64,000 nucleotides of DNA from Piezodorus guildinii (Eukaryota; Arthropoda; Insecta; Hemiptera; Pentatomidae), in assembly GCA_023052935.1 (NCBI GenBank), contig CM041297.1, positions 3,648,280 to 3,712,279 of the forward strand. The letters are read 5' to 3'. A model generated the notes under the pieces. It ran no database searches. It saw nothing but the letters and a program-made list of their open reading frames with translations, and was not told the origin of the DNA. Made by a program: the position numbers and the translations under genes. Below are positions 1 to 64,000 of this stretch, in pieces (positions within the stretch are counted from its first letter, which is position 1; each line of letters begins with the position of its first letter).

Positions 1-193
1 TTCAATGTGAGTAAAAAATCCTTAGTTATGCTGTCCTTCGGAGAGGACGTTAAAAGATGGTCCCGTGCCTGTACGATGTCAGGTACTCGTTAAAGATCCC
101 TATCCTAATTAAACCTGGACAGGCAAAATTTAGGACTCCCATTTAGAATCGTCCGATTATCCACAGTAGCAACAAGTAACGTTAAATAAATTA
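1..193 (+). repeat. SINE-1 copy, 5' truncated by window edge
   Basis: Body and tail of the SINE-1 family. It shows the shared blocks 'aaaaaatccttagttatg', 'gtcaggtactcgttaaagat' and 'aatttaggactcccat', then 'gttaaataaatt'. The tRNA-like head is missing because the window begins inside the copy. A second copy follows directly in the same orientation. Confidence 0.8.
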
Positions 194-195
194 AT

Positions 196-485
196 GGGAT
201 CACTTGTAGCTGGGTGCCTAGCAGAACAGCCTCCTATGCCAAAGGTTACGGGCTCAAGCCCGCAGGTGGTTGGTTCTAGGAATTTTTAAAGGGAGTAAAA
301 AATCCTTAATAATGTAATCCTTCGGATGTAAAGTAAAAAGGTGGTCCCGAGCCTTTGCTATATCAGGTACTCGTTAAAGATCCCTATCCTAATTAAGCCT
401 GGATAGGCAAAATTTAGGACTCCCATCGTAGCATCGTCCGTTAAGCCACATTAGAAAAAACATTAAATAAACAAACAAACAAACC
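196..485 (+). repeat. SINE-1, full-length tRNA-derived SINE
   Basis: Head resembles a tRNA with an A-box-like 'tagctgggtgcctagc' and a B-box-like 'gggctcaagcccg', as needed for RNA polymerase III transcription. The family-specific body follows, and the copy ends in 'aaataaacaaacaaacaaac'. The same roughly 290-bp unit recurs on both strands of the window. Non-autonomous; the LINE that mobilises it is not identified. Confidence 0.85.
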
Positions 486-1871
486 TGTCCCAGGTACGAT
501 GAGAACCGCTAATGAGTTGCCTAACAACATTGACATCTTGTGCAACAGTGCTCATGTTTTCAAATCCAAATGTCAAAAGCTTTCGCTAGTAACATCTTTA
601 TTGTAACATACTATTTTGAAGCTAATTTATATGATTTTGCTCATAAAAAGATTATTTCATTATACCTGATTTTTATGTAACACTAGCTGACCGAAGACAA
701 TGTTCTGTCTTAACCATGACGTAGCGAAACCGTTAACCCGTTCATGCGTGATGTGAACACCAAGGGAAAATAGGATTTATATAAATATATATTATAATTA
801 TATATAAATATATATAAATTAAATATTTATAAATTTAATTCTTTAAATTCTCTAAATTAATTCTTCTAATTTAAAAGAATTAGGGTTATAAACGATGCTA
901 ATATAAAGTTTTAATTATAACAATTTGTTTGACATAAAATAATCAATTGGATAACAAAACATAATTTACAATGAACTTCCTAAAATAAAGAATTGTTAAC
1001 AGTCCTTGATTAAACATTTAACTAACATAACAGAGATATAAACCTCCCTTGGTGAAATTTTATTATTTTAATTTTATTATTCTGATCTTCTATCCAATTG
1101 ATTATTTATGCAAACGAATTGTAATAATTAAAAATTTATTTTAGCATCGTTTAAACTCCTGATTCATTTAATTAGAGAGATTACGATTTTACATTTTATT
1201 AACTAAGAAACTTGTATAACTTGGAAATATTACATTATATCAAGATGATAATTATTTTGATTAAATATATGTTAAAGTAAGATAATGGTAATTACAATAT
1301 ATAATAATCTGATTAATTTTCTATTAACAATATATATATATATATAATATATATATATATATAGTGAGAAGAGAGAAATCCAAGTTTATTATGAATATTA
1401 TATTCTGTTATTTCTGTAAATTTGATTATCATATTTACTTTTTTAAACATTTTATTATGTTTACTTAATTGTTATCTTTATTATTGTAATTTCTTTCTTC
1501 TAACTCGGAAAGTTACAAAATATGCTAGTTGTTTGTATTTATATTTTAAACATATTGGGCATTGTTTGTGTATATCAATACAACAAAAAAAAAATAATAA
1601 TAGTAATATCAACAAATTACCTAACCAAAGAACAGAGTAATATAATATAATATAATATCACTACAACAGAGACATGGTACACATCCAACGGCCTGCGATC
1701 GATACCGGCTTGAAAGGAGTCGTGCAAACCGTTTAGTGGCTGGCTATCTCTAACCCCGAGCGGAGCCTTAATAGTAATTGGGCTGAGTGCTTCTCTGCAA
1801 ACTGAATCCATCAAATCATCTCTTCGTCATCTTATATATTGTAGTTATAGCAGGAATCGATATCATCATTT
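486..1871. other. AT-rich stretch with no recognisable gene
   Basis: No ORF has any recognisable domain. The stretch contains (TA)n microsatellite at about 1327-1362, many short A/T runs, and a GC-richer patch near 1670-1810 that I cannot assign. Open frames here are short and hydrophobic, as expected from AT-rich noncoding DNA. Confidence 0.6.
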
Positions 1872-2423
1872 TTATTTTATCTTACTTATACATGAAATAT
1901 ATAGTATGGGAAAGTATCGGGATAGTAAAAGTTTTCGACATTGAATTTTCAACCAAAATACACATTCTAAAGTCCTCTTTATTCAAATTAGTCCCTCAAA
2001 ATGGTGAGTATGTGATTGGAGATATTTTAGAAGCGTATATACTTGGGATGTTACAGCAAAATTTTTATCAAAATCGGAAAAAAATAAGATTCACTTTATA
2101 GCATGCATTTTGAACGTTTTTACGATTTTCTAAAAAAGTACTCTAATGATTTTAATTAAACTCAATACACCTATGTAAAATGTAATGGGCTTTAATATCA
2201 TGTAGGTTTCATTCTGATTTAAATAGTCTGACAGGGCTTAAATACCGATATTAAGTACCTTTAATTTTGTAGATTCTATAAAAAATAGCCATATCATCTT
2301 CTTATCATTAATAAAAACAGGTAAATTTATAAATTGGATGAATTTGATGACCAGCTAAAGGATATAAGAGCAAATCTATTTTTTTATTTCATTTTTGGCT
2401 AATAGTAGTAATATAGACGTATA
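1872..2423 (-). mobile_element. HINE-A copy, left part (split by fold-back element)
   Basis: Starts with a diverged form of the 3' end ('cttacttatacatgaaatatatagtatgggaaagtatcggg') and runs through the HINE-A body ('taatgggctttaatatcatg', 'ctgacagggcttaaat') to 'atatagacgtata'. There the fold-back element interrupts it. The missing continuation ('taatataccgttgg') resumes at 11351. Confidence 0.75.
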
Positions 2424-2872
2424 TAGCATTTCCAAGTCAAATGTAACCTTTTCCAAGTCAAATGTCACCTTTTCCAAGTCAAATGTCACCCTTTTCCTTT
2501 CAAGTCACCTTTCCAAGTCAAATGTCACCTTTTCCATTTCAAATGTCACCTTTTCCATTTCAAATGTCACCTTTTCCATTTCAAATGTCACCTTTTCCAT
2601 TTCAAATGTCACCTTTTCCAAGTTCAAATGTCACCCTTTTCCATTTCAAATGTCACCTTTTCCATTTCAAATGTCACCTTTTCCATTTCAAATGTCACCT
2701 TTTCCATTTCAAATGTCACCTTTTCCATTTCAAATGTCACCTTTTCCATTTCAAATGTCACCTTTTCCAAGTCAAATGTCACCCTTTCCATTTCAAATGT
2801 CACCTTTTCCATTTCAAATGTCACCTTTTCCATTTCAAATGTTACATTTTCCAAGTCAAATGTCACCTTTTT
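2424..2872 (+). repeat. Left terminal 21-bp tandem array of FB-1
   Basis: About 21 units of a 21-bp repeat with core 'caaatgtcaccttttcc'. Two unit types alternate irregularly: 'ccatttcaaatgtcac' and 'ccaagtcaaatgtcac'. A few indels near 2490-2515 and 2620-2640 shift the phase. Because 21 is a multiple of 3, several frames stay open and give artefactual peptides such as repeated MSPFPFQ. Confidence 0.95.
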
Positions 2873-3135
2873 CTTCACTTCTAGCCTTAAATATTCAGTT
2901 TTATTTATTTATTTATTGAAAAATAATTAGTTTAATTAAAATTATGACTTTTTTAATAATTTTGGCATATCCTATCGCTATTTTTTTCTGTTTTTTAGAT
3001 ATTTGATAACAAGTTCTGTTTTTTACGAACTAATATTTAAAAAAATTAATTATTGTCTATTTAGTTTTAAGATAGTTGTTGATTTTGAATTTTTAGAGGG
3101 AAGGGATACTTTTTGGGAATAATTAATGTGTTTTC
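2873..3135 (+). repeat. Inner inverted segment of FB-1, left copy
   Basis: Non-tandem sequence ('cttctagccttaaatattc' onward) whose reverse complement is at 10078-10334 with only scattered single-base differences, e.g. one A/C near 2900 and one T/C near 2980. The high similarity of the two copies suggests recent formation or gene conversion between arms. Confidence 0.9.
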
Positions 3136-4830
3136 GGGTATTATAATAACGTTTTTCGAGATGTATTTTTTATCGCTCGCAGGCATATTAACTCGCATTT
3201 CCTTTTAATGTTTTTTATTGATATAGGGATTAATTATTGTGCTTTCGGGTGGTTATGATGACGTTTTTCGAGCTCTATCTTTTATCGCTCATGCGTATTT
3301 CAACTCGCATTTACTTTTAATGTTTTTTATATACAAATTGGTTATTAATTGTATTTGCGGGTCTTGTAATTACGTTTTTTGAGCTGTATTTTTTATCGCT
3401 CATGGGTTTTTCAACTCGCATTTACTTTTTATGTTTTTTTATTGATATAGGGATTAATTATTGTGCTTTCGGGTGGTTATGAATTCGTTTTTCGAGCTGT
3501 ATTTTTTATCGCTCATGGGTATTTCAACTCGCATTTACTTTTTATCTTTTTTATTGATTTAGAGATTAATTATTGTGCTTTCGGGTGGTTATGTATACGT
3601 TTTTTTGAGCTGTATTTTTTATCGATCATGGGTTTTTCAACTCGCATTACTTTTTATGTTTTTTTATTGATATAGGGATTAATTAATGTGTTTTCGGGTG
3701 TTATAATTACGTTTTTTGAGATGTATATTTTATCGCTCACTTGCACATTAACTCGCATTTATTTTTAATGATTTTTATTGATACAGGGATTAATTATTGT
3801 GCTTTCGGGTGGTTATGAATACGTTTTTTGAGCTTTATTTTTTATCGATCATGGGTTTTTCAACTCGCATTACTTTTTATGTTTTTTTATTGATATAGGG
3901 ATTAATTAATGTGTTTTCGGGTGTTATAATTACGTTTTTTGAGATGTATATTTTATCGCTCACTTGCACATTAACTCGCATTTATTTTTAATGATTTTTA
4001 TTGATACAGGGATTAATTATTGTGCTTTCGGGTGGTTATGAATACGTTTTTTGAGCTGTATTTTTTATCGATCATGGGTTTTTCAACTCGCATTACTTTT
4101 TATGTTTTTTTATTGATATAGGGATTAATTAATGTGTTTTCGGGTGTTATAATTACGTTTTTTGAGATGTATATTTTATCGCTCACTTGCACATTAACTC
4201 GCATTTATTTTTAATGATTTTTATTGATACAGGGATTAATTAATGTGCTTTCGGGTGGTTATGATTACGTTTTTCGAGCTGTATTTTTTATCGCTCATGG
4301 GTATTTCTACTCGTATTTACTTTTTATGTTTTTTATTGATATAGGGATTAATTATTGTGCTTTCGGGTGGTTATGATTAAGTTTTTGATGGATATTGGGA
4401 TTGATTATTTTGTTTTTAGTTCTCATTATAACGTTGTTGGAATATACATCATTTAGCTTTTTTTTATTTATTTTTTTTTATTTAATATTAATATTATTAT
4501 TTTTTTATAAAAGGATTAGTTATAGTTCCTTTTTTAGCGTCCTGAGTAAGTTTTTTCAACTAAATATTTTATAATGGACCCACTTTTTTACTTGTTCTTA
4601 CAATTATCTGATAATTTAATTGAGGAATTGTTTATTCTATTTTCGGATGTTCTTATAACATTATTTGAACCTTATTTGTTATCGCTTTTACTCATTTTAA
4701 TTTACTGTTCCTATTTCATAAATATTTGATAGAGGGATCGTTTATAGTTTTTTGGGGAATACTAATAGAGTTTATGACATTTTTTTATAGCTAGTGCACA
4801 TTTTAACTTAAATGAAAAGTGATCAAGATA
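3136..4830 (+). repeat. 112-bp satellite monomers, forward half
   Basis: Monomers contain 'gtgctttcgggtggttatg', 'gagctgtattttttatcgc' and 'caactcgcatttacttttta'. Successive 'gtgctttcgg' motifs at 3463 and 3575 are 112 bp apart. Variants occur with 'gtgttttcgggtgttataa' (e.g. 3690, 3915, 4135), forming local higher-order alternation. Monomers become strongly diverged after 4380, towards the inversion point. Confidence 0.9.
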
Positions 4831-7800
4831 AATGCGCAATCGCGATGTAACACCCAGTTAAAAAAAGTAATCAGAACGTGCAAAAACACAACAAATAATT
4901 TTTACTTCAAATTATAACATAATATCTACGGTATGTAGAAATTTCCAAGCGCATAAAAGATTAATGTTCAAAACACGTAATCAGAATCCCCTAAAACAAA
5001 AACAAAGAAAGACCACTCTATCAAAATATAAAATAATATTAGCTCTAAGTTGAAACAAGCGCGAGCTATAGAATAAGCAGTCCAAAAAAAGTTTTTTCAT
5101 AACCACCCAAAAACACAAGTATAGATCCCCTATAACAATAAAAAGATTAGAAGTAAATGCAAGTTGGAATGCGAACAAGCGACAATAAATACAGCTCAAA
5201 AAACGTAATTACAACACCCGGAAAGACAATTCCTAACCTATATATCAATAAAAAACATTAAAAGTAAATGCGAGTTGAAATACGCATGAGCGATAAAAGA
5301 TAGAGCTCAAAAAACGTAATCATAACCACCCGAAAGCACAACAATTAATGCCTATATCAATAAAAAACATTAAAAGTAAATGCGAGTTGAAATACCCATG
5401 AGCGATAAAAAATACAGCTCGAAAAACGTAATCATAACCACCCGAAAGCACATTAAGTAATCCCTATATCAATAAAAAACATTAAAAGTAAATGCGAGTT
5501 GAAATACGCATGAGCGATAAAAGATAGAGCTCAAAAAACGTAATCATAACCACCCGAAAGCACATTAATTAATCCCTATATCAATAAAAATCATTAAAAA
5601 TAAATGCGAGTTAATATGCCAGTGAGCGATAAAAAATACAGCTCGAAAAACGTAATCATAACCACCCGAAAGCACATTAAGTAATCCCTATATCAATAAA
5701 AAACATTAAAAGTAAATGCGAGTTGAAATACGCATGAGCGATAAAAGATAGAGCTCAAAAAACGTAATCATAACCACCCGAAAGCACATTAATTAATCCC
5801 TATATCAATAAAAATCATTAAAAATAAATGCGAGTTAATATGCCAGTGAGCGATAAAAAATACAGCTCGAAAAACGAATTCATAACCACCCGAAAGCACA
5901 ATAATTAATCCCTATATCAATTAAAAAACATAAAAAGTAAATGCGAGTTGAAAAACCATGAGCGATAAAAAGATACAGCTCGAAAAACGTAATTACAAGA
6001 CCCGCAAATACAATTAATAACCCATTTGTATATAAAAAACATTAAAAGTAAATGCGAGTTGAAATACGCATGAGCGAATAAAGATAGAGCTCGAAAAACG
6101 TATTCATAACCACCCGAAAGCACAATAATTAATCTCTAAATCAATAAAAAACATAAAAAGTAAATGCGAGTTGAAAAACCCATGAGCGATAAAAAATACA
6201 GCTCGAAAAACGTAATTACAAGACCCGCAAATACAATTAATAACTCATTTGTATATAAAAAACATTAAAAGTAAATGCGAGTTGAAATACGCATGAGCGT
6301 AAAAGATAGAGCTCGAAAAACGTATTCATAACACCCGAAAGCACAATAATTAATCTCTAAATCAATAAAAAACATAAAAAGTAAATGCGAGTTGAAAAAC
6401 CCATGAGCGATAAAAAATACAGCTCGAAAAAACGTAATTACAAGACCCGCAAATACAATTAATAACCCATTTGTATATAAAAAACATTAAAAGTAAATGC
6501 GAGTTGAAAAACCCATGAGCGATAAAAAATACAGCTCGAAAAAACGTAATTACAAGACCCGCAAATACAATTAATAACTCATTTGTATATAAAAAACATT
6601 AAAAGTAAATACGAGTTGAAATACGCATGAGCGATAAAAGATAGAGCTCGAAAAACGTATTCATAACCACCCGAAAGCACAATAATTAATCTCTAAATCA
6701 ATAAAAAAATAAAAAGTAAATGCGAGTTGAAAAACCCATGAGCGATAAAAAGATACAGCTCGAAAAACGTAATTACAAGACCCGCAAATACAATTAATAA
6801 CCCATTGTATATAAAAAACATTAAAAGTAAATGCGAGTTGAAATACGCATGAGCGATAAAAGATAGAGCTCGAAAAACGTATTCATAACCACCCGAAAGC
6901 ACAATAATTAATCCTATATCAATAAAAAACATAAAAAGTAAATGCGAGTTGAAATACCCATGAGCGATAAAAAGATACAGCTCGAAAAACGTAATTACAA
7001 GACCCGCAAATACAATTAATAACCCATTTGTTTGTATATAAAAAACATTAAAAGTAAATGCGAGTTGAAATACGCATGAGCGAAAAAATAAGCTCGAAAA
7101 ACGTATTCATAACACCGAAAGAAATAATAATCCCTATATCAATAAAAACATAAAAGTAAATGCGAGTTGAAATACATGAGCGATAAAAATACAGCTCGAA
7201 AAACGTAATTAAACCGAAAACAATTAATCCATAATAAAAAACTTAAAGTAAATGCGAGTTGAAATACATGAGCGATAAAATAGCTCGAAAAACGTTCATA
7301 CACCGAAAGACATAATTAATCTATATCAATAAAAACATAAAAAGTAAATGCGATGAAAACCGGCGAAAAAAATACAGTCGAAAACTAATCAAACCCAAAA
7401 AATATAACCCATTATATAAAAACATTAAAAGTAAATGCGAGTTGAAATACGCATGAGCGATAAAAAATACAGCTCGAAAAACGTATTCATAACCACCCGA
7501 AAGCACAATTAATTAATCCTATAATCAATAAAAAAACATTAAAAGTAAATGCGAGTTGAAATAACCCATGAGCGATAAAAAATACAGCTCAAAAACGTAA
7601 TTACAAGACCCGCAAATACAATTAATAACCATTTGTATATAAAAAACATTAAAAGTAAATGCGAGTTGAAAACGCATGAGCGATAAAAAATACAGCTCGA
7701 AAAACGTAATTCAAACCCCCGAAAGTCACAATTAATTAATCCTATATCAATAAAAAACATTAAAAGTAAATGCGAGTTGAAATACCATGAGCGATAAAAA

Positions 7801-10077
7801 TACAGCTCGAAAAAACGTAATTTAAACAAACCCGAAAGACAATTTAATAATCCCTATATCAATAAAAAACATTAAAAGTAAATGCGAGTTGAAATACGCA
7901 TGAGCGATAAAAAGATACAGCTCGAAAAACGTAATCATAACAACCCGAAATACAATAATTAATCCCTATATCAATAAAAACATTAAAAAGTAAATGCGAG
8001 TTGAAATACCCATGAGCGATAAAAAGATACAGCTCGAAAAAACGAAATTCATAACCACCCGAAAGCACAATAATTAATCCCTATTCAATAAAAAACATTA
8101 AAAAGTAAATGCGAGTTGAAAATACCCATGAGCGATAAAAAATACAGCTCGAAAAACGTAATTACAAGACCCGCAAAACAATTAATTAACCCTTTGTATA
8201 TAAAAAACATTAAAAGTAAATGCGAGTTGAAATACGCATGAGCGATAAAAGATAGAGCTCGAAAAACGTATTCATAACCACCCGAAAGCACAATAATTAA
8301 TCTCTAAATCAATAAAAAACATAAAAAGTAAATGCGAGTTGAAAAACCCCATGAGCGATAAAAGATAGAGCTCGAAAAACGTATTCATAACCACCCGAAA
8401 GCACAATAATTAATCTCTAAATCAATAAAAAACATAAAAAGTAAATGCGAGTTGAAAAACCCATGAGCGATAAAAGATAGAGCTCGAAAAACGTATTCAT
8501 AACCACCCGAAAGCACAATAATTAATCTCTAAATCAATAAAAAACATAAAAAGTAAATGCGAGTTGAAAAACCCATGAGCGATAAAAGATAGAGCTCGAA
8601 AAACGTATTCATAACCACCCGAAAGCACAATAATTAATCTCTAAATCAATAAAAAACATAAAAAGTAAATGCGAGTTGAAAAACCCATGAGCGATAAAAG
8701 ATAGAGCTCGAAAAACGTATTCATAACCACCCGAAAGCACAATAATTAATCTCTAAATCAATAAAAAACATAAAAAGTAAATGCGAGTTGAAAAACCCAT
8801 GAGCGATAAAAGATAGAGCTCGAAAAACGTATTCATAACCACCCGAAAGCACAATAATTAATCTCTAAATCAATAAAAAACATAAAAAGTAAATGCGAGT
8901 TGAAAAACCCATGAGCGATAAAAGATAGAGCTCGAAAAACGTATTCATAACCACCCGAAAGCACAATAATTAATCTCTAAATCAATAAAAAACATAAAAA
9001 GTAAATGCGAGTTGAAAAACCCATGAGCGATAAAAAATACAGCTCAAAAAACGTAATTACAAGACCCGCAAATACAATTAATAACCCATTTGTATATAAA
9101 AAACATTAAAAGTAAATGCGAGTTGAAATACGCATGAGCGATAAAAGATAGAGCTCGAAAAACGTATTCATAACCACCCGAAAGCACAATAATTAATCTC
9201 TAAATCAATAAAAAACATAAAAAGTAAATGCGAGTTGAAAAACCCATGAGCGATAAAAAATACAGCTCAAAAAACGTAATTACAAGACCCGCAAATACAA
9301 TTAATAACCCATTTGTATATAAAAAACATTAAAAGTAAATGCGAGTTGAAATACGCATGAGCGATAAAAGATAGAGCTCGAAAAACGTATTCATAACCAC
9401 CCGAAAGCACAATAATTAATCTCTAAATCAATAAAAAACATAAAAAGTAAATGCGAGTTGAAAAACCCATGAGCGATAAAAGATAGAGCTCGAAAAACGT
9501 ATTCATAACCACCCGAAAGCACAATAATTAATCTCTAAATCAATAAAAAACATAAAAAGTAAATGCGAGTTGAAAAACCCATGAGCGATAAAAAATACAG
9601 CTCAAAAAACGTAATTACAAGACCCGCAAATACAATTAATAACCCATTTGTATATAAAAAACATTAAAAGTAAATGCGAGTTGAAATACCCATGAGCGAT
9701 AAAAAATACAGCTCAAAATACGTAATTACAAGACCCGCAAATACAATTAATAACCTATATATCTATAAAAAACATTAAAAGTAAATGAGAGTTGAAATAC
9801 CCATGAGCGATAAAAGATAGAGCTCAAAAAACTTAATCATAACCACCCGAAAGCACAATAATTAATCCCTATATCAATAAAAAACATAAAAAGTTAATTT
9901 TAGTTAAAATAAACGAGGGCGATAAAAAATACCGCTCGAAAAACGTAATCATAACCACCCGAAAGCACAATAATTAATCCCTATATCAATAAAAAACATT
10001 AAAAGGAAATGCGAGTTAATATGCCTGCGAGCGATAAAAAATACATCTCGAAAAACGTCATTATAATACCCGAAAAC
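4831..10077 (-). repeat. 112-bp satellite monomers, inverted half
   Basis: Same monomer as 3136-4830 in reverse orientation ('aagtaaatgcgagttgaaa', 'catgagcgataaaa', 'cataaccacccgaaagcac'). 'atgagcg' at 8351, 8463 and 8575 confirms the 112-bp period. Two variants, A ('gatagagctcgaaaaacgta') and B ('acaagacccgcaaatacaat'), alternate as dimers in 5917-7060 and 9020-9740. About 7 consecutive near-identical A monomers lie at about 8240-9020. The 7075-7860 part is full of small deletions. Confidence 0.9.
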
Positions 10078-10334
10078 ACATTAATTATTCCCAAAAAGTA
10101 TCCCTTCCCTCTAAAAATTCAAAATCAACAACTATCTTAAAACTAAATAGACAATAATTAATTTTTTTAAATATTAGTTCGTAAAAAACAGAACTTGTTA
10201 TCAAATATCTAAAAAACAGAAAAAAATGGCGATAGGATATGCCAAAATTATTAAAAAAGTCATAATTTTAATTAAACTAATTATTTTTCAATAAATAAAT
10301 AAATAAAACGGAATATTTAAGGCTAGAAGTGAAG
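10078..10334 (-). repeat. Inner inverted segment of FB-1, right copy
   Basis: Reverse complement of 2873-3135, ending 'ggctagaagtgaagaaaaag' where the right 21-bp array begins. It shows the two FB-1 arms are the same sequence in opposite orientation. Confidence 0.9.
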
Positions 10335-11350
10335 AAAAAGGTGACATTTGACTTGGAAAATGTAACATTTGAAATGGAAAAGGTGACATTTGAAATGGAA
10401 AGGGTGACATTTGACTTGGAAAAGGTGACATTTGAAATGGAAAAGGTGACATTTGAAATGGAAAAGGTGACATTTGAAATGGAAAAGGTGACATTTGAAA
10501 TGGAAAAGGTGACATTTGAAATGGAAAAGGTGACATTTGAAATGGAAAAGGTGACATTTGAAATGGAAAAGGTGACATTTGAAATGGAAAAGGTGACATT
10601 TGAAATGGAAAAGGTGACATTTGAAATGGAAAAGGTGACATTTGAAATGGAAAAGGTGACATTTGAAATGGAAAAGGTGACATTTGACTTGGAAAAGGTG
10701 ACATTTGACTTGGAAAAGGTGACATTTGAAATGGAAAAGGTGACATTTGAAATGGAAAAGGTGACATTTGAAATGGAAAAGGTGACATTTGAAATGGAAA
10801 AGGTGACATTTGAAATGGAAAAGGTGACATTTGAAATGGAAAAGGTGACATTTGAAATGGAAAAGGTGACATTTGAAATGGAAAAGGTGACATTTGAAAT
10901 GGAAAAGGTGACATTTGAAATGGAAAAGGTGACATTTGACTTGGAAAAGGTGACATTTGACTTGGAAAAGGTGACATTTGAAATGGAAAAGGTGACATTT
11001 GAAATGGAAAAGGTGACATTTGAAATGGAAAAGGTGACATTTGAAATGGAAAAGGTGACATTTGAAATGGAAAAGGTGACATTTGAAATGGAAAAGGTGA
11101 CATTTGAAATGGAAAAGGTGACATTTGAAATGGAAAAGGTGACATTTGAAATGGAAAAGGTGACATTTGAAATGGAAAAGGTGACATTTGAAATGGAAAA
11201 GGTGACATTTGAAATGGAAAAGGTGACATTTGACTTGGAAAAGGTGACATTTGAAATGGAAAGGTGACATTTGAAATGGAAAAGGTGACATTTGACTTGG
11301 AAAAGGTTACAATTGACTTGGAAAAGGTTACAATTGACTTGGAAATGCTA
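10335..11350 (-). repeat. Right terminal 21-bp tandem array of FB-1
   Basis: About 48 units of the 21-bp repeat ('ggtgacatttgaaatggaaaa') in inverse orientation to the left array, more than twice as many units. Two adjacent 'gacttgg' variant units occur at 10686/10707 and again at 10938/10959, exactly 252 bp (12 units) apart. This indicates a 12-unit higher-order duplication. The outermost units change to 'aaaggttacaattgacttgg' before the terminal 'ggaaatgcta'. The 312-322 residue open frames on both strands are repeat artefacts. Confidence 0.95.
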
Positions 11351-11450
11351 TAATATACCGTTGGTAAGAGAAAAATATAAAAACAAATATTATCCGATGA
11401 ACAAAGGTGTAAAAGATAATATAAATTGACAGAGAATAAAAATATAAATA
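11351..11450 (-). mobile_element. HINE-A copy, right part (continues 1872-2423)
   Basis: Resumes at 'taatataccgttggtaagag', which in intact HINE-A copies follows 'agacgta' directly. This places FB-1 inside this HINE-A. Similarity fades by about 11450. Confidence 0.7.
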
Positions 11451-11462
11451 TATATTAAAAAA

Positions 11463-12100
<638 letters not shown>

Positions 12101-12404
12101 TTTTAAACTTGCAAAATATATTTATATTTATAAAATATAAATTTTACAATAAGTATAAAATTAGTGTCAACTTACCTCACCTATGGGGTACATTGAGCAA
12201 ACATGACTACCTGGATTTAAAGAGGTGCAGCCCTTAAATTCGACTTCTTACAAAAAAATTACTAATGTTACTTTTGCTAAGGGATATATTATGAATACAT
12301 CAAGCCTCTTAAAAACTCATATCCGTTCAAGTGAAAAATTGCTCAACTAGTGAAAAATTGCACCGCCTTACACTAAAGGAGAATAGAGCAAAAATATTTT
12401 TTAG
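12101..12404. other. No gene recognised
   Basis: AT-rich sequence between two HINE-A fragments. No domain or RNA gene was seen; 'cacctatggggtac' near 12178 has no clear assignment. Confidence 0.5.
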
Positions 12405-12520
12405 GTAATTTTTTTTCTTAATATGGGAATAGTAATATATTTACAGAATATACCGTTGGAAGACTAAAATATTTAGAAAAAATGTTACATACGAAATTGT
12501 GAAAAGAAATGCAAATTGAC
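12405..12520 (-). mobile_element. HINE-A internal fragment
   Basis: Carries 'gaatagtaatatatttac', 'agaatataccgttggaaga' and 'atatttagaaaaaatgtta', which match the 'gtaatatacatgtatgatataccgttgg' zone of other copies in diverged form. Confidence 0.55.
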
Positions 12521-12614
12521 GAATGGTGCTTTAACTTTGGTGATTGTTGTACATAATAATTTCATTCTGTTTTATTATTTAATCTAAAACATATGATTCC
12601 GATATGATATGATT

Positions 12615-13522
12615 TTACTTTCACTTACTATATATAGTAAGGGGAAGTATTGCGATCGTGAAAATTTTCGGATTCCAGTTTTCAGCGGAAACAATCAGCA
12701 AACAGCAAACAACACTACAATATGAGGTATAAATAACCAAGTCCCGCAAAAAGGTCTGTGTGTGTGTGTGTGTGGTAACTCCCGGGCGGAAACGGTAAGT
12801 CCTATGAAACTGAAATTTCATATTTAAGACAACTATACGCCCGAGACGTGACAAAACTTTTTTCATCAAGATGAGCTTACTAGAAGAGGCACTTTATACC
12901 ATGCATTTTGCACCTTTTTTCGATTTTCTCGAAAACGGTTCCGACGATTTTGATTAAACTAGCTATATCGATGTAAAATTTAATGGGCTTTAATATCATG
13001 TAGATTTTATTTGGATAAAAATGGTCTGACAGGGCTTAAATACTGATATTTTAAATTTTCTTCCCCTAAAGTACCTTTAATTATAGATTCAATAATAATA
13101 ACTAGATTATCTTGTTAACGCTGATGAAAAACAGGTATATATATAAATTGAATCAATTCGATACCCAACTAAAGGAGAAAACAGAAAAAATATTTTTTTA
13201 ATGCAATTTTTCGTTTTTGAACATAAGAGCAGTAATATACATGTATGATATACCGTTGGAAAGCTAAAGATTTTAGAAAAAATATCATCTCATACACAAG
13301 CTTTTAGAAGTTAATAGAGTGTGATGAGAAGAAGATAGCACTAACTGATTATTTTAGATAATAATATAATAGTTTTTTTAATGAAACACATGTTTCTATA
13401 TAAATTAAATTTATTTAATTCTTTAATAGTTCCACGGATTTTTAACTCTAACTTTAGTTGAAAATTCTTTCATTGATTTTTCAAATTGATGTAAGTGAAA
13501 GTCGTGTGTTGCCCGCACCAGA
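12615..13522 (-). mobile_element. HINE-A, near full-length
   Basis: Runs from 'actttcacttactatatata' to 'gtgttgcccgcaccaga'. It includes the (TG)n tract near 12755-12773 and an aberrant patch at 12690-12735 ('atcagcaaacagcaaacaac') replacing the usual 'acgttttagggtcccctgag'. Another copy starts only a few T residues later in the same orientation. Confidence 0.85.
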
Positions 13523-13527
13523 TTTTT

Positions 13528-14412
13528 TACTTTCACTTACTATATATAGTAAGGAGAAGTATTGCGATCGTGAAAATTTTCGAATTCCAGTTTTCAACGG
13601 AAATACACGTTTTAGGGTCCCCTGAGTCCAAATAACCAAGTCCCGCAAAAAGGTCTGTGTGTGGTAACTACCGGGCGGAAACGGTAAGTCCTATGAAACT
13701 GAAATTTCATATTTAAGACAACTATACGGCCGAGACGGGACAAAACTTTTTTCATCAAAATGAGCTTACCAGAAGAGGCACTTTATACCATGCATTTTTC
13801 ACCTTTTTTCGATTTTCTCAAAAACGGTTCCGACGATTTTGATTAAACTAGCTATATCGATGTAAAATTTAATGGGCTTTAATATAATGTAGGTTTCATT
13901 TGGGTAAAAATGGTGTGACAGAGCTTAAATACCGATATTTTAAATTTTCTTCCTCTAAAGTACCTTTAATTTTGTAGATTCGATAATAATAACTAGATTA
14001 TCTTGTTAACGCTGATGAAAAACAGCTAAATATATAAATTGAATAAATTCGATACCCAACTAAAGGAGAAAACAGAAAAAATATTTTTTTATGCAGTTTT
14101 TTGTTTTTGAACATAAGAGCAGTAATATACATGTATAATATACCGTTGGAAAGCTAAAGATTTTAGAAAAAATATTATCTCATACATAAGCTTTTAAAAG
14201 TTAATAGAGAGTGATGAAATGACCATAAAACTAACTGATTATTTTAGATAATAATATAATAGATTTTTTAATGAAACACATGTTCCTACAGAAATTTAAT
14301 TTAATTAATTCTTTAATAGTTTCACTCATTTTTATCTCTAACTGTTTTTGAAAATTCTTTGATCGATTTTAAAAATGGAGGTAAGTGAAAGTCGTGTGTT
14401 GCCCGCACCAGA
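13528..14412 (-). mobile_element. HINE-A, near full-length, tandem to previous copy
   Basis: Begins 'actttcacttactatatata' and ends 'gtgttgcccgcaccaga' followed by a T run. It has only a short TG tract ('tctgtgtgtggtaac'). Head-to-tail with 12615-13522, separated only by oligo-T. Confidence 0.88.
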
Positions 14413-14466
14413 TTTTTTTTTTTTAACTCTTATCTTTCTTTAAAAGATGTTACATTTATTTAGACA

Positions 14467-14508
14467 ACTGAGGTATGTACAATTCTTGTGTTGTGCGCAC
14501 TAATTTTT
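14467..14508 (-). mobile_element. Degenerate HINE-A terminal fragment
   Basis: 'gaggtatgtacaattcttgtgttgtgcgcactaattttt' resembles the HINE-A terminus 'gaggtaagtgaaagtcgtgtgttgcccgcaccagattttt' with many substitutions. Confidence 0.5.
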
Positions 14509-14724
14509 GTTTTATCTATTCTTACTATTTCATGGCCCCAATACAACCTTTTGATTTTACAATAAATCATTTATTGTATTTTAGAAAATCGATGGATATT
14601 ATCACCATCATCCATATATGTACATATGTAAAGAACTATTTAGTACTCAATATCACTTTATCTATAAAAATAAATAAATGATTCGCTTTATATAAATAAT
14701 TTGTTTTCGTTTTTAATTCTTACC

Positions 14725-14890
14725 CTGACACAATGAGATTAAGCAGTCCCATAGCAATGGCATCCTCAGGGGAGCCGTCCCTAGGATTCATGCCACCGTA
14801 ATTGAAATAATATCGACTCGTCCCAGCGGGATTCGAACCCAGGCCTCAGTAATCAATTATGTAGCTCGTAGGGTGGCATTTCTGCAATAT
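14725..14890 (-). repeat. tRNA-like SINE relic (SINE-2-related)
   Basis: On the minus strand 'cctgggttcgaatcccgctgg' is a strong B box, followed by 'gacgagtcgatattatttc' and a short body. Its arrangement (B box, then 'atattattt') matches SINE-2. No cloverleaf acceptor pairing is visible, so it is not a functional tRNA. Confidence 0.55.
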
Positions 14891-15164
14891 GTCAAGCATT
14901 ATTTCCTATAGGAGTTTTTAAATTTCGTTATTGAAACGAACAATGGTAATTATATTTATTTAATTATGCAATGTGACGTTTCAATATTTACCGATAATTA
15001 TGTTGAATGTATATAACTGTTTTGCAACCCAGCATTAGTAAGTAACCTTATTATGTGGTTTGTATTAAAATGAATTTAATATCAACAGCATGGAAAATAA
15101 TTTATTAGATTCAGTTCTAAATAAAAATACAATTTAATGATAGCTTAGAGAATGTTTTTGGTTT
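14891..15164. other. No gene recognised
   Basis: AT-rich unassigned DNA between the SINE relic and the R3 repeat. Confidence 0.5.
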
Positions 15165-15875
15165 ATTATTTTCAATAATAAACCTTTGTCAAAAAAAATT
15201 ACCTCTTCCCCTACCCTCGATGACATAAGTTTCAAGAAACGCAGAACCAGAATAAAAAACAAAAATCCGTTCGTCCGCCTTCAACGGTTTTTCTTCGAAA
15301 ATACTATTTATCTATTGAGATATATTACAATTTGTTTCTATATGAACATTAGTAATAGTGATATAAGATCCCATTCACACAATATATACAGTATACAATG
15401 ATAAAGTCAAATTACATAAAATATAATATATATAAAAAACAAAACAAAAAAACAACAACAACCTATTATTGAGATAAATGAAATAAAGAAGTAAGAAATA
15501 CATAAATACACACAATCATAACTATATACAATATTTACAATTTGCTAAAGGAACCCCGGACTGTGCCTTTTCCTACTAGAGGGAAAATCGGAGTCCAAGA
15601 AATCCCAGCGCCTCGCTCTCGGCCGCGTCACTGGCGTTAGCCAGTGGAGGCCGAGCTAGGGCGCCATAGCCCTTCGAAAAGACTGGACCAATATTTTCGA
15701 AGATAGGAACAAAAATACCTGGGCATACGTCGAAGATCATCACACATGTACGTTATTATGAGCTGATTAGTTTTAAAATGCCGGCTCATTAAAAACGATT
15801 TGATTCAATGATTCAGTTCTTTTTGAAAATAGAGAAATTGTTTTGAGGGTTTTTAAAAAAAAAAAAACTTGGTAA
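15165..15875 (+). repeat. Dispersed repeat R3, interrupted copy
   Basis: 15165-15330 ('tattttcaataataaacc', 'gtttcaagaaacgcagaacc', 'aaaatccgttcgtcc') and 15727-15875 ('gttttaaaatgccggctc', 'ttcaatgattcagttct') match successive blocks of R3 at 39165-39450. The 15331-15726 segment, GC-rich from 15545 and carrying a strong hairpin, is an insertion relative to that copy. Confidence 0.6.
15618..15655. other. Strong two-step hairpin
   Basis: CTCGGCC (15618-15624) pairs with GGCCGAG (15649-15655). CACTGGC (15629-15635) pairs with GCCAGTG (15640-15646). The internal loop is GCGT/GA and the tetraloop is GTTA. All 14 pairs are Watson-Crick. It lies in an unusually GC-rich insertion flanked by AT-rich DNA. 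It could be the 3' end of an unidentified retroelement; function unknown. Confidence 0.7.
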
Positions 15876-15945
15876 ATCATCATTTAGACATGTGGCTTTG
15901 ACTGGTAAGCAGCTACTCACACTAAATCTAAATTGTTCCACTGCA

Positions 15946-15980
15946 CCTGAAGATGGATGGCATTGTAGCCGAAACGTAGT
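15946..15980 (+). ncRNA. Degenerate hammerhead-like motif of a Penelope-like terminal repeat
   Basis: 'cctgaagatggatggcattgtagccgaaacgta' keeps the GAAACGTA block and a GGC/GCC stem II, but has CTGAAGA in place of CTGATGA. The core is therefore mutated and probably inactive. Classified by comparison with 45042 and 50790. Confidence 0.4.
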
Positions 15981-16052
15981 GCGATTTTTTTAAATAAAAT
16001 AGTGGTGAAGTAGACATCAGCCTCCAATTTTATTCAACTTGGTAAATTATAA

Positions 16053-16906
16053 AAAAGAAAACATCATTCCACTATACAACAATCTCATCGTTTAGTTGAT
16101 TTTATTTCAAATTCACTGGAGTCAAAAAAATATTGTCCAGGTGTTTTCCTTGACATTAGTCAGGCTTTCGACAAGGTTTGGCACGAAGGATTGCTTTGCA
16201 AACTGAAAATTTTACTTCCACCTACGTTCTATTTAATATTACTTTCATACCTTTCGGATAGACATTTTTCTGTCAAAGTGGGGACCGAACTCTCAGACAT
16301 TCAGCAAATTAAGGCAGGTGTACCTCAGGGCAGTGTTTTAGGACCAATATTGTTTAACATTTACATGTCAGATCTTCCCCAGCACAATGGGACTCTTTTG
16401 GCTACTTTTGCTGATGATACAGCTGTTCTTTGTTCAGATAAGGATCCTTTACAAGCGGCAATATCCGTCCAAAACCACCTTGATGAAATTTCTGCTTGGG
16501 CTTCTAGGTGGAAAATAAAGATGAATGAGTCCAAAAGTGCTCATGTAGTGTTCACCCTGAACCATAAACCTTCTCCTCCCATTAACTTTAATAATATTCC
16601 TATTCCTACTTCCGACGAAATTCGATATTTAGGTATTCACTTGGACAAAAGACTGACCTGGAGGACCCACATTCGACAAAAACGCAAAGAACTCAACAGA
16701 CGATACGGTCTTTTATCTAGATTACTTGACAGACGCTCTAAATTATCATTAACCAACAAACTAACTCTTTACAAAGTTTTGCTAAAACCAATCTGGACAT
16801 ACGGGATAGAACCGTGGGGCTCTGCTAAACCATCAAGTATCCAAAGAATATAGTCTTTTCAGTCGAAAGTGCTGCGCAAAATAGTGGACGCACCATTCTA
16901 CAGTTA
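16053..16906 (+). pseudogene. Jockey-like reverse transcriptase fragment
   Basis: Reads in one frame from about 16053 to a stop at 16851. It starts with KHHSTIQQSHRLVDF, then FLDISQAFDKVWH (RT motif with catalytic D), AGVPQGSVLGPILFN, FADDTAVLCSD (catalytic FADD box), MNESKSAHVVF and IRYLGIHLDKRLTW. The C-terminal WTYGIEPWG region follows. These motifs place it in the Jockey clade of non-LTR retrotransposons. The expected N-terminal endonuclease and first RT motifs are absent. After the TAG stop the frame continues with FQSKVLRKIVDAPFYS, so the stop is a nonsense mutation rather than the natural end. A dead copy; function in life would be target-primed reverse transcription. Confidence 0.92.
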
Positions 16907-17410
16907 TAGAATGAGACTTAACTTATAAATAATATACAGTAATTATTAATAACTTCCTTTTCTATACCTGAGGGTGTCACCCATAAACCTAGAAAGGACA
17001 GACCAAGTACCGACAAAGAACACATACCTGTACTTAGGACACAGAACCCAACATCTGGAAGCACTTCCTTTGTGGCGCCCATCATGCCGCTTCCTCATCC
17101 CCTCTACAAAACCTTGCTATATATACCCTTTGATCCTCAAAACCCATCACTGACTCCAACAGGACGGCCACAGCGCTGGCAGGACTACGTACAAACTCTC
17201 AGACTAGACTGAGAAAACATAACTTCCTTTCATTGACTCAAAAAGACTAGTGAGCCCCATCACTAGAACTGACTCATAAACTGCTTCCCGACCCCGAAAA
17301 TCTCCCTATCCTCAGACCCCTCTTAGAATGCATCTGATGCAGTAAAAGAGGACCCTTGATTCCTTCCCTTATCCTTCCTTGACTTCAACCCCAAATCCCA
17401 TGGGGCTTAG

Positions 17411-17485
<75 letters not shown>
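16053..17485 (+). mobile_element. Jockey-clade LINE, 5' truncated, with poly(A)
   Basis: A 5'-truncated copy starting within the reverse transcriptase domain, followed by about 560 bp of 3' untranslated sequence and an uninterrupted A tract at 17411-17485 (75 A). The long pure tail suggests a fairly recent insertion. I could not identify a target site duplication: the flanks 'ggtaaattat' and 'cccatcactc' do not match. Confidence 0.85.
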
Positions 17486-17487
<2 letters not shown>

Positions 17488-18598
17488 CATCACTCTAGTT
17501 GTAACATTTACTTGTGTCACACTCATAGAAGGATACCTCGGAATGTACACTTATAGTCACCCTAACTCCTCAGCACATTTTATTGTATTCTGAATATCCA
17601 TTTTGTATTCTGATAATAAAAGCAGTATTTTAATATCATCACTGTGTGTGATTCATTAACTTACGTAACAAATGACGTCATACATAACGACTTAAACATT
17701 CCGACAATTTCAGCCACTGCTACAGAACAATACAATAACTTCCACTAAAGACTAACATACAACACCAACCCTCTTACAGAAACATTAAAATGCTCTACGA
17801 ATCCTTACAGCCCACCCCGACGACAACGCAGGCGGTGGCCAAGAGATATGTTGATCACTTAACGAACTCTGCTCTGATGAGCCGCTGCTTCAGCAGTCCA
17901 CAAATTTGCTTATTGCAAAAGAAATGCAGATGGCAAATTAAATTTTATGTCAAACTTTTTGTTTTGTAATAAATAAATAAACTTGACCCATAGATACGCC
18001 CATAACTCGGTTATTCTTTGAAGATGGTGAAATTTGTTTTAGAGTTTTCGAATCAAGAAACCTCTGTTAACTGTAAAAAAGAAAAGAAAAAATTGAAATT
18101 ACACCTATATATACGTCCATGACTCAATTATTTTTAAAGAAAGAGAAAAATGTGATCTATACAAATTTTAATTGATTAATTGTGTGTGGTCACAAATTTT
18201 CAATGCTATTCGATAAAGAACTATGTTTCCTACAAAACGAAAAAAGAACCAATGAAATCCGTCAAGAAATAACGGAGATATAGCGTTTTGAAATTAGCAA
18301 TGGAGATAGGCCATTTTCATTTGATTAATTAATTTCTTTAGAATTATTCAATTGTCTTTTAATAACTTTATAAACATCCAAATATAAGTATTTGGAAATA
18401 TATGGAAATCGTTGAGTAATAATTTGCAGAGTTTTTTTAGATGATTTTTCCCAGAGCCTGACGCATCATACATACTAGTAAGTAGTTCTTTTTTGTTTAA
18501 AAAAATATATTTGTTTAAATTTATAAATGTATTTTCATTAATAAATTCAATAAATGTGATAATATAGCAAACTATCGCCTAATATAAATGTAGAGAAG
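17486..18598. other. No gene; diverged repeat pieces
   Basis: 17490-17980 has no recognised content. 17985-18480 contains short phrases such as 'agatacgcccataactcggttattc' and 'aatttgcagagttttttta', which recur in R3 copies at 39540-39790 and 40960-41150. It is therefore probably an old R3 relative. Confidence 0.5.
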
Positions 18599-18804
18599 GG
18601 GTCACCTGTGGTGTGGTGCCTAGAAAAATAGCCTTCTATGCCCAAGGTTGCCTGTTCAAACCCGGCAGGATTTTGAAATTACGGATGGCCCTAGGATTTT
18701 TTAATGGAAGAGCCAAATCTGTGGTTATACCGCCCTTCGGTATTGAAGTAAAATATAGGTCTCGAGAAAATGTGATTCGTAAAAGATCCCTATACTAATT
18801 AAAC
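18599..18804 (+). repeat. SINE-1 copy, diverged and truncated
   Basis: Head 'ggggtcacctgtggtgtggtgcctag', B-box-like 'tgttcaaacccgg' and body 'ccctaggattttttaatgg' are present. A small insertion lies after the B box and the copy is cut after 'gatccctatactaattaaacct', where a HINE-A fragment abuts. Confidence 0.8.
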
Positions 18805-18890
18805 CTAAGGCACTTAAACCCTGTCAGACTATTCAAACAAAGGAATGAAACCTCCATTATATGTAAACCCCCTTAATTTTACATCGATTA
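18805..18890 (+). mobile_element. HINE-A internal fragment
   Basis: 'cacttaaaccctgtcagactattcaaac', 'gaatgaaacct' and 'ttttacatcgat' match the + orientation HINE-A body in shortened form. Confidence 0.65.
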
Positions 18891-19599
18891 TTAAATATAC
18901 ACATAAAAAATTAGCAGTTATTATTTGTTTATTTTATTGACATAGGCAATCAAAAACAAGGGTGATGTTTGCCAGTCTAAAATATTGCTATTGATAAGTA
19001 TTGAGGATACTGAGAAAAGTAAATTCATTATTAAATAATTTTGATATTAATCAAATAAATGTTAATAAGCCTTTGTCGGCAAAAGTTCAAAAGGAGTTTA
19101 CCTACTCCCCTTGAAATTTCCCATGGACACCCCGCGATACTCCAGAGACTTCCAAGTCCCAGCTACTAGAGTGAACAAGGGCTGGACCACCGACTTCGGG
19201 CACTTCCCATATCAGGCCTTCCCTCTTTTGTCCTGTAAGAGATCTGCAATTTCCCAAAATATGGTACTTTTGAAAAGAAGAGAGGATAGAGGTGACGAGG
19301 ATGAAAAATGAGATTGGAAGAGGTCAGTCGGGTTCCATCCACAAGAAGAGGGTAGTCGTATTCCAGAGGCAGAAGGGTGGAAGACCTTCCACGGAGGCCG
19401 TCAGAGATCTGAGAGTGGAGTCGTGGATGCTGGGGAACGCCTGAGACAAATTCCATCTTCGCTAGCCGACTAAAGTGTTCTAAGTAACTTTTTTGTAATA
19501 TTGTATGGCACAGCTAGAAGTTACGAGTCCGTAAGTATTCTCATCCATAGTTCTAGACATTATATATTATAGACAAACAAGCAATTGTAATAGGATCCC
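18891..19599. other. No gene recognised
   Basis: Overlapping open frames at 19111-19456 on both strands lack any known domain and overlap each other, so I do not call them. The sequence is moderately GC-rich from 19110 to 19460. Confidence 0.5.
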
Positions 19600-20250
19600 A
19601 TCACCTCCTGAAAACTGTTCCTCATATCCCAACCCTGTTCCTCAATAGTAATCCTATAAATTTCCACCCTACTGTCAGAAATCTGGGAGTAACTTTCGAT
19701 CAAACACTATCCATCAAAAATCATATTTCCCTTTCAACCTTAAAGCGGCTGTATTCCCTGTCACCTATTCCCGCTTGAAACCCGAAAAGTCCTCGTTACC
19801 TCTCTAATATTTCCCCACTTCGACTATTGCTGTGCGGTATACGATGGTGTGTCTGGGGACCTCGAGGTAAAAATAAAACGTTTAATCAATTCCTTTGTTC
19901 GTTTCATCTTCGGGGTCTTAGGTACACCTCCGTGTCCCAATTTTATGGCGAGTTAAAGTGGCTTTACCCTTCCAATCGTCGCAAGTATTTCCTTGCGTCA
20001 TTCCTTTACCAAGTTATCCAATCCATCATACATTTTTGACCTCCTACAATTCAAATCATCTGTCCATCCTCGTTGTAAACGCTCCAGGCCTTCAGATTTA
20101 TACAGTACGGCCCACTGAACTGCACATTTCGGCAGATTCTTTCTCATTCGATTCACAATGCTATGGAATTAGATCCCTCCTTCCATCCGTCACACCAATT
20201 CTCTTTCTACTTTCAAATCCCGCATATTTGATCACTTATTGAATATCTAG
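19600..20250 (+). pseudogene. CR1/L2-like LINE reverse transcriptase C-terminal relic
   Basis: Pieced across frameshifts, the plus strand reads VRNLGVTFDQTLSIKNHIS, then IFPHFDYCCAVYDGV, then KRLINSFVRFIFGV. A final block with TMLWN and PPSIRHTNSLSTFKSRIFDHL closes it. The order (YLGV.D..L..H, HLDYCD.V, C.RF.FG, WN.LP..IR, FK..L..HL) is the canonical C-terminal part of CR1/L2-type LINEs. At least three frame breaks and stops show it is dead. A short AATAAA-containing tail near 20430 may be its 3' end. Assignment to CR1 versus L2 is not certain. Confidence 0.7.
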
Positions 20251-21065
20251 GCTCAATAGAATTGTAAATAAGCTTCTTTTTTAAATTTTTTTTTCTTCTC
20301 ATTTAAATATGTCTATTTTAAACCAGCAATTATTAATTTGTTTATATTTATTTAATTTACTCTAAGACTCTGAAGCCCTTTTTATACATTCTGTTCTAAA
20401 ATTCTTATTCTAAAGGGACATGTTCCAGAATAATAAAGAATTTATTTATTATTATAATTATTATATAGAGTTTAAGTTTCAAATCAGTGTATTAGTTATG
20501 TTTAATAATAACTGCTCTAATTGAAACCTGTTTAATTTAATTTTCCTTTGCATGCCACCTATCAATATTGATTAACACACCTTTGGAAAATACTCCAATG
20601 GTTCCAAAAAGTACAGTCCTTAAATACATTGAATATGTTAACTGATCTAGTCTTTGAAGGTACCGCTGCCTTAGAAAGCATCCGGTCAAGTCAAAAGCAT
20701 AACACTCTTTAAGCGAAATTAGTGCGATGCACTCACCACACCCTGTTATAGATAGAGGGATATTGATAAGGTATTTAGTAACAATATAGATTGAACTATA
20801 TCGCCTCAGAGCTTACTAAATAGCAATCAATTGACTGCTCCTGTAACATTTAGCCGGCTACTCAACTATTCACGACTACATAATCCTCCACTCGCGGTTA
20901 GCTCCTGACATGAGTACTGTCTCATCTGATACTAATGGATCTACGACCTCATGAGGGGTCAGTGCACATCGCTCCGAATGGAGTGAGTGTGGAGTGGCTG
21001 GAGTGTTGGAAAGCAGCTGGAATACCACCTCCATACTCTATCAATCTGCGTACACATCTGAAAAA
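20251..21065. other. No gene recognised
   Basis: AT-rich to 20640, then a less AT-rich unassigned segment (20640-21060) with no protein similarity that I recognise. The frame at 20935 runs directly into the HINE-A terminus and is not supported. Confidence 0.5.
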
Positions 21066-22086
21066 TCTGGTGCGCGCAACACATGACTTTCACTTACCTC
21101 TGTTGTTAAAATCAAATTAAAAATTTTTAAATACATGTAGAGATAAAAATAAATTGTTAAGGAATTAATTAAACTGAATTTCAATAGAAACATGAGTTTT
21201 ATTAAATAATCTAATATATTTTTCTCTACAACAATCAGTTAGCGTTTGGGGTAATCACCTCCAACTCAAATGTCAAGATGAACACAACTAGGGGCTCTGC
21301 TTCTATGACATGCCGCCAGATAGCAGCACGGTCAACATGAGTTTCCCTTTTCTGCTATTTTTCTCTGTTAGTTTTATCGGCTTTTCATCACTCTCCATTA
21401 CCCTTTACAATTCCGCGTATCGGATAATATTTTTTCTAAAATCTTTAGCTATCCAACGATATATTAAACATCTATATTACTATTCTTATGTTCAAAAACA
21501 AAAAAAAAATTGCATACAAAAATATGTTTGCACTTTTCTGCATTAATTGTTTATCGAATTCGCTCAACTTTGATATTTAGCCGTCCTTTATCAGTTCCAT
21601 TAAGATGATATGGTTAATCTTTTGGAACGTACAAAATCAAAGGTAGTACAGAGGAAGAAAATTTAAAATATCGGCATTTAAGTCCTGTCAGGCAATTTCA
21701 ACCAGAATTAAACTTACATGATATTAAAGCTTATTAAATTTTACATAGATATAGCGAGTTTAATCGTTAGAGCCGTTTTTGAGAAAATCGTAAAAAGGTG
21801 CTAAATGCATGGGATAAAGTAGGACTTCCTGTCAGCCGATTGTAGTGAAAAAGTTGCTGTAACATCTCGGGCGTATAGTTATCTTTAATATGATATTTCA
21901 GTTTTGGACGACTTTTCGTTTTCGCGCTAGACTTACCACACACACACACAGACCTTTTTTCGGGACTTGGTCATTTTACTCAGAAGCCCCTAAAATGTGT
22001 ATTTTTGTCGAAAACTGGTCGAATTCTAAAATGTTCACGATCGCAATACTTTCCCTTACTATATACAATATAGTAAGTGAATGTAA
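21066..22086 (+). mobile_element. HINE-A, full-length, with extra internal block
   Basis: Begins 'tctggtgcgcgcaacacatgactttcacttacctc' and ends 'actatatacaatatagtaagtgaatgtaaaaa'. It contains an (AC)n tract at about 21938-21950 and the 'catttaagtcctgtcaggc' block. A roughly 130-bp block at 21238-21355 ('ggggtaatcacctccaactc') is absent from most copies but shared with 61043-61886. Confidence 0.85.
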
Positions 22087-22107
22087 AAACAAATGGAGTG
22101 AATCAGG

Positions 22108-22277
22108 TAAGCGCACGCACCACGTGACTTTCACTTACTTCGGTAATTAAATTTTTTTTTATTAAAGTTAAAGATGAAAAAAGTTAACTATATTGAGGTT
22201 TGATTAAAAAATCTTTTATGTCATTATTTGTAATAGTCAGTTAGTTTTATACACTATTTATCACTCTCCATTAAGTT
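22108..22277 (+). mobile_element. HINE-A, 5' part only
   Basis: 'cacgcaccacgtgactttcacttacttcggtaattaaa' is a diverged 5' end. 'agtcagttagttttat' and 'tttatcactctccattaa' follow, and then the copy is truncated. Directly downstream of and in the same orientation as 21066-22086. Confidence 0.7.
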
Positions 22278-22412
22278 TCCCTCAGCAGCAGAAGGCTGAG
22301 GTGTTGGTAATAGTGAATTGTTCATGATGACCGAGAATATAATATTGGACTGTCTGGGGATTATTCATCATCACCTCTATGGATATTAGTTGGGTTATTT
22401 ATTTATATTTTT

Positions 22413-22980
22413 CTTTGAAAGCGGCGTGGTCTATTGGATTGAGCATTAGTCTACTGTTCTCCGGATCCTGGGTTCGAATCCCAGCTGTGGCGGAATATTA
22501 TTTATTCTGTTGTTGTTTGTTTATTTATTTAACGTCACTTTATGCTACTATGGCTAATCGGACAATGCTACAGCGGGAGTCCTAAATTTTACCTATCCAG
22601 GTTTTATTAGGATAGGGATCTTTAACGAGTACCTGACATCGCACAGGCTCGGGACCACCTTTTAACGTCCCATCCGAAGGACGGCGTAACTAAGGATTTT
22701 TTACTCCCATTAAAAAATCCTAGGACCACCTGCGGGTTTGAACCCGTAACCTTTTGCATAGGAGTCTGTTACGCTAACCGCCCATCTACAAGTGATCTCC
22801 GTTAATTCTGTTAATCCAGTCGGGAAGACCCTCCTGGGGCAGACCCTGCATCTACAAAGTGGGCACTAAAAAATTGGGGGAAATACCTTGTGGCCGTTGA
22901 CCTATAAACATTACGAATCTGTACACGTACTGAGCCGAGGACCCTTTATGGGTCGTAGTGGTACAGGTTTTTTTTTTCTA
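22413..22980 (+). repeat. SINE-2 (tRNA-derived), split by SINE-1
   Basis: Head has an A-box-like 'tggtctattggattgagca' and a B box 'gggttcgaatccc'. 'ggaatattatttattctgtt' then leads into an inserted SINE-1 (22511-22800). The body resumes with 'gttaattctgttaatcc' and ends 'gtggtacaggtttttttttt'. The same order without the insertion is on the minus strand at 29655-29935. 'attctgtt' on both sides is probably the SINE-1 target duplication. Confidence 0.75.
22511..22800 (-). repeat. SINE-1, full-length, inserted in SINE-2
   Basis: From tail 'tttgtttatttatttaacgtcactttatgc' to head 'gggtttgaacccgtaacc' (B box, reversed) and 'catctacaagtgatc'. Complete family structure. Confidence 0.88.
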
Positions 22981-23228
22981 TATTTTTATTTAGTTGACAT
23001 ATCTTTTAACTTAAATTTTGTCATTGATATGTTTTGATACTGTTGGTCCTTGGGGTGTGTATTTTAATTTTTTTTTTTTTTTTCTGTATGGATGGTGCTT
23101 TAAATTGTAAACTATATTACATACTATAAGATAAAACTATTGATAAAGGGAAGGGAAAAATGTAAGGTAAATTTATAACATTTCAACTAAATATAACAAC
23201 ATGTTATTAGATTGATAAGTACGCTGTG

Positions 23229-23298
23229 TGATCGCTTGTAGCTGGGTGGCTAGCATAACAGCCTCCTATGCCAAAGGTCACGGGTTCAAACCCGCAGC
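23229..23298 (+). repeat. SINE-1 head only
   Basis: tRNA-like part only: 'gatcgcttgtagctgggtggctagcataac' and B box 'cgggttcaaacccgcag'. The body is replaced by repeat R5 immediately after the B box. Confidence 0.8.
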
Positions 23299-23307
23299 TT
23301 ATCTTAT

Positions 23308-23515
23308 TAAAATCGCAAATACAACAGGATTTTTTACTCAAAGGAGGAGATCTTTCCCTTTTATTTCTTATATTTAATTTAATGAAAAAATTAATACATT
23401 TAAAGATATAGTTTAAAAAACTAAGATATATTAAAATATAGTTATTTCTTAGCTAATATTATAAAGATATTTTTCTTAACTTCAATTATCAAATGTTAAC
23501 ATTCAAATACATAAC
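23308..23515 (+). repeat. Dispersed repeat R5, copy 1
   Basis: 'aaatcgcaaatacaacagg', 'ttttttactcaaaggagg' and 'agatctttccctttta' continue to 'atgttaacattcaaataca'. A near-identical copy is at 57440-57620. Both lie near SINE-1 copies. Origin unknown. Confidence 0.7.
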
Positions 23516-23519
23516 CGAC

Positions 23520-23778
23520 AGGATCACTTGTAGCTGAGTGGCTAGCATATCAGCCTCCTATGCCAAAGGTCACGGGTTCAAACCCGCTGGTGGTCCTAGG
23601 ATTTTTTAGTTATGCCGTCCTTCGGAGGAAACGTTAAAAAGGTGGTCCCGAGCCTATGCGATGTCAGGTACTCGTTAAAGATCCCTATTCTAATAAAATT
23701 TAGGAATCCCATGGTAGCATCGTCCAATTAGCCATAATAGCATTAAGTGACGTTAAATAAATAAACAAACAAAACAAT
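23520..23778 (+). repeat. SINE-1, nearly full-length
   Basis: Head 'ggatcacttgtagctgagtggctagc', B box 'cgggttcaaacccgc' and body, ending 'gttaaataaataaacaaac'. A small body deletion relative to 57059-57299 explains the shorter length. Confidence 0.88.
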
Positions 23779-23788
23779 CAGTAATGCC

Positions 23789-23825
23789 CTGATAATGACT
23801 CACAAATTTGAGCCGAAACGTCGGC
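23789..23825 (+). ncRNA. Degenerate hammerhead-like motif
   Basis: CTGATAA (one change from CTGATGA), stem II GACTC/GAG..., GAAAC, then GTC. Stem I GCC (23786-23788) pairs with GGC (23823-23825). It matches the Penelope-like motif at 50753-50793. The core G-to-A change probably inactivates cleavage. Confidence 0.55.
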
Positions 23826-23879
23826 AAAATTAAAATATTTAAAAAAAGTCTGACTCACGGTTATTTCCACCTATAATAA

Positions 23880-23975
23880 TTTAAAATAATTTTCGTAAAA
23901 TATTTCGCGGACCCCTGTACATCGCCTGCGAACCCGTAGGTCAGTGGGACACTAGTTGGCAACCACTGACCTAAA
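23880..23975 (-). mobile_element. Possible hAT-like terminal fragment
   Basis: On the minus strand 'cagtggttgccaactagtg' resembles hAT terminal inverted repeats of the CAGTGGTTNNCAACC type, followed by 'cccactgacctacgggttcg' and 'gtccgcgaaatattt'. Only one end is seen, so this is tentative. Confidence 0.4.
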
Positions 23976-24088
23976 CTATCACCTTGTAGCTTGGGATCCT
24001 CAGCTCACGATACAAACATAAAGCACTTGCAATATCGATGCTCATCGCGGCCAGCTGAGAAAGAAGACGAAAAGCGAGCCGAACAGAA

Positions 24089-24151
24089 GTGGGCGTGGCC
24101 TGGAGGTGGGCGTGGCTTTGAGGTGGGCGGGGCTTATAATGTGGGCGTGGC
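24089..24151 (+). promoter_or_regulatory. Cluster of four GC/CACCC-type boxes with TATAA
   Basis: GTGGGCGTGGC at 24089, 24106 and 24141 and GTGGGCGGGGC at 24123, spaced 17, 17 and 18 bp. TTATAA lies between the last two. GGGCGTGG and GGGCGGGG are known Sp1/KLF binding sequences. It could equally be a short minisatellite. No gene is recognised downstream. Confidence 0.4.
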
Positions 24152-24435
24152 AGAGGACACGACCAACTCCCGCTGTACTAAGTGAATGCCCTTCAGTTGC
24201 CAGCGGCCACTAAATTAGCCCCCTCCTCCCTCTTAGTAGCCGCTTCTTAAACTTCTCATTTCATTTTCACATTTCTTATTAATCGATTACACCATTCTCC
24301 CCCACCCCTCCTTGCCCTTTTCCGCTTATTCTCTTCTGCCTTTCCGCTTTCCGATCTATACAATCTCACAGAACAGTCTTCTGGGTAATATAATTAAAAC
24401 AGCCCTTTAAAAAAAGTTAAAAACAATAAAAAAAA

Positions 24436-24555
24436 ATCTGGTGCGGGCAACACACGACTTTCACTTATCTCCGCTTTTAGAATCGATTAAAGAATTATCA
24501 AAAATAGTAAGAGATAAAAATGAGTGAAACCATTAAAGAATTAATTAAATCTGTC
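24436..24555 (+). mobile_element. HINE-A 5' fragment, cut by SINE-1
   Basis: 'tctggtgcgggcaacacacgactttcacttatctcc' through 'aaagaattaattaaatctg', then SINE-1 starts. The rest of this HINE-A is not found beyond the SINE. Confidence 0.8.
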
Positions 24556-24748
24556 TTAACGTCACTTTATGCTACTATGGCTAATCGGACGATGCTACAG
24601 TGGGAGTCCTAAATTTTGTCTATCCAAGTTTTATTAGGATAGGGGTCTTTAACGAGTACCTGACATCGCACAGGCTCGGGACCACCTTTTAACGTCCCCT
24701 CCAAAGGACGGCATAACCAAGGATTTTTTACTCCCATTAAAAAATCCT

Positions 24749-25863
24749 GGCTTATGAAAAGATAAAAAAGGCTTATGATTCCATAGACCGTCAGAAGCTA
24801 TATAACATCATGATTGAACAGGGGATACCTAAAAAGTTAGTAAACCTAGTAGAGATGTGTTTGTCGGAAACATTTCATAAAGTTAGAATTGGTCACAATT
24901 ACTCCGAGAGATTTAAGGTGCGATCGGGTTTGAAACAGGGTGACTCCCTTTCACCTGTTTTGTTTAATATAGCCTTAGAATATGTTATAGAAAAGGTGAT
25001 GAGTACCGAGAAAGGCTTACATATGGGTGACAAGATTCCGGTTTTGGGGTATGCCGATGATTTGGTACTACTAGGTGAAGACACAGAAACTATACAACTA
25101 AATACAAGTGTGTTAATAAAAACCGGTAAACAAATAGGTCTCGAATTAAATACCGATAAGACGAAATATATGATTAGTTGCAGAAATGGTGGCGATCTTG
25201 ATGATATTTATATTTCAGGTCATACTCTTGAACACGTAGAGAAATTCAAGATTTAGGTTCAATGATAACAAGAAAAAATGAAATCCAAGAAGAAATAAAG
25301 TCCCGGTTAAAGGTGGGAAATGCGTGTTATTATTCGGTTGGTAAATTGCTTAGCTCGCGGCTTCTGTCTAAAAACTTAAAGGTTAGAACTTATAAAACTA
25401 TTATTCTTCCAACGGTTCTTTACGGATGCGAAACGTGGCCGCTTACTTTGAAGGATGAACAACGGCTTAAGGTTTTCGAGAATAAGGTGCTGCGTAAAAT
25501 ATTTGGTCCGAAGAGAGATGAGGCCACTAGGGAGTTTAGAAGGTTGCACAACGCGGAATTGCGGAGTTTGAACCATGTGAATATAATTGAGTTGATAGCA
25601 TCGCGGAGACTCAAATGGGCGCGTAAAGTTGTTGGGCTTAGTGAGGAACGGATTCCGAGAAAGTTGGTATTCGCTGAACCGACTGGTAGGCGTCCGAAAG
25701 GTAGGCCGAAGCGTCGATGGGAGGATTGCATTAAGGCTGATCTCGGGGGCTTGGGCTTGACCGGTGAACATTGGACGAGTCTGTGCAGGCGAAGTTTGGT
25801 GGTATCGGCATCGAACCTTCGGGTTCGGTAAGCCTATTATTATTATTTATTATTATTATTATT
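24749..25863 (+). mobile_element. RTE-like LINE copy 1, 5' truncated
   Basis: Inserted into SINE-1 with a 13-bp duplication. It starts inside the reverse transcriptase and ends in a (TTA)n tract at about 25833-25863 rather than poly(A), as known for RTE-clade elements. Three more copies of the same family are in the window. Confidence 0.85.
24750..25831 (+). pseudogene. RTE-like reverse transcriptase, frameshifted
   Basis: Frame 1 (24750-25253) begins AYEKIKKAYDSIDRQKL (RT motif with D), then GLKQGDSLSPVLFNIALE and LGYADDLVLLGE (catalytic YADD) and LNTDKTKYM. A one-base deletion near 25250 turns EKFKYLGS into EKFKI-stop. Frame 2 (25253-25831) continues with LGSMITRKNEIQEEIKSRL, VLYGCETWPLTLKDEQRLK, RKIFGPKRDEATREF and GRRPKGRPKRRWEDC, ending SNLRVR-stop. 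Motif content fits RTE-type LINEs that are common in arthropods. The endonuclease and N-terminal RT are missing, so it cannot move on its own. Confidence 0.9.
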
Positions 25864-25952
25864 ATTAAAAAATCCTAGGTCCACCTGCGGGTTTGAACCC
25901 GTGACCTTGGGCATAGGAGGCTGTTATGCTAACCATCTAGCTACGAGTGATC

Positions 25953-26651
25953 CATGCATGTTTTTTAGAAAATATCACTTATTGTACACAAATACGTCAA
26001 AATATCAATTTCAAAAAATATGTCTTTTAGCAACTTTTGGAAATCAACGTCCCAATTATTTAATATAAATATTGTTGTATTGGTTTTTTTTTTTATCTAC
26101 TTAATTGTTGAAAAACTCCAAAACAAAGAAAACGATGCTGTAAAACAAATTACTGCAAGAGTACTGGCCTTATCCCAACTTACGCTACCTTTGAGGCATT
26201 TCAAGTTTGTTATATTGATCAAATTAATCTTAATTAATAATTCCATATTTCGTTATTATAATTATTATACTTTAGATTAGCGGCATCTTGATATAAATGG
26301 AAATTATATCTTGATATTAGTACTCTTTCAATAAGAGAGATATGGCAACACCCCCTGGAGTTACAAAGACCAGAAGACTGCCACCCCAAACCCAGGACAA
26401 TATTAGAGATGAAGGAGCTAAGCGATACAGACAGTCCACTAAGGGGTGGTCCACTGAGAGATTAACTTCTTCTTTATAGCCTAACTTCTTATAGGTTAAA
26501 GAAATCATATAACATGTTAAATATAACAAAAAACTGGTTAAATAAAAAAAAAAAAAACGTATTATAATGACAAGAGCTTTCTATATTAAGCGCGTCCTCT
26601 TAAACAATCAATAATAAACTTGCTTGAACTTTTTCAGCTACAGTGATTACA
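25953..26651. other. No gene; one TIR-like relic
   Basis: AT-rich. At 26030-26060 'ttttggaaatcaacgtcccaatt' matches the right terminus of the TIR element at 34896-36155, so a solo end of that family may lie here. The minus-strand frame at 26317-26529 has no recognisable domain. Confidence 0.45.
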
Positions 26652-26755
26652 TTTTACCTTTATATGAAATAAATGAAATGGGAAAGTATTGCGATCGAGA
26701 AAATTTTCTAATTCCAGTTTTCAAAACAAATGCAAGTTTTAGGGCCCTCTGAGTC
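26652..26755 (-). mobile_element. HINE-A terminal fragment
   Basis: 'atgggaaagtattgcgatcgagaaaattttctaattccagttttc' through 'agggccctctgagtc', then broken. It faces an inverted fragment of the same family. Confidence 0.7.
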
Positions 26756-27040
26756 ATTAAATTTTACATCGATATAGGGATTTTAACCAAAATCGTTAGA
26801 GCAGTTTTTGAGTAAATTTTAAAAAAGTGCATAGGGTAAAGTGGCCTTGTTGTTAGCTGATTTTGGTGAAAAAGTTGCTGTAACATCTGTTACAGTCAAT
26901 ATTTTTGAGTTTGATCTACCATACGAATATACACACATAGATACTTTTTTTGTATAACTTGGTCATCCGGACTTGGAGGATCCTGAAACGCGTATTTTCG
27001 ATTAAAACTGGAATTCGAAAATTTTCACGATCGCAATACT
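26756..27040 (+). mobile_element. HINE-A 3' half, inverted relative to previous fragment
   Basis: 'ttaaattttacatcgatata', 'tttgagtaaattttaaaaaagtgca', 'tataacttggtcatccgga' and 'gaattcgaaaattttcacg' follow the + order. With 26652-26755 it forms an inverted arrangement. Confidence 0.7.
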
Positions 27041-27078
27041 GTATTATATAATACTATGTATATATATATACATATATA

Positions 27079-27489
27079 CAGCTTACCAGAAGAGCCATTT
27101 TATACAATGCACTTTGCAACTTTATTTGATTTTAACAAAAATGGTTCCGACGATTTTGATTAAACTCGCTATATCGAATGTAAAATTTAATAGGCTTTAA
27201 TATCATGTAAGTTTCATTCTTATTAAAATGGTCTGACAGGGTTCAAATGCCGATATTTTAAATTTTCTTCCCCTAAAGTACCTTTAATTTTGTAGATTCA
27301 ATAAAAATAACTATATTATCTTGTTAACGCTAATGAAAAACAGGTAAATATATACATTGAATAAATTCGATACCCAACTAAACGAGAAAACTGAAAACAT
27401 ATTTTTAATGATTTTTTTTGTTTTTGAACATAATAGCAGTAATATACAGCCTCATATTATTTAATCTTGTTGGTTTATTTTTATTTTAT

Positions 27490-27541
<52 letters not shown>

Positions 27542-28314
27542 TTTTTTATTATTTATTTTATTTATATTATTTTTTTTTTTTATTTTTATATTATTATATT
27601 ATATATATATATATATTATATTTTTATATATATATATATTATTATTATTACTATTATTTATTTTTTTATTTTTTTATTAGTTTATTTTTTTTTTATTATT
27701 ATTATTTTATTTTTTTATTTTAAAGACAAATCAGTTTTACTTTTATAATTTATATTCTTGCAGCGAACTTCATATTATTTTGTATATTCATTACTTTTCT
27801 TTTTTTTTTTTTCTCTTTAATTTGTATTTTATTCATTCGTTCTGTTTTAATTTAATTCATTATTCCATTTTCATGAATAATTATAAATGTATTATTGTTA
27901 CGGGTGTCTTGTGTATGAGACTATACCCCAACTTTTTCTATTGTTACCAGTTGTAATAACTATTCTTTTTATGTTAAAAAACTATGTATGGCTCACGCAG
28001 CCGATCTGGAAATTTAAAAAGGAGTAATATACATGTATGATACACCGTTGGAAAGCTAACGATTTTAGAAAAAATATTATCTCATACACAAGCTTTTAAA
28101 AGTCAATAGAGAGTGGTGAAAAGCCGATAAAACTAACTGATTATTTTAGATAATAATATAATAGATTTTTTAATAAAACACAAGTTTCTATAGAAATTCC
28201 ATTTAATTAATTCTTTAATAGTTTTACTCATTTTTATCTCTAACTGTATTTGAAAATTCTTTAATTAATTCTAAAAACGGAGGTAAGTGAAAGTCATGTG
28301 TTGCCCGCACCAGA
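27079..28314 (-). mobile_element. HINE-A copy with AT-rich insertion
   Basis: 27079-27445 ('cagcttaccagaagagcc' to 'gcagtaatatac') and 28019-28314 ('gtaatatacatgtatgatac' to 'gcccgcaccaga') are consecutive parts of one copy. The 'gtaatatac' junction sequence appears on both sides of the insertion. Confidence 0.8.
27446..28018. repeat. AT-rich insertion with (TA)n/(TTA)n tracts
   Basis: Nearly pure A/T sequence from 27480 to 27725 (TA and TTA microsatellites), followed by unassigned sequence to 'ctcacgcagccgatctgg'. It interrupts a HINE-A. The overlapping tyrosine/isoleucine-rich frames are artefacts of the microsatellite. Confidence 0.65.
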
Positions 28315-28537
28315 TTTTTTTAAAACATTTACCTTCCCAACTGTATGTTATAGTTATACATATATCACTATTACTATTAGGAAAAAAACAAACATATTTC
28401 TGCAGTTTTCTCCTTCAATTTATTAACCAATTATTTAATATTTCATATTCATTATTTTATTTTTTTATCAAATAAGGTTAACAGAAATGATTAATTATTC
28501 CAATAAATATAAATTAAGGTACTTCAAGATTAAATAA
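28315..28537. other. No gene recognised
   Basis: AT-rich linker between HINE-A and an RTE fragment. Confidence 0.5.
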
Positions 28538-28943
28538 ACTTGAAGGTTAGAATTGATAAAACAATTATTTTTCCGACTGTTCTTTACGGATGTGAAATGT
28601 GGCCGCTTACTTTGAAGGATGAACAACGGCTTAAGGTTTTTGAAAATAAGGTACTGCGTAAAATATTTGGTCCGAAGAGAGATGTGGCCACGGTGGAATT
28701 TAGAAGATTGCACAACATAACATGTGTCCTTTGAATATAATTGAGTTGATAGTATCGCGGAGACTCGGATCGGATTTCGAAGCGCCGAAGCGTCGATGGG
28801 AGGATTGAGTTAAGGCTGATCTTGGAGGCTTGGGCTTGAACGGAGAACATTGGACGAGTCTGTGTAGGCGGAATTTGGTGGTATCGGCATCGAACCTTCG
28901 GGTTCGGTAAGCTTATTATTTTTATTATTATTACTTTAGGATT
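28538..28943 (+). pseudogene. RTE-like LINE copy 2, 3' fragment
   Basis: LKVRIDKTIIFPTVLYGCEMWPLTLKDEQRLK and RKIFGPKRDVAT match copy 1, then a frame break follows 'cacaacataacatg'. A deletion removes the segment between 'gagactcgg' and 'cgaagcgtcgatggg'. It ends 'ggttcggtaagcttatt' and a TTA-rich tract. Severely 5' truncated and dead. Confidence 0.85.
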
Positions 28944-29335
28944 TAAAAAAAAAATGTTATTTATGATGTTTCACACTATTCAATCAAAATTAAACCTGCA
29001 CGAAGTTAAAGTTATAAGAGCGTAGGACTTGAAAAAGTTAATAAGCACAAGAACTTATCGACCAGAGGTGGCAGGAAAGTTGATACAGCCAACACTTCCC
29101 GCAGCAAGTTACACTTCGGGAGTCATTTCACCAGCAATTTTCTTCACAATTCTTCTTTATCGCTTCTTTCCTGAAACCTTTTAATGACCATTTTATTCCC
29201 CATCGTGTTCTCAAAGTTCTCCCCTCTCTCAAATTGAGTTTCATAGTTCTTTGCTTTCTTTTGCGAGGGTAGAAAACTTAATTTCCTTTGGAGTCACCTT
29301 GACTAGGATTTGTTTTTACTAATAGCGTCTAGAAC
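28944..29335. other. No gene recognised
   Basis: Flank of the enolase exon. I looked on the minus strand for the next enolase exon (the region around the DVAASEF motif) and did not see it. Confidence 0.5.
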
Positions 29336-29484
29336 CTGTGAAAAATTGTAGAGAATATTCGGTGCGAAACCTCCCTCATCACAGACAGCCGTTGCGTCCA
29401 ATCCAAACTGGGACTTGATTACGGCCTTCAAGTGGTGGTATACTTCCGTTCCCATTTTAATTGTTTCCGTGAAACTGCAAGCAC
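29336..29484 (-). pseudogene. Enolase exon-sized fragment
   Basis: The minus strand reads [38 protein letters not shown] and [11 protein letters not shown]. Enolase (2-phosphoglycerate to phosphoenolpyruvate, glycolysis, cytosol) has the family block GASSFTEAMKMGSEVYHHLK and [12 protein letters not shown]. The catalytic glutamate of the DEGG box is kept. The exon is 149 bp, starts after a plausible acceptor (pyrimidine-rich 'ttttttattccag') and ends before 'gttcta', a weak donor. As far as I recall, animal enolase genes have an exon border near here. The usual glycine before DEGG is cysteine, and the last residues diverge. No other enolase exon is visible within several kb. It is either one exon of a gene with large introns or a stranded exon relic; I favour the relic. 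Confidence 0.65.
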
Positions 29485-29654
29485 CTGGAATAAAAAATAT
29501 CATTTAGAGAGAATGAAAGAGAAAATAATGATTGAATATATAACAGTTTTACAGCATTCAATGAATATGTATTGTGTAGCTAATGTTTAAATTCAATTAG
29601 TAGGATTTCATCATGTGTAAGAAGTAACAAATACCATGTAAACCTTATAAGAAA

Positions 29655-29935
29655 AAAAAAAACCTGTACCTGTACAAGCCATGGAGGTTCTTGGCTCAGT
29701 AAATATAGAGATTAGTACTGTTTCTAGGCCAACAGGCGAGCAAGAGGTGATTAGGCCTCTCTGCCATCAGGTTTTTCCCCATTTTGGGCACCGACTTTAA
29801 AGAGACAGAGTTTGACCTAGATCTCCATAGCCTACAGTCGCTCTTCGGCTGAATTAACAGAAAAAATAATATTCTGTCATAGCCGGGATTAGAACCTATG
29901 ACCCTGAGAACAGTAAACTAACGCTATATTCATCT
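29655..29935 (-). repeat. SINE-2 (tRNA-derived), uninterrupted copy
   Basis: On the minus strand: head with B-box-like 'ataggttctaatcccggc', then 'gacagaatattattttttctgttaattc'. The body is followed by 'gtacaggtttttttttttct' at the 29655 end. Shared order with 22413-22980 defines the family. Confidence 0.7.
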
Positions 29936-29949
29936 GTAATCCTTTGTAA

Positions 29950-30568
29950 ACAGAAATACAATAATAATAATAGGCTTAGTGAACCCGAAGGTTCGATGCC
30001 GATACCACCAAACTCCGCCTACACAGACTCGTCCAATGTTCACCGTTCAAGCCCAAGCCCCCAAGATCAGCCTTAACGCAATCCTCCCATAGACGCTTCG
30101 GCCTAACTTTCGGACGCCTACCAGTCGGATCAGCGAATACAAACTTTCTCGGAATCCGCTCCTCATCGAGCCCAAAACTTTACTCGCCCTTTTCGAGTCT
30201 CCGTGATGCTATCAACTCAATTATATTCACATGATACAAGTTCCGCAATTCCGCGTTGTGCAACCTTCTAAACTCCCAAGTGGCCTCATCTCTCTTCGGA
30301 CCAAATATTTTACGCAGTACCTTATTTTCGAAAACCTTAAGCCGTTGTTCATCCTTCAAAGTAAGCGGCCACGCTTCACATCCTTAAAGAACCGTCGGAA
30401 GAATAATAGTTTTTAAATTCTAACTTTAAGTTTTTAGATGAAGCCGCGAACTAAGTAACTTAGCAACTGAATAATAACACGCATTTCCCACCTTTTAATC
30501 GGGAATTTATTTCTTCCTGGATTTCATTTTTTCTTGATATCATCGAACCTAAATACTTGAATTTCTTA
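29950..30568 (-). pseudogene. RTE-like LINE copy 3, 5' truncated
   Basis: Reverse strand of the same C-terminal RT region as copy 1. It runs from the (TTA)n end ('caataataataataggctta') through the WEDC, GPKRDE and LKDEQ regions to the KNEIQEEI region. Several indels disrupt the frame. Flanks 'gtaatcctttgtaa' (29936-29949) and 'gtaatcttttgtaa' (30569-30582) are a probable 14-bp target duplication with one mismatch. Confidence 0.85.
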
Positions 30569-30658
30569 GTAATCTTTTGTAAGGAGAAATATATAATGAA
30601 TATTATACAATGATAATATTCATATTAAAAGTGAAAACAATGATTAGTAACAGTATTT

Positions 30659-30749
30659 GGGGTCACCTATGGTGTAGTGGCTAATATAACACCCTTCTAT
30701 ACCCAAGGCCGTAGCTTAAACCTGGTAGGTGACCCTAGGATCTTTTAAA
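30659..30749 (+). repeat. SINE-1 head fragment
   Basis: 'ggggtcacctatggtgtagtggctaatataac', degenerate B box 'tagcttaaacctgg' and 'gaccctaggatcttttaa', then truncated. Confidence 0.7.
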
Positions 30750-31427
30750 CTAGCGTCTAAAACGTATGAAAATTGTCGGTCCCACGAGGGATAACCATTG
30801 GTTTTTTTGGTAAATAGATGCTCAGGCGTGCCCCTTTTTAATTATGATCAACAAGATATAGACAAAAGTAAATGATGAGTATACAAATATGTTAAAAAAT
30901 TAATTTTGTAAAATATGTCATTTGTACCTCCTTTTGAAAATCAAGGTATCAATTATCCTGGCACAACCTGATTGATGAACTCGATACCATTGAAAATAAC
31001 TTAATATGATAATCGCAGTCCCAAACATACAGAGAGGGTTGTTCACAAGATGGAACTAGATTCAATCAACCCCAACCATTATAACACCCCCTTGCTACTA
31101 CAATCTGCTAATGGGCTAATAATCGATAGCTAAATGTTTTCGGACACTTTCGATAGTGGAACCGGATATCCGTGCGGCCGGAGGCAGTTCCCATGATGCC
31201 CTGGGGACGGGCTAGCTCAGCAGATGGCACCGCATCCATTCCACCCCACCCTACAAAGTGCACAGTTGTCCCTCAATTAGATTGCCGCTTGTTGATATCT
31301 TTATCGTCTCTCCGCTCTCACGCCTTCACGGTATTTCATTTATATCGGCCATCATGATGTTTGTGTTAGTGTTTGCATTGCACTTGTTTGTAGCCAAGCC
31401 TCAGCACTTTGTAACTCCCCTTGTGTT
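30750..31427. other. No gene recognised
   Basis: 'tgtacctccttttgaaaatcaaggtatcaatta' at about 30925-30957 weakly resembles the terminus of the TIR element at 34896-36155. The GC-richer 31160-31270 patch has no protein match that I recognise. Confidence 0.45.
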
Positions 31428-31531
31428 GTTTGTTTATTTATTTAACGTCACTTTATGCTACTATGGCTAATCGGACGATGCTACAGTGGGAGTCCTAAAT
31501 TTTGCCTATCCAGGTTTTATTAGGATAGGGG
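31428..31531 (-). repeat. SINE-1 tail and body fragment
   Basis: 'tgtttatttatttaacgtcactttatgctac' through 'ggttttattaggataggg', then lost. Head missing. Confidence 0.8.
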
Positions 31532-31767
31532 ATCTTTTATAAATGTAGAAATAATATAATGTGTAGAAACATTGTATAAATATAATATAATTAATTTATA
31601 TTTTTTCAAATTGATTTTTAACAATCAATTTAAGTGATAATCGTGATGCGAACACTTGTTTTTTTGTTGTTTTTCCCCCCATGTTCACATTTGGTTTGAT
31701 TTTTCAAACATTATTTCATATATTTATTACAATTATTACTGTTTTTACTTTATTTTATTTTAATTTT

Positions 31768-32284
31768 CGACTACTTCAACACTTACTAGACAAACGTTCC
31801 AATCTTCCACTTAACTACAAAAGGCTCATCTGTATGACTATCATACGGCCTATATGGACTTACGGAGTAGAGCTTTGGGGCTCTACTAAACCATCAAACT
31901 CTTCCCGCATCCAATCCCTACAATCCAAAATCCTTCGTAAAATCCTCAACGCTCCTTACTTTGTAACTAATAAACTGATCCACAAAGACCTTAATATTCC
32001 GTATGTTGCTGATTTGGCCCGATCTAGATACCATTCCTTTCATGACAAACTCCATTCCCACCCTAATCCTCTAGTTTCAATCCTTTCTTCCACTTCAATT
32101 CCCGACAATCCTCCGAGGCGTCTGAAAAGGAGATGGCCCCGAGACCTTCTAGTTTAAAATAGATACAGGAGTGCTACCATTGGGTAGTTCTTCTACAAGT
32201 CTCTTCCATGTCATTTTTCTAATATCATATTTACTTGATGTATTTTTTTGTGTACAGTTGTAAATTTCAATAAATTATGTTTAA
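31768..32284 (+). pseudogene. Jockey-like LINE C-terminal fragment
   Basis: Open frame to the stop at 32157: LLDKRSNLPLNYKRL, RPIWTYGVELWGSTKPS, LQSKILRKILNAPYFVTNKL, HKDLNIPYVADLARSRYHSF and RRLKRRWPRDLLV. It is the terminal part of a Jockey-clade ORF2, related to but different from the copy at 16053. 5' truncated upstream of residue LLDKR. The 3' untranslated part ends near 'aataaattatg' (AATAAA at 32269). The preceding hydrophobic stretch in the same frame is not part of the element. Confidence 0.85.
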
Positions 32285-32439
32285 AAGAAGAAAAGATTTT
32301 TAATTTTCTTTTGCCGGTAGTTTTATTTTTATAATTCATACGTGTTATTCAAAGGAAATCTTGTTTAACAGGGTAGAGGCAAATAGCAAAATAAAAATAA
32401 AATAAATAAATAAAAAATACATTTTCTTAAAAAATAAAA

Positions 32440-32601
32440 TAAATTATAACTTTTAATATATATCTATTTATTTTTTGCGTGAATTATTTTTAGTTAAATT
32501 AAAAAACCTATAATTAAAATTAATTAATAAAAGCCGTGTGTTATAGGTAGGTCCTGGGTAGTGCGAACGCTCGATCATTAACTTAAAATTAAATAATTTC
32601 G
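32440..32601 (+). repeat. Dispersed repeat R8, copy 1
   Basis: 'aaacctataattaaaattaattaataaaagcc', 'ggtaggtcctgggtag' and 'cttaaaattaaataatttcg' are repeated in the same orientation at 32912-33100. A SINE-1 lies between the two copies. Confidence 0.65.
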
Positions 32602-32884
32602 TTTGTTTATTCGTTTAACGTCACTTTTATGCTACTATGACTAATCGGACGATGCTGCAGTGGGAGTCCTAAATTTTTCCCATCCAGGTTTATTGGGATA
32701 GGGGTCTGTAACGAGTACCTGACATCACACAGGCTCGGGACCACCTTTTTACTTTCACTCCGAAGGACGGCATAGCTAAGAATGTTTTACTCCCATTAAA
32801 AAATCCTAGGACGACCAGGGGGTTTGAACCCGGGACCTTTGGCATACGAGGCTGTTATGCTTACCACCCGGCTGCAGGTAACCC
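32602..32884 (-). repeat. SINE-1, full-length
   Basis: Tail 'gtttgtttattcgtttaacgtcact' to head 'gggtttgaacccgggacc' and 'ggctgcaggtaacccc'. Lies between two direct R8 copies. Confidence 0.87.
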
Positions 32885-32911
32885 CAGCAGTACATTTTCT
32901 TTTCTATCTAT

Positions 32912-33100
32912 TCATAAAACAAAATAAATTTTATTATATATGCATTTATTTTTTGAGTTAATTATTTTAAATTTAAATTAAATAAAAAACCTATAATTAA
33001 ATTAATTAGTAAAAGCTATGGGTTATTGGTAGGTCCCGGGTGAATGCGTGTTGCCCAGCAACTAGATGATTATAAACTTAAAATAAAATAATTTCGTGTT
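32912..33100 (+). repeat. Dispersed repeat R8, copy 2
   Basis: Diverged direct repeat of 32440-32601 ('aaaaaacctataattaaatt', 'ggtaggtcccgggtg', 'cttaaaataaaataatttcg'). Confidence 0.65.
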
Positions 33101-33289
33101 CCCTTCTAGGTTTAGGGGAGCTATTAACACGGCAATAATACTACGTCCTTAATCCCTGGCCCGAGAAGCCTCCGTATAGCCTTTAAAGAGGTTGGGGAGG
33201 TCAAAAAAATTCAGGCAGTCATAGGAACTGGTGATAGAAGTAAAAACTTTTTTTTAATTCGCGATTTGCACTGGAATTTCGTTGGAAAG

Positions 33290-33790
33290 AAGTGTACGTT
33301 TTTTAATATAATTTAAAACTTAAATGTCATATTTCTAGGCTAATATGATCAAGATATTCTTTTTAATTTCGTTTTACTACGATTTAAATATTGACAATAA
33401 GATCATCATGATTTTGCTTAGTATATTTAAATATTTCCATGCAAAGTAATGTTTTAATAATATCTACAAATATCGATATTTTTGAGTCAAGAGTATTAAT
33501 ATTATAAGACATAGTTTATCTACCATGTCTTTACTCATTTCATTTGCAGCTGATTTTAATTCAATTAAATACTGAATAAAGATATTATCAATATCGATAT
33601 TTTTATGTCGATATTACACCGGTATCGAAAACGTTCACGGAAATTGATGCCGGTTTCCTAACTCTAGTGGACAGCTATACACGCCGCGCATGCGCCAGTC
33701 TAGAGCACGTTGGTAACGTAAACCGTCGCCATGGTAACGAAAACAAAGCTTTTACCCCTGCCGAAAACCGCATAAGTAAAAACGTTTTCA
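33290..33790 (+). repeat. Dispersed repeat R4, copy 1
   Basis: Shares with 57790-58240 the blocks 'atatgatcaagatattcttt', 'atatttacaaatatcgatat'-like sequence, 'cgttcacggaaattgatg' and 'gcatgcgccagtctagagca', then 'gttggtaacg'. Contains the palindrome GCATGC in a GCGCATGCGC setting. Family unknown. Confidence 0.7.
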
Positions 33791-34663
33791 CTTAAAAAAA
33801 AAAAAAAAAAAAGTGGTATTAAATAAGATTTTTACATTAGTACAAATTGACATTACCGATAAATAAAAGTAAATTAGCACTCAGTTGAAATAACGGTATT
33901 ATCTACTAGTTAGGGAAGTTCAAATTAACCGGAATTGCTCAAACAAAGGCTTTAGATTGGTTAGGAGAGGTGGAGGAAGGGGGGGGGGAAGGATATGGTT
34001 GTATTTTAATGAGAAGGGGACCGGAAGAGATCGCTGCTAACCAAATATTCAGGAGGCACTTAGAGCAGGTTGGGCTCTCTAGTTAAAACTTGGTCGCTCC
34101 AATATCGGGGTTGGCAGAACTGCTCAATCATTCACGATAAAGAATATGCCCTCTATTAGGAACGGCCTTCTGAATAGGTAATAGTCGGGGAAGGGGGAGG
34201 GGATTCCAGGGCTCCGATTGGTCCGAAAGGGCGGGAGTCAGAACACGAAAAAAAAAAAAAAAAAAGCAGAGGCGTGGGTTAAAATTGATAAAGAAGAGGG
34301 CAGAGATTGGAGAGGCTGACAGAGAGGAGGCATTGACCAAGCTCCTCAATTATGTATCGCCCAGCCCCGAGGGAGCTGGGGCCACCGGGGGGGCAGAGTC
34401 CCTGTTAACAGATTGTATGTCGTTCTTCTGCGGTAGTAGATATATATTGCAAGCGCTCTCTCCATCTGATGGATTGTCGGGGAGAGGCCGATACAATCCT
34501 ATTTTTTTCGGAGTTGTTTCCAATTGTAATCGTCCGAAATAGAATAAGCAAATTTTATAGGATATTTAATGAAAAAAGATAATTAAGAAAAGGATTTACC
34601 ATATAGGATTTGGTATCAAGTCTTGACGGTCACTTGTATATAAAAAAAAAAAAAAAAAAAAAT
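33791..34663. other. GC-richer stretch, no gene recognised
   Basis: Less AT-rich than its neighbours, with G runs (33978-33990) and ATTGG/CCAAT-type pentamers near 33955, 34216 and 34301. Overlapping frames on both strands (34128-34542) have no known domain. Possibly ancestral non-repeat DNA. Confidence 0.45.
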
Positions 34664-36215
34664 TCAAGTGTGCGTGATACACGACTTTTACTATCTTTCG
34701 TAATTAAAATCTATTTAAGAATTTTTAAATACAGTTAGAAATGAAAATGCATTGCTAAAGAATTAACTATTTACATTGAGTTTAAATAGAAATATATTAC
34801 ATTGTGTTTGTTTATTTATTTAACGTTACTTTATTATCTACGACAATGAGTTAGGTTTATCGGCTTTCCATCCCTCCCCATTAACTTTTACAATTGAGAC
34901 GTTGATTTCCAAAAGGTACTAAAGGACATTTTTTTCAAATTTGATATTTTCACATATTTGTATTCTAATGGTTTAGTTGTATCTAAATCCATCATCAAAT
35001 TTTATCAAAAATCGTAAAAATCCTTTAAAAAAGTATTTAAAAATTGCATTTCATTCCAAAAGGTACTAAATCCGCATTTTATTTCATTCCAAAAGGTACT
35101 ATATCCATGATTCGTTCCAAAAGGTACTATATCCTATGTAAACAGATATAACCTTTCATTTCATTTCCTTCCAAAAGGTACTATATTTCCTACTATACGG
35201 CATAAGCATCTAACCCCGTAATATATCACCATGAATTTATTGTTTTCATCATTTTATTCACTTTTATTGGTCCATTTAGCACGTCTTCAATCACGGCTAT
35301 TATTTTGATCACTAGTTTTAACCTAATAATCAGTTTTTAGGCCGTTTTAAACAACTTAATTGCGTCGCTTCGGTTCTCGTAGGTTGTCATTTTAATTAAG
35401 TTTTTTTAATAGCATTTCTTCTTGCAGCAATATAAATTTGGTTTAAAATTTTTCAGAAACTCACATTTTAATAGAATAATGGTATTTGATGCAGCAAATA
35501 GTTGGAATCAGCATTCCACGAACTTGCTAAATATGTGAAGAAAATCCGTGCCTGATCTAACTTAGTAGTCGATTTTGTTATGTAAAATAAAAGCTCAAAA
35601 GTTATTATTTATCAGTATCTATGGTTAAATATTGTTTATACGTCGTTAATAATATAGTTAAATTTGCTAAATTCACGCAGATAGTAAATACATCATCAAA
35701 ACTTACTTCATAATTACATACTTTCTGATAGATAAATAAATAAATAGATAAATTGTTCTTTCAATATTCACTTTAATATGCATAACTTAGTAATTAACGA
35801 TATAAAGACTTTAGTTATCGGTAATGTTGTATGAGGAAGGTTATAGTGACTGTTACCAACTTATCTCGCGTTATATTCTTCCAAAAAGTACTATATCCCT
35901 TTTAATTCTTTCCAAAAAGTACTATATCCATGTTTCGTTCCAAAAAGTACTATATCCGTATTATATTGTTTAAAATCATCGTAAAAGTGCAATAATTTGG
36001 AAAAATGAGTTGGCAAAATCACTTAAAAATCAACTTTTGATTTTAATAAAAAAATAATCACGTAAATTGGTCCACTAATAAATAAATGCCAAATTTTTGC
36101 GTTTCCTGTAAAATTTTCTAAAGTGGATATAGTACCTTTTGGAAATCAACGTCTCAATTTTTAAAATCTTTCCAACGAAACACTATACATCTATCTTGCT
36201 GTTTTTATGTCTAAA
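34664..36215 (+). mobile_element. HINE-A copy split by a TIR element
   Basis: Left part 34664-34895: diverged 5' end 'gtgcgtgatacacgactttta', then 'tttaaatacagttagaaatg' and 'ggctttccatccctccccatt'. Right part 36156-36215: 'aaaatctttccaacgaaaca'. 34803-34830 'tttgtttatttatttaacg' looks like a piece of SINE-1 tail. Confidence 0.7.
34896..36155. mobile_element. 1.26-kb TIR element with subterminal repeats
   Basis: Begins GAGACGTTGATTTCCAAAAG and ends with its reverse complement (a perfect 26-bp inverted repeat reaching GGTACTA), flanked by AATT on both sides. Inside, 'ttccaaaaggtactatatcc' or its 'aaaaagtac' variant recurs at about 35068, 35091, 35122, 35170, 35879, 35908 and 35938. No ORF. 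Non-autonomous DNA transposon of unknown superfamily; clustered subterminal motifs are typical transposase binding arrays. Confidence 0.75.
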
Positions 36216-37086
36216 TAATATAGTTATTGGGATGAGTGACATTAATACGAAATAAAAGACTGGGCTAACGTAGACTCGATCCCGTATCGAAAAGAGCTGG
36301 TCTTGAGTACTTAATCGTTAAAATAAAAAAAAGGGTTATATTAAATAAAAAGATAAAATTGAAAGTAAACAAAATAAATAAAAGTTTAATGAAAAAAAAT
36401 ATGAAGAAAATTTACAAAAAAATATAAAAACCATTTGATTTATAAAAAATAAAAAAATCTTCAATTAACCTAACTGTAAAAAAAAATAAGTTCTCAAATT
36501 GGGTTAGTAGGTTAGTATTACTACAAATGGTACAAAAAAATGAATAAATATAATGATAAAAAATATATATAGGATAGTTATCTGTCCATATTTTCTTTGG
36601 TTCCGCACGACGGGTAGGCGATTGTGATCCACTGGAAGGACGGTTGGTTATGTTCCGCACGACGGGTAGGCGATTCTGGAAGGACGGTTGGTTATCTTCA
36701 AAAAGATGAGACGAAGTCCTGATCGAAGATGGTTTGAAGGCCTAACGAAAGAAGCGTGCTCTCTGCTTTCTGGGCGAGCTTACTGGTGCGAGCTTACTGG
36801 TGCGATCAGTACTGTCTTGAGGGCAAGGGGGCACTGTTATCTGGCTAATCCCTAACTACACTATTGAATAGAAATACTAGAAGACGTAAATATAACATGC
36901 AAACCAACAAAAGAAATATTTTCCTCATAAAAAAAAACTATTTTTTAATTTAATTTGATTTTTAAATTATAAACAAAATATACAGAAAAAATATAATGTT
37001 CAGGCTCAAACAATAGTACTGTGTTAATGTTTTTTTATAATTGTATTTTTATATTCCTTAAGTATTATATTTTAAATATTATATAA
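36216..37086. other. No gene; short tandem duplications
   Basis: A 43-51 bp unit ('ttccgcacgacgggtaggcg', 'ggaaggacggttggttat') is duplicated at 36601-36651 and 36653-36695. A 14-bp unit 'gcgagcttactggt' repeats at 36775-36802. The rest is AT-rich and unassigned. Confidence 0.6.
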
Positions 37087-37330
37087 TTCGGTAGATTCTA
37101 TAAAAAATAACTATATTATCTAGTTACCATTAATAATTAACAGCTAAATATGCAAGTTGAGCGAATTTGATAAACAACTGAAGGAGAAAACTGAAAAAAA
37201 AAAAATTGTTTTTGAACATAAGAACAGTAATATAGACGTATAATATACCGTTGGAAAGCTAAAGATTTTTGAAAAAAACATAAATGCAACACGACGTGGG
37301 AGACGGTCTGAGGGAGCGATTTTTTTGTTG

Positions 37331-37893
37331 TTTTATTTATTTAAAGTCACTTTATGCTACTATGGCTAATCGGACGATGCTACAGTGGGAGTCCTAAATT
37401 TGTCCTATCCAGGTTTTATAAGGATTGGGATCTTTAATAACTATCTGACATCACACAGGTCCGGAACCTTCTTTTTATGTTCCCTCTGAAGGAAGGCATA
37501 AATAAGGAATTTGTTTGTTTATTTATTTAACCTCACTTTATGCTACTATGGCTAATCGGACGATGCTACAGTGGGAGTCCTAAATTTGGCCTATCCAGGT
37601 TTTATTAGGATAGGGATCTTTAACGAGTACCTGACATCGCACAGGCTCGGGACCACCTTTTAACGTCCCCTGCGAAGGACGGCGTAACTAAGGATTTTTT
37701 ACTCCCATTAAAAAATCCTAGGACCACCTGCGGGTTCGAACCCGTGACCTTTAGCATGGGAGGCTGTTACGCTAGCCACCCAGCTACAAGTGATCCCAAA
37801 TAAGGAATTTTTTTACTCCCATTCAAAATCCTAGGTCCACCTGCATGTTCGATATAAGGCTGTTATGCTAACCACTACAATACAGATGACCCC
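37331..37893 (-). repeat. SINE-1, older copy split by a younger SINE-1
   Basis: Outer parts 37331-37512 and 37798-37893 together make one diverged SINE-1 ending 'acaatacagatgacccc'. 'aaataaggaattt' at 37500-37512 is repeated at 37798-37810. Confidence 0.88.
37513..37797 (-). repeat. SINE-1, young full-length copy inside a SINE-1
   Basis: Close to the family consensus: 'tttatttatttaacctcact', 'ggcgtaactaaggatttttt', B box 'cgggttcgaacccg' and 'cagctacaagtgatcc'. A perfect 13-bp target duplication surrounds it. Confidence 0.92.
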
Positions 37894-37940
37894 AATTTAC
37901 GGAGGTATGTAAAGGTATGTGTTGCGTGCACAAGATTTTT

Positions 37941-38744
37941 TTCTGTAAATAATCTCTAAATTTTATTTAACTTAACTATTTATCACCAGTTAAAACATTT
38001 GAGACCATTTCCAAAAAGCACTATATAATTTTTTTTCTCACAAAATCGTTTCTGTTTTTATTCACCTAAAAAGTAATAACTGTTTTTTGTGTGTGTGGAT
38101 CAAAAAATATACAGATTATATTGTTTAGAGTTTTTCTGCAAGCATTCTTGAATCTCTAATGGACATTGCATACAAATATTTAATTAAAAAACACTTCACT
38201 AATTAATCAACGTTACAGTCGGAATAAAGTATGTCATTCCTCGAAAAACAAAAAAACAAAAAAATACTAAAAATGTGTTTAATATAAAATACAGTAATTT
38301 AATTTATTTTTACCACGTTGAGGAACTTCCACTTAACAAGTTTTTTGTTCCGCTCTTTTTTCCGCATTCGTAACAGTTTTTACAATAGAGATGATTAGCA
38401 TCATACAGCTCCTACATAATTAATGAGGGGGAGGTCGATGGGGGGGCAGAGACCCAATTCCTGAGCAACACATCCGATTTTCACGGCCTACTGGACATCC
38501 ACTACAAGGCAACTTCCGCTTCCGATCATCTGGAAACGAGAAAATAAATTCCTGATACACATTTTTGTATTCGGAATGAAGTAGGGCTCATGTGAGGCGT
38601 CCCTTGTAAAAATTGTTATCGAATCTGTGACAATGGGATTTTTGTGAAAAATTATAATTAAAAAATATTGGGACATTCTTTTCCTCGATGGGTATTGTAT
38701 GTTTTTTATTTGGAATGTGATCGAATGATTTTTTTTTTTTTTTG
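37941..38744. other. No gene recognised
   Basis: AT-rich. 'tttgagaccatttccaaaaag' followed by 'cactatata' at 37998-38028 resembles the left end of the TIR element at 34896, suggesting a relic. The 62-residue minus frame at 38488 has no recognisable domain. Confidence 0.45.
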
Positions 38745-39150
38745 GTACTCACTGAAATAAATTTCAAGTAAATATATAAGTAGAACGAACTCGATATCCA
38801 ACTGAAGGAGAAAACTGAAAAAAATATTTTTTTAATGCAATTTTTTTTAAGTTCTGAATGAAATGGTCTGACAGGGCTTAAATGCCGATATTTTAAATTT
38901 GCTTCCTCTAAAGTACCTTTAATTCTGCAGATTCTACAAAAATAACTGTATTATCATATTAGCATTGATAATTAAGGGCTAAATATGTGAGTTGAGCGAA
39001 ATATGTTTTTGAACATAAGAACAGTAATATAGACGTATAATATACCGTTGGAAAGAGAAAGATTTAAAAAAAAAAAAATTTTCTTTGATCATTTAATAAA
39101 ATAGATTTCTATAGAAATTCAATTTAAATAGTTCTTTAATAGTTTCATTT
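38745..39150 (-). mobile_element. HINE-A internal part, rearranged
   Basis: Contains 'aaggagaaaactgaaaaaaa' before and 'tggtctgacagggcttaaat' after, an order reversed relative to intact copies, so part of the element is rearranged. Then 'tataccgttggaaag' and 'atagaaattcaattta' follow. Confidence 0.7.
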
Positions 39151-39164
39151 TTTTTTTTTATTTT

Positions 39165-39820
39165 AAATAATCAACCTTTGTAATCGACCAAAAAAAAAAA
39201 AAAAAATTACCCCTGCTCAAAATTAGAGAGCTTACGTTTCAAGATGCGTAGAATCCGAATAAGGAATAAAAAAAAATCCGTTTTCCGCCATATCTCCGAA
39301 GCTTCTAGACAAATTTTTTTTTTAAATTCGGCACAAAAATACTATTCCATTCAACGATGATCCAAACACCTAGGCGTTAATATCAGCTGGTTAGTTTTAA
39401 AATGGCGGCCGATTAAAAGGATTTTATTCAATAACTCAGTTATTTTTGAAAAAAAATATTAGTGTTTTTTAATAAAAAAAACCGCGAATAATTTTATAAA
39501 AGTGAAAAAAGAAAAGGAAAACAATTTAAAGTTTACACATAAATACGCTCATAACTAAGTTATTAAAAAAAAAAAAGAAAAAAAAGAATTCTTGCCTATA
39601 TATACGCTTGTAACTACGTTACTTTCGAAGGAAGAAAATAAAATTCACTATTGTTTTTAACCAAAAAACCGCGAATAATTATATAAAAGAGAAAAAGTAA
39701 AAGAAAATAAACCAAAAATTGAAATATTTCACATAAATACGCTTATAACTCAGTTATTTTTGAAAATAGAGAAAAGTTTTATAGCGTTTCAGAATTAGTA
39801 AAGCGCGATAAATAAAAAAA
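39165..39820 (+). repeat. Dispersed repeat R3, longest copy
   Basis: 'attacccctgctcaaaatta', 'gtttcaagatgcgtagaatc', 'gttttaaaatggcggccg' and three imperfect internal units with 'aatacgctcataactaagtta'-type sequence near 39535, 39598 and 39735. The copy abuts HINE-A at 39822. Confidence 0.7.
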
Positions 39821-39821
39821 A

Positions 39822-40743
39822 TCTGGTGCGGGCAACACACGACTTTCACTTACCTCCATTTTTAAAATCAATGAAAGAATTTTCAAATACAGTTAGAGAT
39901 AAAAATAAAATTATTAAGGAATTAATCAAATTGAATTTATATAGAAAAATGTGTTTTATTAAAAAATCTATTATATTATTATCTAAAATAATCAGTTAGT
40001 TTTATGTTCATTTCATCACTCTCCTTTAACTTTTAAAAGCTTGTGCATGAGATGATATTATTTCTAAAATCTTTAGCTTTCCAACGGTATATCATACATG
40101 TATATTACTGCTCTTATGTTCAAAAACGAAAAATTGCATTAAAAAATATTTTTTCTGTTTTCTCCTTTAGTTAAGTATCGAATTTATTCAATTTATATAT
40201 TTACCTGTTTTTTATCAGCGTTAACAAGATAATCTAGTTATTATTATTGAATCTACAAAATTAAAGGTACTTTAGAGGAAGAAAATTTAAAATATCGGCA
40301 TTTAAGCCCTGTCAGACCATTTTTATCCAAATAAAACCTACATGATATTAAAGCCCATTAAATTTTACATCGATATAGCGAGTTTAATCAAAATCGTCGG
40401 AACCGTTTTTGAGAAAATCGAAAAAAAGGTGCAAAATGCATAGTATAAAGTGCCTCTTCTGGTAAGCTCATTTTGATGAAAAAAGTTTTGTCACGTCTCG
40501 GGCGTATAGTTGTCTTAAATATGATATTTCAGTTTCATAGGACTTACCGTTTCCGCCCGGGAGTTACCACACGCACACACACACACACAGACACACACAC
40601 ACACACACACACACAGACCTTTTTGCGGGACTTGGTTATTTGGACTCAGGGGACCCTAAAACGTGTATTTCCGTTGAAAACTGGAATTCGAAAATTTTCA
40701 CGATCGCAATACTTCCACTTACTATATATAGTAAGTGAAAGTA
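39822..40743 (+). mobile_element. HINE-A, reference full-length copy
   Basis: The clearest copy: 5' TCTGGTGCGGGCAACACACG, subterminal ACTTTCACTTAC, body, (AC)n microsatellite at 40571-40613, 'tttttgcgggacttggttat', 'gaattcgaaaattttcacg'. At the 3' end is a palindrome CACTTACTATATATAGTAAG with GTAAGTGAAAGT as the inverse of the 5' subterminal repeat. No target duplication is visible beyond oligo-A. Known: Helentron-associated elements (HINEs, e.g. DINE-1) have this plan of subterminal inverted repeats, central microsatellite and 3' stem-loop. Inferred: HINE family. A MITE with TIRs set back from the ends is the alternative. Confidence 0.85.
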
Positions 40744-40794
40744 AAAAAAATCATATGTACAATCAAGTAACAAATCATAATAGATTTTCAATAA

Positions 40795-41148
40795 TCAAAG
40801 TTTGTAATCGAACAAAAAAAAAAAAAAAAATACCCCTGCTCAAAATGTGAGAGCTAACGTTTCAAGATGCGTAGAATCAGAATAACGAATAAAAATCATT
40901 CGTTTGTTCTTAAAAAATAAATAAATAAATACCAAAAATTGCTTTTAGTGCAATTTGATAGAGAATTAAATTTTTGGTTAACAACTAGCTTAGATATTGC
41001 GTTTTGAAATCAGTGGTAGTGTTATGATATGATGCTTTGAATTAGTGCTTTTCATATTACTTAATTGCCTATCAACAGATAATACCTTAATATTGTTATT
41101 TGGAAATAATAAACCATTGTTTAATAATTTGCAGCGTTTTTTTTTTTT
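40795..41148 (+). repeat. Dispersed repeat R3 copy
   Basis: 'aaagtttgtaatcgaacaaaaa', 'gtttcaagatgcgtagaatc', 'gtggtagtgttatgatatga' and 'aataatttgcagcgtttttt' are shared with 56130-56520. Confidence 0.7.
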
Positions 41149-41229
41149 ATATCTCTAACTGTAATAGAAAATTCTTTAATCGATTTTAAAAACGGAGATA
41201 AGTGAAAGTCGTGTGTTGCCCGCACCAGA
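41149..41229 (-). mobile_element. HINE-A terminal fragment
   Basis: 'tctaactgtaatagaaaattc' through 'gtgttgcccgcaccaga', the TCTGG end only. Confidence 0.8.
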
Positions 41230-41230
41230 T

Positions 41231-41433
41231 TTTTTATTCAAACATAAATGACACCTCATTTAAACCTCACTCTTGTGAAACAGGGAAATATACTATGAGG
41301 AACCAAAGGATCGCGGACTTCCTGAAAAATCGAAGATCAAGACTCTTTTGATAGAGATCGACCTTTGTACCTCAACGATGCCAGAGCGCTGTCCTCTTCT
41401 TAATGGTCCGGAAAGAAAAAGGCTAAAAGAAAA
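41231..41433 (+). repeat. Duplicated segment R7, copy 1
   Basis: 'aatgacacctcatt', 'tactatgaggaaccaaagg', 'atagagatcgacctttg' and 'ccagagcgctgtcctcttc' recur at 42478-42680. Both copies directly follow a HINE-A terminus, so the pair looks like a duplication of HINE end plus flank. Confidence 0.75.
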
Positions 41434-41477
41434 AAACGGAGGTCAGTCAAAGTCGTGTGTTGCCCGCACCAGATTTT
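41434..41477 (-). mobile_element. HINE-A terminus
   Basis: 'aacggaggtcagtcaaagtcgtgtgttgcccgcaccaga', TCTGG end only, sitting at the end of R7 copy 1. Confidence 0.75.
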
Positions 41478-41483
41478 TATATA

Positions 41484-41649
41484 TAGTTCCGACATTTTAA
41501 ATTTTCTTCATCTAAAGTACATTTAATTCCGTAAATTATATAAAAATAACTATATTATCTAGTTACCATTGATAATTAACAACTACATATGCAAGTTGAG
41601 CGAATTTGATAACCAACTAAAGGTATAAAATATTTTTTAATGCAATTTT
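41484..41649 (-). mobile_element. HINE-A internal fragment
   Basis: 'gacattttaaattttcttcatc', 'actatattatctagttacc' and 'gcaagttgagcgaatttga', directly before another HINE-A copy. Confidence 0.75.
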
Positions 41650-42477
41650 TACTTTCACCTACTGTATATATTAAGGGAAAGTATTGCGATCTTGAAAATT
41701 TTCAAATTCCAGTTTTCAAGGGAAATACACATTTTAGGGTCCCCTGAGTCCAAATAACCAAGTCCCGCAAAAAGGTTTGTGTGTGTGTGGTAGCTCCCTA
41801 GCGTAAACGTTAAGTCCTATGAAACTGAAATTTCATATTTAATGACAAATATACGCCTGAGAAGTTACAAAACGTTTTTCATCAAAATTAGCTTACCAGA
41901 AGAGGCACTTTATACCATGCATTTTGCACCTTTTTTCGATTTTCTCAAAAACGGTTCCGACGATTTATATCTATATCGCTATATCTATATAAAATTTAAT
42001 GGGCTATTATATGATATTTTCTTCCTCTAAACTATCTTTAATTTTATGTAAAAATAACCATATTATCTTGTTAGCATTGATAAATAACAGCTAAATATGT
42101 AAGTTGTGCGAATTTGAAAAACAGCTAAAAGAGAAAACTGAAAAAATATATTTTTAATGATTTTTTTTGGTTTTGAACATTAGAACAGTAATATACATGT
42201 ATGATATACCGTTGGAAAGCTAAAGATTTTAGAAAAAATATTACTTCATACAAAGCTTTTAAAAGTTAATATAGAGTGATAAAAAGCCAATAAAACTAAG
42301 TAATTGTTTTAAATAATAATAAAATAGATTTTTTAATAAAACACATGTTTCTATATAAATTCAATTTAATTAATTATTTAATAGTTTCACGTATTTTTAT
42401 ATCTAAATGTATTTGAAAATTCTTTAATTGATTTTAAAAACGAAGGCAAGTGAAAGTCGTGTGTCGCCCGCACCAGA
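41650..42477 (-). mobile_element. HINE-A, near full-length
   Basis: From 'actttcacctactgtatata' to 'gtgtgtcgcccgcaccaga' with a short TG tract at 41778-41790. Has an internal loss around 42005-42015 (the 'gtaggtttcat...tctgacaggg' block is missing). Confidence 0.85.
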
Positions 42478-42680
42478 TTTTTTATTCATACGTAAATGAC
42501 ACCTCATTCAAATTACACACGTGCAAATCAGGGAACTATACTATGAGGAACCAAAGGATCGTGGACTGAAAAATCGATTTTTGATAGAGATCGATTTTTG
42601 CACCTCAACGACGGCAGAGCGCTGCCCTCTTCTTAATGATCCGAAAAGAAAAAGAAAAGGCCAAAAGAAAATTAGAAAGT
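42478..42680 (+). repeat. Duplicated segment R7, copy 2
   Basis: Diverged copy of 41231-41433 ('tactatgaggaaccaaagga', 'gcagagcgctgccctcttct'). Confidence 0.75.
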
Positions 42681-42989
42681 TGGCAAGTTGTTCCCTCGCC
42701 TCTTTTCTCCTCAGCTCCACTTCTCTGAGAAAAATTTCATTTAGCCTTCGCCTCTCGGGGGAATCGTCCTTCCCAGAAATGTTTTCTTACGCACAAAGCC
42801 ATTTTTTTGAAATGTAAGTCAGTTTCATTCCCTGGATCTCCTTTCTCTTCTCAAAAGTTCATTTATAACTTTCATAAAATATACAAGTATAGGGATAATC
42901 ATATACAAAATAATTACTTTCACTTACCTATATATGAAATATATAGTAAGGGAAAGTATTAAGTATTAAAGCGATCGTGAAAATTTTAT

Positions 42990-43541
42990 AATTGAAACAA
43001 AATCTGAAAACGCTATTTTCACTTGGTCATCATTTTCAAAAAGTTTTCCTTTGACGAAGTTGTCTAAATTCCTGAACAGGTGGTAATCTGTTGGAGACAA
43101 GTCGGGAGAATATTTTAGGTGCGGAAGAACTTCGTAGCCCAGTTCTTTCAATTTTCGCACGGTATGTTTTGAAATATGGGGTCTTGCTGCCGCTCAGTGA
43201 GATCATGAGGTACCCATGTATCGAGCTTTTTTACTTTCCCAATACACTTTAAATGTCTGGAAACGGTAGATGCACTTGCATTTAGTTGTGCTGAGAGCCC
43301 TTTAACTGTTTGGTAGGGGTTTCCTTCTACTGTATGTTTGAGGACATCGTTGTCTATTACGGACGGAGGTCTTCCTCGGGGCAAGTTTTCCAAGTCGGTA
43401 TCCCCAGCTGAAAACTTAGCAAACCAACGACGAATGGTCCGTTCATTAACACTCCCTTCCCCAAACGCCTTGCGAATATTTCTAGCGGCCTCAGCTGCTG
43501 AATGGCCGAGTTTAAACTCGTAAAAAATATTACTCGCGTGT
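42990..43541 (-). pseudogene. Mariner transposase, internally deleted
   Basis: Minus strand: KLGHSAAEAARNIRKAFGEG and NERTIRRWFAKFSAGD (first helix-turn-helix), LENLPRGRPPSV (linker), QLNASASTVSRHLKCIGKV (second helix-turn-helix). The next block jumps to MRKLKELGYEVLPHLKYSPD and LSPTDYHLFRNLDNFVKGK, the segment around the third catalytic aspartate (mariner DD34D). The first two catalytic aspartates lie in the deleted part, and a stop follows the initial METRE. Transposase would bind the terminal repeats and cut and paste the element into TA; this copy cannot. Confidence 0.9.
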
Positions 43542-43739
43542 TTCCATGTTCATATTTGGAGATATACTAAAAGGTGGGTAATTGATTGGGAAGCTAATGT
43601 CTATAATACAAAGGTAGAGGATAAGTAACTGGTTTCTTTAAATATGCAAACATTCGGAAGAAAACAACAGAGACCTGCAAAATCCTTTATGTATTTCAGA
43701 AACTATAAAAACGGACATTTCATGTGAAACAACCCAATA
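42990..43739 (-). mobile_element. Mariner element 1, 3' end lost
   Basis: The 5' terminal inverted repeat is present at 43703-43739 ('ggacatttcatgtgaaacaa' then 'cccaata'). The other end is lost at the junction with HINE-A near 42990, so no TSD can be read. Same family as 61985-62754. Confidence 0.85.
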
Positions 43740-44513
43740 GTTTTCAACGGAAATACACGTTTTAGGGTCACCTGAGTCCAAATGACCAAGTACCGCAAAA
43801 AGGCCTGTGTGTGCGGTAAGTCTAGTAGGTAAACGAGAAGTATTATAGAACTGAAATTTCATATTTATGACAAAATTCACCTAAAACGGTTGACCGAAAA
43901 TGCTGATACAAAATTATACCATTAAATTCGCACCTTTTTACGATTTTCTCAAAAACGGCACTAACGATTTCAATTAAACTTACTACATTGATGTAAAATT
44001 TAATGGGTTTTAATATGATATAATTTTAATTCTGAATGAAATGGTATAACAGGGCTTGAATACCGATATTTTAAATTTTCTTCATCTCAAAAACATTTAA
44101 TTCCGTAAATTCTATAAAAATAACTATATTATCTAGTTAGCATTGATAATCAACAGCTAAATATGCAAGTTGAGCGAATTTGATAAACAACTGAAGGAGG
44201 AAACTCAAAAAATATTTTTTAATGCAATTTTTTGTTTTTGAACATAAGAGCAGTAATATAGACGTATAATATACCGTTGGTAAGAGAAAGATTTAAAAAG
44301 AAAAAACATTATCTTATACGCAAGCCGGTAAAAGTTAATACAGAGTGATAAAAAGCGGCTTTTATGGTTTCAATCATTTTTATTTCTAACTGTATTTTAA
44401 AATTCCTTAATGATGGAGTTTTTGTTGACCGTTGAGAAATTAGATGAGGAAGATGGTTGGGGGTGCGGTCATAAATTAGAAACACACATTTAAAACAAGT
44501 GCTATTTTAATTA

Positions 44514-44557
44514 TGTGCCGACATTTCGGCTTACAATGTGGGCCTTCATCAGGGCTA
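44514..44557 (-). ncRNA. Hammerhead-like motif, mutated
   Basis: Minus strand: GCC-CTGATGA, stem II GGCC...GGC pairing partly lost (TAAGCC), GAAA, then TGTC and GGC. Stem I GCC/GGC is intact, but GAAAT replaces GAAAC, disrupting the tiny ACGT stem III. Confidence 0.55.
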
Positions 44558-44926
44558 AAACAAGAGAACAACCAATGTAATTATAGTCTTAATAATGCGT
44601 TAGGTATATAAAATAATATGACAATAATATAATATGGGAGCATAAATAAAATTAAATGTAATATGATAATAAAATTACAGTATAAAGTATGGAAATAAAC
44701 AAAATTAAGATGATATTTATAAAGTATGGAAGTAAACAGAATTGAGATGATAATATTGTAATGAGAATATATAAAGAGAGACTAAGTAAATGAAAAAAAG
44801 ATAAAGGAAAAATATGTGAACAATTAAAATTTTTAAATATTAACAATTTTGATGAGGAAGATGGTTGGGGGTGCGGTCATAAATTAAAAACACACAATTA
44901 AAAATAAGCGTTATTTTAATTATGTG

Positions 44927-44963
44927 TCGACGTTTCGGCCTACAATGTGGGCCTTCATCAGGG
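44927..44963 (-). ncRNA. Hammerhead-like motif (left palindrome arm)
   Basis: CTGATGA, stem II GGCC/GGCC, GAAACGTC. Stem I is reduced: the upstream base changes (ATCC instead of GCC) leave only one pair. Same sequence as the right-arm copy. Confidence 0.6.
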
Positions 44964-45041
44964 ATGACGACGTGCAAGCGTTGCCTACAGAAGTCAACGC
45001 TTGAAGTGAGTTCTGTAGGCAACGCTTGCACGTCGTCATCC

Positions 45042-45077
45042 CTGATGAAGGCCCACATTGTAGGCCGAAACGTCGAC
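45042..45077 (+). ncRNA. Hammerhead-like motif (right palindrome arm)
   Basis: CTGATGA at 45042-45048, one extra A, stem II GGCC (45050-45053) with GGCC (45063-45066), then GAAACGTC. The ACGT that would form stem III is self-complementary with no loop, the minimal form that is thought to act mainly in dimers. Stem I is poor here. Confidence 0.6.
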
Positions 45078-45189
45078 ACATAATTAAAATAACGCTTATT
45101 TTTAATTGTGTGTTTTTAATTTATGACCGCACCCCAACCATCTTCCTCATCTAATTTCTCTACGGTCAACAAAACTCCATCATTAACAA

Positions 45190-46190
45190 TTTTGAGTGAT
45201 ATATGACGGTAATATATTAAAAACATAGTTAATAGTATAGGTAATATATAAAAAGAACATAGTCATTAAAAAAGAGAAACAGTATGAATAAAAAATAATT
45301 TTAAATTTTAAAATAATGTAATATTAAACTAACAATTATATGTCAGGATATGTAATGGAGAAAGATATGAGTATGGAAAGAGGGAGAAAGAAATAGGCGA
45401 TGAAAAGAGATCCTAATCAATAAGAAAAAAGATACATTCATGACTCTGAGAAGAAGTGATGTTTTTCTGTTTAAAAAACGTTCATTAGGTTGAACGGGAA
45501 ATATGGGAACTAGAATGTCCGTTAGAGCTTTTCCAAGAGGCTATGTTATGTTTACTGATTCGATTGTTTGTTGAAGAAAAAAAGAGAAAAATATATAAAT
45601 ATGACTATAAAATATATAAATAAGTATGACTGTAAATTTATATCCCCTATATATTTTTTTTTATACAATCCTTGGGATTTGAACCCCCGACCTTGGACAT
45701 ACAACACTATTATGCTATCCATTACACAAAGATGACCTCACACATTCAACATCTGTTTCTTAGGCAGATATTTTTCTGTTTCTCCGACACCATTACGGGA
45801 GTGGACATTTCCCTTGGTCCTGTTGGTGACAGTCAGTAATCCACATTCACTCCTCTTAACCTCGATAGTTCAGCCCTAATAACGATATCATTCCTCGATA
45901 TTTTCTCCTAAACCCTTATCGTTCCCTGACTGAGTAGCCTTCGTGACCTTAAGACACCGCACGACAGAGCAATATCCAAAGGCTCCCTTGGACGAGGAAG
46001 GTTACATGAAGATCCATCAAACCTTACCTATATGACGATGATGTCGTATTAGCGGCACGAAGGGGATCCATCAGTCATCTTCTTTAGGGGGAATATATCC
46101 AGTGACTACACGTGCCTAACATATAATATCAGCTATCTTCTCTAAGAAAACTATATAAAACATAAATAATTGTATTGATGTAGATTAGTC
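45190..46190. other. No gene; one SINE-1 head relic
   Basis: AT-rich to 45640. 45655-45745 minus strand is a diverged SINE-1 head (B-box-like 'gggggttcaaatcccaagg', A-box region 'ttgtgtaatggatagc'). 45746-46190 is unassigned DNA of more balanced composition. Confidence 0.55.
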
Positions 46191-46194
46191 GACC

Positions 46195-46340
46195 GTAGAG
46201 AATATTAGTTGAAGATGGTTGGGGGAGCGGTCATAAAACACACACATTAACAAGTAATACTCATTATAATTCTGGTACGTGGGACTTCATCAGGGCTAAG
46301 AGAAACGAGGTAACAACCAATGCAATCATTAGGCGATTAC
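46195..46340. repeat. Degenerate Penelope-like terminal module
   Basis: 'gtcgaccgtagagaatatta', 'gaagatggttgggggagcgg' and 'gggacttcatcagggctaa' match 44425-44560 but the hammerhead core is destroyed. Confidence 0.6.
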
Positions 46341-46547
46341 TTTTAAAATGGCTACCAACTAAAAATGATATAATTCAATACAAATACATTTAAAGATACA
46401 AATAAATTGTTAAAGAATTAATTATTTTGAATTTCTATAGAAACATGTGTTTTATTAAAAAATCTATTAAATTGTTATCTAAAATAATCAGTTAGTTTTA
46501 TCTTATTTTCATCACTCACTATTAACTTTTAAAAACTTGTGCATTAT

Positions 46548-47296
46548 AAATAAATAATAATAGGCTTAGCGAACCCGAAGGTTCGATGCCGATACCACCA
46601 AATTCCGCCAACACAGACTCGTCCAATGTTCACCATTCAAGCCCAAGCTCCCGAGATCAGCCTAAACGCAATCCTCCCATCTCCGCTTCGGCCAACCTTT
46701 CGGACGCCTACCAGTCGGATCAGCAAATACCAACTTTCTCGGAATCCGCTCGTCATCGAGCCCAACAACTTTACCTGCCCATTTGAGTCTCCGCGATGCA
46801 ATCAGCTCAATTATATTCACAGGATGCAAGTTCCGCAATTCCGCGTTGTGCAACCTTCTAAACTCCCCAGTGGCCTCATCTCTCTTCGGACCAAATATTT
46901 TACGTAATACCTTATTTTCGAAAACCTTAAGCCGTTGTTCATCCTTCAAAGTAAGCGGCCACGTTTTACATCCGTAAAGAACCGTTGGAAGAATAATAGT
47001 TTTATAAATTCTAACCTTTAAGTTTTTAGATAGAAGCCGCGAGCTAGGTAACTTAGCAACTGAATAATAACACGCATTTCCCAGCTTTAACCGGGACTTT
47101 ATTTCTTCCTGGATTTCATTTTTTCTAGTTATAATTGAACCTAAATACTTAAATTTCTCTACGTGTTCAAAAGTATGCCCTGATACATCAATATCACCAA
47201 GATCGGCACCGTTTCTGCTACTAATCATATACTTCGTCTTATCGGTATTTAATTCGAGTCCTATTTCTTTACCGGTTTTTATTAACACACTTGTTA
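46548..47296 (-). mobile_element. RTE-like LINE copy 4, 5' truncated
   Basis: TTA-type 3' end at 46548-46565 ('aaataaataataataggctt'). The coding part on the minus strand reaches 47290. Inserted in HINE-A. Confidence 0.85.
46570..47288 (-). pseudogene. RTE-like reverse transcriptase C-terminal part
   Basis: A 208-residue frame from 47288: MLIKTGKEIGLELNTDKTKY, VEKFKYLGSIITRKNEIQEE, VLYGCKTWPLTLKDEQRLK, RKIFGPKRDEATGEFRRLHN and GRRPKGWPKRRWEDC. It is the least damaged of the four RTE copies here and shows the intact KYLGSI junction that is frameshifted in copy 1. The frame breaks at 46662, but homology continues to about 46570 (SNLRVR end). The catalytic YADD region is missing, so inactive. 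Confidence 0.9.
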
Positions 47297-47351
47297 ATAA
47301 ACTTATCTAATAAATTGTTATCTAATTATAATCTATTATAAATCTAATTAT

Positions 47352-47397
47352 AAAATATTATCTAATGCACAAAAACGTGTGCATTAGATAATATTTT
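47352..47397. other. Perfect 20-bp hairpin
   Basis: Left arm 47352-47371 ('aaaatattatctaatgcaca') and right arm 47378-47397 are exact inverted copies around a 6-base loop. It lies at the edge of the RTE insertion within HINE-A and was probably formed by the insertion event. Confidence 0.85.
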
Positions 47398-48029
47398 TTT
47401 CTAAAATCTCAAGCTTTCCAACGGTATATTATACATGTAAATTACTGTTCTTATGTTCAAAAACAAAATATTGCATTAAAAAATATTTTTTCTGTTTTCT
47501 CCTTTAGTTGGGTATAGAATTCATTCAATTTATATATTTACCTGTTTTTCATCAGTGGTAACAAGATAATATAGTTATTTTTATAGAATCAACAAAATTA
47601 AAGGTAATTTAGAGGAAGAAAATTTAAAATAATGGCAATTAATCCCTGTCAGACCATTTTAATCAGAATTAAACCTACATGCTAAAGCCTTTCAAATTTC
47701 ACATTGATATAGCGAGTTTAATCAAAATCGTCTGAACCATTTTCGAGAAAGTCCAAAAAAAGTGCAAAATGCATAGTATAAAGTAACTCTTCTGGTAAGC
47801 GTATGAAAAAGGTTTTGTAACGTCTCGGCCGTATAGTTGTCTTAAATATGACATTTCAGTTTCATAGGACTTACTGTTTCCGCCGAGAGTTACCACACAC
47901 ACAAACACAGACCTTTTTGCGGGACTTGATTATTTGGACTCAAGGGATCCTAAAACGTGTATTTCCGTTGAAAACTGATTTCCCCGATCGCAATACTTTC
48001 CCTTACTATATATAGTAAGTGAATGTAAA

Positions 48030-48447
48030 AAGCGTCATTTAACACATGCCAGACTATTTCAATCCGAATGAAACCTACATGATATTAATGCCCATTAAAT
48101 TCTACATCGATGTAGCTTGTATAACTAAAATTTCGTTTTTAAGGAAATTGCAAAAAGTTGCAAAGGGGATAGTATAAAACTGGCTATTCTGGTTTGCCAA
48201 TGTTGATGAAAAACTTGATTTAACATGTCGGGCGTATGATAGACTTAAATATATAATTTCAGTTTCGTCCGACTTTTCGCTTTCGGCACACAGGGATACT
48301 TTTTTGAAAGACTTGTCTTTGAGACTCAAATCCTCAAGTGATCCTAAAATTTGTATTTTCTGCGAAAACGTTTACGAATTGGAAAATGTTTACAATGGCA
48401 ATACTTTCCCTTAATATAGATTTCATATATAGGTAAGTAAAAGTAAT
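48030..48447 (+). mobile_element. HINE-A 3' half, diverged
   Basis: 'gccagactatttcaatccg', 'gaaacctacatgatatta' and 'gtcgggcgtatgatagactta' occur in order, ending 'cttaatatagatttcatatataggtaagtaaaagta'. Tandem to 46372-48026. Confidence 0.75.
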
Positions 48448-48950
48448 ACGCTACTAACTATTTTACAACCCAATACCTCCTTCAGCAGTTGCGTAGCACC
48501 GCTAAAGACCGAACAAATAGTTATCAAAGCCTAAACTTGGAGTTTGAAACTCTAAAGCTCAAGTCCTCGAGAGAGTTTTGACTATTTATAAAGAGACTAT
48601 TTGACCCGAAGCTGGCAAATGGAAGCGCATGCATTAACAAACACAAGCGAACCAACCTATATCGTCCTCCCGAGCAGTTTGTTCTATTGTTCTCGAAACT
48701 GTTTGAGTCGAGTGTTTAGGATTCCATTAATTATTATCTAACTTTGAAGCAACTATCGAGGGGTCTTTACACTTAGGCAGAAACTGTTCGTTACTACCAT
48801 CAGCAAGCAATGGGAAGTATCCGAACTATGAAAATCCTTTAGTTTAGAACTAGCTGTACCTTTGCACGCGACTATTTCATTTTTTAATTGCTGCGAATTA
48901 AGAAAGTTTTTTTATAATAACTGTGTTACGAGAGGTTATACAATATATAG
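48448..48950. other. No gene recognised
   Basis: Balanced base composition to about 48840. No similarity noticed on either strand. Confidence 0.5.
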
Positions 48951-49110
48951 TTTTTTCAGTCAAATTCATAATTTTTTCAGTCAAATTCATAAGTTTACCA
49001 GTCAAATTCATAATTTTTTTCAGTCAAATTCATAATATTTTCAATCAAATTCATAATTTTTTTAATCAAATTAATATTTTTTTCAGTCAATTTCATAATT
49101 TCTTGAACCC
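48951..49110 (+). repeat. Minisatellite, about 20-bp unit
   Basis: About eight degenerate units of 'cagtcaaattcataattttt'. Open frames through it (VKFIIFSVKFI) are artefacts. Confidence 0.85.
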
Positions 49111-49179
49111 ATTTTATACAGTTAATTTAATGAGGTTTTGCTACCAAGAACTTAACATTTTTATTTAATCTTGTTGTTG

Positions 49180-49412
49180 TTTATCCATTTAACTTCACTT
49201 TATGTTACTGTGCTTAATCCGACGGTGCAGCGGGAGTCTTAAGTTTTGCCTACCCAGGTTTACTTAAGATAGGGATCTTTTACGAGTTCCACTTATTAAA
49301 TCTTTTAAGAGTCATCTGTGGTGCACAAATATAGGACGATCTGCTGGTTTTAGACTTGCGAACTTAAGCATAGAAGGCTTTTATGCTAGCCACTACTCCA
49401 CAGGTGACCCTT
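49180..49412 (-). repeat. SINE-1, diverged
   Basis: 'tttatccatttaacttcactttatg', 'cctacccaggtttacttaag' and a degraded head ending 'ctccacaggtgaccc'. The middle part is missing. Confidence 0.75.
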
Positions 49413-49468
49413 TATGCATTCAACAAGATGTTTGAATCTGCCGGGTTTGAACACGTGACCTAGGACTG

Positions 49469-49764
49469 AAACCAACGGCGAATGGTCCGTTCATTAACAC
49501 TCCCTTCTCCCTTCTCCCGAGTTTAAACTCGTACAAAAATATTACTCGAAAATCTCGAAAATGTTTCCATGTTTTTGTATTTGGAGGTATACTAAAAAGT
49601 GGGTAATTGATTGGGAAGCTAATGTTTATAATACAAAGGTAGAGGACTAGCAACTGTTTACTTTAAATATGTAAACATTCGGAAGAAAACAACAGAGACC
49701 TGCAAAATCCTTTATGTATTTCAGAAACTATAAAAACGGACATTTCATGTGAAACAACCCAATA
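49469..49764 (-). mobile_element. Mariner 5' end fragment
   Basis: Same family as 42990-43739. 5' terminal repeat ends at 'cccaata' (49764). The coding start (METFSRFSSN..., with changes) runs to the NERTIRRW region and stops at 'gaaaccaacggcgaatgg'. It ends in an unrelated junction near 49469. Confidence 0.85.
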
Positions 49765-50504
49765 GTTAAACACAGTATGATAAAAGGATTAAAGAAATAA
49801 GCAATCATAAAAACTATTTTTATTATAAACTATTTATATTTTAAACATATGAATATAATAGATAAGTAATTTTTGGTATGTAATAAAGTATATATAAAGT
49901 CATTTATTTTTAAACGTTCCCAATTTTATCCAGTCACCTATTGAAAACAATCTTTCCCAATTGTGAATAATGTTCCGACAAACGGATTGCAGTCCTCTGA
50001 GAGAGTGGTACATGTCAGATTAGAACCGGGAGCTATTGGTAGCTATATCCGGTTATGGCAGGTAAAACGGACAGCGGATTGACGTAAAGCAGCCATCTCT
50101 TTGGCGGATTGGCAAAGGTGTGGGGGTAGTTTAGTGACCAACCAGATTATGGAAGGGCTACTGTAGTCTTTTAATAGCCACTCCATTGGCTATCTCGCTA
50201 ATCATCCTATATTAGCCAATAGGATCTCCAATTAGACCGAAACTTAATTAACAGCTCGCACCAAATGGTATTGGTAAAAATAGTTTTTATGAATGTTTAT
50301 TACTTTAATCCTTTTCAGGAGAATAACATATTATTTTTATTTTTCACAATAGGGTCCACTTGCGATAAAATTGAAAAAACAAAATATTACGGAGGACCCT
50401 CCAATGAAATTAAGTAGCAAATAATTGGATGTGTACCTCAATCAAAACCTTAAAAAATGGGAAAATTAAAAAAAAAAATTGTTGGCTAACATTTTCCTGG
50501 GGAA
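49765..50504. other. No gene recognised
   Basis: Contains three CCAAT/ATTGG-type pentamers at about 50096-50230 (e.g. 'ccattggctatctcgc', 'agccaataggatctcc') in DNA of moderate GC. No protein similarity. Confidence 0.45.
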
Positions 50505-50545
50505 ATTTTAAAAATATATTTTTAGAAATCTTTTATAAAATCTCT

Positions 50546-50598
<53 letters not shown>

Positions 50599-50645
50599 TT
50601 TTTCGGGAAAATAGGTTGAGCTGCTCAGGATAAAACATTTTTTTT
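50505..50645 (+). repeat. Dispersed repeat R6, copy 1
   Basis: 'aaatctctaacatatata', a (TA)n tract (50550-50590) and 'aaaataggttgagctgctcagga', then poly-T. Counterpart at 53050-53160. Confidence 0.6.
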
Positions 50646-50663
50646 TTTTTGATTGTGGATGTA

Positions 50664-50800
50664 ATTAGTTGACCGTTGAGAATTACTGGAAGGAATTAGT
50701 CCGGGTGGCGGTCATTAAATGAAACAGCTAAATAGTTTCAACTATTTATTGTTTGCCAACGTTTCGACCCCCTTTGTGGGTCATCATCAGGGCTAAAAAG
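50664..50800 (-). mobile_element. Penelope-like terminal module, second subfamily
   Basis: Minus strand ends 'taattctcaacggtcaac' like the 44425 family, but the interior differs ('ggactaattccttccag'). The hammerhead-like motif sits at its upstream end. Confidence 0.6.
50753..50793 (-). ncRNA. Hammerhead-like ribozyme motif, best preserved
   Basis: Minus strand: stem I GCC...GGC, core CTGATGA, one extra T, stem II GACCC/GGGTC with loop, GAAACGTT then GGC. All three stems are present (stem III is the minimal ACGT). Compared with the other copies, stem II has changed on both strands (GACCC/GGGTC versus GGCC/GGCC), a compensatory change supporting an RNA fold. The extra base before stem II differs from the textbook hammerhead, so activity is not assured. 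Confidence 0.65.
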
Positions 50801-51304
50801 ATACAAAAGAATACAATTTCAATGACATTACATAGAATATTATATAACCTATTTAGCTAGAGAACGTCGGTATTAAAATATAACAGAAGAACTGTATATG
50901 TAAAAAACTTAATTAAAATACAATGACTATAGTACAATAATGAAAGTGTTATGCAGAAAAAAAAAATCTGGTGCGGGCAACACACGACTTTCACTTACCT
51001 CCATTTTTAAAATCAATGAAAGAATTTTCAAATACAGTTAGAGATAAAAATACGTGAAATTATTAGGAATTAATCAAATCTATACTAATATTATAAAGCT
51101 GAAGAGTTTGTTTGTTTGTTTGAACGCGCTAATCTCAGAAACTACTGGTTCAAATTGAAAAATTCTTTTTGTGTTGGATAGTCCATTTATCGAGGAAGGC
51201 TATAGGCTATACAACATCACGCTGCGACCAATAGGACCGAAGAATCAGTGGAAAATCTTTGAAAAAACAGAGAAAATTGACCTCGAATCCCAACGATTCC
51301 AAAT

Positions 51305-51480
51305 GATTTACCTTTTAATTTTAAAATAATTCAATTTCCCGTTAAGTTATTTTTTGCCGTAACAATTAATAAATCACATGGGCAAGCAATTAAAAACATA
51401 GGAATCGATTTACGTCAATATCGGGTTGCGGAGAAAATCAGTATGTTCTTCTGCCACAAGAAAATAAAACCAAAAATATC
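51305..51480 (+). pseudogene. Helitron helicase C-terminal relic
   Basis: 51305-51418 reads DLPFNFKIIQ then FPVKLFFAVTINKSHGQ and AIKNIGIDLRQ, the conserved end of the Pif1-type Helitron helicase (family form FPV...AMTINKSQGQ...GIDLR). A frame change then gives QYVLLPQENKTKNII, which matches the extreme C-terminus. All Rep motifs are deleted. Confidence 0.85.
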
Positions 51481-51503
51481 ATTTAAGCAGAAATACTTTA
51501 AAA

Positions 51504-52129
51504 TATTGGGTCGTCCGAAAAGTTGGTAGAGGTTTTTCAAATAAAATTTACCTTCTGTTTTTTCTACTAAAAATGATTCACGAGGCTAATGTTTATTTAT
51601 ATGCCTTTAATTCTCATGGAATGAACTATGTTTACACACTGAATTCGTCTTTATTAAGGATCATAGTTTATTTCAAACCAACATGAGTGACGATTCAGTT
51701 CATTTTCGGCATAATATACTGTTCTTTTTAAAAAAAGGGAAAAACGTAGCCCAAACTGCAAGAAAGATCCGTTCCGTGTATGGCAGCGATTCAATTGCTG
51801 ATAGCACGATTCAGAAGTGGTTTAAGTTTTACCCACCGTACTTTTCTGACATTGCTCCTTCGGATTTCCATCATTTCCGTTTCCTCGGTAATTTTCGACA
51901 AGGGAAATCCTACTGTTCAGAAGATGATGACGTCAGAACGGACCTTTTATTGTTCTTTAGGAGGAAGGACAGTGATTTTTGAAAAAAGGGATAATGGACC
52001 TTCCAAACCGTTGGGAAAGGGTAATCGCTAACGGTGGTAACTATTTTGTAGATTAAATAAATAAATTTTAAGCTGTTCAATTTTAAATGTTGCCCAATTT
52101 TTTCTACAAACTTTCCCGACAACCCAATA
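51504..52129 (+). mobile_element. Mariner element of a second family, inside Helitron
   Basis: TA + 'ttgggtcgtccgaaaagttgg' at the left, and 'aactttcccgacaacccaa' + TA at the right, give imperfect inverted repeats of about 30 bp and TA duplications at 51504 and 52128. 626 bp, internally deleted. Confidence 0.9.
51683..52056 (+). pseudogene. Mariner transposase, deleted and frameshifted
   Basis: HFRHNILFFLKKGKNVAQTA and RKIRSVYGSDSIADSTIQKW form the first DNA-binding domain. The sequence then jumps to PPYFSDIAPSDFHHFRFLGN, the block with the third catalytic aspartate. A frameshift near 51990 is followed by IMDLPNRWERVIANGGNYFV and a natural stop. The central catalytic region is missing. Mos1-like N-terminus by motif. 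Confidence 0.88.
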
Positions 52130-53049
52130 TATTCTCTTAAAAACGTCTTGATAGCGATCATAATAACTGAAATTGACGCAGACGAAGTCGCGCGCAACAG
52201 CTAGTTGAATTTATATAGAAACATGTGTTTGATTAAAAAATCTATTATATCATTATCTTAAATAATCAGTAAGGTTTATCTTCTTTTCATCACTCTGATT
52301 TAACTTTTAAAAGCTTGTGTATGAGATGATATTTTTTCTAAAATCTTTATCTTTCCAAACGGTATATCATACATGTATATTACTGCTCTTATGTTCAAAA
52401 ACGAAAAATTGCATAAAAAAAAAAAAAATATTTTTTCTGTTTTCTCCTTTAGTTGGGTATCGAATTTATTCAATTTATATATTTACCTGTTTTTCATCAG
52501 CGTTAACAAGATAATCTAGTTATTATCAAATTCGCTCAACTTGCATATTTAGCTGTTAATTATTAATGGTAATAAGATAATATAAATTATAGATTATAGA
52601 ATCTACAAAATTAAAGGTACTTTAGAAGACGAAAATTTGAAATATCGGCATTTAAGCCCTGTCAGACCAGAAAATCGAAAAAAGGTGCAAAATGCATGGT
52701 ATAAAGTGCCTCTTCTGGTAAACTCATTTTGATGAAAAAAGTTTTGCCACGTCTCGGGCGTATAGTTCTCTTAAATATGAAATTTAAGTTTCATAGGACT
52801 TACCGTTTCCGCCCGGGAGTTACCACACACACACACACTTTTTGCGGGACTTGGTTATTTGGACTCAGGGGACCCTAAAACGTGTATTTCTGTTCAAAAC
52901 TGGAATTCGAAAATTTTCACAATCGCAATACTTCCCCTAACTATATATAGTAAGTGAAAGTAAAAAAATGTTCACTAAACAAAATTTACACAGGTATTAA
53001 TAATTTACATGAAATATGATCTATGATGAAATATGAAATATGATGATGA

Positions 53050-53160
53050 TGAAATATGATCAAATATATTTTTTGAAACGCTATATTAAAATCCCTAATA
53101 TATACTTTTTTTTCTCGTGAAAATCGGTTGAGCTGCTCAGGAGAAAACAATTTTTTTTTT
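53050..53160 (+). repeat. Dispersed repeat R6, copy 2
   Basis: 'aaaatccctaatatatac', 'tgaaaatcggttgagctgctc' and 'aggagaaaaca', poly-T. Matches 50505-50645. Confidence 0.6.
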
Positions 53161-53215
53161 TTTTTCTTTCCCCTCCATAACTTTCCTCCCGTTCAGATCA
53201 AGAGGCTAAAAAATT

Positions 53216-53568
53216 GCAAAAGGTAGTTTCTCGTAGGCGTGAATCAATAGTATAAACGTCCTTTCAGTTTTTTCATTTTCGTGCTGGACTTAAAATACAT
53301 TTATAGTTCTGGTTCGCCTATATTGTTGAAAACGTTGATGTAACATCAGGCATACACGATCCTACAATATGAAATTTTAGTTCAATACAATATATCGTTT
53401 TTGAACTAGACTTAACAAACACTCACGACCTTTTTGCGGGACTTGGTCATTTGGACTAGGCTACCCTAAAAAGTGTTTCAATTCGGTGAAAACTCGAATT
53501 CAATAACGTTTAAGATTTCAATACTCTATCTTACTATACCTTCCATAAACAGTTAAATAAAAGTAAAA
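53216..53568 (+). mobile_element. HINE-A 3' half, old and diverged
   Basis: 'gcgggacttggtcatttgga', 'aaaactcgaattcaataacg' and a blurred terminus 'ttactataccttccataaac' then 'agttaaataaaagta'. Confidence 0.7.
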
Positions 53569-53578
53569 ATGATAATTT

Positions 53579-54140
53579 TTTACTTTCACTTACCAATATA
53601 TGAAATATATAGTAAGGGAAAGTATTGTGATCGTGAAAATTTTCGAATTCCAGTTTTCGACGGAAATACACAAAACGTCGTATGAAACTGAAATCTCATA
53701 TTTAAGACAACTATACGCCCGAGATGTTACATAACTTTTTCATCCTGATCGGCTAACCAGAATACCCACTTTATACCGTACATTTTGCACCTTTTTACGA
53801 TTTTCTTAAATACGGCTAAAACGATTTTGATTAAACTTTATATATCGATGTAAAAGGTAATGGGCCTTAATATGATGTAGTCTGACAGGGCTTAAATGCC
53901 GATATTTTAAATTGTCTTCTTCTAAAGTACCTCTAATTCTGTAGATTCTATAATTTATATTATCTTATTACCATTAATAATTAACAGCTAAATATGCAAG
54001 TTGAGCGAATTTGATAAACAACTTAAGGAGAAAACTGAAAAAATATTATTATTAATGCAATTTTTGGATTTTGAACATAAGAACAGATTTTATAAAAAAT
54101 AACGGCGGGAAGTGAAAGTCGTGTGTTTCGCTACCAGATT
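53579..54140 (-). mobile_element. HINE-A copy, head-to-head with previous
   Basis: Starts 'actttcacttaccaatatatg' and ends 'gtcgtgtgtttcgctaccaga'. It has lost the microsatellite block, and its 'taccgttgg' zone is deleted near 54080. Confidence 0.8.
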
Positions 54141-54931
54141 TTTTTTATTTTTATAAATACAATAAAATCCTAAGGAAAGTTTTAATGTGAAAATAATCAA
54201 GTTAATTGGTTTTATTATAAATAAATGAGGGATTTTCGTGCTCATATAACCTATTTGAAATTATAGTTTAACTGGAAAATTAGAATAGACACAGATGTAG
54301 CATCATCGCATTGCCTGCCACAGCCCCCATTATCCGAAGCGAAGTCCACTGACAGACGGAATGTCTTGGAATAATGTGAATTATTTAGGAGGCAGTTGAG
54401 GGCTAGGTGACGCGGCATATGGTCCACTGCCTCCTCGATTAGCCCTATACAAATATCACTTGTCGCGCCTCCTATTATACAATCGAGTAGGCTTTGATAA
54501 CTCTGTCTTTTTATAGACTGGGCTGTCACATATGGTCCATTCTCGCCTCTGCCTTCTCCCCATTGGCTCCCATTGTTCAGGCTCCGTTCCGTGACTTGAA
54601 CCCAGACCACCCCAGACCTAGGGGGAGTGCCCCGACGATTAGCTTATGAAAAAGCTATCTATTCCGATTAAATATTCATTTCAGAACTCGATTGATTCCA
54701 GAAAGGGGGTTCATATGATAAGTTAACTGTGAGTGTGTTTTCCCAGCGGGGCACACAGTCCATGAATGCACAATACTAGTGTGGTGTCTGTGCATCCTGC
54801 AGATGAATAGGACTCTTCGAACAATGCTGTATGACATTACTGAAACTGTGTCAGTTAATGTTGTTTTGTTCATTTTAAGCAAAAAGTGTCAGAGATTATT
54901 ATTTCACACTTTTTTTTTGTTTGTTTATTTT
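54141..54931. other. No gene recognised
   Basis: 54280-54620 is GC-richer, with a 119-residue minus frame that shows no domain or motif I recognise. 54660-54900 likewise. Possible non-repeat host DNA. Confidence 0.45.
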
Positions 54932-55674
54932 TTACTTTCACTTACAATATAGTAAGGGGAAGTATTGCGATCGTGAAAATTTTCGAATTCCAGTTTTCAA
55001 CGGAAATACACGTTTTTAGGGTCCCCTGAGTCCAAATAACCAAGTCCCGCAAAAAGGTCTGTGATAACTCCCGGGCGGAAAGAGTAAGTCCTATGAAACT
55101 GAAATTTCATATTTAAGGCAACTATACGCCCGAGACGTGACAAAACTTTTTTCATCAAAATGAACTTGCCAGAAGAGGCACTTTACACCATGCATTTTGC
55201 ACCTTTTATCGATTTTCTCGAAAACGGTTCCGACGATTTTGATTTAATTCGCTATATCGATGTAAAATTTAATGTGCTTTAATATCATGTAGGTTTTACT
55301 CTGATCAAAATGGTTTGACAGGGCTTAAATGCCGATATTTTAAATTTTCTTCCCCTAAAGTACCTTTAATTTTGTAGATTCAATAAAAATAACTATATTA
55401 TCTTGTTAGCATTGATAATTAACAGCTAAATATATAAATTGAATAAATTCGATACCCAACCAAAGGAGAAAACAGAAAAAATATTTTTTAATGCAATTTT
55501 TCTTTTTTGAACATAAGAGCAGTAATATACATGTATGATATACCGTTGAAAGCTGAAGATTTTAGAATTAATTCCTTAATAGTTACACGTATTTTTATCT
55601 ATAATTGTTTTGAAAATTCTTTCATTGATTTAAAAATGGAGGTAAGTGAAAGTCGTGTGTTGCCCGCACCAGAT
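54932..55674 (-). mobile_element. HINE-A, internally deleted
   Basis: 'actttcacttacaatatagtaag' to 'gtgttgcccgcaccaga'. The segment between 'gctgaagattttaga' and 'attaattccttaatag' lacks about 140 bp present in 60160-61036. The microsatellite is lost. Confidence 0.87.
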
Positions 55675-55779
55675 TTTTTCAATTATGAACCTTTATAACA
55701 GCACAAAAAGAAAGAAACAATAACATTACTCCCCTCAAAATTTGATGATAAGTAAAATCCGAATAACGAATTAAAAAAA

Positions 55780-56071
55780 GAGTTACCTGTAGCATGGTGG
55801 TTAGCATAACAGCCTCCTATGACCAAGGTCCCAAGTTCAAACCAGCAGGTGGCCCTAGGATTTTTTTAATGGTAGTAAAAATTCCTTAGTTATGCCGTCC
55901 TTAGGAGGGTATGTAAAAGGTGGTGCCGAGCCTGTGCGATGTCAGGTACTCGTTAAAGATCCCTATCCTAATTAAACCTGGATAGGCAAAATTTAGGACT
56001 CCCACTGGAGCATCGTCCGATTAGCCAGAGCTTGGAGTGAGGTTAAATAAGTAAACGAATAAACAAACAAC
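55780..56071 (+). repeat. SINE-1, full-length
   Basis: 'gagttacctgtagcatggtggttagc', B-box-like 'aagttcaaaccagc' and body, ending 'aaataagtaaacgaataaacaaacaac'. Confidence 0.88.
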
Positions 56072-56129
56072 AACGAATTAAAAAAATCTTTCTGCCCGCT
56101 GCCTGTTTGACTTGATGGTACACAGCACA

Positions 56130-56520
56130 TTTTTAGTTTATTATTTTCAATAATAAAAAATACCCCCTCCCCCTTAAAATTTGAGGGCTTACGTTTCAAG
56201 ATGCGTAGAATCCGAATAACGAATGAAAAAAAAATCCGTTTCTGCTAATTAATAAATAAGTAAAAACCAAACATTTTCTTCGTTCTATTGCAGAGAGAAT
56301 TAAATTGCTTACAAAATGAAAAAAAAAATTGTGATTGGTTAAGAACTAGCAGAGATATAACGTTTTGAAATCAGTGGTAGTGTTATGATATGATGCTTTG
56401 AATAGTGCTTTTCATATTACTTAATTGCCTATCAACAGCCTTATAAACAGTTATACCCCAATATTGTTATTTGGAAATAATAAACCATTGTGTAATAATT
56501 TGCAGCGTTTTTCTTTATTT
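56130..56520 (+). repeat. Dispersed repeat R3 copy
   Basis: 'gtttattattttcaataataa', 'taccccctcccccttaaaat', 'gtttcaagatgcgtagaatc' and 'aataatttgcagcgttttt' match 40795-41148. Confidence 0.7.
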
Positions 56521-57058
56521 GATGGACCTGCCATTTGTATCATGGAAATTCCGACATTTAAGAATAGGCTGTTTCAAAAGATTAATCTAACTGTAAAATA
56601 ATTAAAATAGTCACTGTTTTTTTTTTTTTTTTTTTGTCTGTTGTTCGTTGATTTGTTTGCCGTTACTACCCTAAATGACTTTATTTATTTCCCAACTTGT
56701 ATTTATCTCTACTACAGATTGTTGTTTTGATTGGTTTGTTGTTGTTTTTATTAACTGTTATTTTTTTGTATATATTTGAATTTATTTATTTCCGATTTTA
56801 TATAATTTGACATTATCATTATTTTCTGTATATATTGTATGAATGTGTATCACATCACTATTACTACTGTTCATTATGAAACAAAATTTAATATATCTCA
56901 ATAAATAAAAAAAAATTCTCTTCATCTTGAATTTCGGCATTATAATTAGAATCATTCTCTGTTTTAAAGATTGATCTTTCTATGAAAAATTAACATGGAT
57001 TGTTTTGTTTTTCTTATATCTATACCGCCGGGTTTTTTTTTTTTTTTTTTTTTTTTTT
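56521..57058. other. No gene recognised
   Basis: T-rich with runs at 56616-56634 and 57033-57058. 'atctcaataaataaaaaaaa' at about 56896-56916 could be a retroelement 3' end without an identified body. Confidence 0.5.
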
Positions 57059-57299
57059 GCGGGTTCAAACCCGTGGGTGGCCCTAGGATTTTTTAATGGG
57101 AGTAAAAATTCCTTAGTTATGCCGTCCTTTGGATGGGACGTTAAAAGGTGGTCCCGAGCCTGTGCGATGTCAGGTACTCGTTAAAGATCCCTATCCTAAT
57201 AAAACCTGGATAGGCAAAATTTAGGACTCCCACTGTAGCATCGTCCGATTAGCCATAGTAGCATAAAGTGACGTTAAACGAATAAACAAACAAACAAAC
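57059..57299 (+). repeat. SINE-1 lacking the A-box half
   Basis: Starts at the B box 'gcgggttcaaacccgtgg' right after a T run and is intact to 'aacgaataaacaaacaaac'. Body very close to consensus. Confidence 0.88.
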
Positions 57300-57439
57300 C
57301 CCCGTTTTTTTTTTTTTGTTGTTTTTTTTTCTATTGGACGCTCGACGATTAAGGGAAGAAAGAGAACATTTCTTAATTGTGATTGTTAATTTGTTTGTTG
57401 ATCTGGAAATTTGTTGATTAGGTACACCTAATGTTATTT

Positions 57440-57620
57440 TATTTAAATCACAAATACAACAGGATTTTTTACTCAAAGGAGGAGATCTTTCCCCTTTATT
57501 TCTTATATTTAATTTAATGAAAAACAAAGATATTTTAAAATATAGTATTTCTTTGCTAATATTATAAAGATATTTTTCTAAGTTCAATTATCAAATGTTA
57601 ACATTCAAATATATAACCTT
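57440..57620 (+). repeat. Dispersed repeat R5, copy 2
   Basis: 'aaatcacaaatacaacagga', 'ttttactcaaaggaggagatc' and 'caaatgttaacattcaaata'. Copy 1 at 23308-23515. Confidence 0.7.
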
Positions 57621-57789
57621 CTAGACTAAGTTTAATTATTTTAAAAGTAATCATTATTTGAGACATATTTTGGAATATCTGTATGTGTCTCTAACACTGA
57701 TTAGTGTGCAACACAGAGATAATCTCAGTTTCTCTTCCAAGCAAAAAAAAAAAAACATATGTTTTAATTAGTAATAAAATATAAATTAT

Positions 57790-58240
57790 GCTTAATTGAA
57801 TGTACATAATTAAAATTAATTTAATTTTCAAATATCATATTTCTGCGCTTATATGATCAAGATATTCTTTTCGATTTCGTTTTACCACTATTTAAATATT
57901 GACAGTAACATCACCATGCTATTGCTTCGTATATTTAAATTTTTCATGCAAAGAAATGTTTTAATAATATTTACAAATATCGATATTTCAGAGTCAAGAG
58001 AATTAAGATATTCATTATATTAACTTTAAATACATTAAACCGATATTTTAACGGTATCGATAGCGTTCACGGAAATTGATATAGATATCCTATCTCTGGT
58101 GGACAGGTATACACAGACCGCTGCGCATGCGCCAGTCTAGAGCATGTTGGTAACGCGAACCGTTACTTGAAATCAAAGGTTTTACCTCCACCAAAAAATG
58201 CATAAAGCGCCTAAAGAAGTTTTCACTTGAAATATTGTCT
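57790..58240 (+). repeat. Dispersed repeat R4, copy 2
   Basis: Same order as 33290-33790, including 'tatttacaaatatcgatattt', 'gcgttcacggaaattgata' and 'ctgcgcatgcgccagtctag'. Confidence 0.7.
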
Positions 58241-58760
58241 ATATACAAGCTTATAACTCAATAATTTTGAAGATATGAAGTAAAATCTATGTAGGCACAA
58301 CAACGGGGTTACTGAATGCTTTGGATGACATCAATGTTACGGAAATGTTAGTTCTCTAGTTTGCCACAGTCGTATTGTTTTCACATGATAAGGATGGCAG
58401 TTTCCCTTCATAAATGGTACTGTAGAGGTTATGTTGTGCACCCTTCTAGGTGTTTGTGTTTATTTACTTGTTTTATCAGGTAGGAATGCAAACATTATTG
58501 TTTTTTAATTAGAGGCACATTTAGTAAATAATGAATCATGTCAAAAAGAAATAGACTGACATGGTAAATTATTATTCAGAAATAAAAATAATTGTTAACC
58601 TGTTACTGTTTAAGTATGCTCGATTAATCGAGTAACTCGATTAAGTATGCAGTGTATTGTTTATCAACTACTATATTAGCAAGTAAAATGTCTAATAAAT
58701 GATATTTTCCTCTTATAAACTTTTTAAATATTTTATATAATATAATTATTATATTTAAGA
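58241..58760. other. No gene recognised
   Basis: Unassigned. Contains the short palindrome CTCGATTAATCGAG (about 58619-58632) immediately repeated in part ('taactcgattaag'). Confidence 0.5.
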
Positions 58761-58800
58761 GAGTAAGTGAAAGCTTTGTATTGTGCCCACCAGATTTTTA
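58761..58800 (-). mobile_element. HINE-A terminus relic
   Basis: 'gagtaagtgaaagctttgtattgtgcccaccaga', TCTGG end only. Confidence 0.65.
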
Positions 58801-59142
58801 TTTCCATATCTAGGTAGCATTGTAATAGATATGCTTAAGGGCTGACAGCTGATTTAGCGCTCCGACTCACATCCCAATTTGTAACAAACTCTTTGCCCTC
58901 CAGCGCAACCCAATCTCGCAGCAAACGAAGGGAGCTCATTAATCAAAGTAACTTTTCCATTTCAGTTTCAATCCGCGGGGACTAAATGACGTTTAATTAT
59001 TTAGGCGGAACGTGAGCTACGGCCCGGGGTATCTCTGGGGTGGGATAAATCTCTGCCGGGAGGAAAAATATCATAAAGTAGCAAGGGAGGATGTATGGGG
59101 CTATGGTCCCTTGATAAATAGGCGGGAGGGGATTACTCCCCA

Positions 59143-59345
59143 CCAATCAGCTCTTGTCTAGTTAATTGTTCCCTTCTCTCGACCAATCAGCTTCTATCTC
59201 TTAGCCTCCGGGGCCGGCTCTCCGCCAATCGGGTTCTATCTCTCTCGGGAAGGAGTCCTATTCATCAGAGCTGCCTCGTATCCATCATCAGCCAATGGTT
59301 GAGTCCCTTTCTTCCCTCCACACTCCCTTTCTTCACCTCTATTGG
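59143..59345 (+). promoter_or_regulatory. CCAAT-box cluster in GC-richer DNA
   Basis: CCAAT at 59143, 59183, 59225 and 59292 and ATTGG at 59341, within a locally GC-richer segment (58850-59340). Repeated phrases such as 'ccaatcagctt' and 'ttctatctct' show the motifs are partly tandem. CCAAT arrays are typical of NF-Y-bound promoters, but no gene is recognised beside it. 58801-59142 otherwise contains nothing assignable. Confidence 0.35.
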
Positions 59346-59393
59346 TACAAAGAAATAACTGTCATTCCACATTCCTTAAACCTCATAATTTAT

Positions 59394-59690
59394 TTTTTTT
59401 TCATTTAACACTACTTTATGATATTATGGCTAATCGGACGTGCAACAATTGGTAGTCCTAAATTGCATATCCACGTTATTAGTTTAGGTTTAATTGGGTA
59501 GGTATCTTCAACGAATACTTACATCGCGCAGGCTTGGGCCCACCATTTTATGTTCCCCCGAAGGAGGACATAACCATGGATTTTTTTATTTTTTACCCCT
59601 TAAAAATCCTAGGGCCATCTGCCAGGTTTGTGCACGAGGCCTTTGGCATATAAGGTTGTTGTACTACCCACTGCACAACAGATGACCCCA
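59394..59690 (-). repeat. SINE-1, diverged full-length
   Basis: 'catttaacactactttatga', 'atggctaatcggacgtgc', 'cttaaaaatcctagggcc' and 'cagatgacccc'. The B box is mutated ('aggtttgtgcacg'). Confidence 0.8.
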
Positions 59691-60037
59691 TAAATATTAT
59701 TATGAAAAAATTTAGAGCATCACTCACGAGCTTTTTTTATAGTTTTTCGATAGTTAGGAGGGACAAGTTGGCCGAATACATAAGTTTTTTTTTTTATTTT
59801 ACAGTCCATATATAAACGACAATAATTTGAATATTTAGGTCGCGGTGTAAGGTATTGTTGGTGACATAATAAGGAGCATTAACTATAGTTCGGAGGACTT
59901 TGGATTGGATGAATTTGATTTGAGTATTTAGCTGTCTTCCACGGTTTACGTCCGTAGGTTTCATAATTTTAAGTGTTATTCAAAAATAATTTTAAAAAAA
60001 TTATATTTATTGAAAATTACAATCGTATAAGAAAAAA
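59691..60037. other. No gene recognised
   Basis: AT-rich. 59800-59960 shows no similarity noticed to the other repeat families here. Confidence 0.5.
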
Positions 60038-60157
60038 ATCTGTTGTGCCTAACAGACGACTTTTTAAATACATGTAGAGATAAAAATAAATTGTTGAAAA
60101 ATTAATTAAATTGAATTTCATTAGAAACATGTGTTTTATTAAACAATCTATTATATT
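60038..60157 (+). mobile_element. HINE-A 5' fragment
   Basis: 'tctgttgtgcctaacagacgac' is a mutated terminus, then 'aatacatgtagagataaaaa' and 'gtgttttattaaacaatc'. It is cut where the inverted copy 60160-61036 begins. Confidence 0.75.
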
Positions 60158-60159
60158 TT

Positions 60160-61036
60160 TACTTTCACTTACTATATATAGTAAGGGGAAGTATTGTGAT
60201 CGTGAAAATTTTCGAATTTCAGTTTTCAACGGAAATACACGTTTTAGGGTCCCCTGAGTCCAAATAACCAAGTCCCGCAAAAAGGTCCGTGTGTGTGCGT
60301 GTGGTAACTCCCGGGCGGAAACGGTAAGTCCTATGAAACTGAAATTTAATATTTAAGACAACTATACCCCAGAGACGTGACAAAACTTTTTTCATCAAAA
60401 TGAGCTAACCAGAAGAGCCACTTTATATTTGCACCTTTTTTCGATTTTCTCGAAAACGGTTCCGACGATTTTGATTAAACTCGCTATATCGATGTAAAAT
60501 TTAATGGGCTTTAATATCATGTAGGTTTTATTCTGATTAAAAGGGTCTGACAGGGTTTATATGCCGATATTTTCATCCCCTAAAGTACCTTTAATTTTGT
60601 AGATTCAATAAAAATAACTATATTATCTTGATAACAATAATGAAAAACAGGTAAATATATAAATTGAATAAATTCGATACCCGACTAAAGGAGAAAACAG
60701 AAAAAATATTTTTTTAATGCAATTTTTCGTTTTTGAACATAAGAGCAGTAATATACATGTATGATATACCGTTGGAAAGCTGAAGATTTAAGAAAAAATA
60801 TTATCTGATACACAAGCTTTTAAAAGTTGATAGAGAGTGATGAAATGAACATAAAACTGACTGATTATTTTAGATAATAATATAATAGATTTTTTAATGA
60901 AACACATATTTCTACAGATTTAATTTAATTAATTCCTTAATTGTTTCACGTATTTTTATCTCTAACTGTTTTCGAAAATTCTTTCATTAATTTTAAAAAT
61001 AGAGGTAAGTGAAAGTCGTGTGTTGCCCGCACCAGA
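60160..61036 (-). mobile_element. HINE-A, full-length
   Basis: 'actttcacttactatatata' to 'gtgttgcccgcaccaga', with a TG tract at 60286-60301 and all internal blocks. Inserted in, or abutting, HINE-A pieces on both sides. Confidence 0.88.
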
Positions 61037-61042
61037 TTTTTA

Positions 61043-61886
61043 TCTACAACAATCAGTTAGTGTTCGGGGTGATCACCTCCAACTCGAATGTCAAGATGAT
61101 CACAACTAGGGGCTCTGCTTCCTTGACATGCCGCCAGAAGGCAGCACGGTCAACATTACTTTCTCTTTTTAGGAACGAGAAACTGTTAGTTTTATCGGCT
61201 TTTCATCACTCTCCATTACTCTTTACAATTCCAAGTATCAGATAATATTTTTTCAAAAATCTTTTGCTCTCCAACGGTATATTATACATCTATATTACTA
61301 TAATTGCATAAAAACATATGTTTGCACTTTTCTCCTTTAGTTGTATATCAAATTCGCTCGATTTTGATATTTAGCCGTCCTTCATCAGTACCATTAAGAT
61401 GATATGGTTAATCTTTTGGAATGTACAAAATTAAAGGTAGTTAAGAGGTGAAAAAATTAAAATATCGGAATTTAAGCCCTGTCAGACTATTTCAATCAGA
61501 ATGAAACTTAAATGATATTAAAGTCTATTAAATTTTACATCGATATAGGTAGTTCAATTCTAAATCGTTAAAGCCGTTTTTGAGAAAATCGTAAAAAGGT
61601 GCAAAATGCATGATATAAAGTGGCTCTTCTGGTTAGCTCATTTTGATGAACAAGTTGCTGTAACATCTCGGGCGTATAGTTGTCTTAAATATGAAATTTC
61701 AGTTTCATAGGATTTTTTGTTTTCGCGCTAGAGTTACCACACACAAAGACATGCAGATTTTTTTTGCAGGACTCGGTCATTTTGACTCAGGAGACCCTAA
61801 AACGTGTATTTCCGTCGAAAAATGGAATTCGAAAATTTCGCAATACTTCTTACTATATATTTCATACATAGGTAAGTGAAAGTAAA
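61043..61886 (+). mobile_element. HINE-A lacking its 5' end, with extra block
   Basis: Begins internally at 'tctacaacaatcagttag', carries the extra block 61058-61190 ('ggggtgatcacctccaactc') seen also at 21238, and ends 'tactatatatttcatacataggtaagtgaaagt'. Confidence 0.82.
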
Positions 61887-61984
61887 AGTGAAATAATTAT
61901 CTCTGAAAAATGTTGGCTACATATCATACATATATATGTCCATAATGAATTATACGTTATGCTCATGTATATACGGCTATAACC

Positions 61985-62754
61985 TATTGGGTTGTGTCAC
62001 ATGAAATGTCTGTTTTCAAGGTAAAGGATTTTTATTAAAAATACGATATGAAAAAAAATAATTTTATTCGAAGTATTTACCTTCTTTTTCGACACATTTT
62101 TCCCAACGTGACACCACCTTTTTTATCCCCGAAATGAAAAACTCTGAGCTTTGAAGTGAAACAAAATCTGAAAACGCACTTTTCACTTGATCATCATTTT
62201 CAAAAAGTTTTCCATTGACGAAGTTGTCTAAATTCCTGAACAGGTGGTAATCTGTTGGAGACAAGTCGGGAGAATATGGTGGGTGCGGAAGAACTTCGTA
62301 GCCCAGTTCTTTCAATTTTCGCACGGTATGTTTTGAAACATGGGGTCTTGCTGCCGTTCAGTGAGATCATGAGGTACCCATGTATCGAGTTTTTTACTTT
62401 CCCGATACACTTTAAATGTCTGGAAACGGTAGATGCACTTGCATTAAGTTGTGCTGAGAGTCCTTTAACTGTTTGGTAGGGGTTTCCTTCTACTATATGT
62501 TTGAGGACATCGTTGGACAAATATTTCTAGCGGCCTCAGCTGCTGAATGGCCGAGTTTAAACTCGTACAAAAATATTACTCGAAAATCGCGTGTTTCCAT
62601 GTTCATATTTGGAGGTATACTAAAAAGTGGGTAATTGATTGGGAAGCTAATGTTTATAATACAAAGGTAGAGGATTAGTAACTGTTTACTTTAAATATGT
62701 AAACATTCAGAAGAAAACAACAGAGACGGACATTTCATGTGAAACAACCCAATA
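61985..62754 (-). mobile_element. Mariner element, both ends present
   Basis: Left TA + 'ttgggttgtgtcacatgaaa' + 'tgtctgt'; right 'ggacatttcatgtgaaacaa' + 'cccaa' + TA. Inverted repeats of about 27 bp with one or two mismatches and TA duplications. 770 bp, shorter than the roughly 1.3 kb of active mariners. Confidence 0.92.
62064..62600 (-). pseudogene. Mariner transposase, internally deleted
   Basis: Starts METRDFRVIFLYEFKLGHS, then AAEAARNI. A first deletion joins to the VEGNPYQTVKGL and QLNASASTVSRHLKCIGKV part of the second DNA-binding helix. A second deletion joins to KLKELGYEVLPHPPYSPD and LSPTDYHLFRNLDNFVNGK (third catalytic aspartate). The end is GIKKVVSRWEKCVEKEGKYF. Same family as 42990-43739, which keeps the first helix-turn-helix better, while this copy keeps the true C-terminus. 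Confidence 0.9.
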
Positions 62755-63371
62755 TAATTCATTATTGACATATATATTAAATATTGATGTTTTAGGACGC
62801 GCTTATACTGTGGTTATTACTGCGGTTAGAATTGCAATTTTCAAACAGTAGACCGTATTATACACATCCGCAACGAATGATATTTTTTCGCCTAGTTAAG
62901 GAGGTGAGGCGGTGAGATGATTGCAGGTGCCTCATCTGTTCACACTTCTCAGCGGGCCTCTTCAGGTCCATTCATCTCGTCCTGGACCGCTCCTGCAAAA
63001 AACACTTAAGTACCAGAAATCATTTCCGTTCTCCAATTGCCATCGGTACCACAGATGTCCTTGAGAGGAAATCCTGTATCGCAGAAAATTGCGAGACTGA
63101 GCAAATAAGGAGAAGAAAAAAAAAGTAGTAGAGTTAGCTAGCGGAAGAGGATGATAGGGGGCGGTGTGTCACCGGGGCAGGTAGTGTGTGGGTTCGAGTC
63201 TGTCATTAGTGCGGCCGGTGGGGTGCATTATAGGGAGTGCTTGTTGTCTTGTAAGGTGGTCTGTACTATCATAAGAGTCGGCGAGTGGAAGTATGATAGT
63301 GTGCGAAAAGTTGACGACAGTGACTTATTCGCACGGAATCGACGAATTTATAATACATATAAAAATAAAAA
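62755..63371. other. No gene recognised
   Basis: 62870-63340 is of balanced composition, with a 100-residue frame that runs into HINE-A and shows no domain. Possibly residual non-repeat DNA. Confidence 0.45.
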
Positions 63372-64000
63372 TCTGGTGCGGGCAACACACGACTTTCACT
63401 TACCTCCATTTATAAAATCAATGAAAGGATTTTCTAATTCAGTTAGAGATTAAAATACGTGAAACTATTCGAGAAATAATTAAATCAAATTTCTATAGAA
63501 ACATGTGTTTTATTAAAAAATCTATTATATTATTATCTAAAATAATCAGTTAGTTTTATCGGCTTTTCATCACTCTCTATTGACTTTTAAAAGTTGTGCA
63601 TGAGATAATATTTTTTCTAAAATCTTTAGCTTGTATTTTACTTGTATATTACTGTTGCTATGTTCAAAATAAAAAAAATCCATTAAAAAAATATTTTTCA
63701 GTTTTCTCCTTTAGTTAGATATTGAATTCGTTCAATTATATATTTATGTGTTTTTCATCGGTGGTAACAAGATAATATATTTATTTTTACAAAATTAAAG
63801 GTACTTTACATAAAAAAATATTAAAATATCGGCATTTAAGCCCTGTCAGACCATTTTAATCAGAATAAAAACTACATGATATTAAATCCCATTAAATTCT
63901 ACATCAATATAGCGAGTTTAATCAAAATCGTCGGAACCGTTTTCGATAAAATCGAAAAAAGTTGCAAAATGCATGGTATAAAGTAGATCTTCTGGTAAGC
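63372..64000 (+). mobile_element. HINE-A, runs off the window
   Basis: 'tctggtgcgggcaacacacgactttcacttacctcc' through 'cgtcggaaccgttttcgata'. The 3' end lies beyond 64000. Confidence 0.87.

What the first reader, a model, noticed from the sequence alone, without database searches (positions are those of the whole stretch)
2424..11350. 8.9-kb fold-back element composed almost only of satellite arrays
Perfectly matched ends (TAGCATTTCC), inverted 21-bp arrays at both termini, near-identical inner inverted segments and an inverted 112-bp satellite field. It sits inside a HINE-A whose halves rejoin exactly with a TA duplication. This makes it a single inserted unit, not a pericentromeric array. 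It resembles Drosophila FB/Galileo in plan but carries two unrelated satellites. It may be an undescribed way in which satellite DNA is dispersed by transposition.
Basis: partly seen in the sequence, partly recalled or inferred. Interest (0 to 1): 0.88.

Follow-up and report, generated by a model that had tools for sequence, protein, structure and literature searches.

The report
Fold-back transposon family carrying satellite DNA
This is one copy of a large family of mobile DNA elements, probably moved by a borrowed enzyme, whose inside is almost nothing but satellite DNA, so that jumping of the element scatters satellite DNA through the chromosomes.

Summary
Window 2424-11350 is an 8,927-bp fold-back element (TAGCATTTCC...GGAAATGCTA) flanked by a TA duplication, inside a HINE-like repeat; 11 of 14 paralogues aligned in the window run unbroken through the insertion point.

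It is not unique. The host assembly (1.2 Gb) holds 2,141 + 2,170 exact copies of the 17-bp end TATAGCATTTCCAAGTC, control 0. All 18 copies read at both ends lie between two TAs. Twelve of these 18 are 2.2-3.7 kb; this one is expanded. Of the first 100 listed places of a 112-bp satellite word, 85 lie inside exact end pairs and 11 beside an unpaired end. The same 17-bp end also flanks a second, unrelated 109-bp satellite.

Best reading: a non-autonomous TA-target (Tc1/mariner-like, inferred) fold-back family whose arms tend to be homogenised with each other and whose satellite cassette expands in place. No transposase copy was found. Precedents exist (Tetris, miDNA4, Cg_HINE), so satellite dispersal by transposition is not itself new; the combination (TA-target fold-back, end multiplied into arrays, apparently exchangeable cargo, about 2,000 copies) is a new variant.

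The parts
2422..2423 (.). left TA of the target-site duplication
2424..2440 (+). left terminal inverted repeat, 17 bp exact (TAGCATTTCCAAGTCAA)
   Evidence: TA + its first 15 bases found 4,311 times in the genome
2429..2871 (+). left 21-bp array, about 21 units, first unit begins inside the TIR
2872..3114 (+). left spacer, near-identical to the right one
   Evidence: 350 of 353 aligned bases over 2872-3225; found in all 20 regions read
3115..4386 (-). left 112-bp satellite array, 11 monomers
4387..5096. middle: decayed inverted satellite monomers around the axis; matched in 17 of the 20 regions (in one of them over 43 bp only)
5097..10092 (+). right 112-bp satellite array, 45 monomers, expanded
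7080..7440 (+). stretch of the array with an excess of deletions, probable consensus error of the assembly
10093..10335 (-). right spacer
10336..11345 (-). right 21-bp array, about 48 units
11334..11350 (-). right terminal inverted repeat
11351..11352 (.). right TA of the target-site duplication
1898..2423 (+). left part of the host repeat (HINE-like) that was split; left limit approximate
11351..11429 (+). right part of the same host repeat copy; similarity to paralogues ends near 11429

Best explanation
The element is an expanded member of a non-autonomous, cut-and-paste fold-back DNA transposon family that inserts at TA. SHOWN: the same end at thousands of places, TA on both sides of every copy read at both ends, an empty target in paralogues, variable array lengths, inverted satellite arrays between the ends, arms of one copy usually more alike than arms of different copies, and a second unrelated satellite between the same 17-bp ends. 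INFERRED: a TA-specific transposase (most likely of the Tc1/mariner superfamily) encoded elsewhere binds the terminal 21-bp unit, which has been multiplied into an array of possible binding sites, and moves the whole palindrome, satellite included; the two arms exchange sequence by gene conversion or hairpin repair; after insertion the satellite cassette grows in place by unequal exchange or slippage. The result is dispersal of satellite seeds, some of which expand where they land.
For: Ends: 2,141 forward and 2,170 reverse exact matches to TATAGCATTTCCAAGTC, 0 and 0 for the pattern read backwards. TA on both sides in 18 of 18 copies read at both ends. Length: 36 end pairs among the first 100 ends on C1, 756 bp to 23 kb, median 3.46 kb; 28 ends unpaired (the 23-kb pair is probably not one element). 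Empty site. Satellite tied to elements: of the first 100 places of a 112-bp word (3,210 + 3,016 genome-wide, control 0) 85 lie inside exact end pairs, 10 follow one unpaired left end (1 to 8 kb from it), 1 precedes an unpaired right end, 4 have no exact end but the same inverted order; in all 15 pairs with the word on both strands every minus copy lies left of every plus copy (3 further pairs hold one word only). Growth in place: the nearest monomer lies in the same copy for 130 of 158 monomers of the three expanded copies (window 45 of 53, L058 33 of 43, L062 52 of 62; 8, 5 and 11 expected from copy size alone) and for 63 of 183 in the 17 others. Arm homogenisation: the left spacer's closest relative is the right spacer of its own copy in 11 of 15 copies, mean identity 0.971 within against 0.928 between copies. 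Second cargo.
Against: No copy with a transposase was found, but only 20 of 36 end-pair centres on C1 were read: 17 the known sequence, 2 the second satellite, 1 a reverse transcriptase fragment. The coding inserts in two long copies are LINE-type genes (L057, L064). So the transposase class rests on TA alone. The left arm is closer to another copy in 4 of 15 copies (L049, L050, L055, L056). Growth in place is not confined to the three expanded copies: L046 (8 of 11), L057 (10 of 15) and L048 (9 of 15) also have mostly self-nearest monomers, and the window's mean monomer identity within the copy (0.849) is no higher than that of several short copies (0.779 to 0.874) and little above that between copies (0.835). 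The 20 regions were chosen among the best 40 scored matches to this copy's own end and are biased towards its type. L051 and L052 have the same end flank (as L022 and L023) and are probably one locus twice.
Confidence: 0.92

Rival explanations
1. A short TA-inserted MITE landed in the HINE, and everything between its ends (inversion and satellites) arose in place afterwards; only the empty short form is mobile.
For: Short copies exist (904, 982 and 1,444 bp), and expanded copies have mostly self-derived monomers.
Against: The spacer (80-96% identical to this copy's) is in all 20 regions read, with the 112-bp unit, in the same order, on eight contigs besides this one, so they moved with the ends; the three short copies still hold 3 to 5 monomers each and look like internal deletions. 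The rival is true only for the extra length of this copy.
Confidence: 0.05
2. A member of the Drosophila FB/Galileo/Tetris group (Mutator or P superfamily) with an eroded target duplication.
For: Same plan: long TIRs with tandem repeats, satellite-like inner arrays, modular variants; Tetris and Galileo are the nearest in layout (PMC4079207).
Against: TA in 18 of 18 copies; an 8- to 10-bp duplication with at most one mismatch fits only L042 and L060, both in runs of TA. Galileo has 7 bp (recalled), Tetris 8-10 bp (PMC4079207).
Confidence: 0.04
3. An assembly artefact: a palindromic chimaeric read or collapsed satellite placed in a HINE.
For: The deletion-rich stretch 7,080-7,440 suggests that the array consensus is imperfect.
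Against: The arms differ in length and sequence, the two flanks are the two halves of one repeat copy with a TA duplication, and the same architecture is found across the assembly.
Confidence: 0.01
4. Sub-question: the second satellite (109 bp) belongs to a separate transposon family that shares with this one only the last 15 bases, so there is no exchange of cargo under one set of ends.
For: Only 17 bp of the end (2 of them target) and the centres of two such copies were read; 9 of 20 clusters of the second satellite have no exact end within 3 kb; its centres do not match the 112-bp unit or the spacer.
Against: 11 of 20 clusters have the exact 17-bp end in the right orientation (shifted control mean 0.22, largest 3), and 12 of 15 end-to-nearest-word distances are 354-676 bp, near the 425-553 bp from left end to first monomer in the 112-bp copies.
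Confidence: 0.35

Closest known systems
Tetris of Drosophila virilis (PMC4079207; abstract, first part of Results and first part of Discussion read)
   Same: [quoted passage not shown] here TRF also reports a 223-bp dimer of the 112-bp unit), arrays that grow to satellite size, no coding sequence, modular and rearranged copies.
   Different: Target duplication 8-10 bp against TA here; the outer domain is not described as an array of the terminal unit; three complete copies there, an estimated two thousand here; there 39 of 69 contigs hold the repeat alone, here 96 of 100 listed places lie inside or beside exact ends.
miDNA4, a Tc1/mariner MITE of Xenopus carrying a satellite (Scalvenzi and Pollet 2014; known here only through passages in PMC12628747 and PMC9659126)
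   Same: Non-autonomous element of the TA-target superfamily with an internal satellite array of variable copy number.
   Different: Described as a MITE with an internal array; no fold-back with inverted arrays and no terminal-unit array is mentioned in the passages seen.
Cg_HINE of Crassostrea gigas (PMC7492417; abstract and one section read)
   Same: Non-autonomous elements that disperse satellite-like arrays; one group has related flanks but divergent repeats (figure legend), that is, exchange of cargo.
   Different: Helentrons (rolling circle) with short subterminal inverted repeats and a 3' palindrome; no target duplication (recalled); central array, not a fold-back.
FB and Galileo of Drosophila (recalled; Galileo passages in PMC4079207)
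   Same: Fold-back plan, tandem repeats in the TIRs that may be transposase-binding sites.
   Different: Target duplication 9 bp (FB) and 7 bp (Galileo), from memory; here TA.

Membership tests
Fold-back (FB-like) element, structural class | Long inverted repeats that include tandem repeats and take up most of the element | tested here: met
   inverted order in all 15 end pairs with the satellite word on both strands
Fold-back (FB-like) element, structural class | Mobile: same ends at many places with target duplication and empty site | tested here: met
   (empty site shown for the window copy only)
Drosophila FB / Galileo / Tetris lineages | Target duplication of 7-10 bp | tested here: not met
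   TA in 18 of 18; 8-10 bp with at most one mismatch in 2 of 18, both TA runs
Tc1/mariner superfamily | Insertion at TA with TA duplication | tested here: met
   18 of 18; 31 of 31 end instances printed are preceded by TA
Tc1/mariner superfamily | DDE/D transposase of this superfamily encoded by a relative with the same ends | tested here: inconclusive
   none among the 20 of 36 end-pair centres read; mariner fragments in the window (43151-43549, 51611-51979) were not tested for these ends
HINE / Helentron | Subterminal inverted repeats with 3' palindrome (PMC7492417) and no target duplication (recalled) | tested here: not met
   the element has inverted repeats at its very ends and a TA duplication; the HINE is only its landing site
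Satellite-carrying transposon (Tetris, miDNA4, Cg_HINE kind) | Tandem array of variable copy number carried between conserved element ends | tested here: met

The most novel reading that the evidence does not exclude
One set of TA-specific transposon ends, themselves multiplied into arrays, acts as a carrier that takes up unrelated satellites (at least a 112-bp and a 109-bp one) as exchangeable inverted cassettes, scatters them as seeds through the genome, and lets some seeds grow in place (to 9-16 kb), while the two arms keep each other alike by conversion: a transposon-driven cycle of birth, dispersal and growth of satellite DNA.
Probability: 0.55. Interest if true: 0.75.

Novelty: new variant of a known kind. 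Interest (0 to 1): 0.6.

Why it matters
How satellite DNA gets from one chromosome to another is an old question. Here most monomers of an abundant satellite, as far as listed, can be tied to the ends of one transposon family with roughly two thousand insertion sites, many lengths, an empty site and apparently two cargoes, so dispersal by transposition, later growth in place and homogenisation between arms could be separated and timed copy by copy.

Tried and rejected
Pericentromeric satellite: rejected, 96 of the first 100 listed monomer places lie inside or beside exact ends (C1 only). Assembly palindrome: rejected (see rivals). FB/Galileo/Tetris lineage by target duplication: rejected. TATA as a 4-bp duplication: fits 7 of 18 copies only. 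The 21-bp unit as a relative of the 112-bp unit: no similarity beyond shuffles in 4 of 4 comparisons. A 21-bp array at 48947-49101 as a relic of the same family: weak (7 of 2,000 periodic shuffles reach its score), left open. LINE inserts in L057 and L064 as the missing transposase: rejected (Pfam RVT_1). Relatives in viral, phage, plasmid and prokaryote collections: no match, or matches no longer than the search word. Taxon: one search with an RT fragment gave Periplaneta americana proteins at 53-65% among the 120 listed of 5,601, and unnamed proteins at 90% and 78%, so an arthropod is likely; the species is not known to me.

Full report
WHAT IS THERE. Window 2424-11350 reads TA|TAGCATTTCC...GGAAATGCTA|TA. 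From each end inwards lie a 21-bp array (2429-2871, about 21 units; 10336-11345, about 48 units), a spacer of about 240 bp, and an array of a 112-bp unit (3115-4386, minus strand, 11 monomers; 5097-10092, plus strand, 45). The two spacers with the first monomer match at 350 of 353 aligned bases; the whole left arm aligns to part of the right one over 1,966 columns at 88.9%. The middle 4387-5096 is a decayed inverted repeat, its right half clearly of the same monomers, its left half less clearly. All 8 open frames of 110 aa or more that overlap the element are translated repeats. Two of them were scanned: one matched no Pfam family; the other reached PF02751 at 27.2 bits (cut-off 27.0) by a 10-residue match with no stretch passing on its own, a repeat artefact.

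HOW IT GOT THERE. A HINE-like repeat is present many times in the window. Of seven units printed, five show both ends ACTTTCACTTAC... and ...GTAAGTGAAAGT + CGTGTGTTGCCCGCACCAGATTTTT, inverse complements over 12 bp, like the 11-12 bp subTIRs of Cg_HINE (PMC7492417, one section). Joined without the element, the flanks continue through the junction like paralogues; 11 of 14 aligned paralogues read GTA|TRATATACCG there, and those at 43,914 and 37,084 match the window's CGTA|TAATATACCG exactly. The empty site is thus CGTATAATATACC and the element came with a TA duplication. The right half of the host repeat is short (about 79 bp) before its similarity ends.

IT IS A FAMILY. The host assembly (1,203,173,040 bases, 434 contigs; window = C6:3648280-3712279) gave 82 matches to the first 137 bp, 40 of 546 first-look candidates being scored. 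Of the 30 loci returned (one is this copy), 28 hold an exact TAGCATTTCC, and 31 of 31 such ends are preceded by TA. The exact 17-mer TATAGCATTTCCAAGTC occurs 2,141 + 2,170 times, control 0 + 0, or roughly 2,150 pairs; mutated ends are missed, and copies with repeated arms are counted more than once. Twenty regions were read: 15 hold both ends, 5 (L051, L052, L058, L061, L062) do not within the stretch. With the window, L042 and L045 that makes 18 copies with both ends, all 18 with TA on both sides; longer duplications fit only in TA-rich flanks. Lengths are 0.9-3.7 kb, except the window (8.9 kb) and L057 and L064 (5.9 and 7.3 kb, which hold LINE-type genes). L062 (over 9.6 kb, 19 + 47 monomers, four spacers in a row on the left) and L058 (30 + 15) are other expanded copies. 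On C1 the first 100 exact ends form 36 pairs of 0.8 to 23 kb, median 3.46 kb, with 28 ends unpaired.

SATELLITE AND ELEMENT. A 16-base word of the 112-bp unit occurs 3,210 + 3,016 times, control 0. That is 1.44 per exact end; in the 17 copies without the window it is 54 words to 31 ends, 1.74, so I see no sign of a large stock of this satellite outside the elements. Of the first 100 places on C1, 85 lie inside exact end pairs; 10 follow one unpaired left end (1 to 8 kb from it), 1 precedes an unpaired right end, and 4 have no exact end but run minus, minus, plus, plus. Of 25 pairs in that range 18 hold the word; in all 15 that hold it on both strands it is inverted, 3 hold one word only.

SECOND CARGO. 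Of the 36 end pairs on the first 32.6 Mb of C1, 20 were sampled in order along the contig, leaving out the 23-kb and the 16-kb pair: 17 are this family, one codes for a reverse transcriptase (L071, RVT_1 at 22.6 bits, below the cut-off of 29.6; by eye Penelope-like, not tested), and two (L069, L074) hold an unrelated satellite of 109 bp on both sides of a middle of their own, 88.7% alike over 415 bp. Neither resembles the 112-bp unit or the spacer beyond shuffles; of 12 comparisons one (L069 against the middle, plus strand) beat all 200 shuffles, by one point. A 21-base word of it occurs 3,594 + 3,573 times, control 0. Its first 100 places form 20 clusters; in the 15 with both strands all plus copies lie left of all minus copies. 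11 of 20 have the exact 17-bp end in the right orientation within 3 kb or inside (shifted control mean 0.22, largest 3), 9 do not. One is the 16-kb pair C1:15977058-15993087.

HOW IT WORKS. TA targets and a TA duplication point to a Tc1/mariner-type transposase (inference; recalled knowledge of the superfamilies, and some other groups may use TA). The first 21-bp unit is part of the end itself, and in the three copies printed whole (L039, L042, L045) units near the end have GTAAC while units next to the spacer have GTCACC, so the array is a multiplied end and may be a set of binding sites, as argued for Galileo and Tetris (PMC4079207, Discussion). The left spacer is closest to the right spacer of its own copy in 11 of 15 copies (0.971 within, 0.928 between), which fits conversion between arms. 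Expanded copies are made mostly of their own monomers (130 of 158), the other 17 less so (63 of 183), which fits growth after insertion; both exceed what copy size alone gives, some short copies are also mostly self-nearest, and the window's mean monomer identity within the copy (0.849) is unremarkable. In the window copy five successive monomers with the same change counts (R31-R35) and a dimer repeated three times (L05-L10) show such steps.

AGAINST KNOWN SYSTEMS. Tetris is the nearest in plan, miDNA4 in presumed enzyme, Cg_HINE in exchange of cargo. The papers listed by my searches (titles and starts of abstracts seen; passages or sections read in four papers) show me no TA-target fold-back with inverted satellite arrays; most subscription literature is not in that library, so this is weak evidence of absence. 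I file it as a new variant of a known kind.

LIMITS. The sample of 20 regions came from the best-scoring matches to this copy; the C1 end list is not chosen by similarity beyond 17 bp but covers only 32.6 Mb. The transposase is unknown. The species is unknown to me. Array lengths in the assembly may be wrong, above all at 7,080-7,440.

Noticed in passing
window 48947-49101: An isolated 21-bp tandem array (consensus ATAATTTTTTCAGTCAAATTC) whose unit resembles the AAGTCAAATG form of the element's 21-bp unit; 7 of 2,000 periodic shuffles score as well. Possibly a relic.
   Followed up: partly
window 7080-7440: Four successive satellite monomers with many deletions and few insertions, probably a badly polished stretch of the assembly.
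   Followed up: partly
L062 (C3:147533900-147543850) and C1:21134931-21141118: Places with four left ends or spacers in a row before the inner arrays, a modular rearrangement of the fold-back.
   Followed up: partly
L071 (C1:3978038-3978638): A reverse transcriptase fragment, Penelope-like by eye, in the centre of a 4-kb pair of the same ends; nested insert or something else was not resolved.
   Followed up: partly
L022/L051 (C45) and L023/L052 (C38): Two small contigs with the same 30-bp end flank, probably the same locus twice.
   Followed up: no
window 12.6-14.4 kb, 40, 43, 47, 52-55, 60-62 kb and others: Many 0.9-kb HINE-like repeats, two of them head to tail at 12.6-14.4 kb.
   Followed up: partly
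window 43151-43549 and 51611-51979: Fragments with a Mos1-type HTH_48 domain, that is, mariner relics.
   Followed up: no
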